Shown here piece by piece: positions 1 through 64,000 of a DNA stretch of 64,000 bases. The stretch is from Bdellovibrio bacteriovorus (GTDB taxonomy: Bacteria > Bdellovibrionota > Bdellovibrionia > Bdellovibrionales > Bdellovibrionaceae): contig NZ_LUKD01000001.1 of the NCBI RefSeq assembly GCF_001592745.1, positions 180,489 to 244,488 of the forward strand, given 5' to 3'. How positions within the stretch are numbered: position 1 is the stretch's first letter; every line of letters begins with the position of its first letter. The notes beneath the pieces were generated by a model. It did no database searches, was not told the origin of the DNA, and saw only the letters and a program-made list of their open reading frames with translations. A program made the position numbers and the translations under genes.

Positions 1-1927
1 ATGTCGTAGTTCCCAAGGACGCCGCTACGCCAAAGTTATTTCCACCATTAACAAAAACGCCATCAGCACCTGTTTTCGGCAAATCTGCCGACGCTAACGT
101 TCGGAAAGACGGAGCACCCGTTCCTGAAGTGGGTCCCGCAAATACCGTGTTCTGAGCTTGGTTGGCAAAGTTAGAAGCTCCCACGGAAATAGCCTGACAG
201 ATAAACGTGTCGGTCGCGGATTGATATGTGAGAGTCTGCGAAGATGTACACGCTGAGTTTGCAAAGACTCCACCAAAAGGAGTGATCGTGGCTTTAATAT
301 CATTCAAATTGACAGTACTTAAACGCGTCACCCAAGAAAGATTTCCAGAAGCATCCGTTCCTAAAACTTGATTGGCTGTTCCCACGGCTGTTGGCCACTT
401 TAATACATAGGATGCAGTGACTGCCGTCGGCGCTTGAACCGTGACGGTGTTACTTCCAGAATCACGATACACGGAAGCGCCCACACTGACACTGCCGGCA
501 CTGAAATTTCCGGAGCCGTCGCGTTTAACTATTGTCGATGCTGTATTTAAGTTCGTCGCGGCATTTGCAGCGACTGTCGCCGTATTGATATTGGCCGCTG
601 TAGATCCCCCGACTGAATTGACTGTCGCGGCGACAGATCCAGAACCGCTGGCACTGACATCTCCCGTCAGAGCGGTGATAGTTCCACCCGCGTTATTATC
701 AGAGGAAGGAACCCACTTAGCGCCATCATACTTTAAGAATTGACCATTCGTGGGGGCCACTGAAAAGTCAACGGGCAAGCCTTTGATTTTATCAACGCTC
801 GTAGCACCTTGAGTTCCTGACACGTCTCCAGCTAAACTTCCCGTGAAATTCGTCGCCGTTGTGGCTGTCGTTGCACTCGTTGCGGTTGTTGCCGTGGCGG
901 CACTTCCGACCGTGAGACTTGAAGCATTCGTACATTGCCAACCCGTCGTCACATTCCAAGTTAACAACTGACCGGCAGCACAAGATAAAGGAGCCAACGT
1001 GTCGCCTGTCGAAGAGTCCGTCATCACAAGACGACTTACTCCCGGATTAGCGAATAATTTTGCCGTACTGATCGCCGCATCAGCAATATGGGCCGTTTGC
1101 ACAGCTCCGTTAGCAATACCCGGATTAGGATAAGTTCCAGAAAGCGCGCCACCCGCGGCTCCATTGGGAGGACGAGAGTTAGTGAAACGTGCATCATTCC
1201 CCGCAGCCACCGTTCCGGCCACGGTTCCCACATTCAGCGTAATTTCAGGATTTACCGTATCTGCTGATACCGACAAATAAGGTGAGCTTCCGGCGGACGC
1301 TGTGACGGTTTGAACCGTGCCTCCGCTAGCACCAGAAACTCCAGCACAACCGAATTTTTTAGTTGTTGCGTCCCAAGTTAGGAAGTTCCCTGCAGAACAG
1401 TTAAGATTGTCGTTCACTTCTGTTTTTAAAACGAAATCAGTCGACACATGTGAACCCAGTGTTGCTGCCGAAGCAGCAAAACCAGAAAACGGAACGGAAC
1501 GGATTTCATTGTCTGGCGAAATCGTCTGCCATTGAGCGCCGTCATGAAATTTCACTCTTAAAAAGCGACCGTCTGTCAAACCGGGATTGTACGGCGAGCC
1601 GCCATCACAAGTTAACGCAGCCCCATTGCTGAAAGCATCCAGGATTGTGAATGTCGGAGCCAAAGGATAGCTGTGAGAGGCGCCGATTTTCACATCGAAC
1701 ACACCGTTTGAGTTTGTCATATCGACGTGATTCAGTTGTTCTCGATAAAGGACACAAACTTTATTCGGAGCAAGAATCTCAAATTGAAACGCCACCGCGT
1801 TGTATTCTAAGGGAACTCCAGAACTCTTTACGATGCGTCCTTGATATGTGAGGGCCGCTGGAGCCGCGAATACGGATCCACCGTAAAAGAACAGAGCTAA
1901 TACCAATAACGTTCCTGCCTGTTTCAT
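1..1927 (-). CDS. MAT-type adhesive fibre protein, C-terminus cut off by window edge
   Basis: The reading frame stays open from ATG at 1927 to the window edge, so only the N-terminal ~642 residues are present. It starts with a signal peptide (hydrophobic core LLVLALFFY, cleavage near VFA-A) and then the conserved head shared with the fibre genes at 41851 and 44922: LTYQGRIVKSSGVPLEYN, a VCVLYREQ strand, SNGVFDV, KFHDG and IRSVPFS. After that come low-complexity T/S/A/G modules, including GGALSGTYPNPGIA, the same spacer found in the other two. A module beginning DIKATITPFGGVFA also recurs in both. The head/shaft plan is that of the mosaic adhesive trimer fibres of Bdellovibrio. The variable tip that would define the ligand lies outside the window. 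Likely exported; the prey-recognition role is inferred. Confidence 0.85.
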   Translation of the reverse strand, partial: MKQAGTLLVLALFFYGGSVFAAPAALTYQGRIVKSSGVPLEYNAVAFQFEILAPNKVCVLYREQLNHVDMTNSNGVFDVKIGASHSYPLAPTFTILDAFSNGAALTCDGGSPYNPGLTDGRFLRVKFHDGAQWQTISPDNEIRSVPFSGFAASAATLGSHVSTDFVLKTEVNDNLNCSAGNFLTWDATTKKFGCAGVSGASGGTVQTVTASAGSSPYLSVSADTVNPEITLNVGTVAGTVAAGNDARFTNSRPPNGAAGGALSGTYPNPGIANGAVQTAHIADAAISTAKLFANPGVSRLVMTDSSTGDTLAPLSCAAGQLLTWNVTTGWQCTNASSLTVGSAATATTATSATTATTATNFTGSLAGDVSGTQGATSVDKIKGLPVDFSVAPTNGQFLKYDGAKWVPSSDNNAGGTITALTGDVSASGSGSVAATVNSVGGSTAANINTATVAANAATNLNTASTIVKRDGSGNFSAGSVSVGASVYRDSGSNTVTVQAPTAVTASYVLKWPTAVGTANQVLGTDASGNLSWVTRLSTVNLNDIKATITPFGGVFANSACTSSQTLTYQSATDTFICQAISVGASNFANQAQNTVFAGPTSGTGAPSFRTLASADLPKTGADGVFVNGGNNFGVAASLGTTT

Positions 1928-2034
1928 ACTTATCTTGTCGGAATCTTGATAAGGAAACCTTAGTTACAATATGGGAATACTTGGGTTCTTCGCTTTATAA
2001 ATTGAATGTGAGATGGAAACTGCTGGAACCGGAC

Positions 2035-2068
2035 TTCCCCTCTAAAAATTACCATTTTCAGAGGGGAA
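2035..2068. terminator. Possible terminator hairpin between the fibre and ferroportin genes
   Basis: Arms TTCCCCTCT (2035-2043) and AGAGGGGAA (2060-2068) pair perfectly, and the loop itself contains AAAAT/ATTTT. The hairpin sits six bases beyond the ferroportin stop codon. No T-run follows on either side, so intrinsic termination is only a guess. Confidence 0.35.
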
Positions 2069-2074
2069 ATCATA

Positions 2075-3388
2075 CTAATGAATGGATTCCCTTTGCGAGG
2101 ACGACCACTTTAAAAAAACAATATTGGCTAGCAGAACAGCTCCCAAAGAAGCATAGACGAGAAACTTGAAATCCTCCGAGCTAGGAAGCAAACTTCCTGC
2201 ACCAAAAAGTATCAGGGTTGCCATCGTCGTTGTAAGATGACTGAAGGAGTTCAACTCTCCCCGTTTTCCCTCGGGAATCATTCTTTGTCGAAGTTCAAAT
2301 TCTCCATTGGAAAAACCGTAAAGGCCAATACGCGAAAGAAGGATACAGGCCAAGAAGATGTAAATGCTCCACGAGGTCCCCAGGGAAAATGCAAAGATCC
2401 CGCAAATTAAAGTCAGCCCTTGAAATCCTAAATGAATTTTCGAACTTTCAATGAGTCCCGTTTTCCTAACGAGCCAAGGAAACGTCAAAGTCGAGATCAG
2501 ACCGAAAATGGCGCCCAAACCTCTAAACAAACCAATCTCTGCTTCGGGTAATGACATTCGGTCTTTCAAGTATCCGGCAAGAAGAACGCCGTGAGGACTC
2601 AATACCGACAACCATAGCAACGCATAACTGAAGATCAGCCAGAAAATGGGGTTCGCTATAGATTCCTTGATGTTGAACTGAAAAAGTTCCTTCCAAGACT
2701 TTACTGAACTCACTTCCTTTAATTTCAGTCTTGATTTTTGAACAACCCCAATAAGAAGAATATACTCTGGAACGAAAGAAATAAGATTCCACAAAGCGAT
2801 TAGCAAGAGTCCATAGTGATGGCTGTAAATGGAACTCAAAGTAAAAATAGCCCCCGCCAGAATAGGAGCCCCCACTTCCGTTCCCAAGTCAATTCGACGA
2901 AGCCAGCTATTGAAATCCGTCAGTTTTTCCGGAGGAACGATAGAAGGAGCCAAATCATTACCGACGGAAATATCTGTAATGACAGAACCTAGTGAAGCCA
3001 TGATTCCAAAAGCCGAAAGCAGCGCGAAAAGAGGAATGGTAAGAGGGCTGTGAATTTGAATTGCAACCGCGCCGTGCACGACCTCGTCTAATACGAAAAA
3101 GGTCATCACTCCCCCCAAGACGGCGAAGAACTGAATCCACACTCCAGTCTTGATAATGCGCACTCTTTGATTGGCGTCGATCCATCGTCCTATCCAGGGA
3201 GTCAAAAGGAAGCTTCCGATTTTAATGATCAAATAATAAAGAGCGGCGATTTGAATCTTGCCCGGGAATACATGAAGAAGCGCAAAAGGCATTACAAAGT
3301 CCCACGCTTGATCACCAGATCTGGTTAATAAACGCCCTAACAAAAGTTGATTTTCAGTTTTTAAGATTTTTTTCATCAGTCTTGACAT
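2075..3388 (-). CDS. Ferroportin-family divalent metal exporter (MFS fold)
   Basis: A protein of about 437 residues with 12 hydrophobic segments. Its N-terminus QLLLGRLLTRSGDQAWDF, the middle ITDISVGNDLAPS and FNSWLRRIDLGTEVGAPILAG, and SPHGVLLAGYLKD later on closely match the Bdellovibrio ferroportin homologue studied structurally as a transition-metal transporter. The metal-site Thr and Asp of that protein are present (T22 and D26 with this start). It probably exports Fe2+ or related divalent metals across the inner membrane. The start is set at 3388, just outside the operator and preceded by a G-rich Shine-Dalgarno; ATG at 3376 is an alternative. A longer frame from 3442 would run through the operator and into the neighbouring gene. 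It is divergent from the CsoR-type gene, which probably represses it. Confidence 0.9.
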   Translation of the reverse strand: MSRLMKKILKTENQLLLGRLLTRSGDQAWDFVMPFALLHVFPGKIQIAALYYLIIKIGSFLLTPWIGRWIDANQRVRIIKTGVWIQFFAVLGGVMTFFVLDEVVHGAVAIQIHSPLTIPLFALLSAFGIMASLGSVITDISVGNDLAPSIVPPEKLTDFNSWLRRIDLGTEVGAPILAGAIFTLSSIYSHHYGLLLIALWNLISFVPEYILLIGVVQKSRLKLKEVSSVKSWKELFQFNIKESIANPIFWLIFSYALLWLSVLSPHGVLLAGYLKDRMSLPEAEIGLFRGLGAIFGLISTLTFPWLVRKTGLIESSKIHLGFQGLTLICGIFAFSLGTSWSIYIFLACILLSRIGLYGFSNGEFELRQRMIPEGKRGELNSFSHLTTTMATLILFGAGSLLPSSEDFKFLVYASLGAVLLANIVFLKWSSSQRESIH

Positions 3389-3390
3389 CC

Positions 3391-3409
3391 TATCCCCGGG
3401 GAGGGGATA
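3391..3409. promoter_or_regulatory. Inverted-repeat operator, CsoR/RcnR type
   Basis: TATCCCC (3391-3397), spacer GGGGA, GGGGATA (3403-3409): a perfect 7-5-7 inverted repeat with C/G tracts flanked by A/T. This is the design known for operators of DUF156 repressors. It fills most of the 29-bp gap between the divergent transporter and repressor genes and overlaps the Shine-Dalgarno (GAGGGG) of the repressor, so one bound tetramer could control both genes. Binding is inferred. Confidence 0.65.
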
Positions 3410-3417
3410 TTTAGCAC

Positions 3418-3678
3418 ATGTCACACAAAAAGCAACATACAAGTCACGAAGAAGTCTCTAAAAGATTGAAGCGAGCCAAAGGACATCTTGAAACCGTGAT
3501 CAATATGATTGAAGACGAACGCGAGTGCATTGATGTCGCACGTCAGCTTCATGCCGTTGCTAAAGCCATTGCCGCCGCAAAAAGTGTTTACATCCATGAT
3601 CACATCGAACACTGCTTAGATGGCAATCACAAAGACATAGACCTCGACGAAATCAAAGAAATCACGAAATACATCTAA
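3418..3678 (+). CDS. CsoR/RcnR-family (DUF156) metal-responsive repressor
   Basis: 86-residue all-helical protein with the family core (SKRLKRAKGHLETVINMI, then ECIDVARQLHAVAKAI). Potential metal ligands are C37, H62 and C66, which match the Cys-His-Cys spacing (25 and 29 residues) of copper-type CsoR. H60 and H65 flank them, and the N-terminal MSH recalls H3 of the nickel/cobalt sensor RcnR. The metal is therefore uncertain. Its divergent partner is a ferroportin, not a CopA-type ATPase, so iron, cobalt, nickel or manganese are all possible. It probably autoregulates through the operator at 3391-3409. Family assignment is firm, ligand is not. Confidence 0.9.
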   Translation: MSHKKQHTSHEEVSKRLKRAKGHLETVINMIEDERECIDVARQLHAVAKAIAAAKSVYIHDHIEHCLDGNHKDIDLDEIKEITKYI

Positions 3679-3733
3679 GTGAATCATGGTCTTGAGCATT
3701 TTTGAGTGGTTGGCTCATACTCCAAAGAAATAT

Positions 3734-4294
3734 CTATCCGCCCTCAACCCAATTTATTGGGCGAGCTTTGAAAAAAGCTTTATTCTTCAACTGAATCTTC
3801 TTCAATTTATCTGGGAATTCTGTACGAATTAACTCCTGATACTCCTGTATGGAGGTTGCCTCTGCTCCATCAAGGCTGACAGCCCCGGAGTAGATTAAAA
3901 CAAGCTCAATGGCGGTCTCATTTCCCGCCCTTAACAAAGGCCGAAGTTTTTCATCAGTTGCGCTTCCGGTAGTGTAAGAGCAGTTCTCAAAACGTGTTTT
4001 TCTTCCGCAGAAATCCGCAGCGCCTTCGAACAAACTTATATTGCTCGTACTGATTGGGCGTTTCCGCTTTACGCTCAATTTTTTAATTCTTTCCGTAACA
4101 AGCTTTCCGTCCTTTGCTAAGCCCGACTTAAGATATTTCAGATAAAGACTTATTATTTCACGTTCTTCTTTATCATCTATGACTTCTAAATGATTTTGAA
4201 CGTCGTCATAAAGTAGCATGAATTTTGATTCAGCCATTGCAACCTGGGAAGCAAACGATAGCGCCGTAAAAATAGTTATCTTTATAAAACTCAT
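3734..4294 (-). CDS. Exported hypothetical protein
   Basis: 186 residues. A signal peptide is clear (MSFIKITIFTALSFASQVAMA, cleavage after AMA). The mature part is mixed charged and helical with two cysteines close together (FCGRKTRFENC), possibly a disulphide. No family recognised. The start codon directly abuts the stop codon of the upstream pilin-like gene at 4295, so the two are co-translated, and a joint role in the periplasm is likely but unknown. Confidence 0.75.
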   Translation of the reverse strand: MSFIKITIFTALSFASQVAMAESKFMLLYDDVQNHLEVIDDKEEREIISLYLKYLKSGLAKDGKLVTERIKKLSVKRKRPISTSNISLFEGAADFCGRKTRFENCSYTTGSATDEKLRPLLRAGNETAIELVLIYSGAVSLDGAEATSIQEYQELIRTEFPDKLKKIQLKNKAFFKARPINWVEGG

Positions 4295-4723
4295 TTACCT
4301 ACTGCCTTTGACAAGTATGTTTACCCGCGTTAGATCTTCACCATTGCGCGTTTTCCAAAACAAAATATCTCCGTCATCTTGTTCAAATGAAATCAACAAT
4401 TGATACTGATCATCCGACACGAAAGGAAAATCCTCTTCTGCAACCTGTTGTCGCAGCTGTGATGGAAGCTCATCTGCACTTAAATAAAATACTGAGCGAA
4501 GTTTACCTTCTGGTTTAAATCCTAACTGCTCTCTGTCATTTGTGTACTTGGAATAGATGTTACGATACGCCTCTAAGGAGTAAGTCAAACTTTTAAGATT
4601 CGCCTGCATTTCTGAATAGCGGGCCTGCTGTATCTTTTCCTTTACAACGAACAAACCACCAACAATCAACGCTACCACAGAACATTTCAAAAAATAGTTT
4701 AAGATTTTATGAAAGACTGACAT
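4295..4723 (-). CDS. Pilin-like membrane-anchored protein
   Basis: The frame opens at 4807, but ATG at 4723 (MSVFHKIL) gives a compact 142-residue protein with one N-terminal membrane helix (VVALIVGGLFVV) and is preferred. The following segment (QANLKSLTYSLEAYRNIYSKY, then NDREQLGFKPEGK) resembles the helix and first loop of deltaproteobacterial type IV pilin-like proteins, where a Tyr-rich helix is followed by a short 'LGFKPEGK' turn. However, there is no G/FTLIE prepilin peptidase site, so it would stay membrane-anchored. First gene of a two-gene operon with the exported protein ending at 3734. Confidence 0.6.
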   Translation of the reverse strand: MSVFHKILNYFLKCSVVALIVGGLFVVKEKIQQARYSEMQANLKSLTYSLEAYRNIYSKYTNDREQLGFKPEGKLRSVFYLSADELPSQLRQQVAEEDFPFVSDDQYQLLISFEQDDGDILFWKTRNGEDLTRVNILVKGSR

Positions 4724-4825
4724 TCCTTTATTGTACGGACTCACATAGACTAAACAATGTTTATATTTAAATTTCTCATTAAATGAAAGCAGTGGCTTCT
4801 CGTGCACTTTTCGCCGATGTTTATC

Positions 4826-4990
4826 TCATTCTGATGTACGATTCTTATCTTTTTGATTCGGATTTGGCTTATCGGAAATCTTACTTGTTGAGCGAGGACC
4901 AGGACCGCTGTTCACGTGAACCTCTGGATGTCTTGCTGCTTCTTCTTGTTTTACGTCATCGGCGTCGCGAGATCTTTCTTTTGAGCTCAT
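4826..4990 (-). CDS. Small hydrophilic protein (54 aa)
   Basis: An excellent Shine-Dalgarno (GGAGGATTT) directly precedes ATG at 4990, which is why this start is preferred over the upstream ATG at 5086. The product is highly charged and Ser/Asn/Pro rich (SSKERSRDADDVKQEE... NPNQKDKNRTSE), with no hydrophobic stretch, and is probably disordered. No family recognised. It stands alone between the pilin-like operon and the delta-60 lipoprotein. The good ribosome site argues that it is real. Confidence 0.55.
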   Translation of the reverse strand: MSSKERSRDADDVKQEEAARHPEVHVNSGPGPRSTSKISDKPNPNQKDKNRTSE

Positions 4991-5153
4991 AAATCCTCCA
5001 TGATGAATGCAATTCTCGCACAATGAATGACGACAAAAAACTTTTGATTCAGGGTCTTGTGACGTTGCACTGTTAGAAGGGCTCAAGAAAGCAAATCGTT
5101 TTTGATTATGACGAAGAACAAACGCATTAAGGTCGTTCCCGACCTTTTGTTAG

Positions 5154-7868
5154 TTACTCGAACTTCACGACTATATTTCTCTGCAGTCTACTATCCTCTG
5201 CTTTTACACCTGGAAGAAGTACCACGGCACCTTCTGACCACGAATGCACTCGAACGGTTTCAGCAACATAGTATTCTGTAGAAAGTGTGTTAATAGCACC
5301 TGTGCCTTTGATCGATCCTGCTTCAGTGATTTGCGCATATCCTACTTGCAGATCAGTCACTCCAACAGTTAAGTCCGAATTCATAAGATAGGTAAAAAAG
5401 CGAAGATTGTCGTTTTCATCAAAACTGATATCAGAATAGGTCGGAGATTTTCCTGGGAAAAGTGTTGTAGGAAGTTCGAGACCGCCGACGGAATTAAAGC
5501 TTGTATCTAGGACACCACTGTCATTAATTCTTGTAATATAAGTTCCTAGCGACGTCGGTGAAGTCAATATAAGGATCGGCATCACAACACGGTCCTTACT
5601 ATCCATCTGGAAAGAGGTGGTCCCCATCAACGCCATAAAGTTCGGATCTAAAATTGAACTATTCCACTCCCCGTTCGTTCCGTATGTGGAATCCAAAACT
5701 CCAGCGGTTGTTAGTCGGAGCAACGTTATTGGAGGCAAAGATGACGTGAAGGGTCTCAATGGAAAAACACCGGCTACAACAGCTCTCCCTTTAGAATCGA
5801 TAAAGAGATTGAATGGCAAGTACGATTGGTTGACCATGGCATCTAGTTGAACTGAAATAAATTTTCCATCCGTTCCATACGTCGTATCCAGAACTCCGGA
5901 GGAATTTAAACGAGCAACAGCGACACGTGGATACTCGACGTTAGAGATAATCTCTGCAATATAAAGTCCCACATAGATACTGCCGCTTCCATCTACTTTG
6001 ACGTCAATGCTTTTAGTAATTTCAGCAGACTTCGTGGCTAGATACATGCGAGGCTGGTAAGTGTCAAAATCGACGTTGTTTGATCCGGCAAAAGAAGCGT
6101 CGGCAGATCCGCTAGATAAATAACGACGAACGATCAGTCGAGAAACGGCTCCCGTATCATAGACAGCCCCCACAACGACTATTCTTCCCTGTGAATCGAT
6201 GTCAAAAGAACCATACACGACGTCTTGAATAGCCAAATGACCTTGATCCGCAAAGCTCGTATCTAATGAACCCGTTGTTTTGAAGCGGCTGATATAAGCA
6301 ATGTTACCGTCCTCTAAGGCAGAGATCGTCTGCATCACGTAGATGCGGCCTTCTTTATCAATAGAGGTTTTTTGTATTAAACCAGGCAAAGGAGTTAACA
6401 CGCGGAAATCAAAAACTTTGGTCCCCGTGGTGTTGAACGATGCATCCCACGATCCGTTAAGATTGAGCTTCTTCATCCAGGCTTCTGATCTGGGCAGCGT
6501 GGTTGTCGCGTCGTCGTAACTAAGCTCCGCATAGTCGATCACATAAATCGCACTAGCGTCTGCCACCGTGCTTGAACTGTATAAGTAATTGAGATTGAAG
6601 ACGCCATCCCAAGAGAAAATCCCGGCTGTGCCAAAAGTCGCATCAAATGCGCCGCCTGAGGTAAGACGCCACAGAAGGCCTTTTTTAACTGAAGTTCCAT
6701 AATTGCGACCGATTCCAGAGACATAAATATTATTGCTGGCATCGATCCACATTGTATCTGGAGTTTCATAAAAGTTTGCACCGAGCGACGCCGCTGTTCT
6801 AGAGCCCGAAGCTCCGAAAGTGGTATCCGCAGATCCTGCGGAGGTTCGTTTCCAAACGATAAAGTCGCCACTGCTGGAGGTGCCTGTATGTCCCGCGACT
6901 AGAATACTTCCATCTGCAAGAACCAAAACACTGCGTGCGTGCGATTCGGATCCTGAAAGAATGCTGATTCCATTTGTTCCGAAGGTGGCATCCAGGTTTC
7001 CGTTTAATTCAATTTTCCAAAGCTGGGCTTGATCGTTGGCACTCATCCCTGCAGCCGTTCCCCGGTAGCCCGCGATGAGCGCTCGCGTCCCCCCATCACT
7101 GAAGGCAAGATCATAGCCACCTGAAAATCCGGAGGTGACTCCACCACTCACTGTTCCCCCAAGGACCAGCTCTCCACTTCCCGCCAAAGAGGTATCTAGA
7201 TCACCATCATCATTAAAACGCCACACCATCGCGCGAGTACTGCTTGTGCTTGTATCGACAATGCGCGAGCCGACGACCCAAATACGCTCTGACAAGTCCA
7301 CGTGTATTTTTCGCGGCAGAACTTGGCCATCGTATTCGATAGAAGCCTTCCCTTGATCTGCGAAAGAGGTATCAAGAGCTCCGGTACTTAGAAAGCGATA
7401 GAGGTTTAAGTTTGTAACGTCTTGGGGACCCAATCCCGAACTGTTCGAAGCAAAAAGAATACGCCCCATTGAATCAAGAGCAAAAATATAACGAGCTCCC
7501 GGATAGAGGCTGTTACGCAGTCTTTCAATAGCAGGTACAACAACTCCACCGCTACCAAAGCTCGTAACCAAAGACCCGTCTTTATTAAATTTAGAAAAAC
7601 TAAGAGAATCCCCGGAACGCGACACAAATAGAATTTTGCCATTACCGTCTTCGAAAGCAGCCAAGGGCTCTTCTTGCGCATTGAGGTTGTAAGCAATCTG
7701 TCCCGAAAGTTTTTCGTCGGGAGCATAGCTACTGTCTAAAACACCTTTGAATTCGTAAGGAGCTAGCGAATTTGCAGGAGAAAGTTGCACATCAAGACTG
7801 CAACCCAAAAGAATTGTCGAAAAAACCAATCCGAATACTCGCAAAAAAACGTGCCACTGGTACTTCAT
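5154..7868 (-). CDS. Delta-60 repeat beta-propeller lipoprotein
   Basis: 904 residues starting with a lipoprotein signal (FSTILLGC, lipid Cys about residue 23). The rest is built from about a dozen ~55-65-residue repeats with the delta-60 signature: GSLDTSFADQG, GVLDTTYGTDGKF, then DSQGRIVVVG or similar. These repeats, common in deltaproteobacterial secreted proteins, fold as propeller blades. There is no enzymatic motif. It is expected on the outer membrane as a binding or scaffold protein. Monocistronic as far as can be seen; the start is the only ATG with the lipobox at the right distance. Confidence 0.85.
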   Translation of the reverse strand: MKYQWHVFLRVFGLVFSTILLGCSLDVQLSPANSLAPYEFKGVLDSSYAPDEKLSGQIAYNLNAQEEPLAAFEDGNGKILFVSRSGDSLSFSKFNKDGSLVTSFGSGGVVVPAIERLRNSLYPGARYIFALDSMGRILFASNSSGLGPQDVTNLNLYRFLSTGALDTSFADQGKASIEYDGQVLPRKIHVDLSERIWVVGSRIVDTSTSSTRAMVWRFNDDGDLDTSLAGSGELVLGGTVSGGVTSGFSGGYDLAFSDGGTRALIAGYRGTAAGMSANDQAQLWKIELNGNLDATFGTNGISILSGSESHARSVLVLADGSILVAGHTGTSSSGDFIVWKRTSAGSADTTFGASGSRTAASLGANFYETPDTMWIDASNNIYVSGIGRNYGTSVKKGLLWRLTSGGAFDATFGTAGIFSWDGVFNLNYLYSSSTVADASAIYVIDYAELSYDDATTTLPRSEAWMKKLNLNGSWDASFNTTGTKVFDFRVLTPLPGLIQKTSIDKEGRIYVMQTISALEDGNIAYISRFKTTGSLDTSFADQGHLAIQDVVYGSFDIDSQGRIVVVGAVYDTGAVSRLIVRRYLSSGSADASFAGSNNVDFDTYQPRMYLATKSAEITKSIDVKVDGSGSIYVGLYIAEIISNVEYPRVAVARLNSSGVLDTTYGTDGKFISVQLDAMVNQSYLPFNLFIDSKGRAVVAGVFPLRPFTSSLPPITLLRLTTAGVLDSTYGTNGEWNSSILDPNFMALMGTTSFQMDSKDRVVMPILILTSPTSLGTYITRINDSGVLDTSFNSVGGLELPTTLFPGKSPTYSDISFDENDNLRFFTYLMNSDLTVGVTDLQVGYAQITEAGSIKGTGAINTLSTEYYVAETVRVHSWSEGAVVLLPGVKAEDSRLQRNIVVKFE

Positions 7869-8021
7869 ATAAAGTACTTATCGGCTTAAACCGTAAGATT
7901 CTCGATAATTAGACCTTGGTTTGTGCTCCAGAATGTTCGGTAAATCTCAATATGAGACACTCTAGAGAAATAACCTCGAGAGCGCCTAAATGCACCCCAA
8001 GAATGAGGGTGTTATGGGCGA

Positions 8022-8288
8022 CTATTTATTTTTAAATCCCAAAATATCAACGTAAGTAACACCTTTGGCTACGGAAGAAGAAGGTGTGGCACGTTGTCCT
8101 TTGATAAGAATCTTTCCATCTTTGAAAAGTTCTTTGTACTGAGTGCGCGTGATTTCGCGAAGATTCAAATCTTCACTTTGCGCCTTGATGGCAGCAAGAA
8201 GAACAGCATCCAAACGCTTTTCAGATCTATTAAGCTCCAAAACAATGCGGAAGGATTTCGGTGGCTTTGGAGGAATAAAATCTTGCAT
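8022..8288 (-). CDS. Small S4-like RNA-binding domain protein
   Basis: 88 residues from ATG at 8288, preceded by AAAGAAGAA. The segment RLDAVLLAAIKAQ ... ITRTQYKELFKDGKILIKGQ ... PSSSVAKGVTYVDIL follows the S4 domain pattern (R-LD, then SR-Q-LIK-G-V-VNG, then K-G-D-V) of pseudouridine synthases and ribosomal protein S4. Nothing follows it, so it is a freestanding S4 module with a short Pro-rich N-terminus. Possible roles are binding structured RNA such as stalled ribosomes or rRNA. It is divergent from the tRNA-modifying tapT gene, which may be coincidence. Confidence 0.6.
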   Translation of the reverse strand: MQDFIPPKPPKSFRIVLELNRSEKRLDAVLLAAIKAQSEDLNLREITRTQYKELFKDGKILIKGQRATPSSSVAKGVTYVDILGFKNK

Positions 8289-8435
8289 GACAGTTCTTCT
8301 TTCTTTTAACGGTCCGAAGGTTGTAACGATTCCAGGGTAAAAAGGCAACCCCTGGGGGACCTAGACCTCCCCTTTTGAAGATTTTGCGAAGCCCGATCTT
8401 ATGAGACGCTATCAGAGTCACCTGGGAGCAAGCTC

Positions 8436-9173
8436 ATGAACGTGGAAGCCTATTTAGAACAACGAAAACGCCACACCGAAGCCCTGCCAAACTATCGTGA
8501 GCTTTGCACATCTTGCATCCAACCCAAATTTTCCTGCTACTGCCGTCACATTGAACGCTTCCATCCCAACATCGACTTCGTGATCCTAATCCACCCGATC
8601 GAAGTCCGCCGCCGCATCGCAACCGGTCGCATGTCCCATTTATGTTTAGAAGGCTCATTCTTAATTCGAGGCCAAGACTACACGAACGTAGATGAGGTGA
8701 ACCAGATTCTGGCAGATGGAAGTCGCCAGTGTATGATCCTCTATCCAGGCAAAACATCGACGAATCTAACACCATTGAATGCTGAAGAAAGAAAAAATCT
8801 GTTCGATCCATCAAAGAAGTTAACCTTGTTCGTCATCGACGGCACATGGTTAACCGCAAAAAAGATGATGCGACAAAGTCAGAATTTACTGAACCTACCC
8901 CGCATCTGTTTCTCACCAGAAAAACCATCCAACTTCCGCGTGCGCAAGCAACCACATAGCGCCTGCTATTCGACCTTAGAAGCGATTCATCACACGATTG
9001 AGTTACTTGGCGACAGTCAGGGCTTTGATGTTTCTTCGCGAGTCCATGATAGACTACTGCATGTTTTCAATTCGATGGTGGAATTGCAGTTGAGTTTTAT
9101 CAAGAAGGCGGATGAAATTGACAGTCCGAAGCGGTATCGAAAACCGCAACATCTGAAAAGAAACTCAGCTTAA
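8436..9173 (+). CDS. tapT: tRNA-uridine aminocarboxypropyltransferase (DTW domain)
   Basis: 245-residue DTW-domain protein. It has the N-terminal zinc motif (CTSCIQPKFSCYC), the family's eponymous DGTW at about residue 146, and the C-terminal RKQPHSACYSTLEAI segment. Enzymes of this family transfer the 3-amino-3-carboxypropyl group of S-adenosylmethionine to U47 of tRNA (acp3U). ATG at 8436 follows GGGAGCAAGCTC. Length fits the family (about 230). Monocistronic. Confidence 0.88.
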   Translation: MNVEAYLEQRKRHTEALPNYRELCTSCIQPKFSCYCRHIERFHPNIDFVILIHPIEVRRRIATGRMSHLCLEGSFLIRGQDYTNVDEVNQILADGSRQCMILYPGKTSTNLTPLNAEERKNLFDPSKKLTLFVIDGTWLTAKKMMRQSQNLLNLPRICFSPEKPSNFRVRKQPHSACYSTLEAIHHTIELLGDSQGFDVSSRVHDRLLHVFNSMVELQLSFIKKADEIDSPKRYRKPQHLKRNSA

Positions 9174-9226
9174 CACTTTAAAAACTAGCCTTTACCATAC
9201 ATAGATATCTGTTTACAGTTGCACAT

Positions 9227-9529
9227 ATGAGATCGTTTTTTTCATTTACAACAATTGTATTGTCGGCAACTCTAATTTCTTGCGCCAAAGACAGTTCGTC
9301 TAGCTCTGAAGCCAGCGTTTGTAGAACTCAAAGAAGCTCGCACACAGGATGCTGCTCATCTCATGGAGGGTACGGTGGCGGATGTGCTTCCGGCGAAGCG
9401 AGATACGGAGAAGACAGTGGTCGTCTCATCTGCAACGACGGCTCGTTCAGTCCATCCTGCGTTTACTCTTTAAAGCCAATAGAGATATTAAAAAGGGACT
9501 ACGAAGCATCTTACAGTGAGTCCCCGTAG
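9227..9529 (+). CDS. Small cysteine-rich lipoprotein
   Basis: 100 residues with a lipoprotein signal (VLSATLISC, lipid Cys about residue 19), followed by a Ser-rich linker and a Cys/Gly-rich body (HTGCCSSHGGYGGGC, LICNDGSFSPSC). The paired cysteines suggest disulphide bonds in the periplasm or at the outer surface. No family recognised. Convergent with the YHS-like gene ending at 9536, only six bases away. Confidence 0.65.
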   Translation: MRSFFSFTTIVLSATLISCAKDSSSSSEASVCRTQRSSHTGCCSSHGGYGGGCASGEARYGEDSGRLICNDGSFSPSCVYSLKPIEILKRDYEASYSESP

Positions 9530-9535
9530 TCATAA

Positions 9536-9874
9536 CTAGCGACGCTTTACAAACTGCTCAAAATTCTTTTTGTTTTCAAAATACAAAACATTACCAGCAG
9601 GATTCGCGGCAATGACAGCATTTGCTTTATCCACTGTTTTTCCCGTCAAAGCGTCTTTAGCTGTCCTTGCACTTTGGTTTTCACTTAAAGTCTTTTTACA
9701 GTTTTCGCAGCAGCCGTAATAAGTTTTGCCGCCAACAGGTACTGCGATTTGTGGCCTTGCGAAATGGGTTTCGTTGACCATGCAGACTTCTTTATTTGGA
9801 ACGATCTTCCAGCTTGAAGCAAAACCTATTACCGAAAAAAGGAAGGTCATTGCAAAGGCGATAAGAAATTTCAT
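9536..9874 (-). CDS. Exported YHS/TRASH-like metal-binding protein
   Basis: 113 residues from ATG at 9874 (MKFLIAF...), chosen because it begins the signal peptide (cleavage near GFA). The mature part has CMVNETHF, then TYYGCCENCKKTL, then DALTGKTVDKANAVI and VLYFENKKNFEQF. This resembles YHS-like domains, where spaced cysteines bind a metal and an aromatic-rich strand follows. A periplasmic metal-binding or metal-delivery role is inferred. It could alternatively belong to a related TRASH-type family. Confidence 0.65.
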   Translation of the reverse strand: MKFLIAFAMTFLFSVIGFASSWKIVPNKEVCMVNETHFARPQIAVPVGGKTYYGCCENCKKTLSENQSARTAKDALTGKTVDKANAVIAANPAGNVLYFENKKNFEQFVKRR

Positions 9875-9961
9875 TTCGATACTCCATTTTGTAGTGAGCA
9901 AACAGCTCCTACCCTAACATAGGAGCCTTCAGGAGCTTTTGTGACAAGATAATACTTTAAC

Positions 9962-10462
9962 CTACGGGCTAGGAGCTTCCTCTTCGGAAGGACTTTGCTG
10001 TTCCGTTTCTTCTTCTTCCTCGTCATCTGGAGGAAGTTCAGCTTTATTCTTCTTTAGATTCTCATCAACAATAGCCGAAGGCGTTTTAGCCAAGACGGAA
10101 TTACAAACCTCTTTGGATCGGAAGAAATGCTTCCACATCTCGTCATCTGTTTTTCCTTTTAGCTCTGGATCCTGCAACTCAGAACCCATATAGGAACTGT
10201 ACTTTGAAAACTCTTTTTGGCGTTTTAGACGAGGCAGCTTGCGTTCGCCATCACACTCCCCTTGAGAAGCTTTTCCGCCCTCAGCAATAAAGCTATAAGC
10301 TTTGGGAGGAGTTCTTCTTTTCGCCAAAGCATAAGAGCCCGGGCTTAAGATAGGTTGAAGAAGCAAGACGCACGCAACAGTCATTATTTTTTTAAATCGA
10401 ATATTCAACATATTCAAAAATGCTAGCAAGAAAATACCCCTAAGAGAAGTTTTCTTACTCAT
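9962..10462 (-). CDS. Exported hypothetical protein with acidic tail
   Basis: 166 residues. An N-terminal hydrophobic segment (MTVACVLLLQPILSPGSYALA, about residues 27-47) looks like a signal peptide or anchor; ATG at 10384 would give a normal signal peptide and is an alternative start. The C-terminus is very acidic (DDEEEEETEQQSPSEEE). No family recognised. It is divergent from the GST-like gene. Confidence 0.6.
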   Translation of the reverse strand: MSKKTSLRGIFLLAFLNMLNIRFKKIMTVACVLLLQPILSPGSYALAKRRTPPKAYSFIAEGGKASQGECDGERKLPRLKRQKEFSKYSSYMGSELQDPELKGKTDDEMWKHFFRSKEVCNSVLAKTPSAIVDENLKKNKAELPPDDEEEEETEQQSPSEEEAPSP

Positions 10463-10554
10463 TCTTTATGCTCTAAAAGACTCACGCACCCAACCGCGTC
10501 GAAGCAAATTACATATTATTGCCCCTGATCATAGCGCGCGCATGCGCCTAGGTA

Positions 10555-10560
10555 TATAAT
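10555..10560 (+). promoter_or_regulatory. -10 box of the GST-like gene
   Basis: A perfect TATAAT lies 22 bases before the GTG start. No convincing -35 hexamer is present at 16-18 bp; the upstream sequence is instead a GC-rich GCGCGCGCATGCGC alternation. Position and consensus support a promoter, strength unknown. Confidence 0.45.
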
Positions 10561-10582
10561 CCATGAATCGATAGGAGTTTTT

Positions 10583-11245
10583 GTGAAAGTATACGTCTTC
10601 AAATCTCTGCCACCGTTTCTATGGGGATACACACGCGACATCAGAGCAATGTGGGCCTTAGAAGAATGCGGAATCAAATACGAGACGGTCGGCTTAGATT
10701 GCGGACCCAACGGCCTTCAAGACGAAACATGGTTTGAAGAAGTCTCCCCTTTCAAACAAGTCCCAGCAATTGACGATAATGGCTACTTACTAACAGAGTC
10801 TGGCGCGATCTTACTGTATATCGCAGAAAAATCAGGAAAGTTGATTCCCTCAGATCTTCAAGGAAGAGCTCAAGTCTATCGTTGGTTAATCACTTCATTA
10901 AACAACATCGAACCCTTCGCACTCCCCATTTTCTTCGCAGATCTACAAGGTGATTCAAATCCTCATTTAAAAGCGTTACGTCCGTGGTACGTCGAAATCC
11001 TAGAAAGATTCTTCCCTACCATCGATGCCATGTTAAAAAATCAACCCTACATAACAGGATCTGATTTCACCGTAGCCGACATCGCGTTCACCTGCGTTTT
11101 AAGAGAACTCAGAAAAAATGAAGTTCTAAAAAAATATCCACAAATAGAAGCCTACCGCCAAAATTGCGAGTCCCGCCCCGCATTTAAGAAAGTACTAAGC
11201 AACTACGAAGAACGCCTCAATATCCCAAAGGAAAGCGCAAAGTAA
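10583..11245 (+). CDS. Glutathione S-transferase family protein
   Basis: 220 residues; GTG start preceded by ATAGGAG. The N-terminal thioredoxin-fold half shows the family landmarks QVPAIDDNGYLLTESGAIL (cis-Pro loop and the Glu-Ser pair that binds the gamma-glutamyl group), then an all-helical C-terminal half with DFTVADIAFTCVL (the GST N-capping box). The substrate cannot be told. Monocistronic with its own -10 box. The class is unclear because the catalytic residue near the N-terminus (SLPPFLWGYT) is not of a standard type. Confidence 0.85.
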   Translation: MKVYVFKSLPPFLWGYTRDIRAMWALEECGIKYETVGLDCGPNGLQDETWFEEVSPFKQVPAIDDNGYLLTESGAILLYIAEKSGKLIPSDLQGRAQVYRWLITSLNNIEPFALPIFFADLQGDSNPHLKALRPWYVEILERFFPTIDAMLKNQPYITGSDFTVADIAFTCVLRELRKNEVLKKYPQIEAYRQNCESRPAFKKVLSNYEERLNIPKESAK

Positions 11246-11301
11246 TCGCATGCTCAAAGCGTCTCATTTTCGGCCTCTACAGCCCAATAATCAGTGAGAT
11301 A

Positions 11302-11345
11302 TTGACAAAATATCTATCTCGGACAATAATTATCCGAGATAGATA
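11302..11345 (+). promoter_or_regulatory. Promoter and Rrf2-type operator of the AhpD-like/Rrf2 operon
   Basis: TTGACA (11302-11307) and AATAAT (11325-11330) are separated by 17 bp. They overlap a perfect inverted repeat: TATCTATCTCGGA (11311-11323), 9-bp spacer, TCCGAGATAGATA (11333-11345). The -10 box sits in the spacer, so a protein bound here would block RNA polymerase. The Rrf2 regulator encoded second in the operon is the obvious ligand (autoregulation). Very strong by eye; binding is inferred. Confidence 0.8.
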
Positions 11346-11354
11346 GGAGTTAAC

Positions 11355-11831
11355 ATGCAAAGACTTAATTATTTCGCTCTTGCCATGCCCGCATTTCAGC
11401 ACTTAGGAGCTATCGACCAATATTGCAAAAGGAGCTCGGTCGACCAGTCCATCATGCGACTCGTTCAAATTTATGCGTCCCAGTTAAATGGTTGCGCGTT
11501 TTGCGTAGACATTCACTGCAAGGAAGCTAAGATTGCAGGAGAACGCGAGCTTAGAATTTACCATGTGCCCGTCTGGGAGGAATCCCCACTTTTTACGGAA
11601 AAGGAAAAGGTTGCTTTCGCGTGGACGAAAGCCGTCACTTTGATAAACCAGGGGCCTGTATCTGATGAGTTATTTCAAAAGATGCAACAACACTTTAGCG
11701 ATCAAGAGATTGTAGATCTTAATATGCAAATCGCATTTATTAATTTGTTCAATCGCTTCGCGGCAACATTTAAATCAGTCCCAGGCGATCGAGATAAAGT
11801 GTTAGGCCTGGAGAAAGCGAATCTCTCGTGA
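11355..11831 (+). CDS. AhpD-like carboxymuconolactone decarboxylase family protein
   Basis: 158 residues; ATG preceded by ATAGGAG. The core LNGCAFCVDIHCKEA carries the CxxC-xxx-H redox motif of alkylhydroperoxidase AhpD-like proteins, with the typical helical LRIYHVPVWEESPLFTEKEKVAFAWTKAVT region after it. Such proteins reduce peroxides or electrophiles using the cysteine pair. It is the first gene of an operon whose second gene is an Rrf2 regulator, overlapping by GTGA. This suggests induction by oxidative or electrophile stress. Confidence 0.88.
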   Translation: MQRLNYFALAMPAFQHLGAIDQYCKRSSVDQSIMRLVQIYASQLNGCAFCVDIHCKEAKIAGERELRIYHVPVWEESPLFTEKEKVAFAWTKAVTLINQGPVSDELFQKMQQHFSDQEIVDLNMQIAFINLFNRFAATFKSVPGDRDKVLGLEKANLS

Positions 11832-12313
11832 TTTTAGGCAACCAGGTTGAGTGGGCACTTCACTGCGTGATGATCTTGGCTTTTGCTCCAGAGGGAAAGC
11901 TATTAAACTCAAGAGCATTAGCAGAGTTCCATGGCGTACCAAAGGAGTATCTTTCTAAGTGCCTTCAACTGCTGTCACAAGCTGGACTGGTAAAAACAAC
12001 CTCAGGTCCTTATGGTGGCTACAGTTTAGCAAAAGCACCAGATAAGATCTCTTTTCTGGAGGTCGTGGAAGCTGTGGAAGGCACAACTAAGACATTTAAA
12101 TGCAACGAAATCCGCAGAAACAACCCGTGTCTTGCAAAGTCAGATCGAAAGTTTTCTGGTCTGTGCGATATCGCGGCTGTCATGCATGAAGCAGACGAAG
12201 CATGGAGACAGTCTCTTCGCAGAAGAAAAATTTCCGATATCACAAATTATCTTACCGATGGAGTAAGCAAGGAAACTGTTAAAAACTTCGAAGGGTGGCT
12301 GAACGAAAACTAA
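11828..12313 (+). CDS. Rrf2-family transcriptional regulator
   Basis: 161 residues; GTG start overlaps the stop of the upstream gene (GTGA). N-terminal winged helix of Rrf2 type: VEWALHCVMILAFAPEG, EFHGVPKEYLSKCLQLLSQAGLV and GPYGGYSLAKAP. The C-terminal region has three cysteines (KCNEIRRNNPCLAKSDRKFSGLC, broken here for brevity as C-x8-C-x11-C) in the place where IscR/NsrR members bind an Fe-S cluster. A redox or NO-responsive cluster is possible but the spacing is not canonical. It probably represses its own operon through the repeat at 11311-11345. Confidence 0.9.
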   Translation: MILGNQVEWALHCVMILAFAPEGKLLNSRALAEFHGVPKEYLSKCLQLLSQAGLVKTTSGPYGGYSLAKAPDKISFLEVVEAVEGTTKTFKCNEIRRNNPCLAKSDRKFSGLCDIAAVMHEADEAWRQSLRRRKISDITNYLTDGVSKETVKNFEGWLNEN

Positions 12314-12395
12314 TAGCAACATTGAAGGCGGCAGAAGTACTTTGGAAGCCCCAATTTTGTCCAATAGCCATCAAAGAAACTCGGTAGTGAGAGGC

Positions 12396-12535
12396 ACTGC
12401 GAGCGCGTTGGACGCCAGAGGCGTCTAACGTGACGCAGGCGGGAGTCCGCCGAAGCGCCTTGCGCGTAGAAGGACGGACCGCATAGGTTTTGCCGGCTCG
12501 AAGCCGGCAAAACCGCGTCCGCCTCTAAGACGAAC
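12396..12535. repeat. GC-rich block of nested hairpins
   Basis: Contains GACGCC-aga-GGCGTC, GGCGG-gagt-CCGCC and a 12-bp stem GGTTTTGCCGGC-tcgaa-GCCGGCAAAACC enclosed by GGACG/CGTCC. Composition is far more GC-rich than the flanks. Could be a REP-like intergenic repeat or a structured RNA; its left edge touches a copy of the tRNA 3' end. Confidence 0.5.
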
Positions 12536-12546
12536 AGGGTTTGAAA

Positions 12547-12578
12547 CAAAAAAAAAGGCAGCACAACGGCCGCCTTTT
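12547..12578 (-). terminator. Displaced tRNA-Met terminator
   Basis: Read on the minus strand: stem AAGGCGGC/GCTGCCTT, 6-base loop, then nine T. It lies just beyond the left tRNA 3'-end fragment, the place expected for the terminator of the tRNA gene before the element inserted. The tRNA now has its own copy at 19158-19195. Confidence 0.7.
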
Positions 12579-12581
12579 CAA

Positions 12582-12602
12582 AAAATTGGTAGTGGGAGGC
12601 GG
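12582..12602. repeat. Left attachment repeat (displaced tRNA-Met 3' end)
   Basis: Matches 19199-19219 at 20 of 21 positions (AAAATTGGTAGTG then GGAGGCGG here, GAGAGGCGG there). On the minus strand it is the last part of a tRNA including CCA. This is what integration of a tyrosine-recombinase element into the 3' end of a tRNA gene leaves behind. Confidence 0.75.
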
Positions 12603-12716
12603 GTTCACCACTACCTGCAGTAAGTATCTAATAACATTGCGAAACACATAAAATCAATAACTAGAAACTCCGTGACCTCACATCATAACCTACCTACGCA
12701 CATGGTCACCCACGTC

Positions 12717-12740
12717 ACCTGATGGCATTCTGATGGCAAG
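12717..12740. repeat. Putative left integrase arm site
   Basis: ACCTGATGGCATTCTGATGGCAA contains two direct copies of TGATGGCA. Nearly the same string occurs at 19076-19097 next to the other element border, with one base missing between the copies. Paired short direct repeats near both ends are typical of arm-binding sites of tyrosine integrases; role inferred. Confidence 0.5.
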
Positions 12741-12819
12741 ATCACGTGACACCCTGATTCAATATTGTGGTTGTTGACCTGCATATCGCCATTTTAGATA
12801 AACTACTGATGGAGGGAAC

Positions 12820-13407
12820 ATGCCATTCTCGAGTTTAATGAACAATACTGTCACTTTAATTAAAAACGACTCCTCTCGTATTCCTAATATAAAAGCGAGC
12901 GTCCAAAAGAATAAAATTTTTATAGATGGCGATCACATATTAATTGAATCCGGCGACCATATTGAGCACAAAATGTCCAATGGTGCCACGGATGTTTACA
13001 GGGTGATTGACCCTGGTTTCCATGAGAAATTTTCAGGAATGGCTGCGCATTATCAGATAGACGTCGAGAAACTTGGCGTGGCAGAACGCTCTCGATTTGT
13101 TCAGCACATAACGAATTATAATCTTTCGGACAACGCACGGATTAATAATTCCTCAATAGATAATTCGACGAATATTATTGGGTCTAAAGATCTTCAGAAG
13201 CAAATTCTGATGTTGCGAGATGCTCTTGAAACAGCAAATTTAAATCCCGAACAGAAAAGATCCTCTCTGGAAGTAGTTGAAGCAATTCAACAGCAAGCCA
13301 TATCGCCGAAGCCAAGCAAGGCTGTAGTTAAGGTATTGCTAGATGCACTTCCTAAAATTGAATCCATCGCTGTCATTGCAACTTCAATTGCAGGTTTATT
13401 AAGTTAA
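12820..13407 (+). CDS. Accessory protein of the element, unknown function
   Basis: 195 residues; ATG preceded by GGAGGGAAC. The N-terminal ~90 residues look beta-rich (VTLIKND, IKASVQKNKIFIDGDHILIESGDHIEHK, VYRVIDPGFHE). A polar Asn/Ser linker (INNSSIDNSTNII) follows, then a helical C-terminus ending in a hydrophobic stretch (SIAVIATSIAGLL). I recall similar small proteins in bacterial accessory regions but know no assigned function. It is convergent with the defence operon and sits inside the element, so it could be an independent defence gene. Confidence 0.75.
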   Translation: MPFSSLMNNTVTLIKNDSSRIPNIKASVQKNKIFIDGDHILIESGDHIEHKMSNGATDVYRVIDPGFHEKFSGMAAHYQIDVEKLGVAERSRFVQHITNYNLSDNARINNSSIDNSTNIIGSKDLQKQILMLRDALETANLNPEQKRSSLEVVEAIQQQAISPKPSKAVVKVLLDALPKIESIAVIATSIAGLLS

Positions 13408-13471
13408 AAATTTTACGGTCTAAAAATTGCGGCACTTTTTGGACCGTATTGGATACTAATCTTAAGGTCAC

Positions 13472-14395
13472 TTATTCTCGGGCTTTGAAATCGTCAACAG
13501 GAAGTCTGCTTAAGGAATCTAAGATAAGAATGCACCTTGTAGACGCATATGGATCGGTAAAGTAGTTCAAATCTTGCCCGTGAACCACCGCGTGCCGATT
13601 GGGAAAGTCGCCTTCAGGGTCCATATCTATTTGGCTCAAAATTTCATCAATTACTATCTGCAAAACATGTCCAGTAAATGCGAATGGTAAATCTGCGGCA
13701 AGGCCGACATTTTTCTTTGCGATAATTTGCCTGGCAATCTTCTTTTTATCTTCGTATCTCTTCTTTGCATTTTTTCCTGAAAAAAGCCCCGCAAAGATCG
13801 CCTCAATGTGAATTAAAAAAATTGGTATCGATAGTTCAAAATGAGAGTCAATATGTGCCTTTAATGCTTTAGTTAAGATTAACATTCTATCTGAAAGGAC
13901 TTTCGATTTACCCCACCTATCAATCATCTTTGGAATTTGAGCTTGTTCTCGGATCAAAACATCGACACACGAAATCAATGACCCATTTTTCAAGTATTCC
14001 GAGTGAATCTTAGATATATCGCCGCACAAATTTTGAAGAGAAAGGTAATCAATTTTTTCATTTAAGGCAGCCGCTAAGACAGTACATTGCATTTGAAAAA
14101 TCTCGACCGATTCTTTCATTCCTGGTGAATCTTCTGATATGGGAATGGCTCTAAAAAATTCGGCGGTCTTTAAAAGATTTACCTTCATTGGTTCCGTAAG
14201 GTCTTCGTCCGAAGACTTACATACCTCTTCCAGGCATATAGCCACAAAATTTAGCATTCCTCCAAAAAAATCTGGAAGGTTTTCCTTTTGCAATAATACT
14301 TCGTACTCTCCATTGGCATCATGTTTTACAACGCGAAAAGCCTTCTTTAAAATCTTAGTAAATGTTTCTTCTGCAACTTTTTCTAAATCCGCCAT
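13472..14395 (-). CDS. HEPN-like protein, third gene of the Gabija-like operon
   Basis: 307 residues, almost entirely helical. Near the C-terminus NRHAVVHGQDLNY (R267 to H272) gives an R-x4-H motif followed by Gly, as in HEPN ribonuclease domains, and is followed by a helix (STRCILILDSL). Such R-x4-6-H domains are common toxins or RNases in defence systems. The rest is not recognised. Start ATG lies five bases after the helicase stop codon, so it is translated with it. This third gene is not part of the standard two-gene Gabija system. The HEPN call rests on one motif plus helical character. Confidence 0.8.
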   Translation of the reverse strand: MADLEKVAEETFTKILKKAFRVVKHDANGEYEVLLQKENLPDFFGGMLNFVAICLEEVCKSSDEDLTEPMKVNLLKTAEFFRAIPISEDSPGMKESVEIFQMQCTVLAAALNEKIDYLSLQNLCGDISKIHSEYLKNGSLISCVDVLIREQAQIPKMIDRWGKSKVLSDRMLILTKALKAHIDSHFELSIPIFLIHIEAIFAGLFSGKNAKKRYEDKKKIARQIIAKKNVGLAADLPFAFTGHVLQIVIDEILSQIDMDPEGDFPNRHAVVHGQDLNYFTDPYASTRCILILDSLSRLPVDDFKARE

Positions 14396-14400
14396 AAAAC

Positions 14401-16092
14401 CTATCCTTTGAGAACACTTGTCCAGGCGGCGACATTTTTCTGATCGGGTACGGCAATAACTAATAGTCGCTTTGGACGTGTAATCGCAACGTAGACATTC
14501 CGAAGCTCTTCATTTTGGTATACTGTAGTTTTCTCGGCAATTAGTTTTATGTACGACTTTCCGACGCCTTTGCCTTTCAAAAGAACTAACGCAGCATCAA
14601 AAGTCTCGCCTTTAACTTTGTGTATGGTGCTGACGCGACACCCTTTGTAATCCGATGGTGCCTCATCATCTTTAAGTAAATTACCTAATGCCAAATCTTT
14701 AAATTTTCTTTTGCAAGAGACATCAATATCCAGCTCTTTTTTTACCGTGCTCTCAATTCCTTTACACCAATCACCGACAGAAATTTCTTTTATGCCTGGT
14801 ATTTCTCTTAGTAAGGTCAGTATCTTTTTATATAACGCTGCCTTGCCAAAATCATCTATAGCTTCGTGAAGTTGTTCCTTAGAAAGATTATCTTCTTTTG
14901 TAATTCTTCGAGCGTACAAAAATGCCAGCTTTAGAACAGCTTTCTGAATTTGGCCATTATCAAATAGATACTTAGCCTTTGCAATGTCCATTAGATCTCT
15001 GTTTTCGGTCCATTCTACTTGTTCTGAGTCGGAATAGTCACTGTCCAACTCTGCATAAAAACTTTTACTGCGAAAAAGTATTCCTATTTTATGGGTATCA
15101 GGCTGAATCCCATTTTGACGGCATTTTTCAATAAACTGATCCGAGATTTGTACGGCGGTCATGCCGTCTAAAGAAATTATTTCTGGCTCAATATCGCAGT
15201 CTTTTACTTCCTCACTAACAGCATTAGGGATTGTCTCGAGAGAAGATAATTTAAAAACAAAGTTGCAGATGGCTTGAGAACTCCTCCTGGACTCATCTAG
15301 AATATAGGAGGCCTCACGCCATTCATTAAATTTTGCCACAAAAAGCTCAGGCTTGGAGTTTCGCCACTCGTAAATAGCCTGATCAGGATCGCCCACTAAC
15401 ATCAATTGTTTTAAACCCGCAGCAATTAGGAGGTCGATGATTTCCATCTGTATATCAGAAGTATCTTGAGCTTCGTCCATGATAAAATAGGGAAATCTCG
15501 TAACAATAGACTTAGCAAGCCAAGGATACTTTCTTAATAGTATCAGACTGAAATAATTTGCATCAGATTGGGTCGCGAACCCTGCCTTAATTAATGATTT
15601 CTTTTGACTCAAGGTCGCTGCGACCATGCTTTTATTTGGCCTTAGCTGTTGACTAGTAAAATATAATTCTCCGCCTTTACTATAGGTAATCTTGTCGAAA
15701 AATGAGTCTTTATAATAACGCCCGCGCCATGGTCCGTGGGGCTCACCAACAAGCTTAGGCCGCCCTTGGCAATTCATAACCTTGTTACCAAAAGGAAGAA
15801 ATATAAACTTATTGATGAAACTATCTATTGTTCCTAGGAAATGTGGGTAACCTAGATCAGAAATTCCAAAATCACTCTTTAACGTGGATGCAATTTCCAA
15901 CCACGCGGTGTTTGTGAATGAAATTATCGCAATGCCTTTTCCTTTTTCTTTCCAAGAATCCAATATATGAGAAATCTTAGCCGCGACGGTATATGTTTTT
16001 CCACTTCCTGCAGCAGCACGTACTACAAATAATCCAGCACCATTAAGTACAATTTCTCTTTGCTTATCAGATAGCTTTTCAAGGCTAACCAT
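14401..16092 (-). CDS. gajB: UvrD-like superfamily 1 helicase (GajB-like)
   Basis: 563 residues from ATG at 16092, which overlaps the stop of the preceding gene by 8 bases; an upstream ATG at 16119 is less likely. Helicase motifs in order: Walker A RAAAGSGKTY, motif II MDEAQD, motif III VGDPDQAIYEWR, motif V STIHKVKGETFD and motif VI VAITRPKRLL. This is a compact UvrD/PcrA-like protein, somewhat longer than the ~494-aa reference GajB. Class 2 OLD nucleases are normally encoded beside such helicases, which together form the Gabija anti-phage system. In Gabija the helicase partner works with the nuclease when phage alters nucleotide pools; that is family knowledge, not seen here. Confidence 0.88.
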   Translation of the reverse strand: MVSLEKLSDKQREIVLNGAGLFVVRAAAGSGKTYTVAAKISHILDSWKEKGKGIAIISFTNTAWLEIASTLKSDFGISDLGYPHFLGTIDSFINKFIFLPFGNKVMNCQGRPKLVGEPHGPWRGRYYKDSFFDKITYSKGGELYFTSQQLRPNKSMVAATLSQKKSLIKAGFATQSDANYFSLILLRKYPWLAKSIVTRFPYFIMDEAQDTSDIQMEIIDLLIAAGLKQLMLVGDPDQAIYEWRNSKPELFVAKFNEWREASYILDESRRSSQAICNFVFKLSSLETIPNAVSEEVKDCDIEPEIISLDGMTAVQISDQFIEKCRQNGIQPDTHKIGILFRSKSFYAELDSDYSDSEQVEWTENRDLMDIAKAKYLFDNGQIQKAVLKLAFLYARRITKEDNLSKEQLHEAIDDFGKAALYKKILTLLREIPGIKEISVGDWCKGIESTVKKELDIDVSCKRKFKDLALGNLLKDDEAPSDYKGCRVSTIHKVKGETFDAALVLLKGKGVGKSYIKLIAEKTTVYQNEELRNVYVAITRPKRLLVIAVPDQKNVAAWTSVLKG

Positions 16093-17803
16093 TGCAAACC
16101 CATTTAATAGCATTTTCAATGTAGGTTGGCACCGTGAAGGAAGACAAGTTTTCAGGCTTCTCTTCGAGTCTCTTTAAAAGAGCATACGCTAGTTCAGATT
16201 TAGCTTTATTAGACTCGACCTTCTTAAGAAAATTATCTGCATAAACATGGACGTCATCGTTAGCATCAACTTTCGATTTCGGATGAAGCTTTTTCCAAAT
16301 ATCCAGGAATATATCCTTATTTGATCCGGCAGCGAATAGTGCAACCTCAAAGGTCTTTTCGGCAAGGTTAACCGAAAGATTTCCTGATTCAAGCTCTTTA
16401 GCTATTTTTGCACGAGACGAAATTTCTTCGCTTTCGGAGGACCGATCGTCATCTGTCAAAATGCTACATTTTGCATTCATTCTTAATTTTTCGTCGGTGG
16501 ACCTATATAGGTTGGCAAAATGATCAAAGGCAACTCCATTTATATTAACCACTTCGATGCCCATTTTATTAAGATCAAATCCAAGCCTCTTCGCAAAGAT
16601 TGGAATAAGTAGCGCCTCAGATATGCCCTCAACTAAAATAGTACCATTGGAAAAAAATAGTTGAGACTTTGTGGTGTCCAAAAACTTATGTAAAAACTCT
16701 TGATTTTCTGGAGATAATACACCTGCTGGAGTGAAGCATTTTACCTTTTCATCTCTCTTTTTTATACATCTTAAGGCAGCGAGTGGTGACTTCGCGGTAA
16801 TTGTAGGAGAGTGCGATGTAATGAAGATCTGGAACTTCGATTTTTCGCTTAGCTCAGAAAGGTATTTAAAAAAGAGATTCTGCTGCTGCGGGTGCAAGTG
16901 AGCTTCTGGCTCTTCAATTAAGAGAGCAGCAAGCGATGACTTCTCTTGCTGCTTAAATGTTTCGATGTCACTTAATATGACTGAAGAATATAAGAGATTA
17001 TTTAGGCCTAAGCCATTTTGTGCAATATCAAATGAAACGACTTCTCCATTCAAAAGCGTAGATTTCATTCCAATTACTAAAGAATCTACAATCTTTTTAT
17101 ATTCCGCTGGTAAAAAATTAAGATCAAGTCCTAGGCTATCGCTCTTAAGACTTATGCTTGCAAGATGCGCGGCAATCGCTGTGTTACCTTTGTCGATTAA
17201 ATTATTCCAATTGGTGCTCTGGTCTAGCGATGCCTTTACCTCGTCCGCTAATTTTTTCTGATTGTCGGAGTCCGGTTCTAACTTCAGAAAGAAATCGCCT
17301 AGCTTATTCGTACGTCCTGGTCGAAGTTGAGAACCTGCATCTCGTAAAGCATCCAAATACACTGAAAAGATATGCTCATTGAACTCGTCAGCAGAAATGG
17401 GATTTCCTTCATTTAGTCCACCCCAAGTCTTTACTTTTATCTTATAAACACCATTCTTTTCAACGAGGCTATACTTAAAATGTGCATTCAGGGTTTCTTT
17501 ACCGTCATCGTTAACTCCAAGCAAAGAATGAAAGTGCCCCAGATCTTCCTCATCCTCCTTGGCAAACTCGAAGTGAAACTCAATAGGATCCGGAGGGCGT
17601 GATGATGACAAGCGAAAATCAGATTTTTTAATATAGAAATCATTCTGATTCTTACCGTAGCTTAAGCAAATTCTCAAAGCATCAATGATCGAGCTCTTTC
17701 CAGAATTGTTTTCACCTATCAGCACATTAAAACGGCTTTCAAAATTGACGACCAAATTCTCAATTCCGCGAAAGTTAATAATATTGATGCTTTTGATATA
17801 CAT
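16085..17803 (-). CDS. gajA: OLD-family ATPase/TOPRIM nuclease (GajA-like)
   Basis: 572 residues from ATG at 17803; the frame opens at 17860 but the domain begins exactly at MYIKSINIINFRGIENL and AGAGGC precedes it. The N-terminal ABC-type ATPase has Walker A GENNSGKSS (30-38) and Walker B LIEEPEAHLHP followed by a TSHSP H-loop. The C-terminal TOPRIM domain shows ILVEGISEALL (catalytic Glu) and SILTDDDRSS (Asp motif). Domain order and size fit GajA (578 in the reference). First gene of a three-gene operon, gajA-gajB-HEPN-like. It should nick or cut DNA in the cytoplasm during infection; other class 2 OLD systems are the alternative. Confidence 0.88.
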   Translation of the reverse strand: MYIKSINIINFRGIENLVVNFESRFNVLIGENNSGKSSIIDALRICLSYGKNQNDFYIKKSDFRLSSSRPPDPIEFHFEFAKEDEEDLGHFHSLLGVNDDGKETLNAHFKYSLVEKNGVYKIKVKTWGGLNEGNPISADEFNEHIFSVYLDALRDAGSQLRPGRTNKLGDFFLKLEPDSDNQKKLADEVKASLDQSTNWNNLIDKGNTAIAAHLASISLKSDSLGLDLNFLPAEYKKIVDSLVIGMKSTLLNGEVVSFDIAQNGLGLNNLLYSSVILSDIETFKQQEKSSLAALLIEEPEAHLHPQQQNLFFKYLSELSEKSKFQIFITSHSPTITAKSPLAALRCIKKRDEKVKCFTPAGVLSPENQEFLHKFLDTTKSQLFFSNGTILVEGISEALLIPIFAKRLGFDLNKMGIEVVNINGVAFDHFANLYRSTDEKLRMNAKCSILTDDDRSSESEEISSRAKIAKELESGNLSVNLAEKTFEVALFAAGSNKDIFLDIWKKLHPKSKVDANDDVHVYADNFLKKVESNKAKSELAYALLKRLEEKPENLSSFTVPTYIENAIKWVCNG

Positions 17804-18030
17804 ATTGAGTCTTGCCTCTTTGCTGTAAAACAAGAGTAAGTATACAAATTCTATCGACATCCTACAGCAACTAGATAAATTGCTTTTTATATACTAGACA
17901 TAAGTTTGACCATTGTCTCACCATCAATGCAACTGCATTCTCACTGGAAAATTCAGAGTTTTCTGCACGGTGCTTTTCAGCTTCCAAGCACGAATACGAC
18001 CTTCTCTTGGGAATGAAATAATATGAAAAT

Positions 18031-19069
18031 ATGTATGCGAAAAATACCGAATATCGGCTGGTGATGGGTGTTTCAAAATCCGAGTCTTTCACAGCTGAAC
18101 TAGATTCAGCTCAAGAAAAGACCACATTGAAAGATGTGATTGATCTTTGGAAGGATTCAAGTGGCACCAATACCCTTGGAACACACATCTATTACGATAA
18201 GCAGGTCAGCCTGCTGAGTCCACTTTTCGCAATTCCCATGCACGAATTGTCTGCAACACATATTGATGGCTTGATTGAAGAATGGAAGAAGAGAACTGCA
18301 AGCAAAAACAGAGTGTCTTACGACCGCGAACTGGAAACACTCGGCTTTTTAATTCGCTGGCACATTAACAACTATGACGATGCGGTTCCTCTTGCTCCAA
18401 TCAAGTCACGTCATTAGAGAGCAAGCCAGCTCAACAAGGAGAAAAAATTCAAGCGGTCCTACATGGAGAATACGCATTGTTCTTAGCCGCACTCAAGGAG
18501 ATCGGTGGTCCGATGTGGTATACACTTGGTCTTACTCAAGGGCTCCACTTTATGAGAATATCAGAGGCAGCAGCTATGAAGTGGGAAAACTTGAACTCCT
18601 TCAAGAAAACCTACCTTGTCTGCGAACATGCCATCTGGCCTCGAAACAAGAAAGATCCATTCGTAATCAAGCCAGGCAAGAAAATCAGAGCGCCCATGAA
18701 CCATTCACGATTGCTTTATTTACGAACGTAGCCGAAGCGTTGAGTGAATTAAAAGGCGAAGTTAAGAGTGATCTGATCTTTACAGAAGATGGAAGTTTGC
18801 TTGCATACAGAAGAATCCAGCACATGTACGATTCGACATTCAAAAAGGCTGGTCTACCGTTCTCAGGGACACACATTCTGAGACATACTGGCGCGACACT
18901 TTTCCAACACTACAGCGAAGGCGACAAACTCGCATTGCAAGCATTAGGTGGATGGAAAACGTCTCGGCAGCCAGAACACTATGCAAAGATTCTCTCAAGT
19001 GTAGGCAGAACAGCCATCGACAAGATCGAAAGCAAAGGCAAACTTGTACTGCTTAAAACAAAGAAATGA
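18031..19069 (+). pseudogene. Tyrosine integrase broken by two frameshifts
   Basis: Three frames together give one normal integrase. Frame A (18031-~18405) has the core-binding domain ending LAPIK. Frame B (~18405-~18704) has LTQGLHFMRISEAAAMKW with the first catalytic Arg. Frame C (to 19069) has HILRHTGAT and HYAKI with the other His/Arg/Tyr residues. Each junction is explained by loss of one base, at about 18405 (a single G where GG would restore) and about 18704 (one C missing in AACCATTC). Either the gene is dead, which would lock the element in place, or these are sequencing errors. It sits at the tRNA-proximal end as expected. Confidence 0.85.
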
Positions 19070-19075
19070 TCCGCT

Positions 19076-19097
19076 ACCTGATGGCATTTGATGGCAA
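19076..19097. repeat. Putative right integrase arm site
   Basis: ACCTGATGGCATTTGATGGCAA, just after the integrase gene. Matches the left site at 12717-12740 except for one base; two direct TGATGGCA copies. Confidence 0.5.
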
Positions 19098-19157
19098 ATC
19101 GCCAATCTTAGATTTCAAATGACCGACCTAAAATTCGTAAGTCATTGAATTTTGAGC

Positions 19158-19195
19158 AAAAAAAAAAAAAAAAAAAGCCGTCCGAAGACAGCTTT
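19158..19195 (-). terminator. tRNA-Met terminator
   Basis: On the minus strand, stem AAAGCTGTC/GACGGCTTT with a TTCG loop, followed by a run of about 19 T. It follows the tRNA 3' end by nine bases. Confidence 0.85.
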
Positions 19196-19203
19196 TATAA
19201 AAT

Positions 19204-19280
<77 letters not shown>

Positions 19281-19476
19281 ACACGAATCACACAAAGGTT
19301 TCCCCATGCGTGAGGCACGATTTTTAATTGTTAGAGTGCACTAAGTCAATAATGGGCTTTGCGTTATAACGCGAATTTTAAATATTCCTATCTTTCCTCG
19401 CCTTAGGTCTTGACCCAGCCGGAATCTCACACTGCAATGACAGGTGTAGTAAGAAAACCACGGAGGGGGATATACT

Positions 19477-20919
19477 ATGAAAAAACTAATGATGGCACTT
19501 GCCGTGCCGGCCGTCCTTATTGGCTGTTCAAAGGATAATAAGCCTAAAAAACCGACATCCGACAACGTTACTAGCCTATTTTGGATGCAAGAAGCCCAAG
19601 TCATCACGATCACGACTGTTGATGGCAACCCAATTCAAAATGCTCAAATCTTAATCGGCGACGCTTTGGATGCTCCATTTTCGGGCAATTTCTTGACGAC
19701 AGATGCAAATGGCCAAGTGGCGATTCCAGCAGCTTGGACAACGGTAGAATCTGTAACAGTGGCAGCTCCCGGCTATGTTCGTGCGACATATTTCGCACAA
19801 GAGCCAGGTCCAATCAGCTTCAAACTTCGCGCGCAGCCAACAAAAACTCAATATGAAGTTAAAGGGATCTCTTCCGGTCTTCCGATCCAAGATAAAGATG
19901 GATTTGTGGACTTTGCACTGGTGATGCCGGCTTTCACAAAACTCGATATGCTGGCGTTCGACATTAATAATGTGATCAGCCCGCAAACAGATCGTATTTC
20001 AGCGATGGGACAAGATATTGATGTACCAGCGAACATCTCGCTTCCAAAACAAAGCGAAAAATATTCTTTGTTCACAATCACTTTGGATAAACCAAACTAT
20101 CGTATTTACTACGGCCAACAAGGTGTGAACCGCGTTTTCGCGGCTCGCGGACGCTTCCCGTTCAAATCTACTGTGGATGCTCTTCGCGACGGCGCTGAGT
20201 TCTATGAACTGATCAACGATTTCAAAATCACTGGCGGAGCCGTTCGTGATATCGAAATCAAATCAGGTCAAACAAAACTCGACATGCCAACTCGTGAATT
20301 GAATTTCACAGAGACAAAAGCAATCACGGCGCCGCAATACCGCGCGGATGAAATGTTTATCGCTGTTGGTATCGCAAACCAATCTGGTTACATGATCCCT
20401 ACAGACGTTAAAAAAATCGCGCAAGGAAAGTCGGCGAACCTCAATGCACTGACAGGTTCAGATCAAAAAGTTTTGGGTGTGCTTAAAAGAACAGCAGAAA
20501 TGAAAAGCGGAAACGATCGCATGAGTGCGACTCTTTTGCCATTCACTGCTGGAGCGAAACCAGAAATGCTTCCTTTGATCGCTGATCCAACAATTGCGGC
20601 CGATGGAGAAATCTTGATGCCGAAATTCAATACGGTTGCGGGAGTAAATCCGATTGCAACTTACTCTGTTCTTTCAAAAGAAGAGGAAGTTCAGCAAGGT
20701 GGCGCCAAAGTTAAAATCCTTCAGCCACAATGGGAAGTTTATTCTCAAAACTGGCTTGAGCGCATGAAACTGCCCCAATGGCCTAACGATCAGGCTATTG
20801 CAGGTAAAAAACGTTGGGAAGTAAACTTTGTTGGCTCCCAAACTGCTTCCCAAGCGCCTGTCGGTCCTGCTATGATTGAAGCCGCAACACATGTCACACA
20901 CAGTTCGGTCTCTTTCTAA
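19477..20919 (+). CDS. Lipoprotein with carboxypeptidase-regulatory-like domain
   Basis: 480 residues with a lipoprotein signal (AVPAVLIGC, Cys about 17). Residues ~40-110 read like a carboxypeptidase regulatory or Ig-like fold: VITITTVDGNPIQNAQILIG, TTDANGQVAIP, VTVAAPGYV. The remainder is beta-rich without motifs I know. GAGGGGGATATACT precedes the start. The downstream lipoprotein gene overlaps its end by 29 bases, so the two form an operon. Probably at the outer membrane. Confidence 0.78.
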   Translation: MKKLMMALAVPAVLIGCSKDNKPKKPTSDNVTSLFWMQEAQVITITTVDGNPIQNAQILIGDALDAPFSGNFLTTDANGQVAIPAAWTTVESVTVAAPGYVRATYFAQEPGPISFKLRAQPTKTQYEVKGISSGLPIQDKDGFVDFALVMPAFTKLDMLAFDINNVISPQTDRISAMGQDIDVPANISLPKQSEKYSLFTITLDKPNYRIYYGQQGVNRVFAARGRFPFKSTVDALRDGAEFYELINDFKITGGAVRDIEIKSGQTKLDMPTRELNFTETKAITAPQYRADEMFIAVGIANQSGYMIPTDVKKIAQGKSANLNALTGSDQKVLGVLKRTAEMKSGNDRMSATLLPFTAGAKPEMLPLIADPTIAADGEILMPKFNTVAGVNPIATYSVLSKEEEVQQGGAKVKILQPQWEVYSQNWLERMKLPQWPNDQAIAGKKRWEVNFVGSQTASQAPVGPAMIEAATHVTHSSVSF

Positions 20920-21403
20920 GAAAATTCTCGTATTACTTGTGATTCTCACAGGCTGCACTCTATTTGGTTGCAGCCTGTTTGATAAAAAGCCTTCAGCCCA
21001 TCAGCGCATGGGACAAATCAACAAGCAAAAAGTTTTCTATGCCTCTTACGATTCCGTATGGAGAGCCGCGCACGCCGTTTTGAAATACCCTATCGCCCAA
21101 GAAAACCAAGACACCGGCGTTATTGAAACTGAATACATCAAAGGCCTGGATGGTTGGTTGCCACCCAATGAACAACGCCCACCCTCCAGCGGCATTCGTT
21201 ATAAATTGATCATGACCTTTGCTAAAGGCACGACTCAAGGACGCGAATCCACACGCGTGACAATCGATAAAAGAATGGAAATTTTAAGAGATTTCTTTTC
21301 CGAACCAGAACCAATGGAATCCGATGGTCTTGAAGAAAAGATCATCTTCTATCGCATCGAGCGCGAGCTTGTTATTAACGAAGCTCTGAAGCGCGCAAAC
21401 TAA
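20891..21403 (+). CDS. Lipoprotein, unknown
   Basis: 171 residues from ATG at 20891 (20876 is an alternative). The N-terminus contains two candidate lipoboxes, VILTGC and TLFGC, followed by SLFDKKPSAHQRMG. The mature part is a mixed alpha/beta domain (VFYASYDSVWRAAHAVLKYPI, TGVIETEYI, TRVTIDKRMEIL) like small outer-membrane lipoproteins that start with a 'YD-VW-A' helix. Overlaps the preceding gene; its stop overlaps the stop of the convergent HEAT-repeat gene. Confidence 0.75.
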   Translation: MSHTVRSLSKKILVLLVILTGCTLFGCSLFDKKPSAHQRMGQINKQKVFYASYDSVWRAAHAVLKYPIAQENQDTGVIETEYIKGLDGWLPPNEQRPPSSGIRYKLIMTFAKGTTQGRESTRVTIDKRMEILRDFFSEPEPMESDGLEEKIIFYRIERELVINEALKRAN

Positions 21404-22134
21404 AGAGCGATCTTTTCTTTCTTAAGATAATTCTTCCAAAGGCCTACTAAGGCGTCCGTCGATACAACAGACTTATTAAGCTTTACGCCCGTCAGTTTTT
21501 CCAAACCACGAACTGCTGGCAATTGGACACGTTGATCTTTGTCCGAAAGAAGGCCTGCAAAAATCTTAAGCTCATGATCCACGGGTTTTTTTGCCAAAAC
21601 TTCGACGATCTGATGACGAATCCAAAGACTTTGCGTGTTTTTGAAATTGTATTTTTGATTAAGCTCTTCCCACAAAAGATCGCGGTTTTCTGAACTCAGG
21701 TTGTTTTCCAGCGCACTCACCGCCGCCGAGCGAACCACCAAGGCTTTATCTTTAAGAAGCTTTGTCGCTAGCTTTTGACCTTGGATAGGGTTTACTTCGG
21801 CCAAAGCTACCAGAGCCGCATTTCGCATGTACCACTGTTTGTGAGATCCGGCTTTTAATAAATCTGGCGTCGCCTTTTCGCCGCGAGCTTCCGCTGCCGC
21901 CATTAAAGCGCGCCAACGAAGACTCATGGGTTGAGCTTCATTGAAAGCCACAGAAATAAATTGAGAGTAGTGCTTATCGCCCTGGCTTTGAATTGCCATG
22001 CGACGGTTTTCACCGGGAAGTTTAAGAACTTCCATCGCCGAAGTTAAAGTACTAGATGAAGGTTTAGCTGCGACTGCGAAAGTACTTGAAGAAAGTCCAG
22101 CAAACAATACAGAGGCCACAAGAATTTTATTCAT
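21400..22134 (-). CDS. Exported HEAT-repeat protein
   Basis: 244 residues with a signal peptide (cleavage near TFAVA-A). The mature part is made of HEAT-type helical pairs: LRWRALMAAAEARG, WYMRNAALVALAEVNP, LVVRSAAVSALENNL, LWIRHQIVEVLAKKP and VQLPAVRGLEKLTG. Such solenoids bind partner proteins. Starts 3 bases after the coiled-coil membrane protein stop, so the pair is an operon; a periplasmic adaptor role is inferred. Confidence 0.82.
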   Translation of the reverse strand: MNKILVASVLFAGLSSSTFAVAAKPSSSTLTSAMEVLKLPGENRRMAIQSQGDKHYSQFISVAFNEAQPMSLRWRALMAAAEARGEKATPDLLKAGSHKQWYMRNAALVALAEVNPIQGQKLATKLLKDKALVVRSAAVSALENNLSSENRDLLWEELNQKYNFKNTQSLWIRHQIVEVLAKKPVDHELKIFAGLLSDKDQRVQLPAVRGLEKLTGVKLNKSVVSTDALVGLWKNYLKKEKIAL

Positions 22135-22137
22135 CGC

Positions 22138-23136
22138 TTAGCTCTTTTTAGAAACGAAGTTTTCGAATTCATTCATAAGCTTGTCAGTTTCATCGGTGGT
22201 TGCTGCGGCCTTCTGGCTGCCATCACCGGCTTTGTCCGCCGCTTTATCCAAGGCCTTTTGACCTTCAACGGCTGCTGCAAACTCTTTCATCAACTCATCA
22301 TCAATCAAATCAGCTGCACCCGTGGCTGCCGGTTCAGCCGGAGCATCTGGTGTTGCGGCATCGGCTTGAACAGGAGGCTCCACAGAAACGGGCTCGCTGG
22401 GAGTTGGTTCTGGCTCAGGTTCTGGAGTTGCTTCAACAACAGGTTCAACTGCCGGAGCCGCAGGAGTCGCCGCTGGCTGCGCTCCACCCGCCTTCAAGGC
22501 CTCAAGTTCTTTTTTCAAGTTGTCATTTTCTTCGCGATACCGAGAAAGATCGGCGATGTCTTCACTGATGATTTCGTATTCAGCCAGACGAGCTTCAAGA
22601 TCCCGAAGCTTTCCGTTCATCTCTTCTTTTTCAGCAGCACTCATGCCACCAGCATCACCACCGCCCGCTGCTGCCGGAGCGGCTGATGCAGCTTCCGCTG
22701 CCTGCAAAGCATCTTTCAACTGAGCTTGAAGAGCTTCTACTTTTTTTGCGCTTTCGCTTAAAGAAGAGCGAAGTTGCACGACTTCAGCCGCTGATTCCGC
22801 AGAACCACCTTCACTAGCACCCGCGTTAGAAAGAGAGGATTGCTCCATGGCATCCAAATCAACATCGGTACTAAGATCTTCAGCATGCGCAGAGCGAGAG
22901 GCTTTACCGCCGCCACCCGATTGTTGGTTCTCTAAAATTTTCTGAAGAGTTTTTTCAAGTTGAGCCGCATCTAAACCATTGCCAGCGTCAACACTGTCCC
23001 CTTTGGATTTCTTCGCAAAAAAACTGCGATAAGCCAGGATAAGAGAGAGAAGAATCACAAGAGCAACTAGGCCCTCGATGATGCGCGTATTATAATGATC
23101 CCAAAAGGAGAGGAATTTATCCATTGTCACAGTCAA
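22138..23136 (-). CDS. Membrane-anchored coiled-coil protein with Ala/Pro-rich region
   Basis: 332 residues. TTG at 23136 has AAGGG upstream; ATG at 23124 (MDKFLSFWDHY) is the alternative. One membrane helix (GLVALVILLSLILAYRSFF), then a Gln/Ala-rich coiled coil with heptads (VVQLRSSLSESAKKVEALQAQL), a second coil (LRDLEARLAEYEIISEDIADL), and a long PEPEPTPSEPVSVEPP linker before a short C-terminal helix. No enzyme motif. Reminiscent of envelope-spanning or polar scaffold proteins; function unknown. Confidence 0.72.
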   Translation of the reverse strand: MTVTMDKFLSFWDHYNTRIIEGLVALVILLSLILAYRSFFAKKSKGDSVDAGNGLDAAQLEKTLQKILENQQSGGGGKASRSAHAEDLSTDVDLDAMEQSSLSNAGASEGGSAESAAEVVQLRSSLSESAKKVEALQAQLKDALQAAEAASAAPAAAGGGDAGGMSAAEKEEMNGKLRDLEARLAEYEIISEDIADLSRYREENDNLKKELEALKAGGAQPAATPAAPAVEPVVEATPEPEPEPTPSEPVSVEPPVQADAATPDAPAEPAATGAADLIDDELMKEFAAAVEGQKALDKAADKAGDGSQKAAATTDETDKLMNEFENFVSKKS

Positions 23137-23239
23137 AATTGTCCCTTATCCCACCCCCTCCGTCAACCAATGTACGTCGATGAAGTCTACTGGACCTTTG
23201 AATGAAGGTAATGTTAGGGTAGCCCTATCGAGGTGATAC

Positions 23240-24595
23240 ATGTCTCAACGTCCCTTTGACTTACTTATCCAAGGCGGAACTTGCCTTCTTCCCCACTCAA
23301 CTTCAACGGGTTTGATCGAACAGCAGGCCGACATCGGCATCATTGATGGCCGCATTGAAAAAATCGCGACCTCTCTTCAAGGCCCTGCCTTAAAAACTAT
23401 CAAAGCGACGGGCCTGCATGTGCTTCCAGGAGTTATCGATAGCCAGGTTCACTTCCGCGAACCTGGACTGACTCACAAAGAGGATCTTGAAAGCGGAACA
23501 CGCGCCGCCATCCTCGGTGGAGTCACAAGCATCTTCGAAATGCCAAACACCAACCCCGGCACAACGACGGCCGAAGCCTTTCAAGATAAACTCAATCGCG
23601 CCAAAGATCGCGCACACTGCAATTATGCTTTTTTCATCGGCGGAGCTCATGACAATGTAACGAACATCGCCGAACTGGAACTTCTGCCTCATTGCTCGGG
23701 TGTGAAAATCTTTATGGGAAGCTCCACGGGAACTTTGCTGGTCGAAGATGATGAAACATTAGAAAAAATCTTAAGACAAGGTCACCGCCGCGTGATCTTC
23801 CACTCAGAAGATGAAATGCGTCTGAGAGAAAGAAAGCACATTGCGACAGAAATGGCCGACCCGCACTATCATCCGGTGTGGAGAGACGTTGAAACAGCCG
23901 TGAACTCTACGACTCGTCTTTTAAAGCTGGCCCGAAAAACCGGAAGAAAGATCCACGTTCTGCATGTTTCCACCGGTGAAGAAATGGATTTATTAAAAGA
24001 CCAAAAAGACATTGCGACAGTGGAAGTACTTCCGCAGCACTTAACTTTGTACGCTCCCGACTGTTACGACAAATTGGGAACATATGCACAGCAGAATCCT
24101 CCTATTCGCGAAAAGCGACATATGGATCGCATTTGGAAGGCCGTACTTGATGGAACTGTGGATGTGATCGGTTCCGATCATGCGCCCCATACCAAAGAGG
24201 AAAAGGACCGACCTTATCCATCAAGTCCTTCCGGAGTTCCAGGTGTGCAAACACTGGTTCCTATCATGTTAAACCATGTGAATGAAGGCCGTTTAAGTTT
24301 AATTAGATTTGTCGAAATGGTGACAGCAAACCAAGCACGCGTCTTCGGCATTGTTAACAAAGGATATCTTCGCCCAGGATTTGACGCTGATGTCACGATT
24401 GTCGATCTAAAAAAACAAAAGACCATCGACAATTCTTGGATTGCAAGTAAGTGCGGATGGACTCCGTTTCATGGAATGCAGGTCAAAGGTTGGATGACCC
24501 ACACCATTGTGGGCGGAAAACTTGTGATGGAAAATGACGAAGTCATTCTGCCGTCGCAAGGTCAGCCAGTGAACTTTAAGGGCACGCGTTCATGA
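23240..24595 (+). CDS. pyrC: Dihydroorotase, type I
   Basis: 451-residue amidohydrolase of pyrimidine biosynthesis: N-carbamoyl-aspartate to dihydroorotate. Seen: VLPGVIDSQVHFREPGL, MPNTNPGT, GVKIFMGSSTG (carboxylated Lys), HVLHVST and GSDHAPHTKEE. The first zinc-binding His of the usual HxH is Gln here (DSQVHF). From memory, a Bacteroidetes-like clade of dihydroorotases has the same change, so it need not be inactive. ATG follows GAGGTGATAC. Overlaps yciB by four bases (ATGA). Confidence 0.85.
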   Translation: MSQRPFDLLIQGGTCLLPHSTSTGLIEQQADIGIIDGRIEKIATSLQGPALKTIKATGLHVLPGVIDSQVHFREPGLTHKEDLESGTRAAILGGVTSIFEMPNTNPGTTTAEAFQDKLNRAKDRAHCNYAFFIGGAHDNVTNIAELELLPHCSGVKIFMGSSTGTLLVEDDETLEKILRQGHRRVIFHSEDEMRLRERKHIATEMADPHYHPVWRDVETAVNSTTRLLKLARKTGRKIHVLHVSTGEEMDLLKDQKDIATVEVLPQHLTLYAPDCYDKLGTYAQQNPPIREKRHMDRIWKAVLDGTVDVIGSDHAPHTKEEKDRPYPSSPSGVPGVQTLVPIMLNHVNEGRLSLIRFVEMVTANQARVFGIVNKGYLRPGFDADVTIVDLKKQKTIDNSWIASKCGWTPFHGMQVKGWMTHTIVGGKLVMENDEVILPSQGQPVNFKGTRS

Positions 24596-25170
24596 ATCCT
24601 GCCGGCAATCCGAAAGCGCAAGCGGCCAGCCTTTTCTTTGCTGGCCTTCTTCCTGTCGTCGCCTTTACTTTAATCGAAGAATACTACGGAACCATGGCCG
24701 GTTTGATTGCGGGCATGGTTTTCGGTGTGGGTGAAATTTCTTACGAGCTTTATAAATATAAAAAAGTATCAAAGATCACCTGGTTCGGAAACGGAATGCT
24801 TTTGGTTCTGGGAGGAATCTCTTTGATCTCTTCTGAAGGTTTGTGGTTTAAGCTGCAACCTGCGATCATGGAAGGCGTCTTCGCGCTCGCCTTATGGGGC
24901 TCCATAGTTATTGGAAAGCCGCTGCTAGTTTATCTCGCTGAACAACAAGGTCATCAGTTTCCCGATTTTATAAAAGAAAAAATGAAGGGCATTACATTTC
25001 GTTCCGGTCTTTTCTTTGCCATTCACACAGGTCTTGCGATTTGGGCCGCTTTGGCATGGAGCACATCCGCTTGGGCTCTATTAAAGGGATTAGGGGTCAC
25101 GATTAGTTTTGTGCTGTATCTCATCATGGAGGGTGTTCTTTTACGCCGAGCCGTTTTAAAACAAAGATAG
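24592..25170 (+). CDS. yciB: YciB/IspZ-like inner membrane protein
   Basis: 192 residues with five hydrophobic segments. The pattern FFAGLLPVVAFTLIEEYYG, ITWFGNGMLLVLGGISLISSEGLWFKLQPAIMEGVFALAL (given in parts) and GKPLLVYL is that of the YciB (septation protein A) family, which affects envelope integrity and division. Overlaps pyrC by four bases and is followed after one base by a lipoprotein gene. Confidence 0.75.
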   Translation: MNPAGNPKAQAASLFFAGLLPVVAFTLIEEYYGTMAGLIAGMVFGVGEISYELYKYKKVSKITWFGNGMLLVLGGISLISSEGLWFKLQPAIMEGVFALALWGSIVIGKPLLVYLAEQQGHQFPDFIKEKMKGITFRSGLFFAIHTGLAIWAALAWSTSAWALLKGLGVTISFVLYLIMEGVLLRRAVLKQR

Positions 25171-25171
25171 T

Positions 25172-25987
25172 ATGAAATATTTAATTCTTCTGTCTTTCCT
25201 AATTCTTTCTTCAGCCTGCAGTCGTTCTGGCGTTATGGTGCGCATGTTTGATGATCTGGCGGTTTCAAAAGCCGATGATTATTTTGAGCTGACCAGCAAA
25301 CAGCGCGAAGAACTTAAGAAAGATCTGCAAAAAGATGTCGATGTCGCTCGTAAAGAGCTTCTGCCTCAGATCGCGAAAAGTCTTCGCTCGATGGAACCCC
25401 ACATCAACAAAGACAAACTGGATTCGGAAACCATCACCACCCAGATGATGGAGTTTCAAAACTACTTTAAAAAACTATCAGGCTATTTTGGCGAGACTGC
25501 GGTTAAAACCTCGTTGTCGCTGGAGCCTTCGCAAGTCTTTCACTTCGCCAAAGAGGTCCGTGAAGACATTGAAGATGATTCAGAATCTGACGCCAAAGAA
25601 AAAGTTGAAAAGCGTTATAAAAAATCTGTCGAGTTTTGGATTGGCGGCATTTCGTCCGCGCAAAAAGAAAAGATACAAAAATTCTTAAAAGAAAACCCTT
25701 TTCCCTCAAAACTTCAGAACGAGAATAAGGAATACGTTCTAAATCAGTTTCTGGAAGCTAAGAAGAATCCAGAAGCTTTAAAAAAATTCGTTAAGGACTT
25801 CTTTAATGATTATGAATCCGTTCGTCTTCCCGCTTACACCGAGGCTTTAAACAATCATAAAAAAGCCTTTCAGAAATTCTTGATTGAAGAATTCTGGAGC
25901 ACGGTCAGTAAAAATCAAAAAGAGACACTAAAAGAAAATATCACAAGCCGCGCCGAGGACTTAGAAAAAATCGCTCAGTACAACTAG
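25172..25987 (+). CDS. DUF6279-like lipoprotein
   Basis: 271 residues; lipoprotein signal LILSSAC (Cys about 16). Highly charged helical protein: ADDYFELTSKQREELKKDLQKDV, then repeated Lys/Glu helices. The 'DYFDL-Q---L' start is the mark of DUF6279-type lipoproteins. Third gene of the pyrC-yciB operon (one-base gap). Its stop overlaps the stop of the convergent crotonase gene. Confidence 0.75.
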   Translation: MKYLILLSFLILSSACSRSGVMVRMFDDLAVSKADDYFELTSKQREELKKDLQKDVDVARKELLPQIAKSLRSMEPHINKDKLDSETITTQMMEFQNYFKKLSGYFGETAVKTSLSLEPSQVFHFAKEVREDIEDDSESDAKEKVEKRYKKSVEFWIGGISSAQKEKIQKFLKENPFPSKLQNENKEYVLNQFLEAKKNPEALKKFVKDFFNDYESVRLPAYTEALNNHKKAFQKFLIEEFWSTVSKNQKETLKENITSRAEDLEKIAQYN

Positions 25988-26799
25988 GTCCCAGAAAACT
26001 CGGGCGTCTTTTTATCTTTCATAGCTTGAAGAGCGGTAAAGTGGTCCGTCGTTCTTTGCGTAATGCCCTGATAAGCCGCCGACAAGTCTAAGATCGTATG
26101 AAGATCATTTAAGTAGGCCATCTTCATCGCCTTCTTCGTCATCTGCACTGCGACCGGAGCATTATTGGCAATCTTTTCTGCGAGCTTTCGCGTTTCAACC
26201 TCGAGCTGAGATTCGTCGGTAAAATAATTAAGAAGTCCCCAACGTTGTGCTTCTTCCCCCGCAATCAAGTCCCCGGTTAAAGACATCTGCATAGCTTTAG
26301 AAAAACCAATCACGCGCTGAAGAAAGAAAGTTCCACCATCGCCCGGCACCAATCCCAACTTCACAAAAGTTTCGCCAAATTTGGACTTCGCCGTTCCCAC
26401 GCGAAGATCACACATCATAGCTAGATCACAACCCGCTCCAATCGCTGGGCCATTGACCATGGCAATTAAAGGCTTCGAAAGCTCTTCAATGCATTTAGGA
26501 ATTTGCTGAATACCGTGAATATAGCGCATGCGAAGCTCATTGCTTTCTCCGGCGAACATTCCCGTTTTATTTTGCATGGCCTTCACATCACCACCGGCAC
26601 AGAACGTGGACCCTTCACCTTTAATCACGATCACTCGGACTTGCGGATCAAAATCGGCATGCCTTAATACACGCGTTAAAGAGTCCACCATTTCTAAAGA
26701 AATCGCGTTGCTTTGATCAACATTATCCAGCGTCAACCAAAGAATATGACCAGAAAGCTGAGTTTTAAGATGCGTGAACTTTTCAGAATAGAAATCCAT
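25984..26799 (-). CDS. Crotonase-family (enoyl-CoA hydratase/isomerase) protein
   Basis: 271 residues with the family landmarks GEGSTFCAGGDVKAM, NGPAIGAGCDLAMMCDLR (oxyanion hole) and FVKLGLVPGDGG. The two catalytic Glu of enoyl-CoA hydratase are not conserved: GGCE is GAGCD here and the QPE motif is replaced by ETF. It is therefore more likely an isomerase or another crotonase reaction (the FVKLGLVP stretch recalls PaaG-like enzymes) than a beta-oxidation hydratase. Standalone gene. Confidence 0.85.
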   Translation of the reverse strand: MDFYSEKFTHLKTQLSGHILWLTLDNVDQSNAISLEMVDSLTRVLRHADFDPQVRVIVIKGEGSTFCAGGDVKAMQNKTGMFAGESNELRMRYIHGIQQIPKCIEELSKPLIAMVNGPAIGAGCDLAMMCDLRVGTAKSKFGETFVKLGLVPGDGGTFFLQRVIGFSKAMQMSLTGDLIAGEEAQRWGLLNYFTDESQLEVETRKLAEKIANNAPVAVQMTKKAMKMAYLNDLHTILDLSAAYQGITQRTTDHFTALQAMKDKKTPEFSGT

Positions 26800-26841
26800 A
26801 GTGAGCTCCTGACTCGATTGAATCAGAAGAGCTCACCGTCA

Positions 26842-29800
26842 TCAAGGAATGAAATATTCAATCACGGCAGGCAGACCATTTTGTTTTGCCATCATGACTA
26901 AGCGCTTAGGTTTTGCCCCTGACGCGGCCTTAACTAAAATGCGACGTCCTTCACACGTGATGCTATCTATCGGCATTGCAAGCTCTGTCAGAGTGTAATG
27001 CGTGTTTTCTACAAGCGGCCAGTTTGCCGTCGATGTTAAATCCGCAGGGTTTGTGATTGCCGCTTTATAGACTTTTCCGGCAGAACAGAAATAGATATTT
27101 CCGGAATCATAAGCAAATCCACCGGGCGCTTTGGACAGGGTTAACATCTTTCGCACATTGCCACCATAAACTACATGCATGTCTCCAGCATAAGCCGAGT
27201 CACGCACTGGATTTAAAAGCCAACCTGAAAGAGGCGCGAAATAAACGGGCGTTCCCTTATAGTGCATTCCACGCGGTCCTAAATGACAGTTGCTAGAACT
27301 TCCATCTGGACACGCATCACCCGACTGATCTTGAACGGTGACACCTGCAATATAGTTGGAAGTTGTTGGAGTTAAAAGTCGCAAGTGACTGTTGTTATGA
27401 GCTGTTCCATTCCAATGGAAATGATTCATTAAAATATTACCACTGCGATAGGCGACGATCTCTGGAGAATATCCGGTAATTAAAAGATCCGACAACGGTA
27501 TTGTGGTTTGCGTGAAGCTTGCGGTTGTTCCCTCGCCATCAAGCAGGCTTTCCCAAAGACCTGTAGCTCTATTCAAACGACAGACCTTATGATACGAGAC
27601 AGCAGAGTCGACATCAATCTGCACTCTGTTTTCATAACAGTTCATGTAAACGTCGCCGTTAGCAGGATTTGTCGCAAAGGGATTTGGATTCCACCAGTTC
27701 CCTAAGCGAATCAACTGAGCGTTCGCTGCGGTGGCAAAATTGATATTGCCGTTTTGCCCGTTACCTGCCACCAAACGAACTTCAGGAGAAGCTCCCGGCA
27801 CGATCTCACGCATTTTATTTTCTTGGTGATCCAAAATAATGACGCTATCGCCGGCTCCGTGATCTAAATAGTGAACCATTGCTAAGCGCATGTCGGTCGC
27901 AGAGCCACCGTCACCCGCATCTTTACGTTGACCAAAAAGTGTATAGACATTGCCATTGACGACAGTCTTAATAATTCCACGAGTCGAAAAATAAATTCTT
28001 CCGTAACGATCGACAAAGGCATCATCCAGGGCCACTGCGCACGAAGTCGCCGGCGTTCCATCTGTACAAGATCCCAAGGCTCCCGTCCCTAAAACACGCG
28101 ACCATGTGCCGTCATCATTAAGTTTAGAAATTGAATGTTCTGTGGCGCGATTTGAGCGATAAACTCTGCCATCCAAGGATTGAACTTCATAGTAGTTCAA
28201 ACTTGAATTGGCGTAGGGATGATTCGGATGAACTCCGTTCGCGACCCAGGTGGTAATATCAAGCTCCGTCATATTCCCATAAGAATTTCCTGGGACGGGA
28301 TTTGTCGCACCGACATAGGCTTTTAAGATCTCGCTTGTTTGTGGATTGTAGCGCAAGCTAAAAAAAGACCAATCTTTGACGTTCAAATCCCATGTCGGCA
28401 AATCTTTGACACCTGTTCCTGAAAAACGGAAAGCTTCCACACGAGGAACCGCTAACGATCCTTTATAAACACGGATGCGCCCTCCATTGTCTTTACCTTT
28501 ATTGGGGTTGTCTGAAATAAAATAAATATCACCATTAGGCAGGGCCATAAATGGCGCGCGCTTACGAATAGCCCAGGTTTGATCATTCGTGAGATTGATT
28601 TTCACGTCACGTGGATCTGCGACGGTGTCGGCGGTGTTAGTTCCGAGATTTCCTGCCGGGTCCGCACCGATGATTGTTTCAATCGTCATGGGCTCGACGC
28701 TTGTGTCAATTCGACGAATCATGTTGCGGTCATAGACTAAAATACGATTTTGATAATCTAAAGTGGTTCTTAAAATCGCTTTAGCCCGGGCTTGCTCTAC
28801 GGGAATGCCATCACCATAAGAGTCCTCGGTGCTTTTAGCTAAGCGAAGAATTAATTTCGAGTTGTTCGTCTTCGGATCAATATACATCAAACCATAAGAC
28901 GAATCGTTAAAGAAAATCTTTCCGTCGGTCGTCACTAACAATGTACCCGGAGCGGTGTCATTGCCGACTGCGGTATTAAACACGGTCTGCTTCGCGTTTC
29001 CATTGTGACCGGGGTCTTGATTTCCCGCGAGCAGATTTAATAGACCACTGTTTAAAGGTGGACTTGTCACTTGCGCCGTCTGACCGTAATTGTCAGTCAC
29101 ACGCACTTGCAACTTGAAGAATGTGTCGTTAGGGAAGGTCGAATTCCAAACAAAGCATCCCGTGTGAGGAGCGGAATAACTGCAACTTGATCCATTCGTA
29201 GAGTTATTTGCTAAAGAATCATCAATCAAAGTATAAGAACTTCCATCTAATGAGGAATAAAGTTCCACTTTCGTGATGCTGCCATTATCTGAAGCCTTCC
29301 ACTTAATATAAACCGGCGCATTGTTGGCAAAATTCATGTCGCCATTAATAGGCGGCGTATTCGGAGTCGCAGAGTTCACAGTCAGGATATCCGACACTAT
29401 TGGAGAAGGGTCATTGATATATTCAATAGTGTTATAATCTTTTTTAAGCGTCGCCGAATTCGTGCTGATATTGCCAGCCACATCGCGCACCCATGCATAG
29501 ATGTTATAAGAGCCAAAATTAATCCCTAAGAAGAAATCAAAATCGACAAGTATCAAATCCGGCAATTCTTCCAAACCTGGTTTCGGAGCTTTAACTCCCA
29601 CCCAACAAGAATCATTCGCGGCTGGAACAGAGCTGGACGTCTTTAAACAGAAATCCTTCACAGCCGTTTCTGCATCATGCGCTTGTAAGCTCACCGTGAC
29701 ATAGGATCGTACAGTATCATCTGGAGTAAGTGAGCCATTGATTTTTAATTGATTAGCCGTGATCGTCGGCGGAGTCACATCCAGAACCACATCAAAAGTA

Positions 29801-31662
29801 TTTGAAACACCATAGCCGATATTGCCATAGTCATCCGTTAAAACGGCGCGCACTTTCAAACCGGTATAAAAACTTGTCGGTGTCCACGAGATCTCAAAGG
29901 ACTTATTATTCATGGGCCCGGCAAGTCCCAAAGTACGACTGGTCGCCGCCGTCCACGTCGTGCCATCCGTTGAGTATTGCAAACTTAAAGTGGCTGCCGC
30001 AGAAACTGTGGCTTCGGTGACTCTGACGACAAAAGGATACGCCACATTTTTTGCTAACGTAGGAACCGCATCCAAAGTCATGATCGGAGCTTTACTGTCA
30101 TAAGTGATCGTAAAAACTGTCGCGGTGGAAATATTTCCCGCCTCATCACGAGCGTAAAAACGAATATTGCGCAGTCCCTGCTGATCTGAAACGCTTAAGT
30201 CATATTGATAATTCTGAGACGCCGTTGAACAACTGATCCAGCCCGCATCTCCAAGAGCTGGCGGCGCATTAACCTCTTTCATTAAAATCATCGTGTGATC
30301 CGAACAATCATTCACCGTGAATTTAGCTACCGGCACACTCGTTGTCGCTGAAGTATTTAAAGTCACGTTCGGTGGAACAATCTGCGTATCCTTGATCACA
30401 CCATGATTTAATACTGATGAGCCATTTCCCGCCGCATCTGAAGAAGTGACAGAAATATTCTTAGCACCATCCACGGCTGACAAAGTCAGGTTGATTGAAT
30501 AAGAGCCACCGGCAGAACAAGTTTGCACTGAAGGAGAGGGAGTAAAATTACCGTTTGCGGTCACCGTGAGTCCTGCCTCACAAGTTCCTGATAACGTAAA
30601 GGTCGAATGGATTTTCTGCCCCGCAACGGGGCTTGCAATCGTTAGCACCGGCGCCGTTTTGTCAATCACGACCGCCGCACTTTCAAAAACGCCGGATGAG
30701 GAAGCCCAGTTGTTCGCTTGATCTCCGGCTAAAACACAAAGACGATAAGAGCCGTCTCCACTAAAGCTCAATGGAATATCCGTCCCCGCCGCCACAGGAG
30801 TGGTCGCCATTAAAGCACTATACTGGCTGGAACAATCGGCATCTTTGACAATCACGTAGCGATATTGGGTGCCACCATCACTAGGCAAAGTTACAGACAC
30901 GAACCGTGTTGAATCGTTATTACTAAGTGCACTCCCTAAAGATCCCAAACTTGGAAGAAGCAAAGGCGCAATCGTATCTTTATTAAAACTAACGCTTGTC
31001 GCAGTTCCAACGTTCTTAGCTACGTCAGACTGTTTAACAGTAAAAACGTTGGAACCTTCGAGCAACCCATCACCAACAACCGTCGTTGCAAAGGTGCCAT
31101 CACTTTGACAGGAGATCGTCGAAAGCACGACACTTCCCGAAAGAATCTGCACATCACCATCAGCACTTTCGCAAGTTCCCGCTAACGGAATCGAAGAAAT
31201 AGAATCGAGCCCCAAGTGCGCGGGCAACACAGAAGTAAAAGAAACCACCGGCGCAACGACGTCCTTTAAAACCGAAGACTCGGTACTTGAAGGCACACCC
31301 GTTTTTGATTTGATTGAAAGAACCACTTTGTAAGCAGTGTCAGTCCAATCTTGAGTATCGATCTGCAATTCAAACTTACTATTGGTACAAAGTGTTGAGT
31401 ACTGATGAGTCTCATGCAAAGCCAACGAAGAGTTCTCAGGAACAAACGAGATCTGAATATTCTGATTCTCGTAATAACACTCCCCTTGAACACTCACATT
31501 ATTTACATCAGAGGATTTATTGATAACAAAAGACTCAAGACGCTCCCCTGAAGAATCCGTCAAAACAGGAGGAGTCAGAGCATTAAAATCCAAAAGATTG
31601 CCACTGAGCGTACACCCAGCAATAACGTACATTCCAAACAGGATTCCAGCGACGTTCCTCAT
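26842..31662 (-). CDS. Giant Ig-like/beta-propeller surface lipoprotein
   Basis: 1606 residues; lipoprotein signal MYVIAGC (Cys about 17). The first ~800 residues are tandem Ig-like domains (GTCESADGDVQI, GTCEAGLTVTANG, repeated TVTSSDAAGNGSS, ARDEAGNIST, VRDVAGNISTNS with DxTPPxIT linkers). The C-terminal ~700 residues look like an NHL-type propeller (NPNKGKDNGGRIRVYKG, VYRSNRATEHSISKLNDDG, DRYGRIYFSTRG, ILDHQENKMREIVPG). No catalytic motif. Likely an outer-membrane adhesin or scaffold on the predator surface; monocistronic. Confidence 0.85.
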   Translation of the reverse strand: MRNVAGILFGMYVIAGCTLSGNLLDFNALTPPVLTDSSGERLESFVINKSSDVNNVSVQGECYYENQNIQISFVPENSSLALHETHQYSTLCTNSKFELQIDTQDWTDTAYKVVLSIKSKTGVPSSTESSVLKDVVAPVVSFTSVLPAHLGLDSISSIPLAGTCESADGDVQILSGSVVLSTISCQSDGTFATTVVGDGLLEGSNVFTVKQSDVAKNVGTATSVSFNKDTIAPLLLPSLGSLGSALSNNDSTRFVSVTLPSDGGTQYRYVIVKDADCSSQYSALMATTPVAAGTDIPLSFSGDGSYRLCVLAGDQANNWASSSGVFESAAVVIDKTAPVLTIASPVAGQKIHSTFTLSGTCEAGLTVTANGNFTPSPSVQTCSAGGSYSINLTLSAVDGAKNISVTSSDAAGNGSSVLNHGVIKDTQIVPPNVTLNTSATTSVPVAKFTVNDCSDHTMILMKEVNAPPALGDAGWISCSTASQNYQYDLSVSDQQGLRNIRFYARDEAGNISTATVFTITYDSKAPIMTLDAVPTLAKNVAYPFVVRVTEATVSAAATLSLQYSTDGTTWTAATSRTLGLAGPMNNKSFEISWTPTSFYTGLKVRAVLTDDYGNIGYGVSNTFDVVLDVTPPTITANQLKINGSLTPDDTVRSYVTVSLQAHDAETAVKDFCLKTSSSVPAANDSCWVGVKAPKPGLEELPDLILVDFDFFLGINFGSYNIYAWVRDVAGNISTNSATLKKDYNTIEYINDPSPIVSDILTVNSATPNTPPINGDMNFANNAPVYIKWKASDNGSITKVELYSSLDGSSYTLIDDSLANNSTNGSSCSYSAPHTGCFVWNSTFPNDTFFKLQVRVTDNYGQTAQVTSPPLNSGLLNLLAGNQDPGHNGNAKQTVFNTAVGNDTAPGTLLVTTDGKIFFNDSSYGLMYIDPKTNNSKLILRLAKSTEDSYGDGIPVEQARAKAILRTTLDYQNRILVYDRNMIRRIDTSVEPMTIETIIGADPAGNLGTNTADTVADPRDVKINLTNDQTWAIRKRAPFMALPNGDIYFISDNPNKGKDNGGRIRVYKGSLAVPRVEAFRFSGTGVKDLPTWDLNVKDWSFFSLRYNPQTSEILKAYVGATNPVPGNSYGNMTELDITTWVANGVHPNHPYANSSLNYYEVQSLDGRVYRSNRATEHSISKLNDDGTWSRVLGTGALGSCTDGTPATSCAVALDDAFVDRYGRIYFSTRGIIKTVVNGNVYTLFGQRKDAGDGGSATDMRLAMVHYLDHGAGDSVIILDHQENKMREIVPGASPEVRLVAGNGQNGNINFATAANAQLIRLGNWWNPNPFATNPANGDVYMNCYENRVQIDVDSAVSYHKVCRLNRATGLWESLLDGEGTTASFTQTTIPLSDLLITGYSPEIVAYRSGNILMNHFHWNGTAHNNSHLRLLTPTTSNYIAGVTVQDQSGDACPDGSSSNCHLGPRGMHYKGTPVYFAPLSGWLLNPVRDSAYAGDMHVVYGGNVRKMLTLSKAPGGFAYDSGNIYFCSAGKVYKAAITNPADLTSTANWPLVENTHYTLTELAMPIDSITCEGRRILVKAASGAKPKRLVMMAKQNGLPAVIEYFIP

Positions 31663-32004
31663 ATTATATTCATCGGAACGCCGAAACCGATTCTAAATAC
31701 TACAAATCATATTCAAGTTCACTATCTCAAGCAGAGACATGACGAATGTTCCACCAACATCCGAACACTCCAACTATTTAATTTTCACATCGAATAATTG
31801 TTCTAAGACCAAAATCCCCCTCTGAAAAAACCAAAAAAACCCGGTGCTCTTCCTAAAAATCCCGCAATAATCTAGCCCCCGAATTTCCCCAACGGCGCAG
31901 CCCCAAAAAAAACGAATAATACCGCTCTTCTGCCAACACAACAGCGGACAAAAACTCCCACGCAAACATTTTATTTTATGAAGATGGCTTTGAGTTCTAG
32001 CAGA

Positions 32005-32159
32005 ATTTGCTTTGGGGAAAGCCCCTTAGGATGCCCGTCCGAAGGAAGGCCTTTGCCGGCGCAGGATGCGCGAACCGCCGGAACGGCGGCGGCAACCGAG
32101 CCCGGAAGGCGTGCCGACCGAAGCGACGGGAAGCCTAAGGGGCTTTCCCCAAAGCAAAT
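32005..32159. repeat. 155-bp element with 26-bp perfect terminal inverted repeats
   Basis: Left arm 32005-32030 and right arm 32134-32159 are perfectly complementary over 26 bp (ATTTGCTTTGGGGAAAGC... against ...GCTTTCCCCAAAGCAAAT). The stem continues inward with CCCGTC/GACGGG after a small bulge. The core folds further: TTGCCG/CGGCAA encloses hairpins GCGCA-gga-TGCGC and CCGCC-ggaac-GGCGG, a three-way junction. Lies between divergent lipoprotein and protease genes. May be a miniature mobile element or a structured RNA. Confidence 0.75.
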
Positions 32160-32192
32160 CCCTCGTAAGAAACCAAAACTCAAACCCCAAAA

Positions 32193-32222
32193 ACGAAAAA
32201 AGGCCCCCGTAAGGGAGCCTTT
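32193..32222 (-). terminator. Terminator of the subtilisin-like gene
   Basis: Minus strand: AAAGGCTCCC-TTAC-GGGGGCCTTT (10 bp stem with one G-U pair) followed by TTT and further T-rich sequence. Starts 15 bases after the stop codon. Confidence 0.85.
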
Positions 32223-32236
32223 CGAAACCGCCAAGA

Positions 32237-33790
32237 TTACTGTTGGCAGAATGGTAGATCTGGTTGCAGTTGGCAGATAATCTGACAAATCATAGGATCG
32301 CCCAATGGGCATTCACCCGGCTCACCTGGGTTGCCTGGATCAGGAAGACCGCCACCGTTGTCTGGAGGATTTGGATTTGTACCACCAGATTTAGCACCTA
32401 CATTGATGTTCAATGTAGAAGCCGTTTTACCGTCAGCATCTGTCACAGTCACAGTAGTTGAACCGTTAGCAACCGCAGTCAAAGTACCGCTGTTGTCTAC
32501 AGTCGCAACTGAAGCGTTTGAAGAAGCGAACTTGAATGGAGCTTTACCGTGAAGAACGGAAAGTGCCAATGTAGAAGAAGGTTGGATAGTTGCTGCCGCA
32601 GGAACTACAACCATTTTCTTAGACATAACTGCTTCAACAGCTTCGTAAGCGTCAACGCGGCAGTTACATGCAGTTTCGATAGAAACTTTAGCACCTGTCG
32701 TTTGAAGAATCGCACGAACTTGAGCACCAGTTAGTGAAGGATCTTGAGCTTTCATCAAAGCTACTAGGCCAGATACAAGCGGAGTTGCCATTGAAGTACC
32801 AGAAAGGTTTCCGTACTTATTGTTTGGCAATGTGCTCATGATGTTTTCACCAGGAGCTGCTACGTGAACAGTCGCTGTACCGTAGTTAGACCAAGATGGT
32901 TTTGCATCAGATGCGCCAGAAGCTGCAACTGTGATTGAGTTCGGGAAACCGTTGTTTGCCGGATACATCTCAGTTTTATCGTTGTTTTTACCATCGTTAG
33001 CTGCGGCTGCGATGAAGATAACACCTTTATCGTCAGCACGTTTGATCGCCTCAAGAAGAGGAGCTGCTGTAGAACGTGGAACCGCCGCACCCCAAGATGC
33101 AGAGATAATGTGCGCGCCTTTTTCTACCGCGTAATCGATAGCTTTGATCGCATTGTTCAAGTCACCAGAACCGTCTTCACCCAAGAAGCGAAGTGGCATC
33201 ATAGAAACTTCTGGAGCCAAACCGATGATACCACCGTCAACCAAACCAGTTGCACCTACTGCGCCCGCGCAGTGAGTACCGTGACCTGGATTTTGGAAGC
33301 CTGTTTTATCCATTGGATCTGCATCGTTTTCTTTGAAGTCATAACCTTGGATCATGTTTGGAGCCAAAGCTGGATGGCGGTAGTCAACGCCTGTATCGAT
33401 AACAGCTACGATCACGTTGCGGTTTCCTTTGTTACCCGCACGTTGCCAAGCTTTTTCAGCTTGAACTTTCGCGATCGCCCATTGCTCTTTTAATGCCGCG
33501 GCATCAACTGGAGCTGTGAAAGCTTTCAATTTGAAGTTTGGAACTACGTACTCAACGCCTGGTTGAGAAAGAAGGCTCGCCAAAGCTTGTGCTTCGTGGC
33601 TCTTTACGATGTTCACTTTCACAAGACTTGCTGTTGCGTTGTGATCAGTCATTTGAACAGTCGCAACTTTAGACATTGTCATTGTGTTAAGCATGTTGAG
33701 CGCGCTTGTGTTCTTATATTTCACCAAGTATTCGCCAGCGAACGCCTGAGAACCGAACAACAACGCACCTAATAATAATGCACGTTTCAT
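32237..33790 (-). CDS. Subtilisin-like secreted serine protease (S8) with Ig-like domain
   Basis: 517 residues from ATG at 33790, preceded by GGAGGGGGTAAAA; a frame from 33838 is ignored. Signal peptide (cleavage AFA-G), an inhibitor I9-like propeptide (~20-95), then the S8 domain with D132 (VIDTGVDYRHP), H173 (GHGTHCAGA) and S333 (GTSMATPLVSG), with Asn of the oxyanion hole in AAAANDGKN. A Big-2-like Ig domain follows (ASVATVDNSGTLTAVANGSTTVTV), then a Gly/Pro linker and a short Cys-rich tail. Probably secreted for prey digestion. Divergent from uppP; see the tandem box upstream. Confidence 0.93.
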   Translation of the reverse strand: MKRALLLGALLFGSQAFAGEYLVKYKNTSALNMLNTMTMSKVATVQMTDHNATASLVKVNIVKSHEAQALASLLSQPGVEYVVPNFKLKAFTAPVDAAALKEQWAIAKVQAEKAWQRAGNKGNRNVIVAVIDTGVDYRHPALAPNMIQGYDFKENDADPMDKTGFQNPGHGTHCAGAVGATGLVDGGIIGLAPEVSMMPLRFLGEDGSGDLNNAIKAIDYAVEKGAHIISASWGAAVPRSTAAPLLEAIKRADDKGVIFIAAAANDGKNNDKTEMYPANNGFPNSITVAASGASDAKPSWSNYGTATVHVAAPGENIMSTLPNNKYGNLSGTSMATPLVSGLVALMKAQDPSLTGAQVRAILQTTGAKVSIETACNCRVDAYEAVEAVMSKKMVVVPAAATIQPSSTLALSVLHGKAPFKFASSNASVATVDNSGTLTAVANGSTTVTVTDADGKTASTLNINVGAKSGGTNPNPPDNGGGLPDPGNPGEPGECPLGDPMICQIICQLQPDLPFCQQ

Positions 33791-33814
33791 TTTTACCCCC
33801 TCCGTGGTGAAAAA

Positions 33815-33868
33815 ATCATATTCAGATTTCAGCCACAAATGTTAGGAAAATCTTAAATAAATCTTAAA
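33815..33868 (-). promoter_or_regulatory. Protease promoter with a PmrA/OmpR-like tandem box
   Basis: CTTAAA (33852-33857), 5 bases, CTTAAA (33863-33868): two exact 11-bp units, matching the HTTAAD-N5-HTTAAD pattern of PmrA-type response regulator sites. A TATGAT -10 for the protease lies at 33815-33820 with a poor -35 (AACATT), so activation from the box is plausible. It is also near uppP, whose TTGACA at 33873 has no good -10. Inferred. Confidence 0.45.
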
Positions 33869-33963
33869 TTTTTTGACACATTCCATCGAATATTGAACCC
33901 ACCGGGGCAATTCTGAAGAATGAAGCGCACTGATTTCCAACAGCCAACCAAGGGAACTTCCGA

Positions 33964-34755
33964 ATGAATTATCTGCATGCGATCATCCTGGGTATTGTCG
34001 AAGGCATCACTGAATTTCTACCGATCTCCTCTACCGGTCACATGGTTATTGCCAGCTCCGTGATGGGGATTCATGACGATCAGTTTGTTAAAAACTTTGA
34101 AGTCATCATCCAATTCGGTGCGATTTTGTCAGTGCTCGTTTTGTACTGGAAACGCTTCCTTCCCGACTGGAACTTCTACAAAAAACTTTTCGTTGCCTTC
34201 CTGCCAACTGGCATTATCGGTTTCTTCGTGAAAGACATCGTCGATCAACTTTTAGGAAGCGTGCAGGTCGTTGCGTGGGCATTGATCATCGGCGGAGCCA
34301 TCCTAGTATGGTCCGACCGGGTTTTTGCGCACCTGACGGCTATGGGGCGCAAAACCGACGATCTTTCTTACGGGGATTCCGTGAAACTTGGATTGTTTCA
34401 AGCGATCGCGATGATTCCGGGAGTTTCTCGGTCCGCAGCCACCATCATGGGCGGCTTGACGCTTGGCATGAATAAAAAAGAAGCAGCCGAATTTTCATTC
34501 TTCTTAGCCGTTCCAACCATGGCCGCAGCGACCGGTTATAAATTGTTGAAAGTCTATAAGTCGATAGAGCCTGGACAAATCGGCGTGCTGGCTGTCGGTT
34601 GTGTTGTCGCATTTATCGTAGCGATGTTGGCGATTAAGTTTTTCATTAATATCGTCGCTCGTTATGGCTTTAGAGGTTTTGGTTATTATCGCATCGTCCT
34701 TGGCATCATCATCCTTATTATGCTTTATACCGGACACAACCTGCAGCTGACTTAA
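33964..34755 (+). CDS. uppP: Undecaprenyl-diphosphatase
   Basis: 263-residue polytopic membrane enzyme of the BacA/UppP family. It dephosphorylates undecaprenyl pyrophosphate to recycle the lipid carrier for peptidoglycan and surface polysaccharide. The two signature stretches are present: EGITEFLPISSTGHM (active-site Glu/Ser/His) and PGVSRSAATIMGGL. Length standard (~270). Followed after 23 bases by mscS in the same direction, probably one transcript. Confidence 0.95.
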   Translation: MNYLHAIILGIVEGITEFLPISSTGHMVIASSVMGIHDDQFVKNFEVIIQFGAILSVLVLYWKRFLPDWNFYKKLFVAFLPTGIIGFFVKDIVDQLLGSVQVVAWALIIGGAILVWSDRVFAHLTAMGRKTDDLSYGDSVKLGLFQAIAMIPGVSRSAATIMGGLTLGMNKKEAAEFSFFLAVPTMAAATGYKLLKVYKSIEPGQIGVLAVGCVVAFIVAMLAIKFFINIVARYGFRGFGYYRIVLGIIILIMLYTGHNLQLT

Positions 34756-34778
34756 GATTTCATCTTTAAAGGTACGAC

Positions 34779-35915
34779 ATGGAAAAGTTTCTTTTTGAAC
34801 AGACCGAACTCTTCTCTCACGATCTCACGGTGGCATTGAAGTCCACCGTCTTTGTTATTCCAAACTGGAAATGGGGCGCTTTGGCTGTGGCTCTGCTTCT
34901 CGGTTTTTTACTTCGCCCGGTGTTTCAGTTCATTCTAAAAGAATTTAAAAAACACAACCCTTTCATCAAAAAATTCCCGAACACCTTTACGGCCTACTTC
35001 TTATCGATGCCGTTAGAGCGTCCGGTCGCTTGGCTCTTAGTGATCTTTTTCTGGTTCGCCGTCGGGGATGCTATCGAACTTTCCGGAAAATTTGGCACTT
35101 ACTATGACCATATTTTAAGAGGCTTGGTCGCACTTTATCTGATTCGCGTGATTTATTACGCGGTCGACGCTATCACGCGCGTCTTTATGGATGTAGCGGC
35201 AAAAACAGAAAGCACCTATGACGATCAACTTGTTCCTTTCGCTTCACGTGCGATGAAAGTCGTTGTTGTCGTTCTTGGTGTTCTGATCGCCCTGCAAAGT
35301 TTTGGTCTAAACGTTATGTCATTGCTTGCCGGTCTGGGACTGGGAGGTTTGGCCTTAGCCCTAGCAGCTCAAGATACAGCCGCAAATCTTTTTGGTTCGA
35401 TCACTATTTTGGTCGACCATCCTTTTAAAATCGGCGACTGGGTGAAAGTGAAGGACATGGAAGGAACTGTTGAAGAAATCGGCTTTCGTTCCACTCGCAT
35501 TCGCACGTTTTACAACTCTGTGATTACTATTCCCAATGCCATGATGGCCAAAGAGACGATCGATAATATGGGAGTTCGCCCGGCAAGACGAATTCGTCAG
35601 ATTCTGGGACTGGCATACGAAACTCCTCCAGAAAAAATCGAGCAGTTCTGCGATCAAGTTCGCTATCTTCTGACTCAACATAAAGAAGTAAATCCTGACA
35701 CGGTCACCGTGGCGTTTAACAATTATAATGCTTCTTCCTTAGATGTGTTGGTCAACTTTCACATCAATGTTGCGACCGGCGCAGATGAGCTCAAGCTCCA
35801 GCAGCAGATCTTCATTGAGATTCTAAAAATTGCAGCACAAATCAAAGTTGATTTCGCATACCCGACCCAAACAGTTTACTACAAGAATCCTGAAATCACT
35901 TCGTCTCCTTCCTAG
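34779..35915 (+). CDS. MscS-family mechanosensitive channel
   Basis: 378 residues. Four hydrophobic segments, with the pore helix GLNVMSLLAGLGLGGLALALAAQDTAAN (quoted in parts: LAGLGLGGLALALAAQ), then the MscS beta domain signature FGSITILVDHPFKIGDWVKV and EIGFRSTRIRTFYNSVITIPN. Opens on membrane tension to release osmolytes. Second gene after uppP. A role in the osmotic shifts of predation is speculation. Confidence 0.92.
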   Translation: MEKFLFEQTELFSHDLTVALKSTVFVIPNWKWGALAVALLLGFLLRPVFQFILKEFKKHNPFIKKFPNTFTAYFLSMPLERPVAWLLVIFFWFAVGDAIELSGKFGTYYDHILRGLVALYLIRVIYYAVDAITRVFMDVAAKTESTYDDQLVPFASRAMKVVVVVLGVLIALQSFGLNVMSLLAGLGLGGLALALAAQDTAANLFGSITILVDHPFKIGDWVKVKDMEGTVEEIGFRSTRIRTFYNSVITIPNAMMAKETIDNMGVRPARRIRQILGLAYETPPEKIEQFCDQVRYLLTQHKEVNPDTVTVAFNNYNASSLDVLVNFHINVATGADELKLQQQIFIEILKIAAQIKVDFAYPTQTVYYKNPEITSSPS

Positions 35916-36005
35916 GAGTCGAAGTGTGAAGGCACACATTTGCTAACGCACCGTTTCGATGCGCAGTGATGTGCGCCTCTTGCAAAATGCTGCTACTAAA
36001 GATGG

Positions 36006-37325
36006 ATGCGTCCATCCGATATTCTTCATCACGAACACGTTAAAAAAGCTCAGAGTAAAATCTTCTTCAATCTTCCCTTTTGGGTGGCAGCAGGAATCGC
36101 TGCCGTCATCTCTGTTCTTTACAATATGCTTTTTAAAATCTGCGAAGAATGGGCGCTTCATAACTCCCACTCCCCCATTCTATTGATCACAGCCCCTTTA
36201 GCCATCTTGGTTTCTTTTCTTATTGGGCATTTCATTTCCAAAGAAGCTTTGGGAAGTGGTATTCCGCAGGTTTTAGCAGCCGCTGAAATGGCACCGTCAA
36301 ATCATCCCTTCTTGCAAAAGCTTTTAAGCATTCGCATGCTCTTTGCAAAAATCATCGGTTCATCTCTTTGTGTGCTTGGCGGGGGCGTCACGGGGCGCGA
36401 AGGCCCGACATTGCAAGTATCTGCAGCCGTATTTTATCAGCTATCTAAACTTTGGCCTCAGCGTTTTCCGAAGCCGCAACTGCCTTCGATGATCTTAGCG
36501 GGAGGTGCTGCGGGTTTAGCATCTGCTTTTAATACGCCCCTAGGGGGAATTGTTTTTGCCATTGAAGAGATGTCAAAAACTCATGTCAGTGTCATTCGCA
36601 CGGCGGTCTTTCAAGCGGTCATTATCGCGGGCATCTTGGCGCAACTGTTTTTAGGAAATTATTTATACTTAGGCGACGCCCGTTTTCAAACCTACACCTG
36701 GCACGCCCTTTATCAGACAGTGGCCATTGCGGGTATCATCGGTGTCGCCGGAAGCTTTTTTGCTGAAAGTCTTTTTCGCGTCACCTCGTGGAGAAATAAG
36801 AAATCTTTTTGGATCAAAGTTCTTTTGACGCTGATTTTTGGTGTTCTCCTGAGTCTCACCATTTATCTTTGCGGTCCGTCAACAGTAGGTGCAGGAAAAA
36901 CCGTGATGGTTTCTTTGCTTGAACATCCGACGGCGCCGTCTGATATTTCCGTTCCGGCGGGACGTATCTTTGGAAATTTCTTTACCTATATTGGCGGAGT
37001 GATCGGAGGCGTTTTTGCCCCTGCTTTAGCTAGCGGAGCCACCTTGGGGCAATTCCTGGCGCAAAGTTTTGGTTTTGAATACGTGAAGCTTATGATCATG
37101 GTAGGAATGGTGGCGTTCTTAACCGGCATCACGCGCACACCCTTTACCTCTTTTGTTCTGGTCCTTGAAATGAGTGACTCTCATGAGATCATTCTTTATT
37201 TAATGCTCTCTTCAATCGTGGCCAACGTAACAGCGCGACTTGTGAATTCCAAATCGTTTTACGAACAAGTGGCTCACGGCATTCTACAACAGAATGCCCC
37301 GGAACTTTTAGAAAAGAAGCACTGA
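36006..37325 (+). CDS. ClC-type chloride channel/transporter
   Basis: 439 residues with the ClC selectivity-filter motifs in order: GSGIPQV, GREGPTLQ (with the gating Glu) and GGVFAPALASGA. Membrane segments fill the rest; the CBS domains of some relatives are absent. Weak ribosome site before ATG at 36006, so the start is tentative. Whether it is a channel or a Cl-/H+ exchanger cannot be decided. The stop is directly followed by the stop of the convergent DUF3617 gene. Confidence 0.92.
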   Translation: MRPSDILHHEHVKKAQSKIFFNLPFWVAAGIAAVISVLYNMLFKICEEWALHNSHSPILLITAPLAILVSFLIGHFISKEALGSGIPQVLAAAEMAPSNHPFLQKLLSIRMLFAKIIGSSLCVLGGGVTGREGPTLQVSAAVFYQLSKLWPQRFPKPQLPSMILAGGAAGLASAFNTPLGGIVFAIEEMSKTHVSVIRTAVFQAVIIAGILAQLFLGNYLYLGDARFQTYTWHALYQTVAIAGIIGVAGSFFAESLFRVTSWRNKKSFWIKVLLTLIFGVLLSLTIYLCGPSTVGAGKTVMVSLLEHPTAPSDISVPAGRIFGNFFTYIGGVIGGVFAPALASGATLGQFLAQSFGFEYVKLMIMVGMVAFLTGITRTPFTSFVLVLEMSDSHEIILYLMLSSIVANVTARLVNSKSFYEQVAHGILQQNAPELLEKKH

Positions 37326-37739
37326 TTATTTTTTGCAAACACGGGTCCACTGGCCTGTCAGTTTCAAAGTCGCTTGCGAAGGAATCACATTATAAGTTCC
37401 TTCTGCTTCTCCGTTTAAATCATAACTTCTAGGCGTCACTCTGCCGCGCAAAGTGCCCTTGGCATTGAGCTCACTCTTTTTACAACTTAACGAGGCTTGA
37501 AGTTTTTCACCCTTTAAGTTCCAGTTGTCTAACTTACAGTCGTTCTTCTTTAATTCTTTGATGATCGTTTCTTTGACGTTTTTTGTTTGAGAAGCAGAAA
37601 TACACTCTTCCGCTTCAGCTGGAGGAAGTGGCAATCCATTCAGGACTAAAACACTTTTCGTTTTCCAAAGACCCGGTTCTAGTTTTTGAGCAAAAGCGAC
37701 TGAAGATAAAAGAAGTAACAGGATGATGGTGCTTTTCAT
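37326..37739 (-). CDS. Exported DUF3617 protein
   Basis: 137 residues from ATG at 37739 with GGGAGGACTT directly before. Signal peptide (SSVAFA-Q), then EPGLWKTKSV, the characteristic N-terminal 'PG-W' of DUF3617, followed by ECIS and NDCKLDNW. Small periplasmic proteins of unknown function. Confidence 0.8.
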   Translation of the reverse strand: MKSTIILLLLLSSVAFAQKLEPGLWKTKSVLVLNGLPLPPAEAEECISASQTKNVKETIIKELKKNDCKLDNWNLKGEKLQASLSCKKSELNAKGTLRGRVTPRSYDLNGEAEGTYNVIPSQATLKLTGQWTRVCKK

Positions 37740-37818
37740 AAGTCCTCCCAAGTCTTAACTGTACCAGGAAGGACGCATTTTTAGCAAATTTATGAGATTT
37801 TAAATGTGCTAGGGCAAA

Positions 37819-38694
37819 CTATCTGTTGCCGGAAGCGGCATTGCCAGCGGCAGAAGAACCACCTTGCGCGCTCGGACTGCCAAAATCAGCCGAGGCACTT
37901 GCACAAGTTTCAAGTGCGGCGTTCAAGGCGCGAATCCCTTCCATCGAGCTGGAAAAATTCTGAGCTGTCTTATCAAGAGCGGAAGCCGAATTTGCAGAAT
38001 TCAAATCTGTGATGTTCCAAAGCTTATTACCTGTTGCTTCTTTAATCTGGGCTCTCAAGCGATCGGCATCCTGGTCGATCACTTCCTTTTGACGCTTTTC
38101 AAGTTGAGAAGATTGATTTCCGAATGCGACGGCCATCTTGGCATAGCTATCAAGGAAACCAGCACATTGCTCTGCGGTCTTTTGTGTTTCTTTAAGTCCA
38201 CCTGACTTTGTCGAGATCATGCTATTTTTGTCGGCTTCTTTGAAATAAGAATCCATCAAACGATCGCAAGCACGACGAGTTGCGGTCACACATTTCAATT
38301 CATTTTTAGAAGGATTTGCTAAAGAACCTTCCGAAGCATAGCCATAACAAATCGTCGAAGCGCGCAGTTTATCTTTGTAAAAACTTGAAGTACGAGCGTA
38401 AAGAGAAGACTTACCTTTCTCTTTGGAGTTGGTCACCAGAGTTTCAGAAACCGTCAAAACTTCAGATCCTTCGACATCTTCAGTGCCCCACTTCATGCTG
38501 TACTGATTGTTTCCTTCTTTGCTCTTCACCCATTTTTCGGCATTATTAAAGCTGGTACCGGCAGAATTACCGCGAATTTTTGAACCATCAAAGTTGAAGT
38601 CTCCCCAGTAATACTTTTTTAACATCGAGGGATTATCAAAAGCGTGAGCAGCAGAAGACAAACAAACGATCGAAAGAAGAGTCAAAAATTTCAC
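37819..38694 (-). CDS. Exported hypothetical protein
   Basis: 291 residues. Signal peptide MKFLTLLSIVCLSSAAHA, then an alpha/beta mixed domain and a long helical stretch (KTAEQCAGFLDSYAKMAVAFG, KEVIDQDADRLRAQI), ending in a Ser/Ala/Gly-rich low-complexity tail. No family recognised. Alone on its strand. Six cysteines in the mature part suggest disulphides. Confidence 0.7.
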   Translation of the reverse strand: MKFLTLLSIVCLSSAAHAFDNPSMLKKYYWGDFNFDGSKIRGNSAGTSFNNAEKWVKSKEGNNQYSMKWGTEDVEGSEVLTVSETLVTNSKEKGKSSLYARTSSFYKDKLRASTICYGYASEGSLANPSKNELKCVTATRRACDRLMDSYFKEADKNSMISTKSGGLKETQKTAEQCAGFLDSYAKMAVAFGNQSSQLEKRQKEVIDQDADRLRAQIKEATGNKLWNITDLNSANSASALDKTAQNFSSSMEGIRALNAALETCASASADFGSPSAQGGSSAAGNAASGNR

Positions 38695-38855
38695 AGGGAA
38701 CTCCGGTTATATGTTCAGGATTCTTTGATCTTATCATCAAAGTGCCTTCTGACACTAAAGAGCTTAATTTCACCGGACCTAGGATGAGTCCAGGACATGA
38801 CGAACTGTTTTGAAAGGGCTGGCGGTAAAAGTGAATCACTGCCAGCCTCTTGGAT

Positions 38856-39110
38856 CTACATTCCCAAAGACGTTCTGCAGGAAGGCGTTAGGCTTTCTTT
38901 ATTTTTAGCCAAGCACATTTTCAACGCTTCCATCTCTGTGTACTTGTCACAATGTTTAACTTTATCTTCCTTACAAGCCGTCATCACCTCTTGAGCCTTA
39001 GATTTTCCTTGCGCCATCAGCTTTGAACTTTGCGACTTTAATGAATCAGTTTCGGCGGCCCCCGCACTTAAAACGAAAAACAAAATAGATGTAAATAAGA
39101 TGCTCTTCAT
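38856..39110 (-). CDS. Small exported cysteine-rich-repeat (GLG1-like) protein
   Basis: 84 residues; signal peptide ending GAA-E. The mature 55 residues hold one repeat of the Golgi GLG1-type cysteine-rich module: ACKEDKVKHCDKYTEMEALKMCL, then LTPSCRTSL, with four cysteines in the spacing C-x8-C-x11-C-x11-C (approximate). AGGACTTATG gives a good start. Function unknown. Confidence 0.7.
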   Translation of the reverse strand: MKSILFTSILFFVLSAGAAETDSLKSQSSKLMAQGKSKAQEVMTACKEDKVKHCDKYTEMEALKMCLAKNKESLTPSCRTSLGM

Positions 39111-39309
39111 AAGTCCTCCATTGTCCCGATGCTAACGAGAGCTCTTATCGAACACAAGTTATTGTCTAAACAGCAAACAATAGACAATGAAAGGTTCCCA
39201 TAAATTCTGGAAGAAAAATATTTCCGGCGCAAAAGCGATCAGGATTACACTTAAGCAAGCCCGTAATATATTTCCCCGTTTTGAAGCGATTGCGTTTAGG
39301 ATGCGCGAC

Positions 39310-40173
39310 ATGCGGTACGTTTTCGGAACTATTCTCTCTTTACTGCTTTTCCCTGTTTGGGGAAAAGCCAACTCGCCTATTGCTGTTAAGGCTGTGGTCA
39401 TAGAAGACGTTCTGGAAGACTACAAAAAATTTCTGAATGGCAGAAATCCTCTGGATATAAAAGACTTCAGCGGCCCCTACTCTCGACGGGACGTAATTGA
39501 ACTGGTTTTATTTCAGCAAGCGTTGGTTGCAGGTGGACTGAATACACCTGTGATCTTAGTGCCCATGCCCACTTACCAGCGCAGCATCGCCGAACTCGAG
39601 AAGGGTTTTGTCGATGCCACAGCAAATCCCATTTGGGAAACGGATTTGTCAGAAACTTCAACATGGAAATCGATTTCCACCGTAGACCCCGGTCAGTTTG
39701 TCGCTGGAATTTATGGTAAGCCCAAAAAAATCGCTGAACTTTCAAACTTATCCATCAGCCAACTAAAAAACAGAAGTATCACGACCAGCTTCGCCTGGGT
39801 AAGCGACGTCCAGGCTCTCAAAAAAGCGGGCTTTACCAACATCGTCGATGGCGGGAATTGGGATCGCATGATTCGCATGGTAAAATATGACAGAGTCGAT
39901 TTTCTACTCTCATCGTTCCGTGCCGAAAAAGATCTTTCATTTCAGGTTCAAGACACAAAATACATCCCTTTAACGGGATACAAAGTCATCCTTGAGGGCC
40001 GACGCGTCTGGGGAGTTTCTAAAATTTCAAGAAAATCAAAACCTGTGATCGCGGCTCTTAATAAAGGCGTTCCTTTACTAAAACAAAAAGGCATCATCGA
40101 AAAAGCCTATCGTCAGTCCGGATTTTTTAATCCACAGGTCGATCGTTGGAAAATCATCGGCGCCGAGAAGTAA
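39310..40173 (+). CDS. Periplasmic solute-binding-like protein
   Basis: 287 residues from ATG at 39310 (AGGATGCGCGAC before it); the frame is open from 39187 but the signal peptide (VFGTILSLLLFPVWGKA) begins here. The rest resembles a truncated family-3 solute-binding protein: FVDATANPIWE, ITTSFAWVSDVQALKKAGF, MVKYDRVDFLLSSF, PVIAALNKGVPLLKQKGII. No transporter genes adjoin it, so it may act as a sensor or orphan receptor. Ends in a shared bidirectional terminator. Confidence 0.65.
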   Translation: MRYVFGTILSLLLFPVWGKANSPIAVKAVVIEDVLEDYKKFLNGRNPLDIKDFSGPYSRRDVIELVLFQQALVAGGLNTPVILVPMPTYQRSIAELEKGFVDATANPIWETDLSETSTWKSISTVDPGQFVAGIYGKPKKIAELSNLSISQLKNRSITTSFAWVSDVQALKKAGFTNIVDGGNWDRMIRMVKYDRVDFLLSSFRAEKDLSFQVQDTKYIPLTGYKVILEGRRVWGVSKISRKSKPVIAALNKGVPLLKQKGIIEKAYRQSGFFNPQVDRWKIIGAEK

Positions 40174-40205
40174 AATCACTTTCGTTCCTCGGCTTAGAAA
40201 TAAAA

Positions 40206-40233
40206 AAACCGCAGAATCAATCTGCGGTTTTTT
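40206..40233. terminator. Bidirectional terminator
   Basis: AAACCGCAGA-ATCAA-TCTGCGGTTT with T-tract on the right and A-tract on the left. Shared by the convergent genes ending at 40173 and 40255. Confidence 0.88.
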
Positions 40234-40254
40234 ATTTCTAAATCTAAATTCAAT

Positions 40255-41457
40255 CTATTTCTTTTTCTTCTTCGTCGTCAAACCCGCGTCCGCACGAATC
40301 TTAGAAGCTTCCAATTTCATTTTTTCCGCTTCGGCTTCGGCTTTCCCTGTGTCTAACTTAATCTTCGCTTCTTCCGCTTTGTTTTGAGCAATTTCCATTT
40401 GTTGCTCAAGCTTTTCGCGTTCCGTCTTCGCTTTTTCTGCTTCCTCACGCAGACGCTTTAATTCCGCGTCGGCGCGCAGACTTTCAGCTTCGCTTTCGGC
40501 AATCACTTTTTTAGCACGAGCAATTTCAAGACTTGCGGCCGCTTGTTCTTTCTTCAAGTTGTTCCGGTTGCCTTCAAGCTCTTGACGGGCTTTAGCCGCC
40601 GCTTGTTTGGCTTTTTCTTCCTGCGATTTTATTTCGCTTACTTTTTTGCGCTCAGAATCAGCCTGTTGAACAGCTTCTTTAGAGGCCGCAAGAGCGGACT
40701 TCAACTCGCCATCCACTTTCTCAATCATTGCCTTTGACTGTTCTTCTTGAACTTTCAAACGAGCGATCTCCGCTTCGGCTTTCGCTTTATCGGCTTCAGC
40801 TCTGGCAATCTCTTGCTTTGCTTTAGCTTCGCGTGCTTTGGATTCGGCCACAGCTTTCTGAGTCAGCAAGCGAGCCTTGGAAAGATTTTGCTCTGCTTTA
40901 TTGGCATCAATTTTAGCCTCTTCAGCTTCTTTGCTGGCCTGTTGTCCCGCTTCTGTCGCGGATTGCGCCTGCTTTTCTTGATCTTTCGCCTGATCTCTTA
41001 AGTCATCGGCTTTGTCTTCAGCTTGCTTTCTTTTTGCTAACGCTTCGTCGCGAACTTGAATGGCTTTTTTAGTTTTTTCTTGAGCAGCTTTAATACGGGA
41101 CTCAGCCGCAGCCTGCTCTTTTTCCGCATTGGCTTTTTGCCGTTCGTGGTCCGCAGTTTCTGCTTTCAGTTTTGCAGACTCTCTTTCTGATTCAGCTTGT
41201 TCTTTCTTAGATTCGTTTTCTAAAGAACGAGCCTTATTGATCGCGGATTGCGCTTCAGAGCGCGCTTTATCGCGGCGACGGCGGTCTTCTTCCGCACGTT
41301 TTTTAGCTTCATTGGCTTCGGCCTTCGCGGCTTCAGCGTCTGCTGTAGCTTCTTCGGCTTCGATCTGTGAACTATCAGCTTGTGCGAACGCATGTTGCGG
41401 TAAGCCTTGAGTCATCAACGCTGCCAAAAGAAGTAGACCAAGAGGTTTCAACTGCAT
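40255..41457 (-). CDS. Exported Lys/Glu/Ala-rich coiled-coil protein
   Basis: 400 residues: signal peptide (LPQHAFA-Q), then one nearly continuous coiled coil of A/E/K/R/Q heptads (KAEANEAKKRAEEDRRRRDK, SKARLLTQKAVAESKAREAK, KLEQQMEIAQNKAEEAKIKL) and a Lys-rich end TTKKKKK. No globular domain. It could be a periplasmic spacer or peptidoglycan-interacting rod. Low-complexity proteins of this kind attract false homology, so no family is assigned. Confidence 0.75.
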   Translation of the reverse strand: MQLKPLGLLLLAALMTQGLPQHAFAQADSSQIEAEEATADAEAAKAEANEAKKRAEEDRRRRDKARSEAQSAINKARSLENESKKEQAESERESAKLKAETADHERQKANAEKEQAAAESRIKAAQEKTKKAIQVRDEALAKRKQAEDKADDLRDQAKDQEKQAQSATEAGQQASKEAEEAKIDANKAEQNLSKARLLTQKAVAESKAREAKAKQEIARAEADKAKAEAEIARLKVQEEQSKAMIEKVDGELKSALAASKEAVQQADSERKKVSEIKSQEEKAKQAAAKARQELEGNRNNLKKEQAAASLEIARAKKVIAESEAESLRADAELKRLREEAEKAKTEREKLEQQMEIAQNKAEEAKIKLDTGKAEAEAEKMKLEASKIRADAGLTTKKKKK

Positions 41458-41850
41458 GGGAGTCTCCTTACGATGTTTAACAGCAATAAGGATATAGAAA
41501 TTTTGGGCAAAAAAAAAGCGACCAGGATTGGGGGGGGAGGGTCCTGGCCGCCATGGGGGGTTGACTTGTACTAAAGCAACGGCGGTGCCACGACCAATGT
41601 TTCGTCAAAACCAATCAAATGCGCTTTTGTGTATCCCGAGCTGACTAGTCTTTAGACGATAACTGACAATTGCGGGCCTTAGATTGAGACCTTTTCTCCT
41701 GTTTGGCTCCTGAAAAAATATTTTGAGAATCCCCGGCTTTTTGTCTCGCTCTAATGCGGTTGTCTCATTCTGAAATACAATTTTCTGTAATCCTTCGAGG
41801 TTTTTAGCGGAATCACTCACATTATTTAATTATCCCTCCGATATAAAGGT
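41458..41850. other. Intergenic region upstream of the fibre operon
   Basis: 392 bp between divergent genes. Holds one orphan minus-strand terminator (41509-41551) and G-rich tracts. No convincing protein-coding frame; a small frame 41605-41820 on the minus strand lacks any supporting feature. Confidence 0.55.
41509..41551 (-). terminator. Orphan intrinsic terminator
   Basis: Minus strand: GCGGCCAGGA / TCCTGGTCGC (one mismatch), then nine T. It lies 52 bases upstream of the start of the coiled-coil gene at 41457 and reads in the same direction, with no evident gene before it. It could end an unseen small RNA or act as leader attenuator. Confidence 0.6.
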
Positions 41851-44800
41851 ATGGTCACACTTCGGTACGTCCTTTTTATTGTGCTGCCCATAACTGTTGC
41901 GCTATTTGATAGCTTGGCTTTGGCATCTCCCCAGAGTCTGAGTTATCAAGGGCGTATTCTTAAATCTGACGGTTCCCCCCTGGAATACAACAACGTCAGC
42001 TTTCTTTTTGAAATCACTTCGGCTGATGGAAGCTGTGTCTTGTATCGCGAACAAAAAGACGGCGTAAATATGCAAAGTTCAAACGGAGTCTTTGATGTCC
42101 CGATTGGAACGGGCACACGCCTTTATCCCACGGCACCCGTCTTTGAACTTTCTGAAGTTTTCGTAAATGGAAAGTCTCATAGTTGTTATGGAAGTGGTAG
42201 TTGGTCCGCCAGCAACACCTCGGAACGTCAGTTGAAAGTTCAATTCCACGACGGAAACGGCTGGAAGGTCATTTCGCCAGCCAATATCATTCGCTCTGTG
42301 CCCTTTGCTTATACTTCTTTTAGCGCGCAAAAAATTGCAGATAAAACCGTCAACGACCTTTTACTAAAAACCGCCGCACCGGCAACGACATGTCTATCAG
42401 GTGAAGTGCTAAGCTGGAATGGAGCTCAGTTTGTATGCGTCACTGATGCTGGCGGCTCCGGGGTGATTTCCGATATAATCGCCGGAACTGGAATTTCTGT
42501 TTCAGGAACAACAACGAAAACCATCAACCTAGCAAACACCAGTGTCGCTGCTGGCAGCTATGGTTCCGCCACTCAAGTACCGACCTTCACCGTCGATGCC
42601 CAAGGCCGATTGACAACGGCAAGTTCAGTGACAATCACCGGTGTTTCACCCGGGGGCAGTGCTGGCGGAGATCTATTGGGATCTTACCCAAACCCTACTG
42701 TAGCAAAATTAGCTGGAAAGAATTTGGCAGTCACATCACCTAGTGGCGGGCAGTTTTTGAAGTACGATGGCAGCGAGTGGGAAAATGCATCGCTGTCCTC
42801 TGCCGATTTAACGGATGCGGGCTCACTTCTAAAATCTTCGCAAATGCCTGCGACGTGTGCCGTGAACCAAACACTCACCTTCGTTTCACCGACGGGCGCA
42901 TGGACATGTTCAAATATCGGGTTGAATTGGTCTCAAATCACAGCGGGAAAACCGACAACACTGATCGGCTATGGCATCACAGATAAAGTCATTAATAATG
43001 CTGGTACGGACGCGGGAACAGATATCACTTCCCTTCAATCAGGTTTAAATTCTTCAAAGCCTGCGGCGGGAGTTGCGGGAAGAATCTATATCTCCACGGA
43101 CACCAAAGAAATTTATCGGGACAATGGCAGCACCTGGATTCGTGTCGCCACGGAATCTGGAACCAGCACCGCGACATTAACAGGAGTCACCGCGGGCACA
43201 GGACTTTCTGGTGGAGGAACTTCTGGCAACGTCACTCTTAATCTTGCCAACACATCGGTGACGGCGGGTTCTTATGGATCCAGCACACAAGTACCCACAT
43301 TCACTGTCGACGCTCAAGGCCGTTTGAGTTCGGCTTCGCAAGTCACAATTTCTGGAGTGGCCCCCGGAGGAACTGCGGGCGGAGATCTTTCAGGAAGCTT
43401 TCCAAATCCCACGGTCGCAAAAATTCAGTCGACCAATGTGTCTGCGACCGGGCCATCTATCGTGGGACAAACACTTCGCTATCAATCGAGTCAGTGGACA
43501 CCGGCGTTTTTAAATATGGCGGATATTCGCTCAACGATAACTCCGTTTGGTGGAGTTTTTGCTGCGACAGCGTGTGGCGCCGACCAATCTATGTATTACG
43601 AATCCTCGTCGGACACTTTTAAATGTCAAAATATCACTCTGGCAGCTTCGCAAATCACGAGCGGTCAAATCGCCTCGGCACGATTGCCTGCAAGTGCGAA
43701 CTATTGGCAAGATGGAGGCTCAGGTAAAATCGTCTATAGCGGTGGTGCCATTTCCGCAGCAGGTCTGATTGAATCGACCAGTGGTGGTTTTAAATTCCCC
43801 GATGGCAGCACCCTGACTTCTGCCAATGGAATCAGTGCTGCCGGAAGTGCATTTATCGGAGCCGCAAGAACTGTCGCTACAGCCAACTGCAGTTGGGGTC
43901 TTGATAGCACAACGTTTGCGACACTCAATACGGCCAATGCAAACTGTGCTTTACCGACATTGGAAGGGTCTGCCCTTGTGCCGAGTGAAGGTAAAATCCC
44001 TGCCGTGCGTTTTGCGAATTTGAAAGCGGGTCGATATTTAGTTTATGCCTATGGTGCCTTCTATTCAAATACCGGCAGTTGCTTCTTTCGCATTACTGAT
44101 GGCACTCAAACCTCTGAAGCGACAAACACTCATTCCGCGACTACGGATCGAACAAGTCTGATCGTTGGCGAGTTCAATTACACTGCAGACCAACCTACAA
44201 TCACTTATAAAATTGAAATACGCAGGTGGACGGGCTCGGGTTCTTGTAACATCAGCAATGCCGTCGATTATGGCGCCGGACAAACTTTTAAAATGAGTCT
44301 GTACCGAGTCGAAAAACCCGCAGAAGCTTCTGATAATTTAGGTAATCACGTCGCTACAAACAATCTGGTTTTAGGTAATCACTACTTATCCGGTGATGGT
44401 TCTAACTCTGGAATTGGAATCACGGCTTCAGGCAATGTGGGCGTGGGCACCAACGCACCTGTCACAACCTTAGATGCTCGCGGCGAGGTTCGTATCGGTA
44501 ACACAGGCGCAAGTTGCAGCGGCGCGATTGAAGGCGCTACTCGCTATAATAGCACGTCAAAGAAATTAGAATTCTGTGACGGCAGTACTTGGCGCCCCGT
44601 CACTTCGACCACAAGAAGAACCGTGTGCACCTATGATAACGCCGCCTACAGCACACAGGTGAACGGACAAAATCTAATAAACTGGGGAGCCGGTCATTGT
44701 GACAACGGTTACCCTAGCAGTGGTTGTGTAGGTTATCTTTCTAAGGCTGTGGCCTGTGGAAGTGATAGCGATTGGGCCGCTCTGGGCCCGAATGAAACGC

Positions 44801-44907
44801 CTTACAATGGAGGCGTGGCCGTGGGTGCCAATGGCGGGATTTCATGGTCGATGGCGACTCCATGTAACGGAGTCTGGGTGCGCGCTGTATACGAATGTTC
44901 TAACTAA
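41851..44907 (+). CDS. MAT-type adhesive fibre protein with jelly-roll-like and Cys-rich tip
   Basis: 1018 residues with a signal peptide (cleavage LALA-S, ~25). Conserved head SLSYQGRILKSDGSPLEYN (~27-160). Then a shaft with two copies of VPTFTVDAQGRLTTASSVTI plus GGDLLGSYPNPTVAKL, and a third region ITPFGGVFAATACGADQSMYYESS. Residues ~680-830 form a beta-rich domain resembling a TNF/C1q jelly roll (AVRFANLKAGRYLVYAYGAF, FKMSLYRVE). The C-terminal ~100 residues are a Cys-rich tip ending WVRAVYECSN. This mosaic plan is that of Bdellovibrio MAT prey-recognition fibres. First gene of a two-fibre operon. Confidence 0.88.
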   Translation: MVTLRYVLFIVLPITVALFDSLALASPQSLSYQGRILKSDGSPLEYNNVSFLFEITSADGSCVLYREQKDGVNMQSSNGVFDVPIGTGTRLYPTAPVFELSEVFVNGKSHSCYGSGSWSASNTSERQLKVQFHDGNGWKVISPANIIRSVPFAYTSFSAQKIADKTVNDLLLKTAAPATTCLSGEVLSWNGAQFVCVTDAGGSGVISDIIAGTGISVSGTTTKTINLANTSVAAGSYGSATQVPTFTVDAQGRLTTASSVTITGVSPGGSAGGDLLGSYPNPTVAKLAGKNLAVTSPSGGQFLKYDGSEWENASLSSADLTDAGSLLKSSQMPATCAVNQTLTFVSPTGAWTCSNIGLNWSQITAGKPTTLIGYGITDKVINNAGTDAGTDITSLQSGLNSSKPAAGVAGRIYISTDTKEIYRDNGSTWIRVATESGTSTATLTGVTAGTGLSGGGTSGNVTLNLANTSVTAGSYGSSTQVPTFTVDAQGRLSSASQVTISGVAPGGTAGGDLSGSFPNPTVAKIQSTNVSATGPSIVGQTLRYQSSQWTPAFLNMADIRSTITPFGGVFAATACGADQSMYYESSSDTFKCQNITLAASQITSGQIASARLPASANYWQDGGSGKIVYSGGAISAAGLIESTSGGFKFPDGSTLTSANGISAAGSAFIGAARTVATANCSWGLDSTTFATLNTANANCALPTLEGSALVPSEGKIPAVRFANLKAGRYLVYAYGAFYSNTGSCFFRITDGTQTSEATNTHSATTDRTSLIVGEFNYTADQPTITYKIEIRRWTGSGSCNISNAVDYGAGQTFKMSLYRVEKPAEASDNLGNHVATNNLVLGNHYLSGDGSNSGIGITASGNVGVGTNAPVTTLDARGEVRIGNTGASCSGAIEGATRYNSTSKKLEFCDGSTWRPVTSTTRRTVCTYDNAAYSTQVNGQNLINWGAGHCDNGYPSSGCVGYLSKAVACGSDSDWAALGPNETPYNGGVAVGANGGISWSMATPCNGVWVRAVYECSN

Positions 44908-44921
44908 GAAAGGCAGAGCAC

Positions 44922-47285
44922 GTGGTTATGAAGACCTTTATGTACGTTTTTAGAATAGCGATGCTCTTCTTCATCATCACTTATTCTCTTGTGGCGAATG
45001 CTTCGCCGCAAAGCTTAAGCTATCAAGGCCGAATTCTAAAATCAGACGGCACACCATTAGAGTTCAACAACGTCAGTTTTCTTTTTGAGATCACGTCTGC
45101 TGATGGAAACTGTGTTTTGTATCGAGAACAAAAAGATGCCGTGAACATGCAAAACTCCAATGGCGTCTTTGACGTGCCTATCGGATTGGGCACACGTCTT
45201 TTTCCAACAGGCCCGGTGTTTTCTCTTTCTGATGTTTTTGTGAATGGCATCACGTACACCTGTGCCGGCAGCGGTTCTTGGATTGCCAGCAACTCGGCGG
45301 AAAGACTTTTGAAAGTTCAGTTCCATGACGGTTTAGGTTGGAAAGTGATTTCTCCGGCGAATATTATTCGCTCTGTGCCGTTTGCGTATACATCCTATAG
45401 TGCGCAAAAAATTGCAGATAAATCCTTGAATGATCTTGTGCTGAAATCCACCATCCCGGTTGCATCTTGTACTGCGGGGCAAGTCATTACTTGGGATGGA
45501 GGAATTTTTAAATGTGTGACCGATGCCGGAGGATCCGGCGTTGTTGCTGACGTCCTTGCAGGAACAGGAATTAACGTCACGGGAACAACCTCGAAGACCG
45601 TGGCTTTAGATAACACAGCCGTCACGCCGGGCTCTTATGGGTCTTCAAATCAAGTTGCGACTTTCACTGTTGATGCCCAAGGTCGATTGACCTCGGCTTC
45701 GAACGTCACCATTGCGGGGACAACGCCTGGTGGATCGGCCGGCGGTGATTTAAGTGGCAATTATCCAAATCCTTCCGTCGCTAAAATCCAAGGAACAACG
45801 GTGTCAAGCTCTTCACCCTCAGGAGTCGGTCAGGTATTACGTTATCAATCCAGTCAATGGACCCCCGCCTTTTTAAGTGTCGCGGACATTCGCTCAACGA
45901 TCACTCCCTTTGGTGGGTCTTTCGCCAGTGCTAGTTGCACTGCCGATCAGTCGATGTACTATGAATCTTCGACGGACACATTTAAGTGTCAGAACATTGG
46001 AATCTCTGCGACGCAGATTACGAGCGGTCAAATCGATGTGTCGCGACTGCCTTCCGCTGCCACTCTTTGGCAGGAAAATGGCGTCGGCACTGTCTACTAC
46101 AATGGAAACAAGGTCGGCATCGGTACGAACACTCCCCGAGTGTCTTTGGATATTGGAAGTAAAACGGATGCCTTGGCCGTGCCGGTCGGAACATCGGCGC
46201 AACAGCCTGCTTCTCCTACTGCAGGTTTCATTCGCTTCAACACGACCTTAGCAGCCCTGGAAGTTTTCGATGGCTCAGCATGGGTGGCATTAGACAACAG
46301 CAATAATTATGTCAGTCCGGCAGGACTTATCACGGCGTTTTCTAGTAACAGCTGTCCTACCGGGTGGCTAGAAGCCAACGGAGCTGCGATTTCACGTTCA
46401 ACCTATGCCGCCCTTTATACTGCTATCGGAACAACTTTTGGAAGTGGCGACGGAAGCACAACTTTTAATCTTCCAGATCTACGCGGAGAATTCATTCGCG
46501 GATTTGATAATGGAAAAGGGGTCGATGCAGGCCGCGTGTTGGGTTCAAAACAAAAAGGCTCTCTTCTTGTGGGTGACGATGGCAACGGTGTGAACTCGGT
46601 TTCATTCTCTGGCACTTTTGCCGTCACCACTCAATCCGATCCTATTATAGCTTCTGACTATCCGGGTGTGGCGGCTTCAACTGCGAACGCAGACTTCACT
46701 AACTTTTACACTAGCGCTGCAAATCCAGGCTATTTTGGCGCTGCAAGACCTCGCAATATCGCGCTCATCTATTGTGTGAGTACAGCGAACAGTTCGCAAA
46801 AAACAGTCGCCAGTGCGGGTACCGGAACAACAAATACCGTTCCCGTTTGGACAAGTTCTACAGCACTAGCCGACAGCCCCATCGTTGTTTCTGGAGGAAA
46901 TGTCGGTATCGGCACCCCAACACCTTCCGCGAATTTAGAAGTAAATGGATCGATTAAGTTCGGAGGACAGAAGATCGCGCGAGTCACGACTTGTAAACGC
47001 GCCGGAAGTGCTTCGGCATTTAACGCAAACTGCTTTTACTGGAAGTGGGCCGCGGGTGAGTGTGACAACGGTCTGCCCTCAGGTAATTGCACAGGATTTA
47101 TGGTGAAGGCTGCTCACGGCGGCGAAGACCAAGATTGGGAAGTATGGGTGCCCGGCGAGACGATGACTCCCGCGACCTGCGGCCCTAACACAACGACCGC
47201 CCCCAACGGTGGCATGACGTGGTGGTGCACGGGATGTGCAAACTCAGGACTGCGCGTATCGGCCACGTACATGTGCGATCAATAG
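44922..47285 (+). CDS. MAT-type adhesive fibre protein with phage tail collar domain and Cys-rich tip
   Basis: 787 residues; GTG start with AAGG eight bases before (ATG at 44928 is the alternative), only 14 bases after the upstream fibre gene. Signal peptide (VANA-S), conserved head and shaft modules as in its neighbour, then a phage tail collar domain (residues ~465-630: GLITAFSSNSCPTGWLEANG, TTFNLPDLRGEFIRGFD, PRNIALIYCV) and a Cys-rich tip (ECDNGLPSGNCTGFMVKAA ... CDQ) homologous to the neighbour's. The collar domain replaces the jelly-roll-like one next door, a clear module swap. Confidence 0.9.
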   Translation: MVMKTFMYVFRIAMLFFIITYSLVANASPQSLSYQGRILKSDGTPLEFNNVSFLFEITSADGNCVLYREQKDAVNMQNSNGVFDVPIGLGTRLFPTGPVFSLSDVFVNGITYTCAGSGSWIASNSAERLLKVQFHDGLGWKVISPANIIRSVPFAYTSYSAQKIADKSLNDLVLKSTIPVASCTAGQVITWDGGIFKCVTDAGGSGVVADVLAGTGINVTGTTSKTVALDNTAVTPGSYGSSNQVATFTVDAQGRLTSASNVTIAGTTPGGSAGGDLSGNYPNPSVAKIQGTTVSSSSPSGVGQVLRYQSSQWTPAFLSVADIRSTITPFGGSFASASCTADQSMYYESSTDTFKCQNIGISATQITSGQIDVSRLPSAATLWQENGVGTVYYNGNKVGIGTNTPRVSLDIGSKTDALAVPVGTSAQQPASPTAGFIRFNTTLAALEVFDGSAWVALDNSNNYVSPAGLITAFSSNSCPTGWLEANGAAISRSTYAALYTAIGTTFGSGDGSTTFNLPDLRGEFIRGFDNGKGVDAGRVLGSKQKGSLLVGDDGNGVNSVSFSGTFAVTTQSDPIIASDYPGVAASTANADFTNFYTSAANPGYFGAARPRNIALIYCVSTANSSQKTVASAGTGTTNTVPVWTSSTALADSPIVVSGGNVGIGTPTPSANLEVNGSIKFGGQKIARVTTCKRAGSASAFNANCFYWKWAAGECDNGLPSGNCTGFMVKAAHGGEDQDWEVWVPGETMTPATCGPNTTTAPNGGMTWWCTGCANSGLRVSATYMCDQ

Positions 47286-47383
47286 TTCTCTGAGAATTAA
47301 TTTTGACCGCAATTCTGACAAAGCACCAGCCCTTGGTCGGTTACGGACTCGACAGGGTTCGAGGGCTTTTCTATTCTAAAAAA

Positions 47384-48169
47384 ATGAATCTACTTAAAAC
47401 CAAAAAGCTCTTGGCGCTGGGACTTCTTTCTTGGAGTCTTCCCGCCTCTGCCTTGCACATCATGATCGATCCCGGTCATGGCGGTGTTGATACCGGCGCC
47501 GTGCATGGAGCCGCGAAAGAAGCGGATTTGGTTTTAAAAGTCGCTCAACGTCTAAAAACTATTTTAGAAAAGAACACCGACTTCAAGGTTAGCATCACGC
47601 GCACGACGGATCGCAATCTAGGACTTCCTTCACGCGTGAAAATGGCAGAAGATGCAAAAGCTGATTTGTTCGTCAGCCTTCACGCCAACGCCGCTTCCGA
47701 TCAGCGCGCAAAAGGTGTTGAATTCTTTTTTCAGAACAATCTTCCCCCTGATGAAGAAAGTTTATTTTTAGCCAGCCAGGAAAATCAGATGGTTCTGAAC
47801 AGCAAAGAACTTCACGATATTTCCGGAGGCGATGAGCTTTCGAAAAAGGGCGACGTCGCGGCGATCGTAGAAGACCTGCGCCGTCAAAACCGTATGGAGA
47901 GCAGCTTGCACTTATCCAAAACTCTGACGCAAGTTTGGAATGCGGATAGCACAGCGACTCATGCCACGATTAAACAAGCTCCCTTCTATGTCATTTCAAA
48001 AACGTCAATGCCGTCAGTGCTTATTGAAATTGGCTTTCTGACGAATCCTCGTGAAGCCAAAAGGCTTTTAACGACGGAATACCAGAGTGATCTTGCTCAA
48101 AAAATCTACAGCGCCCTGCTCTCTTACAAAGAAAAGATGGACAACCGCACAGCGAAGACATTAGATTAG
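47384..48169 (+). CDS. N-acetylmuramoyl-L-alanine amidase (Amidase_3, AmiC-like)
   Basis: 261 residues from ATG at 47384, which begins the signal peptide (PASA-L); an upstream start at 47303 is rejected. Zinc ligands H32 (DPGHGG), E46 and His in VSLHANA, catalytic Glu in VLIEIGFLTN. Cleaves the amide between muramic acid and the stem peptide in the periplasm. It has no cell-wall targeting domain. Starts before the rph-rdgB pair. Confidence 0.92.
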   Translation: MNLLKTKKLLALGLLSWSLPASALHIMIDPGHGGVDTGAVHGAAKEADLVLKVAQRLKTILEKNTDFKVSITRTTDRNLGLPSRVKMAEDAKADLFVSLHANAASDQRAKGVEFFFQNNLPPDEESLFLASQENQMVLNSKELHDISGGDELSKKGDVAAIVEDLRRQNRMESSLHLSKTLTQVWNADSTATHATIKQAPFYVISKTSMPSVLIEIGFLTNPREAKRLLTTEYQSDLAQKIYSALLSYKEKMDNRTAKTLD

Positions 48170-48194
48170 CCCCATTCCCACCTGGAGGTTATTC

Positions 48195-48926
48195 ATGCGC
48201 GCCGACGGCCGTCTTTTTGATCAATTAAGACAAGTAAAAATCACTCCTCACGTTTCTGAATATGCCGAAGGCTCTTGCATCGTTGAGTTTGGTAAAACCA
48301 AAGTTCTTTGCACAGCCACTTACGAATCCAAAGCGCCACAATGGTTGATGGGAACAGGTGCAGGCTGGGTGACGGCGGAATACGGCATGCTTCCTCGCTC
48401 GACTCACACACGCATCAAACGTGAAAAATCAATGACCGGTGGACGCACGCAAGAGATCTCACGCTTGATTGGTCGCTCTCTTCGCGCGGCCGTGGATTTA
48501 AAACTTCTTGGTGAAAAACAAATCATCGTCGACTGTGATGTTCTTAATGCTGACGGCGGAACTCGCACGGCTTCTGTGACGGGCGGCTTTGTTGCCTTGG
48601 CATTAGCATGTAAAAAACTTGTTGATGTCAGCGAAATCAAAGCCTTCCCTTTGATCAACTATGTTTCTGCGATCAGCGTCGGTCTTCATAATAACAATGT
48701 TCTTTTAGATCTAAACTACGACGAAGATTCTGCTATCGGAACAGACATGAACTTCGTGATGACCGATAAAGGTCATTTCGTGGAAGTACAAGGCACTGCC
48801 GAACACACGCCGTTTTCTCGTGAACAACTTTTCACAATGATGGATGTCGCAGAAAAAGGCTGCCGTGAACTTTTCATTCACCAGGCTTCTGTCGTAAATG
48901 AAATCTATCGTTTGGCGGGAAGATAA
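48195..48926 (+). CDS. rph: Ribonuclease PH
   Basis: 243 residues; ATG after CTGGAGGTTATTC. Family motifs: EGSCIVEFGKTKVLCTAT, RTQEISRLIGRSLRAAVD, DCDVLNADGGTRTASVTGG and VEVQGTAEHTPF. Phosphorolytic 3' trimming of tRNA precursors. One base separates it from rdgB. Confidence 0.96.
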   Translation: MRADGRLFDQLRQVKITPHVSEYAEGSCIVEFGKTKVLCTATYESKAPQWLMGTGAGWVTAEYGMLPRSTHTRIKREKSMTGGRTQEISRLIGRSLRAAVDLKLLGEKQIIVDCDVLNADGGTRTASVTGGFVALALACKKLVDVSEIKAFPLINYVSAISVGLHNNNVLLDLNYDEDSAIGTDMNFVMTDKGHFVEVQGTAEHTPFSREQLFTMMDVAEKGCRELFIHQASVVNEIYRLAGR

Positions 48927-48927
48927 G

Positions 48928-49521
48928 ATGGAACTTTGGATTGCCACTGGGAACAAAGGCAAGCTGACTGAATACAAGCAGCTTTTGCGCGAAATCGCGG
49001 AACTAAAAATTTTCTCTCAAAGCGATATTCCGTCTTTCACTCCCCGTCCTGAGGATGGAAAAACTTTCGAAGACAATGCTCGTATCAAAGCCAAAACTTT
49101 GCGCGCGGTGAAAAACAATGTGTGGGTTTTAGGTGAAGATTCCGGCCTCGTGGTTGAAGGCCTGAATGGTCTTCCTGGAATTCACTCGGCAAGATACGCT
49201 GGCCCTAAGGCTTCGGACAGTGAAAACGTGGCGAAGCTTTTAAAGATGATCACATTAAAACCAATGCCGAACAAGAACGCGAAGTTTGTGTGTTCAACGG
49301 TGGTTTACACTCCGACTGGAGAAGAATGGGTTTTCACGGGCGAGATGAAGGGCACGATTGCTCCAAAACCAGCCGGCCTTCATGGCTTTGGCTATGATCC
49401 TGTGTTCATCCCTGAAGGACAAACTCAGACTTTGGCGGAATTGGGAGCTGGTTATAAGAGCCAACACTCTCACCGTTCTCAAGCTGTGAAAGCGTTCTTA
49501 GAGCGCCTTCAAAAAATGTAG
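48928..49521 (+). CDS. rdgB: Non-canonical purine NTP pyrophosphatase (RdgB/HAM1)
   Basis: 197 residues from ATG at 48928 (an upstream frame opens at 48898 inside rph). Motifs: IATGNKGKLTEY, FEDNARIKAKTLRAV, GEDSGLVVEGLNGLPGIHSARYAG and GFGYDPVFIP. Hydrolyses ITP, dITP and XTP to keep deaminated purines out of nucleic acids. Coupled to rph, an arrangement known in other bacteria. Confidence 0.95.
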   Translation: MELWIATGNKGKLTEYKQLLREIAELKIFSQSDIPSFTPRPEDGKTFEDNARIKAKTLRAVKNNVWVLGEDSGLVVEGLNGLPGIHSARYAGPKASDSENVAKLLKMITLKPMPNKNAKFVCSTVVYTPTGEEWVFTGEMKGTIAPKPAGLHGFGYDPVFIPEGQTQTLAELGAGYKSQHSHRSQAVKAFLERLQKM

Positions 49522-49827
49522 TTCTATGCGCCCTTGGCTCCTTCAAAGGTTTACTTCCACGGTGGAAGTAAACCCCTCCTCGTGACGGTTGCCGGGCTGT
49601 TTCCCTCTTGAAGTGGGACCCCTTTAACTTCAATTTTTACCTTAGAGCCCTCCCCACTTCGTAATTTTTTCCATCTTGCCCTCGTTAAAAGTTAATGCCG
49701 TTTTTATCAGCATTACTAAACGCGTTTTCAGAGGGAAAATCCTTTTACCTTCTGCGAAAAAGTGGACAAGCCCCCTCCCCTTTGTTACCGTTCTGAAAAC
49801 CATTTAACACTCAGGAGACTACGAGTG
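49522..49827. other. Intergenic region between rdgB and prs
   Basis: Contains the inverted repeat GGTTTACTTCCAC-g-GTGGAAGTAAACC (49548-49574), perfect 13-bp arms with one base between, and no T-run. The prs leader follows. No gene seen. Confidence 0.6.
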
Positions 49828-50772
49828 ATGAAGGGCCTAAAAATCTTTACCGCCAATGCCAATCCGACCCTGGCTAAAAAGGTGGCCGAAGCTGCTGGAG
49901 TAGAGCTCGGTTACTGTGAAGTCAGCACCTTTGCCGATGGGGAAATCCAAGTCGAAATTCACGAAAGCGTACGGGGACAACATGTATTCGTTGTTCAAAG
50001 TACCTGCCCTCCCGTGAATCAGAATTACATGGAGCTTTTTGTGATGCTCGATGCTTTACGCCGAGCCTCCGCTGCCTCCATCACAGCCGTCATCCCGTAT
50101 TACGGGTATGCCCGCCAAGATCGTAAGGTCGCTCCGCGCGCACCGATTTCGGCAAAACTTATGGCCGACTTGATCACGACGGCGGGTGCCGACCGTGTGG
50201 TTTCCGTGGATTTGCATGCCGCTCAGATTCAAGGCTTCTTTAACGTTCCTGTGGACCACTTATTCGCAATTCCGACTTTGGCTCGCGCTTGGCGTGAGGC
50301 CTATGGCCAAGGCACTGAGTTTGTCGCAGTGAGTCCAGACGCTGGTGGGGTTGAAAGAACCCGCGCCTTTGCTAAACGCATCGAGTCCTCAATGGCGATC
50401 ATCGATAAGCGACGTTCTGGCCCAAATGAGGCCAAAGCCCTGCACCTGATCGGGGATGTTACGGGTAAAACCGCTGTTATCGTTGACGATATGATTGATA
50501 CGGCTGGAACTCTTACACAAGCAGTTGACAGCCTTCTGAAAAATGGGGCAAAACGTGTGTTCGCCGTTGCTACACATCCCGTTTTATCGGGTCCTGCGAT
50601 CAATCGTTTGAAAGAAAGCCCTATCGAAAAAGTATGGGTCACTGACACGATCCCGCTATCTGAAGCGGCGAAAAACTGTGGAAAAATTGAAGTGGTTTCT
50701 GTGTCGCCGGTTTTGGCTGAAGCGATTAAGAGAATTCACGGAAACGATTCTGTCAGTTCTTTGTTTGACTAA
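49828..50772 (+). CDS. prs: Ribose-phosphate pyrophosphokinase (PRPP synthase)
   Basis: 314 residues from ATG at 49828 (CAGGAGACTACGAG before it; the frame from 49762 is not needed). Motifs: NPTLAKKVAEAAG, GEIQVEIHESVRGQ, PYYGYARQDRK, DLHAAQIQGFF and the PRPP loop VDDMIDTAGTL. Makes phosphoribosyl pyrophosphate from ribose 5-phosphate and ATP. First of the prs-rplY-pth-ychF order common in bacteria. Confidence 0.97.
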   Translation: MKGLKIFTANANPTLAKKVAEAAGVELGYCEVSTFADGEIQVEIHESVRGQHVFVVQSTCPPVNQNYMELFVMLDALRRASAASITAVIPYYGYARQDRKVAPRAPISAKLMADLITTAGADRVVSVDLHAAQIQGFFNVPVDHLFAIPTLARAWREAYGQGTEFVAVSPDAGGVERTRAFAKRIESSMAIIDKRRSGPNEAKALHLIGDVTGKTAVIVDDMIDTAGTLTQAVDSLLKNGAKRVFAVATHPVLSGPAINRLKESPIEKVWVTDTIPLSEAAKNCGKIEVVSVSPVLAEAIKRIHGNDSVSSLFD

Positions 50773-50839
50773 ATTTAAACCGCTCTCTGCCAAGGGAGCT
50801 TATTATTAACATCCTCTATTGGACTAGAAGGAAGATAAA

Positions 50840-51487
50840 ATGAAAAACAGAATCGAACTATCTGTTGGAACTCGCGAAACTGGTAAACACAACAGCCGCG
50901 CACTTCGCAACTCTCGTAACGTACCTGCAGTTATCTACGGAGCTGTAGAGCCTATCAACGTATCCGTTGGTGAAAAAGAAATCGTGAAATACAACACTCG
51001 TGCTTACGAGAATGCTCTTTTCACTTTGAAATCTGAAGACAAAAAAGCAAACGGTATCGTTGTGCTTGTTAAATCAGTAGACGTTCACCCACTTTCTCGC
51101 CGTCCTCAACACGTAGACTTCTTCGCTTTGGATCTTAAGAAAGCGGTTCGCGTTAACGTTGAAGTTCGTCTTGAAGGCAGACCTTTGGGTCTTTCTGAAG
51201 GCGGTTTGTTGAACGTTGTTCTTCGTTCTGTTGAGGTTGAAGTATTGCCTACAGACATCCCAGAGTTCATCACTGCTGACATCTCTAACTTGGGCGTAGG
51301 TGACGCTCTTCACGTTTCTGACTTGCAAGTTTCTGGTTCTGTTAAAGTTATCACTGGTGCAGAACAAACTATCGCGGTTGTTAACGCTCAAGAAGAAGAA
51401 GTTGCTGCGACTCCAGCTGCTGCTCCTGCGGCTGCTCCTGCTGCTGCGGCACCAGCTGCTGCAAAAGCTCCTGCTGCGAAAAAATAA
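50840..51487 (+). CDS. rplY: Ribosomal protein L25 (CTC form)
   Basis: 215 residues; ATG after GAAGGAAGATAAA. L25 domain (ETGKHNSRALRNSRNVPAVIYG), then the TL5/CTC beta domain (EGRPLGLSEGGLLNVVLRSVEVEVLPTDIPEF, quoted in parts). The last ~30 residues are an unusual Ala/Pro/Lys tail (AAPAAAKAPAAKK). Binds 5S rRNA. Codon use is strongly biased, as for a highly expressed gene. Ends in a strong terminator. Confidence 0.96.
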   Translation: MKNRIELSVGTRETGKHNSRALRNSRNVPAVIYGAVEPINVSVGEKEIVKYNTRAYENALFTLKSEDKKANGIVVLVKSVDVHPLSRRPQHVDFFALDLKKAVRVNVEVRLEGRPLGLSEGGLLNVVLRSVEVEVLPTDIPEFITADISNLGVGDALHVSDLQVSGSVKVITGAEQTIAVVNAQEEEVAATPAAAPAAAPAAAAPAAAKAPAAKK

Positions 51488-51514
51488 TTCGCTTCGGGTC
51501 AAGTATGCATTTTC

Positions 51515-51544
51515 AAAGGCAGCTCTCATCGAGCTGCCTTTTTT
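51515..51544 (+). terminator. Terminator after rplY
   Basis: AAAGGCAGCTC-TCATC-GAGCTGCCTTT, 11-bp stem, then TTTT. Located just before pth, so pth may depend on read-through or its own promoter. Confidence 0.92.
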
Positions 51545-51559
51545 ATTTGAGGAAGAACT

Positions 51560-52123
51560 ATGTGGTTGATTGTTGGTCTTGGTAACCCTGGCGGAGAATA
51601 CAAACTCACTCGTCATAACATCGGCTTTATGGCCGTTGATTATTTCCTGCAAGGCCTGGGCAATCCTCCGATTAAGAATCAATTCAAGGCCGAAGTAGCG
51701 CAAGTGAAGTGGAAAGAACATCAGCTTCTTTTCTGCAAACCTCAAACTTATATGAATCTTTCTGGTGAGTCGGTTCAGCCTTTGATGGGCTTTTATAAAA
51801 TTCCGCTGGATCACCTGATCGTGATTCACGATGAAATCGACATTCCTTTCAACGCCATTCGCATTCATAAAAATCGCGGGCATGGCGGTCACAACGGAAT
51901 TAAAAGTGTCTCAGGTTTATTGGGATCTGCCGATTACGTTCGTCTGAAAATGGGCGTGGGACGCCCGGAAAACCCGCACATCCCGGTCCCTGACCATGTG
52001 CTAGGGAAGTTCTCAAAAGACGAATTCGACAAACTTCCTGATTTCCTGAATCGCGGTATAGACGCGATTGAGAGCATTATCCTTGAGGGAGTTCAAAAAG
52101 CTTCGACAAAATTCAACGGTTAA
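51560..52123 (+). CDS. pth: Peptidyl-tRNA hydrolase
   Basis: 187 residues. Motifs: LIVGLGNPGGEYKLTRHNIGF (catalytic His and Asn), CKPQTYMNLSGESV, VIHDEIDIPF and HKNRGHGGHNGIKS. Releases tRNA from dropped peptidyl-tRNA. ATG after TTTGAGGAAGAACT. Confidence 0.97.
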   Translation: MWLIVGLGNPGGEYKLTRHNIGFMAVDYFLQGLGNPPIKNQFKAEVAQVKWKEHQLLFCKPQTYMNLSGESVQPLMGFYKIPLDHLIVIHDEIDIPFNAIRIHKNRGHGGHNGIKSVSGLLGSADYVRLKMGVGRPENPHIPVPDHVLGKFSKDEFDKLPDFLNRGIDAIESIILEGVQKASTKFNG

Positions 52124-52166
52124 GCTAGAGTCAGTTGATTTTTGACTCTCGAAAAATGAGGTTTTC

Positions 52167-53267
52167 ATGGCTTTACAGGTTGGTATCGTTGGTTTGCCCA
52201 ACGTGGGTAAAAGTACGCTTTTCAATGCGTTGACTTCAGCAAAAGCAGAAGCAGCAAACTACCCTTTCTGTACGATCGATCCAAACGTGGGTGTGGTGAC
52301 AGTTCCAGATCCTCGCATGGATAAAATCACTAGCTTCATCAAACCTCAAAAAGTGATCCCAACAACGATGGAATTCGTGGATATCGCGGGTATCGTTAAG
52401 GGAGCTTCGCAAGGTGAAGGTTTAGGTAACCAGTTCCTTTCACACATCCGCCAAACTGATGCGATTGTTCACGTGGTTCGTTGTTTTGACGATCCAAATA
52501 TCGTGCACGTGGCAGGATCCGTAGATCCACTTCGTGACATCGAAATCATCAACACCGAGCTTTTGCTTGCTGACTTGGACTCTGTTGAAAAACGTCTTCA
52601 ACGTACTGAAAAACAAGCGAAGAACTCGACAGATAAAAAGCTTATCAAAGAAGTGGAAGTTGCTAAACGCGTGAAAGAGGCTTTGGGTAAAGGCCTTCCG
52701 GCTCGTTCAGTGACTGTTGACGAATTGGAAGCTCCGATTCTTCGTGAGATGCATTTGCTAACAGCAAAACCTGTTCTTTATGCGATGAATGTATCTGACA
52801 CAGATTTCGCAGCTGGCGGCAATGACTGGACAAAATCCGTGATTGCGCGCGCGTCTGAAGAAAACAATAAAACAATTCTTATCTGTTCTGCGATGGAAGC
52901 AGAAATTGCGCTTCTTCCACCGGAAGAGCGTAAAGACTTCCTTGAAGCTATGAACGCGGAAGAGCCAGGTTTGAACCGCTTGATCCGTGAAGCTTATGCT
53001 TTATTGGGTCTGCAAACTTACTTCACTGCGGGTGAAAAAGAAGTGCGTGCTTGGACGATCCGCGCGGGAACGAAAGCTCCTCAAGCAGCGGGTGTGATCC
53101 ATACGGATTTCGAAAAAGGCTTCATCCGTGCTGAAACTTATCACTGTGAAGACTTGTTCTCTTACAAATCAGAACAAGCTGTTAAAGAGGCTGGTAAATA
53201 CCGCCTTGAAGGTAAAGAGTACGTCGTGAAAGACGGCGACATCTTATTCTTCCGCTTCAACGTTTAA
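52167..53267 (+). CDS. ychF: YchF-type ribosome-binding ATPase
   Basis: 366 residues. The P-loop [14 protein letters not shown] lies near the N-terminus, then [34 protein letters not shown] and NVSD in the nucleotide-specificity position, followed by the TGS domain ([18 protein letters not shown]). Obg-related, prefers ATP, binds ribosomes. Standard length. Confidence 0.97.
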
Positions 53268-53280
53268 CATCTTTTAGGAG

Positions 53281-53303
53281 AGGGGCCCACAAGGCCCCTT
53301 TTT
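53281..53303 (+). terminator. Terminator after ychF
   Basis: AGGGGCC-CACAA-GGCCCCT followed by TTTTT. Ends only five bases before the ATG of the amidase gene, so no ordinary Shine-Dalgarno fits between them. Confidence 0.85.
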
Positions 53304-53308
53304 AGTTT

Positions 53309-54769
53309 ATGAATGAACTGCTGAAACTTTCTGCTACCGAAATTGCCGCAAAAGTCGCTCGTCGTGAAGTGACTCCGTCTGAAGTTTTAGAAGCGCACAT
53401 TGCGCGCATCGAAGCGGTGAATCCGTCACTCAATGCCATGGTTGAAAAAGACTTTGAGCGCGCTCGCAAACTTGCCAAAGAGCAAGACGAACGCGTGGCT
53501 AAGGACAACACCAACCTTCCCGTCTTTTTCGGAGTGCCTTTCACCGTGAAAGAGATGTTTGCCTATAAAGGCATGAAGCGCACCGGCGGCAGCATTCATA
53601 AAAAAGAACTCATCCTTGATTGGGATGCAACCGTCGTTGAAAGAATGAAAAATGCAGGCGCGATCCCAATGGGTTCAACGAACGTTCCTGAACTGGGATT
53701 TTGGTTTGAAACTTTCAATCCAGTTTATGGTCGCACGAACAATCCTTACGATGTCACTCGCACTTGCGGCGGCAGCAGTGGTGGCGAAGGAGCTCTTTTA
53801 GGAGCTGGCGCATCCCCAATGGGACTTGGCAGTGATATCGGCGGCAGCATTCGTATGCCCGCTTTTTTCTGTGGAGTCTCTGGTCACAAACCTTCACGCA
53901 AGCTTGTTCCATTGACAGGACACTTCCCTTTTGAACGCGATGAGCTTTTAGGCCTGAGTGAAGAAAAATATCCTTACACATCCATGGGTCCAATGAGTCG
54001 TAAGGCTTCGGATCTTTACCCGATGTTAAAAGTGATGATGGGTGCCGATGGACGTGATCCTCACACGATGGAAAAGCCCGTCCTGGAAGAGCGAACTCAA
54101 GAATGGGCCGGAAGAAAAATTTTAATCTGCCCTGAGCCTATTTTCCATCGCACGCGTTCGACAGATTATGAACTTGCGCAAGTGGTTCGCAACTGCGGAA
54201 GGTTATTTTCTGAATTAGGAGCTGACGTTCAAGAACTCGATCCACGATTCTTCGTGCATGCGACAAGCCTTTGGTTTTCGGCATTGAAGAGTTCAAAGAA
54301 CCGCCATCTTTACGAAACACTGATGGGCCCTGAAAAAGATTTCTCTATCGGTAAAGAACTTCTGAAAGTAGCGTTGGGTCGTGGCGATTACACTTTCCCA
54401 AATCTGCTCGTTTCCTTAGGCGAAAAACTGAATATCGGAGGCGAAGACTTCGCCGAAGACATGCAAGCCTTAGCAAAAATGAAAGCCGACCTTGATGAGA
54501 TGTTAGGTGAAGAAGGACTTCTTCTTCTCCCTCCACACCCCAGAGTCGCACCAAAACACAGAGCACCTTTATGGTCGCCGTTTGATTTTATCTATACAGC
54601 GATCTTTGTTACCACTGGCCATCCGGCAACAGTAACACCGACAGGCCTCAACTCTGAAGGTCTTCCTCTGGGAATCCAAATTGTCGCAGGTCACATGAAA
54701 GATCATCTCACCCTTTCCTGCGCCGAATTCATCGAAACCACCTTCGGCGGCTGGCAACCCCCGAAATAG
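53309..54769 (+). CDS. Amidase signature-family hydrolase
   Basis: 486 residues. Catalytic triad visible: Lys in GVPFTVKEMF, cis-Ser in CGGSSGGEGALL and nucleophile Ser in GSDIGGSIRMPAFF. Similar to FAAH-like or GatA-like amidases, with no gatB/C nearby, so not the transamidosome. The substrate is unknown (amide or fatty-acid amide possible). ATG at 53309 lies right after the terminator, with no Shine-Dalgarno; translation from a leaderless or re-initiated transcript is possible, or a downstream start is used. Confidence 0.9.
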   Translation: MNELLKLSATEIAAKVARREVTPSEVLEAHIARIEAVNPSLNAMVEKDFERARKLAKEQDERVAKDNTNLPVFFGVPFTVKEMFAYKGMKRTGGSIHKKELILDWDATVVERMKNAGAIPMGSTNVPELGFWFETFNPVYGRTNNPYDVTRTCGGSSGGEGALLGAGASPMGLGSDIGGSIRMPAFFCGVSGHKPSRKLVPLTGHFPFERDELLGLSEEKYPYTSMGPMSRKASDLYPMLKVMMGADGRDPHTMEKPVLEERTQEWAGRKILICPEPIFHRTRSTDYELAQVVRNCGRLFSELGADVQELDPRFFVHATSLWFSALKSSKNRHLYETLMGPEKDFSIGKELLKVALGRGDYTFPNLLVSLGEKLNIGGEDFAEDMQALAKMKADLDEMLGEEGLLLLPPHPRVAPKHRAPLWSPFDFIYTAIFVTTGHPATVTPTGLNSEGLPLGIQIVAGHMKDHLTLSCAEFIETTFGGWQPPK

Positions 54770-54838
54770 TGCCTGCTTCTTTTTTGGGTCTACAGCGCAT
54801 CAATTGATGCAGCGTAGACCCAAAAAAGAAGCAGGCAC
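54769..54838. terminator. 70-bp near-perfect palindrome between convergent genes
   Basis: Left arm 54769-54793 and right arm 54814-54838 are perfect 25-bp complements (GTGCCTGCTTCTTTTTTGGG... ); the core GCATCAATTGATGC is also palindromic, with an AGC/AGC mismatch on either side. It fills the gap between the amidase stop codon and the oppC stop codon to the base. A/T tracts in both arms allow termination in both directions. Could also be an inserted repeat. Confidence 0.7.
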
Positions 54839-54839
54839 C

Positions 54840-55664
54840 TTAAAGACGGAACTTGGATTTTAGGGCGTCTAGGATGATGTGGAAACTCCAGACTGTTAAA
54901 AATAAAATCAATGATGGATACAGAATGAGGTGTGGGAAGCTTGAGAGGGTTTTCCAGCCTTCGCGTACAAGGATGCCCCAGCTTGTATAGGGTGGGTGAA
55001 TTCCTAAACCGATAAAGCTCATGAAACTTTCGTATAAGATGTTTGTGGGGATTTGCAGCGCTACTAGGATTAACAAAGTTCCTAACATGTTTGGAAGTAC
55101 GTGGCGCAAAAGAATATGGGTTCTTGTTCCGCCTAAGGCCATCGCGGCTTCAACGAAGGGTTTTCTTTTTATCTCTAGAACCATCCCGCGTGTGACACGG
55201 GCTAAGCTCATCCAGTGAGTGGCGGAAATACCCAAGCACAATGTCGCTAGCGACTTTAAAAAGATATCATCAAAAGGCAACAGCACTTGCAAACTCATGC
55301 ACAGAATCGAAACCAAGATGAAGCTGGGGATGGCCATCAAGATATCTAAAAAGCGCATCAGCACTCGATCAGTAACGCCTTCAAACCATCCGGCGATGGC
55401 ACCATAAATAAATCCGAAAATAAAGGATAATAAAGAACACAAGAGTCCTACTAAAAGAGAAATTCTTCCGCCTAAAAGAACGCGAGATAGAAGCTCGCGG
55501 CCCAGGGTGTCTGTGCCAAAAAGATGACTCTTCCCTGCTGGTAGTAAAATATTATCGACGTTTTGTTCTAAACCAGTGCCGAATCCCAGCCACGGATAAA
55601 AAATCGTCAGCACAGTGAGCACTGAAAGAAAACTCACCGCGAAAATCAGAAGAAGCTTTTTCAT
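54840..55664 (-). CDS. oppC: Peptide ABC transporter permease, OppC/DppC type
   Basis: 274 residues with six hydrophobic segments, the family N-terminus (HLFGTDTLGRELLSRVLLGGR) and the EAA loop (FVEAAMALGGTRTHILLRHVLPNMLG). Imports peptides together with an OppB partner, ATPases and a binding protein. Start overlaps oppB by 4 bases. The ATPase and binding protein genes are not in the window. Confidence 0.92.
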   Translation of the reverse strand: MKKLLLIFAVSFLSVLTVLTIFYPWLGFGTGLEQNVDNILLPAGKSHLFGTDTLGRELLSRVLLGGRISLLVGLLCSLLSFIFGFIYGAIAGWFEGVTDRVLMRFLDILMAIPSFILVSILCMSLQVLLPFDDIFLKSLATLCLGISATHWMSLARVTRGMVLEIKRKPFVEAAMALGGTRTHILLRHVLPNMLGTLLILVALQIPTNILYESFMSFIGLGIHPPYTSWGILVREGWKTLSSFPHLILYPSLILFLTVWSFHIILDALKSKFRL

Positions 55665-56593
55665 GCTTCCTCCCTTAATCGCGGATCGGCTATTTTAATC
55701 AGGACATCGATGAATGAATTTACTAAAACTAACAAAGCACCATAGAACAATGTCAGACCCACGATAAGCGTGTAGTCGCGGTCATTTAGCGCAGATATAA
55801 ACTCTGTTCCCAATCCGGGAACGGCAAAAAGAACTTCCACTAAGAAAGAACCTGAAAGAAGAGAAACGATCAAAGGACCGACGTAGCTTAAAAAAGGGAT
55901 CAAAGAGTTCTTAAGGACGTGGTGAAAAAGAATATTCCAAATCTTCACACCTTTAGCGCGCGCGGTTCGTACGTAATCTTGTTGTAAGTTTTCATTTAAA
56001 GAATTTTTCAAAAGACGAATTAGCACCGCTAACGGACGAAGACACAATGTCAAAAGCGGCAACACGTAGTGAGAAGGCCCCGTCAAAAAGGCCACAGGGA
56101 AAACATTCCAGTAAAATCCAAAGAAATAAATTAACAAAGGTCCCCAGAAAAGGCTGGGTAGAGAAAGAAACGCGATCACCGTTTGATCAATCAGATGTTC
56201 AACCCACGTGTCTTTGAAACGAACCGCGACCAACGAAATCACAAAGGCGCCGATTAAAATAAAAAGCAAAGCCAACGCGTTTAAGGTCAAAGTATTGGCA
56301 ACACCTTGAGAGATAATCTCGGTCACCGTGCGCTCAGGCCGAGTCATAGACACGCCCAAATCACCTTGAACTAAAGAAGTAAGATAAGAAGTCGCCTGCC
56401 CGACCCAAGATTGATCGACTTTCCAGTGCTCTTGAAGTTTTTCTTTTACGAGAGGATTGAGGGCCGTCTCTTCATCAAAGGGGCCGCCAGGAAGTGCCTT
56501 CAGCAAAAAAAACGTTAGCGCCGCTAGGACTGCTAGCGACGCTATAATTTCGAATATTTTTTTACCAACGTACCGAAAAACGTTTCCGCTCAA
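55661..56593 (-). CDS. oppB: Peptide ABC transporter permease, OppB/DppB type
   Basis: 310 residues, six hydrophobic segments, with the typical N-terminus of DppB/OppB and the EAA-like loop YVRTARAKGVKIWNILFHHVL. The ATG overlaps the stop of slt by 4 bases (ATGA) and its own stop overlaps oppC. Thus slt, oppB and oppC are translated as one unit. Confidence 0.93.
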   Translation of the reverse strand: MSGNVFRYVGKKIFEIIASLAVLAALTFFLLKALPGGPFDEETALNPLVKEKLQEHWKVDQSWVGQATSYLTSLVQGDLGVSMTRPERTVTEIISQGVANTLTLNALALLFILIGAFVISLVAVRFKDTWVEHLIDQTVIAFLSLPSLFWGPLLIYFFGFYWNVFPVAFLTGPSHYVLPLLTLCLRPLAVLIRLLKNSLNENLQQDYVRTARAKGVKIWNILFHHVLKNSLIPFLSYVGPLIVSLLSGSFLVEVLFAVPGLGTEFISALNDRDYTLIVGLTLFYGALLVLVNSFIDVLIKIADPRLREEA

Positions 56594-58959
56594 ATGTCAT
56601 CCCAATTTTCTTTTCCTGCAAGATCGGCCATGTGTTTTGCTGGCACTGAACCCGCCATGTAAGGGAAAAGATCTTTTTTGTTGCCGTACAAGTTAGAGTA
56701 AATATAAGCATTTGAAACCACGCGCTTCACATAGTTGCGAGTTTCTAAAAACGGAATGTGTTCGATGAATTCATCTGTTTCCAAATTCCCGAAGCTTGCC
56801 AGCCAGTTTTTCACACGGTGAGGACCCGCATTGTAACCTGCGGCCACAAGAGGAATCGCATTTTCAAATCGATCCATCAAACGTTTCAAGTAACGTGAAC
56901 CGACTTTCACGGAAGTTTCCGGTTGCAACAACAAAGGCGCCTTGAATTCTTTTTCACCCAAAAGAACAGCCACTTTATGACCAGTGAATGGCATGACTTG
57001 CATTAAGCCCAAAGCTCCCACGGGAGAAATCGCATCGCGACGGTAGTTTGTTTCCGCACGCATGATACCCCAAACAAGCTCTTCAGGTACTGTGAACTTC
57101 TTGGTGTACTTTTCAACATACTCACCGTAGGCGCGAGGATAAGCGAACTCCCAAAGATAGCGAATACCTTCAAGGCCGTGAGCCGCTCTTTGGCCGCTGA
57201 AGTTGATTTGCGCAATATAGGACGAGCGATTGAAGTGCCCCGCCGTATTGTACTCGCCCATTAAAGTGCGTAGATATTCACGGTTGGACGTTTTTCTTTC
57301 AATGTCATAAAGGTCCCAGCGAGCCCATTCGTACTCACCCAAGATCATCATGTCACGCGCGCGCTCAAAGCGCTTCATCAAAACTGGATTTGAGAATGTC
57401 GTCACCTTTTCGCCACCGACATCAGGAAGAGCCTCATCCGTCACGACTTCCACGGATTTAAGATCCGGGTTATCAACCGCATCTGCTTCTTCGTCTTCAC
57501 TCTTTTCATCATCAGCAGAATACTGAGTCAGAACCAATGTTTCTTCAGACTCTGTTTCATCCCCGCGATACTCTTCTTGATTGGTTGGCATCAAGAATTC
57601 ACCGGCAGAGAATCGAGAGATCACGCGCGGTTGTGTTGGCAGAGGTGAGGCCGCTAACTTCGGCGTTTTAATTTCAGCCATTTTCTTAAGACGGGCTTGC
57701 GCCGTGATCGAGTAATAGCCCATCAACGGATCGTTCGCCAAATCTTCCATCATGTTTTTCGCTTGATCGACTTTACCTTGGCGGAAAAGACTCATCGCCA
57801 TCCAGTATTCCAGACGATCTTGTGGCAATGATTTCCAGGCTCTTTTATTTCGGCGTTTCAATTCATTCAAACGAGAAAACGCTTTATAAGAACCTTGATA
57901 GTCGCCTTTTAGATATTGCAACCAGGCCAGGTGCCACTGAGCATCTTTATTCAGACCTGATTTCGGATACACTTTCATGAACTCTTGGAAGCGTCGAGCC
58001 GCTCCATCGTAGTCTTGAAACTGGTAGCTGAGGAACGCCGACTGATAAAGTGCCTGACGACCTGTTTTAGAACGAGGGCTTAATTTATAAGCTGAGTAAT
58101 ATGACCCTACCGCCAATTGAACTTCACCGGCTCTAGCTGCCGCCGAAGCAAAAAGAATTAAATAGTCGAAGTTTCTTTTATTCGCTTCATAGTACGGTTT
58201 TAAAATATCAACGGCCTTATTCACTTCCCCTTCTTGAAGGAAGAATTGAGCCTGAAGCTTGTCGGCAAGATACTTATCTGTCTTTGCCAACTTTTCTTTC
58301 ATGATATTGATTTCGCCTTGAGCCTTTTGATCAAGACCAGCCCATAACAGATAACGAACGCGCGTGCGGAAATCTTCCGTCGTCACATTACAGTCCGTAG
58401 GTTTTCCTTCAAATTCATTCTTGGAAAGATCTACGCTCCAATCCTGAACTTTGGGATACGCCGGATAGCGCTCGTAAAGTTTAACCAGCCACTTACACAT
58501 TTGACCATGACGAGTCAGACCTTTTTCGGCCACGGCCAAATTATAGATCACGTCCGGATAGTCTTCCGTGTTACGGGTTCTTTTTTCAAGTTTGACGAAA
58601 TAATTGCTCGCCAGCTTAAAATTTTTCTTCTCAAGTGCGACTTGTCCCAGAAGATTTGAAGCTTCGATGGACATTTTCACATTCGGCGAAAGATCGAGAA
58701 CTTTTTTAAGCTCCACTTCCGCTTGATCCAGTTTGCTGGATTTCATGAACGACTGCGCCAAATAAAAGCGCGCGTATTCTTCTAGAGTGGTTTTTTCTTT
58801 TAAAATAGCTTCAAAGCCAGTGATAGCTTCTTCGTATTTCGAAGAGCGGAACTGCTCCAGCGCCTTTTTAAAAGAGTCTAAATCGGATTTTGGGGTTTGT
58901 GCTCCGGCCATGGAGCCCACAAACAAAGAAACGGCTAAGCACGCATGTGCAATCTTCAT
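56590..58959 (-). CDS. slt: Soluble lytic murein transglycosylase with long TPR domain
   Basis: 789 residues from ATG at 58959 (signal peptide MKIAHACLAVSLFVGSMAGA; upstream ATG at 58983 ignored). Residues ~30-560 are TPR-like helical repeats (YARFYLAQSFMKSSKLDQAEV, KTGRQALYQSAFLSYQFQDYDGAA), a Slt70-type ring. Lytic domain ~620-760: IMRAETNYRRDAISPVGALGLMQVMP with catalytic Glu and AAGYNAGPHRVKNW. It cuts glycan strands to anhydromuropeptides. Operon with oppB-oppC suggests uptake of the released muropeptides, perhaps during prey wall digestion. Confidence 0.93.
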   Translation of the reverse strand: MKIAHACLAVSLFVGSMAGAQTPKSDLDSFKKALEQFRSSKYEEAITGFEAILKEKTTLEEYARFYLAQSFMKSSKLDQAEVELKKVLDLSPNVKMSIEASNLLGQVALEKKNFKLASNYFVKLEKRTRNTEDYPDVIYNLAVAEKGLTRHGQMCKWLVKLYERYPAYPKVQDWSVDLSKNEFEGKPTDCNVTTEDFRTRVRYLLWAGLDQKAQGEINIMKEKLAKTDKYLADKLQAQFFLQEGEVNKAVDILKPYYEANKRNFDYLILFASAAARAGEVQLAVGSYYSAYKLSPRSKTGRQALYQSAFLSYQFQDYDGAARRFQEFMKVYPKSGLNKDAQWHLAWLQYLKGDYQGSYKAFSRLNELKRRNKRAWKSLPQDRLEYWMAMSLFRQGKVDQAKNMMEDLANDPLMGYYSITAQARLKKMAEIKTPKLAASPLPTQPRVISRFSAGEFLMPTNQEEYRGDETESEETLVLTQYSADDEKSEDEEADAVDNPDLKSVEVVTDEALPDVGGEKVTTFSNPVLMKRFERARDMMILGEYEWARWDLYDIERKTSNREYLRTLMGEYNTAGHFNRSSYIAQINFSGQRAAHGLEGIRYLWEFAYPRAYGEYVEKYTKKFTVPEELVWGIMRAETNYRRDAISPVGALGLMQVMPFTGHKVAVLLGEKEFKAPLLLQPETSVKVGSRYLKRLMDRFENAIPLVAAGYNAGPHRVKNWLASFGNLETDEFIEHIPFLETRNYVKRVVSNAYIYSNLYGNKKDLFPYMAGSVPAKHMADLAGKENWDDI

Positions 58960-59005
58960 ATGTACAGTCCTTGTATCTCTCATCCAATAATGATACCGAA
59001 TAACT

Positions 59006-60397
59006 ATGGCAAAATCGAAGGCGAAAAGTATTTATACCTGTCAAAATTGTGGAGCCCAACGACCAAGGTGGGAAGGAAAATGCTCGGACTGCGGCGCGTG
59101 GAACTCCTACGTCGAAGAATTGCAGCTTCCAGAGGTGAAAACCAGAGGTTGGTCTACGGGAACCTCTGAAAAAGGCTCTCCGGCAGCGAAGCCGATTTCA
59201 CTAGACCAAAGCCTTGAAGAAGTGAAATTGGATCGTTTTGATACAGGGTATGAAGAGCTCAACCGCGTTTTGGGTGGCGGACTTGCGCGCGGAAGTTTTG
59301 TGCTGCTGGGCGGCTCTCCCGGCATCGGAAAGTCGACTTTGCTTTTACAAATGGCGGGCGGCCTTGCGAAGAACAAGCATAAGATTCTTTATATTTCCGG
59401 CGAGGAAAGTGTATCGCAAACCGGCTCGCGTGCTCATCGTTTAGGCATTCGCTCCCCACTGATCGAAATCGGTTGCGAGAGCAACCTTCATAGCATCATG
59501 GAACTTGCACGCCACAAAAAGCCCGATGTGCTTGTCGTCGACTCTATTCAAACAATGTATTTGCCGGATCTGCAAGCAGCGCCGGGATCAGTATCACAGG
59601 TCCGTGAGTGTGCGGGTCACCTGATGGGCCTTGCAAAGCAAGATAACATCACGGTGATCCTCATTGGTCACGTCACGAAAGATGGAAATATCGCAGGTCC
59701 TAAAGTGCTTGAGCATATGGTGGACTGTGTTCTTTCATTTGATGGAGATGCCTCTTACAACTTCCGTCTTTTGCGCGCCCTGAAAAATCGTTTTGGTGCA
59801 GCTCAAGAGCTGGGCGTTTTTCAAATGAATCAAAAAGGTTTGGAAGAAGTCTCGAACCCTTCAGAACTTTTCTTAGAAGAGCGTGGAAACCAACTTATTG
59901 GCTCGGCGGTCTTTGCTTCGATGGAAGGCACGCGTCCTTTACTGTGTGAAGTGCAAGCATTGACTTTATCAAGTCCCATGGCGATGCCTCGTCGCACGGC
60001 TTTGGGTATTGACGTGAACCGTCTGCATTTATTGACCGCCGTTTTAGATCGCCACTTGGATATTCGCTTAGGCCATAACGATATTTTCATCAATGTTGTT
60101 GGAGGGCTTAAACTGATTGAGCCTGCGGCTGACCTTGCTGTCGCGGCCGCCATTCTTTCAACCGAAGGGCGACGTGATCTAGATTCCAAAACTTGTTTCT
60201 TTGGCGAAATCGGATTGACCGGCGAAGTGCGCGGAGTTTCGTTCGTGGAAAATCGTATTAAAGAAGGCGATAAACTGGGATTCCAGCATTTCGTCATTCC
60301 TTATTCGAACAAACGCCACCTTGCGGACTTAAAACTATCCAAAGATAAGAAAATTTCTTTTATACGAAACGTGCAAGATTTGAGTAAACTGATCTAA
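59006..60397 (+). CDS. radA: DNA repair protein RadA
   Basis: 463 residues: N-terminal zinc finger CQNCGAQRPRWEGKCSDCGAW, RecA-like core with Walker A GGSPGIGKSTL, the KNRFG motif (LKNRFGAAQELGVF), and a C-terminal Lon-like domain (GGLKLIEPAADLAVAAAI). Promotes branch migration in recombination repair. Divergent from slt; followed after 15 bases by a cNMP-binding protein. Confidence 0.97.
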   Translation: MAKSKAKSIYTCQNCGAQRPRWEGKCSDCGAWNSYVEELQLPEVKTRGWSTGTSEKGSPAAKPISLDQSLEEVKLDRFDTGYEELNRVLGGGLARGSFVLLGGSPGIGKSTLLLQMAGGLAKNKHKILYISGEESVSQTGSRAHRLGIRSPLIEIGCESNLHSIMELARHKKPDVLVVDSIQTMYLPDLQAAPGSVSQVRECAGHLMGLAKQDNITVILIGHVTKDGNIAGPKVLEHMVDCVLSFDGDASYNFRLLRALKNRFGAAQELGVFQMNQKGLEEVSNPSELFLEERGNQLIGSAVFASMEGTRPLLCEVQALTLSSPMAMPRRTALGIDVNRLHLLTAVLDRHLDIRLGHNDIFINVVGGLKLIEPAADLAVAAAILSTEGRRDLDSKTCFFGEIGLTGEVRGVSFVENRIKEGDKLGFQHFVIPYSNKRHLADLKLSKDKKISFIRNVQDLSKLI

Positions 60398-60412
60398 AGA
60401 GGTTTAGCAACT

Positions 60413-60805
60413 ATGACAGACGCACTCAGCGCCATTCAAAAAGAAACCTATAAGCCCGGCGATTTCATCTTCTTTGAAGGTGACATCGAAAATCACTTCT
60501 ACATCGTGGAAACCGGAGTCGTGAATATTTTCACTAAAGATCAGATGGGAAAAAGAATTCCTATCGTCGATATTGTCGATGGCGAATCTTTCGGTGAATT
60601 CGCGCTGATTTCTAAAATGCCAAGAAGTGCTTCTGCTCAAGCCGTCACGGATGTGGTATTGGTAAAAGTTTCTGAAGACGGATTTAAACAGCTTTTAGAA
60701 GAGCTTCCCACTTGGGCGGAATGCATGCTCAAGTCCTTCGTGGATCGCTTGCAAAATATGACCGAAAAAGTACGCGAGCTCGAACAATTTAAAAAACACG
60801 AATAA
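60413..60805 (+). CDS. Standalone cyclic-nucleotide-binding domain protein
   Basis: 130 residues: a CRP-type beta barrel with the phosphate-binding cassette FGEFALISKMPRSASAQAV (Glu and Arg for cNMP present) and a C-terminal helix (LQNMTEKVRELEQF). No DNA-binding or output domain. Short gap after radA, so probably co-transcribed; link to repair unproven. A nucleotide-responsive regulator that acts on another protein is likely. Confidence 0.88.
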   Translation: MTDALSAIQKETYKPGDFIFFEGDIENHFYIVETGVVNIFTKDQMGKRIPIVDIVDGESFGEFALISKMPRSASAQAVTDVVLVKVSEDGFKQLLEELPTWAECMLKSFVDRLQNMTEKVRELEQFKKHE

Positions 60806-60810
60806 AAAAA

Positions 60811-60835
60811 GCCCCAAGAAAACTTGGGGCTTTTT
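60811..60835. terminator. Bidirectional terminator
   Basis: GCCCCAAG-AAAA-CTTGGGGC with A-run before and TTTTT after. Shared by the convergent genes at 60805 and 60857. Confidence 0.9.
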
Positions 60836-60856
60836 GCTTTTTATCCATGCAATAGC

Positions 60857-61594
60857 TTAGGGGTAACGAACTGCATAGATTTGTGGAGTTCCATTGCTAG
60901 AACTTACAGTCAAACGAACATCACCGTAGTTACCGTAAGATTCCAAACGAAGATCGATAGCTACGATTCTTTCGCCAGCTGTGATGTACTCAGAAGTGTA
61001 TGAGTTTCCAGGATACAACATCTGAGACGCCAAGTTACGGATCACCAACTGACGACCGCTTTGAGTATGAAGAATCGCTTCATGCACTAGAATAGAAGCA
61101 GATGAAGCATAAGCGCGAACATGATCTACGTAAGATGGATAGCTGAAGTTCACGCGCACCCATTCTCCCCCACTGCGACGAGTGATATCACTGAAGTACA
61201 CGCTGTTGTCATAAGATGACGGCGGCGTAGGGTACGTCGGATAGTTTGGATAGTTCGGGTATGTTGGATAATTTGGATGCGACGGATACGTAGGATGTCT
61301 TGGGTAATCCGGGTATCTTGGTGGAGGGTTTGGATCACGGCGAGGAGGATTATGCCCACGACGGTCGCGTTCTTCTCTTTCGCGGCGGTCGCGCTCTTCA
61401 CGGTCACGACGATCTCTTTCTTCGCGATCACGGCGGTCTCTTTCATAACGATCGTTATCACGGCGGTCATCGTGGCGATCATGTCCAGGACGAACGGGCC
61501 CATGATTATCACGGCCACCACGGTCTTGAGAGAAGGCCGCAGGTGCCTGCAAAAGAACCGCAGAAACTAAAAGACTTGTTAAAAGTGGTTTCAT
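60857..61594 (-). CDS. Exported protein with Arg/Asp-repeat and Tyr/Pro-repeat linkers
   Basis: 245 residues. Signal peptide (LQAPAAFS-Q), then an Arg/Asp/Glu repeat (RDREERDRRDREERDRRERE), then Tyr/Pro repeats (YPDYPRHPTYPSHPNYPTYP), and a C-terminal beta-sandwich-like domain of ~115 residues (YVDHVRAYASSASILVHEAIL, GERIVAIDLRLESYG). The repeats would be strongly charged and extended linkers. Bracketing base repeats read in all frames, so the neighbouring small frames are shadows. Function unknown. Confidence 0.75.
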   Translation of the reverse strand: MKPLLTSLLVSAVLLQAPAAFSQDRGGRDNHGPVRPGHDRHDDRRDNDRYERDRRDREERDRRDREERDRREREERDRRGHNPPRRDPNPPPRYPDYPRHPTYPSHPNYPTYPNYPNYPTYPTPPSSYDNSVYFSDITRRSGGEWVRVNFSYPSYVDHVRAYASSASILVHEAILHTQSGRQLVIRNLASQMLYPGNSYTSEYITAGERIVAIDLRLESYGNYGDVRLTVSSSNGTPQIYAVRYP

Positions 61595-61677
61595 AAAAAC
61601 TCCTTGTTAAATCAGACAAGGAGCCCTTATTCCAAGATCCGTGCCGGACAAGATGACACCAGCCGGATCACGAAGAG

Positions 61678-62397
61678 CTATTTTTTGGGGTACTTCAGGA
61701 AAATTTCGCGTTGCAAATCCATCATCAAGCTTAAAAGACGACTTTCGAGAAGATTATCAACGTGTAGAAATTGCAGACCGGCCATTTGCGTGGGCGGAGC
61801 GGCCCCAACCGGGTCTTTCTTTTGGGCAAAACGCACTTCCACTTCAAACTCGATCGCGCGGCGCACTCCCAGACGGAGATTGCCCTTTAAGACATCCCCG
61901 ATTTTAACTTCGGGGGCGGTAGCCGGAAGCTCAATCTTAATTCCGCCCGCACTGATATCTTTCACGCGACAATCTAAAAAGTAAGCTTTACCGCCAGCGT
62001 TGGTCAGAATAAAAACAGCATCGTACTTATCGGGCAAATCAATGCGCGCGTTGGCGCGGCGTTGAAGCTGAAATAAATCCGTATCAATTTTTAAAACAGC
62101 CCATCCCGCTTCAAAATACAATTCGGTCTGAAAAAAATAACGTTCACTTTTAAATGCAAAATTCACCACGCACTTTTGCGCGGTCGCAATGCCTTTTGAA
62201 TCCGCCGTGTGATGGCATAAAAGAGCTTCATCCTTTTCCGTCTGCACCGCGATCAAATGAAAAATATCTTCTTGAGAAGCACCCTTAACGGATACCTGCA
62301 TTTTGTCGTGAGCCACTTCGCGGAAAAGCATTTTCTTTTCCGAAAGTGCGACCTTCTTAAAGATCATTTGCGGGGCATTGGGATTGTTCGAATTCAT
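61678..62397 (-). CDS. PilZ-domain c-di-GMP receptor
   Basis: 239 residues. Residues ~125-235 hold PilZ: RRANARIDLP (RxxxR) and DISAGGIKI (DxSxxG), both complete, so c-di-GMP binding is expected. The N-terminal ~110 residues are a separate YcgR-N-like domain. Start codon shares its first base with the glpK stop (TAATG), so it is translated with glpK. Predatory bacteria use many PilZ proteins; what this one controls is unknown. Confidence 0.88.
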   Translation of the reverse strand: MNSNNPNAPQMIFKKVALSEKKMLFREVAHDKMQVSVKGASQEDIFHLIAVQTEKDEALLCHHTADSKGIATAQKCVVNFAFKSERYFFQTELYFEAGWAVLKIDTDLFQLQRRANARIDLPDKYDAVFILTNAGGKAYFLDCRVKDISAGGIKIELPATAPEVKIGDVLKGNLRLGVRRAIEFEVEVRFAQKKDPVGAAPPTQMAGLQFLHVDNLLESRLLSLMMDLQREIFLKYPKK

Positions 62398-63881
62398 TAA
62401 ACTTTCTCCAAAGCCTTTTCCCAGCGGAGCATACGCTCTTTGCGTTTTGCCGGAGTCATCTTTACTTTAAATTCTTTGTTGATCTTCCAGACGCGACGAA
62501 TTTCTTCTAAATCTTTCCACATTCCACAGCCCAGGCCCGCGATGAAGGCGGCTCCCAGTGCGGTTGTTTCCAGATTTTGCGGGCGCACTACATTCACGCC
62601 ACAATAGTCCGCCTGCATTTGCATTAAAAGATCATTCGCAGCCGCGCCACCATCGACACGCACACTGCGGATTTTTTTACCCAGATCTTTTTGCATAGTT
62701 ACTAATATATCCACGTTCTGAAGAGCCATGGCTTCTAAGGTCGCGCGCGCCACGTGAGCCTTTGTCGTTCCCCGAGTCAGACCACTGATAACTCCGCGTG
62801 CTTCGGGCTTCCAATGAGGCGCCCCGAGTCCCGTCAACGCAGGCACAAACTCGACACCCTGAGTGTCATCCACGGTTTTGGCCAAAGCTTCGATATCTGA
62901 TGACTGTTGGAATAATCCCAATCCGTCACGCAGCCATTGAACAGCGGCTCCACAAACAAAGGCACCACCTTCTAACGCGTAAACCAGTTCTCCATCTTTC
63001 AGTTTCCAAGCAATCGTTGTTAGGAGTTTGTTCTTCGACTTCACTGCCTTTTTTCCGGTGTTCAGCAACAAAAAGCTGCCAGTACCGAAAGTACATTTGG
63101 AATCACCAATATCAAAACAAGTTTGTCCAAAGAGAGCCGACTGTTGGTCCCCTAAAATACCTGTGATAGGAATTCCATCCGGCATGAAGCCCAAACCTTG
63201 AGTGCGCCCGAAATCCGCATTGGAAGGACAGATTTCTGGAAGAATGGATTCCGGTACATTGAAAAGTTTTAGAAGCTCTTCATCCCACCAACCCGTATGA
63301 ATATTCATCAGCATCGTACGCGAAGCATTGCTGACATCGGTTTTGTGAGATTGACCATTGGTGAGTTTCCACAAAAGAAAGGTGTCAACAGTTCCGGCAA
63401 GCACATGTCCTTCGCGGGCTTTTTTCATGGCGTTAGGGACATTCTTAAAAAGCCATTGAATTTTTGTCGCTGAAAAATAAGGATCCAGGACCAAACCTGT
63501 TTTGGCCGTAATCATTTTTTCTTTTTTAGCTTTTTTTAATCTTTCGCAAATTTCTTGTGTACGGCGGCACTGCCAGACGATGGCGTTGTGAAGGGCCTTT
63601 TTCGTTTTCGCATCCCACAGCATCACTGTTTCGCGCTGATTGGTGATGCCGACGGCTTGAATTTGCGATCCTTTAATACCCGCTTTTTCTAGAGCCAAAC
63701 GCATGGATCTTTGTGTTGAGTACCAAATGTCCTCAGGGTCATGTTCCACCCACCCTGGCTTGGGAAAAATTTGTTTGAAAGTTTCACGGGCCTCTGCGAC
63801 AAGACCTCCGGCTTGATTGATAATACAAGTCCTAGAGCTCGTTGTACCTTGGTCAATCGCCATGATAAAAGTAGAAGACAT
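62397..63881 (-). CDS. glpK: Glycerol kinase
   Basis: 494 residues, FGGY family: MAIDQGTTSSRTCIIN, GITNQRETVMLWD, WQCRRTQ, GTVDTFLLWKL, GILGDQQSALFGQ, TFGTGSFLLLNTG and GLGAPHW, all standard. Phosphorylates glycerol to glycerol 3-phosphate. No glpF or glpD nearby. Its partner in the operon is a PilZ gene. Confidence 0.96.
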   Translation of the reverse strand: MSSTFIMAIDQGTTSSRTCIINQAGGLVAEARETFKQIFPKPGWVEHDPEDIWYSTQRSMRLALEKAGIKGSQIQAVGITNQRETVMLWDAKTKKALHNAIVWQCRRTQEICERLKKAKKEKMITAKTGLVLDPYFSATKIQWLFKNVPNAMKKAREGHVLAGTVDTFLLWKLTNGQSHKTDVSNASRTMLMNIHTGWWDEELLKLFNVPESILPEICPSNADFGRTQGLGFMPDGIPITGILGDQQSALFGQTCFDIGDSKCTFGTGSFLLLNTGKKAVKSKNKLLTTIAWKLKDGELVYALEGGAFVCGAAVQWLRDGLGLFQQSSDIEALAKTVDDTQGVEFVPALTGLGAPHWKPEARGVISGLTRGTTKAHVARATLEAMALQNVDILVTMQKDLGKKIRSVRVDGGAAANDLLMQMQADYCGVNVVRPQNLETTALGAAFIAGLGCGMWKDLEEIRRVWKINKEFKVKMTPAKRKERMLRWEKALEKV

Positions 63882-64000
63882 ATTACCCCCAGATTCAGAT
63901 GGACGTTACTACATCATGAAGAATTTCTTGCAGAAACCCAACGAAAAAATTTTTGGTCTTCGGAACCTTGACCGAGACACATTAATTTTTCGCGTGTTGC

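Follow-up and report, generated by a model that had tools for sequence, protein, structure and literature searches.

The window, a 64,000-nucleotide stretch of Bdellovibrio bacteriovorus DNA, contains two genes, A and B, that an earlier note had read as a tandem pair, and both proved to be intact, neighbouring open reading frames (Table 1). The gap between them is ~14-20 bp, depending on whether B starts at the GTG at 44922 or at the ATG at 44928, which is a possible alternative. We labelled the source genome of A and B G000 and the other genus members G001-G023. The genes at the A/B site of G000, G005 and G009 are A0/B0, A5/B5 and A9/B9, respectively; G017 and G018 have one gene each at the site, A17 and A18, and G021 has three, Y21, Z21 and X21. 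Gene A has full-length orthologues in G005 (95%) and G009 (83%), and gene B has one in G005 (88%).

Table 1. Features of the A/B site, in window positions
Feature	Position	Strand	Remarks
Left flank, coiled-coil protein gene	40255..41457	-	found in 23/24 genus genomes
Gene A, NS74-type MAT fibre	41851..44907	+	1018 aa; intact ORF
A conserved MAT N-terminal head	41929..42495	+	residues 27-215; 77% aa / 72% nt to B head
A shaft unit R1, absent from B	42496..43236	+	residues 216-462; nine-allele alignment
A shaft unit R2, common to B	43237..43758	+	residues 463-636; 70% aa to B
A internal TNF-like domain	43813..44295	+	residues 655-815; phmmer match to 8OKW_C
A distal linker, VGVGTxxP...RYNSTSKKLEFCDG motif	44410..44604	+	residues 854-918
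A Cys-rich C-terminal tip	44605..44904	+	residues 919-1018
Gene B, NS74-type MAT fibre	44922..47285	+	787 aa from GTG 44922; intact ORF
B conserved MAT head	45006..45572	+	77% aa to A head
B short shaft, counterpart of A unit R2	45573..46046	+	alignment
B internal phage tail collar module	46140..46841	+	residues 407-640
B Cys-rich C-terminal tip	46974..47282	+	residues 685-787
Right flank, amidase (Amidase_3) and rph	47384..48926	+	conserved

Proteins of the mosaic adhesive trimer (MAT) superfamily carry a conserved beta-rich N-terminal domain of ~130 aa after the signal peptide, followed by a repetitive fibre shaft and a variable C-terminal tip, and are trimeric on the predator surface; the S74 subgroup has a C-terminal Peptidase_S74 domain, and 21 MATs have been described in B. 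bacteriovorus HD100 (Caulton et al. 2024, PMC10769870). Judged by their sequences, A and B are non-S74 (NS74) members of this family. Their heads are homologous to those encoded at numerous MAT loci, both in the genome and across the genus, with 41-58% identity between the head of A and other MAT heads in the same genome, so that the family identity proposed earlier was borne out. The N-termini look signal-like by inspection, and both proteins fit the MAT plan of repeated shaft units followed by differing C-terminal tips. Pfam gave no Peptidase_S74 match in A or B, although the same scan detected the domain in Y21, and we therefore placed the pair in the NS74 group. The genome holds many MAT-like genes. 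Another MAT gene (head AAPAALTYQGRIVKSSG...) lies on the minus strand from window position 1 to ~1930 and runs past the left edge of the window. The minus strand also encodes a 904-aa protein with DUF5122 beta-propeller matches (5154-7868) and a 1606-aa protein with bacterial Ig-like domains (26842-31662).

A and B were aligned base by base and scored against shuffled sequences. The proposal that the two share heads and shafts holds for the heads and for R2, which are related (Table 1), but not for R1, an extra unit of ~240 residues that makes the shaft of A longer than that of B. Part of R1 recurs in R2 (72% over 153 nt); since the part missing from B is bordered by this repeated sequence, loss or gain of R1 through recombination between shaft units is plausible. 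The Cys-rich tips are homologous (Z=16), but with 35% identity the earlier description of them as shared was overstated.

The middle domains of A and B are unrelated (Z=0.0), as the earlier note had supposed, and its two domain readings were confirmed. The jelly-roll-like domain of A is TNF-like: residues 666-804 match 8OKW_C, the solved tip of Bd2734 (phmmer E=4.9e-15). The middle of B is a phage tail collar domain by Pfam (PF07484, E=1.4e-23, 83 bits against a curated cut-off of 24), and it also matched the PHROG 523 tail collar fibre (E=5e-39) and the T4 short tail fibre 1OCY (E=8e-6). PF07484 found no match in A, and profile comparison gave no match between the middle of A and the collar, G018 or X21/B9 middles. 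These results make it hardly credible that A and B are collinear duplicates that merely diverged without any change of module, even though the order of parts is alike in both genes: collinearity over the full length was not seen, the middle falls to background between high-scoring flanks, profile comparison finds no relation between the middles, and they match different known families.

The earlier note further claimed that long near-identical stretches (about 41940-42340 against 45005-45420) could promote recombination and switching between the genes. Direct comparison found two blocks of DNA homology, one of 698 nt with 71.5% identity and another of 429 nt with 69.7%, and a repeat finder aligned 41923-42222 with 45000-45299 (300 nt) at 74% identity. 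The longest exact run common to A and B is 21 bp (42325/45402), which is no more than is seen with MAT genes from other parts of the genome, some of which match A exactly over as much as 23 bp. With identities of 71-74% and a longest exact run of 21 bp, the term ‘near-identical’ is wrong, and the pair does not fit a phase-variable or switching system with long identical repeats. We looked for gene conversion by counting the head sites at which B agrees with a single A-allele and not with the remaining two; the counts were 13 for A0, 12 for A5 and 16 for A9, and A-B linking sites were not enriched in any strain. Since these sites are evenly spread over the strains, conversion between the pair is without support. 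Programmed or frequent switching of middles by recombination between A and B within one genome is therefore very unlikely, despite the direct tandem arrangement and the homologous heads and shafts, and G005 keeps the order and modules of both genes.

We sought the flanking genes in 24 genus genomes and read the slot between them in the 23 besides G000. MAT genes occupy the A/B site in six genomes, G000 included, and translated searches with A, B and other slot proteins detected no MAT at the site in the 18 others. In 15 of these 18, the space from the coiled-coil gene to the amidase contains no ORF >230 aa, and for most of them nothing >150 aa was seen. Other genes lie near the site in G012 (629 aa) and G022 (820 and 275 aa), and G004 has genes of 203 and 182 aa between the amidase and rph. 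The left flank of G005 sits on another contig and the coiled-coil gene was not found in G017, so that synteny in these genomes rests on the right flank. The content of the occupied sites varies. G005 carries A and B as G000 does, with order and modules alike; in G009, A is accompanied by a second gene whose head and short shaft are of the B type but whose middle and tip differ; in G017 and G018 the site holds a single gene, of A type apart from its unrelated middle. Of the three genes at the site of G021, one encodes an S74 MAT, another a beta-propeller protein with LVIVD repeats, and the third is X21, in which a long A-type shaft is followed by the middle and tip found in the second gene of G009 (71%). 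The LVIVD protein of G021 (L065:5029-9222, 1397 aa, 17 beta-propeller repeats) lies between two MAT genes, and its C-terminal stretch is weakly similar (25%) to residues 727-914 of A.

Comparison across these relatives supports module exchange, more clearly between species than between A and B. At the amino-acid level, A and the G018 gene are 74% identical in the head, 75% in R1, 75% in R2, 63% in the linker and 81% in the tip, but only 18% in the middle; with G017 included, the values are 74% for the head, 73-75% for R1, 75% for R2, 60-63% for the linker and 79-81% for the tip, against 18-20% for the middle, which is background. Shuffling of the A/G018 alignment gave Z scores of 143 (head), -0.3 (middle), 35 (linker) and 61 (tip). 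By alignment, the middle is replaced and the sequence on both sides is kept. The distal linker of A retains 44-63% identity to its counterpart in the G017, G018, G009 and G021 alleles with other middles. B and the G009 second gene are 65% identical over residues 3-450 and then unrelated, with relatedness ending at about residue 400-450 and a tip Z of 0.4, and X21 matches the same G009 gene in its middle (Z=80) and tip (Z=110). Taken as alignments, these comparisons show that middle and end domains at the A/B site were replaced repeatedly during evolution.

The modules differ in how widely they occur. All three copies of the TNF-like domain at the A/B site are internal. Other genomes carry five more, on ORFs of 826-868 aa, and full reading of three of these ORFs placed the domain at the C-terminus. 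The collar was found in B, its orthologue and one MAT of G004, plus weaker matches. Among the 24 genus genomes, the G017/G018 middle is confined to the A/B site, and the X21/B9 tip was found there and nowhere else. No convincing solved relative emerged from profile searches with the G018 middle or with the middle and tip of X21/B9, and an AlphaFold2 monomer model of the G018 middle was of low confidence (mean pLDDT 32). A by-eye guess that the X21/B9 middle is C1q-like was supported by no test. The Cys-rich tip occurs in ten copies in 8/24 genus genomes, at the A/B site in five of these eight, and in none of 42 other family genomes searched. The tip of A is 79-81% identical to the G017/G018 tips, and it is closer to the tip of a MAT at another G021 locus (42%) than to that of B. 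In a MAT at another locus of G021 (L146:1726-4422), the Cys-rich tip comes after a stretch that looks, by eye, like YadA-type head repeats. A phage origin of the tip was considered and rejected, as no match was found in phages, IMG/VR or PHROGs. Its profile gave no convincing solved relative (a weak actinohivin match, E=0.016, spans only 29 residues), and its AlphaFold2 monomer model was of low confidence (mean pLDDT 45).

We evaluated the possibility that whole, ready-made fibre genes came by horizontal transfer, with no recombination inside genes at the site. Most of the genus is without a detected MAT gene there, and different gene sets occupy the site in different lineages, both in favour of such transfer. 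However, heads encoded at the A/B site group in a single clade that excludes every other MAT compared (support 100/99), and like heads and tips flank unrelated middles. The divergence between G000 and G005 is also uneven along A and B: third-position difference in the A head is 0.455, compared to 0.21 in residues 463-1018 of A (p=2e-10) and 0.22 in the flanking genes (p=8e-10), and it reaches 0.52 in the shaft and collar of B (p=5e-24 against the flanks). This pattern suggests between-lineage recombination inside both genes, although third-position differences respond also to selection and local rate differences, and selection could have contributed to the unevenness. With one genome per species compared, the exchanges seen lie between species. 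We regard transfer of whole genes only as unlikely, and consider it probable that A and B are MAT surface fibres whose site has had its middle and tip modules, and partly its heads, exchanged by homologous recombination between lineages.

According to this proposal, the space from the coiled-coil gene to amidase-rph would be the home of MAT genes in one Bdellovibrio group, and the conserved head and shaft on one side and the distal linker on the other could provide the flanking homology for module replacement. A and B would act as trimeric surface adhesins for prey contact, anchored to the predator by the head and lengthened by the shaft, with the middle domain and the Cys-rich tip both exposed toward prey. 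The middles might instead be spacers or trimer clamps, with prey binding by the Cys-rich tip alone, as both are internal to the fibre and have a further domain on their distal side. We think this rather unlikely: in Bd2734-type MATs the domain found in the middle of A makes up the terminal tip, and exchange for unrelated domains would not be expected of spacers. A more ambitious reading, in which the fibres are two-storey adhesins with a stacked prey-binding middle and tip, exchanged independently at one site so that recognition becomes combinatorial per fibre, is offered tentatively, as a possibility that we would not yet favor.

MAT fibres are the leading candidates for the means by which Bdellovibrio recognises its many prey. 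The A/B site offers a natural allele series, in which one module changes and the rest stays constant, that can be matched to prey binding, and it places a domain known as a fibre tip inside a longer fibre.

Our text search of the literature consulted found no account of a collar-bearing MAT or of internal-domain exchange; the supplementary tables of the MAT paper may list one. The collar domain of B is as in phage tail collar fibres (T4 gp12, PF07484), but in B it sits inside a MAT fibre and is followed by a Cys-rich tip. Like A, the HD100 MAT Bd2734 (TNF-like tip, PDB 8OKW) combines a MAT head with a domain of the TNF-like family. In Bd2734-type proteins (G006, G008 and G019) this domain is C-terminal, at ~690-830 of 840 residues, whereas in A it is internal and followed by a linker and the Cys-rich tip. 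Exchange of tips is known from the HD100 pair Bd1334 and Bd2133, which are ~75% identical in the fibre region and then have unrelated C-terminal parts (PMC10769870), resembling the A/B site. In that pair the C-terminus was exchanged; between A and the G017/G018 genes the middle was exchanged and the tip conserved. The A/B site is thus a variant of the published tip swapping, with an internal domain exchanged under a conserved tip.
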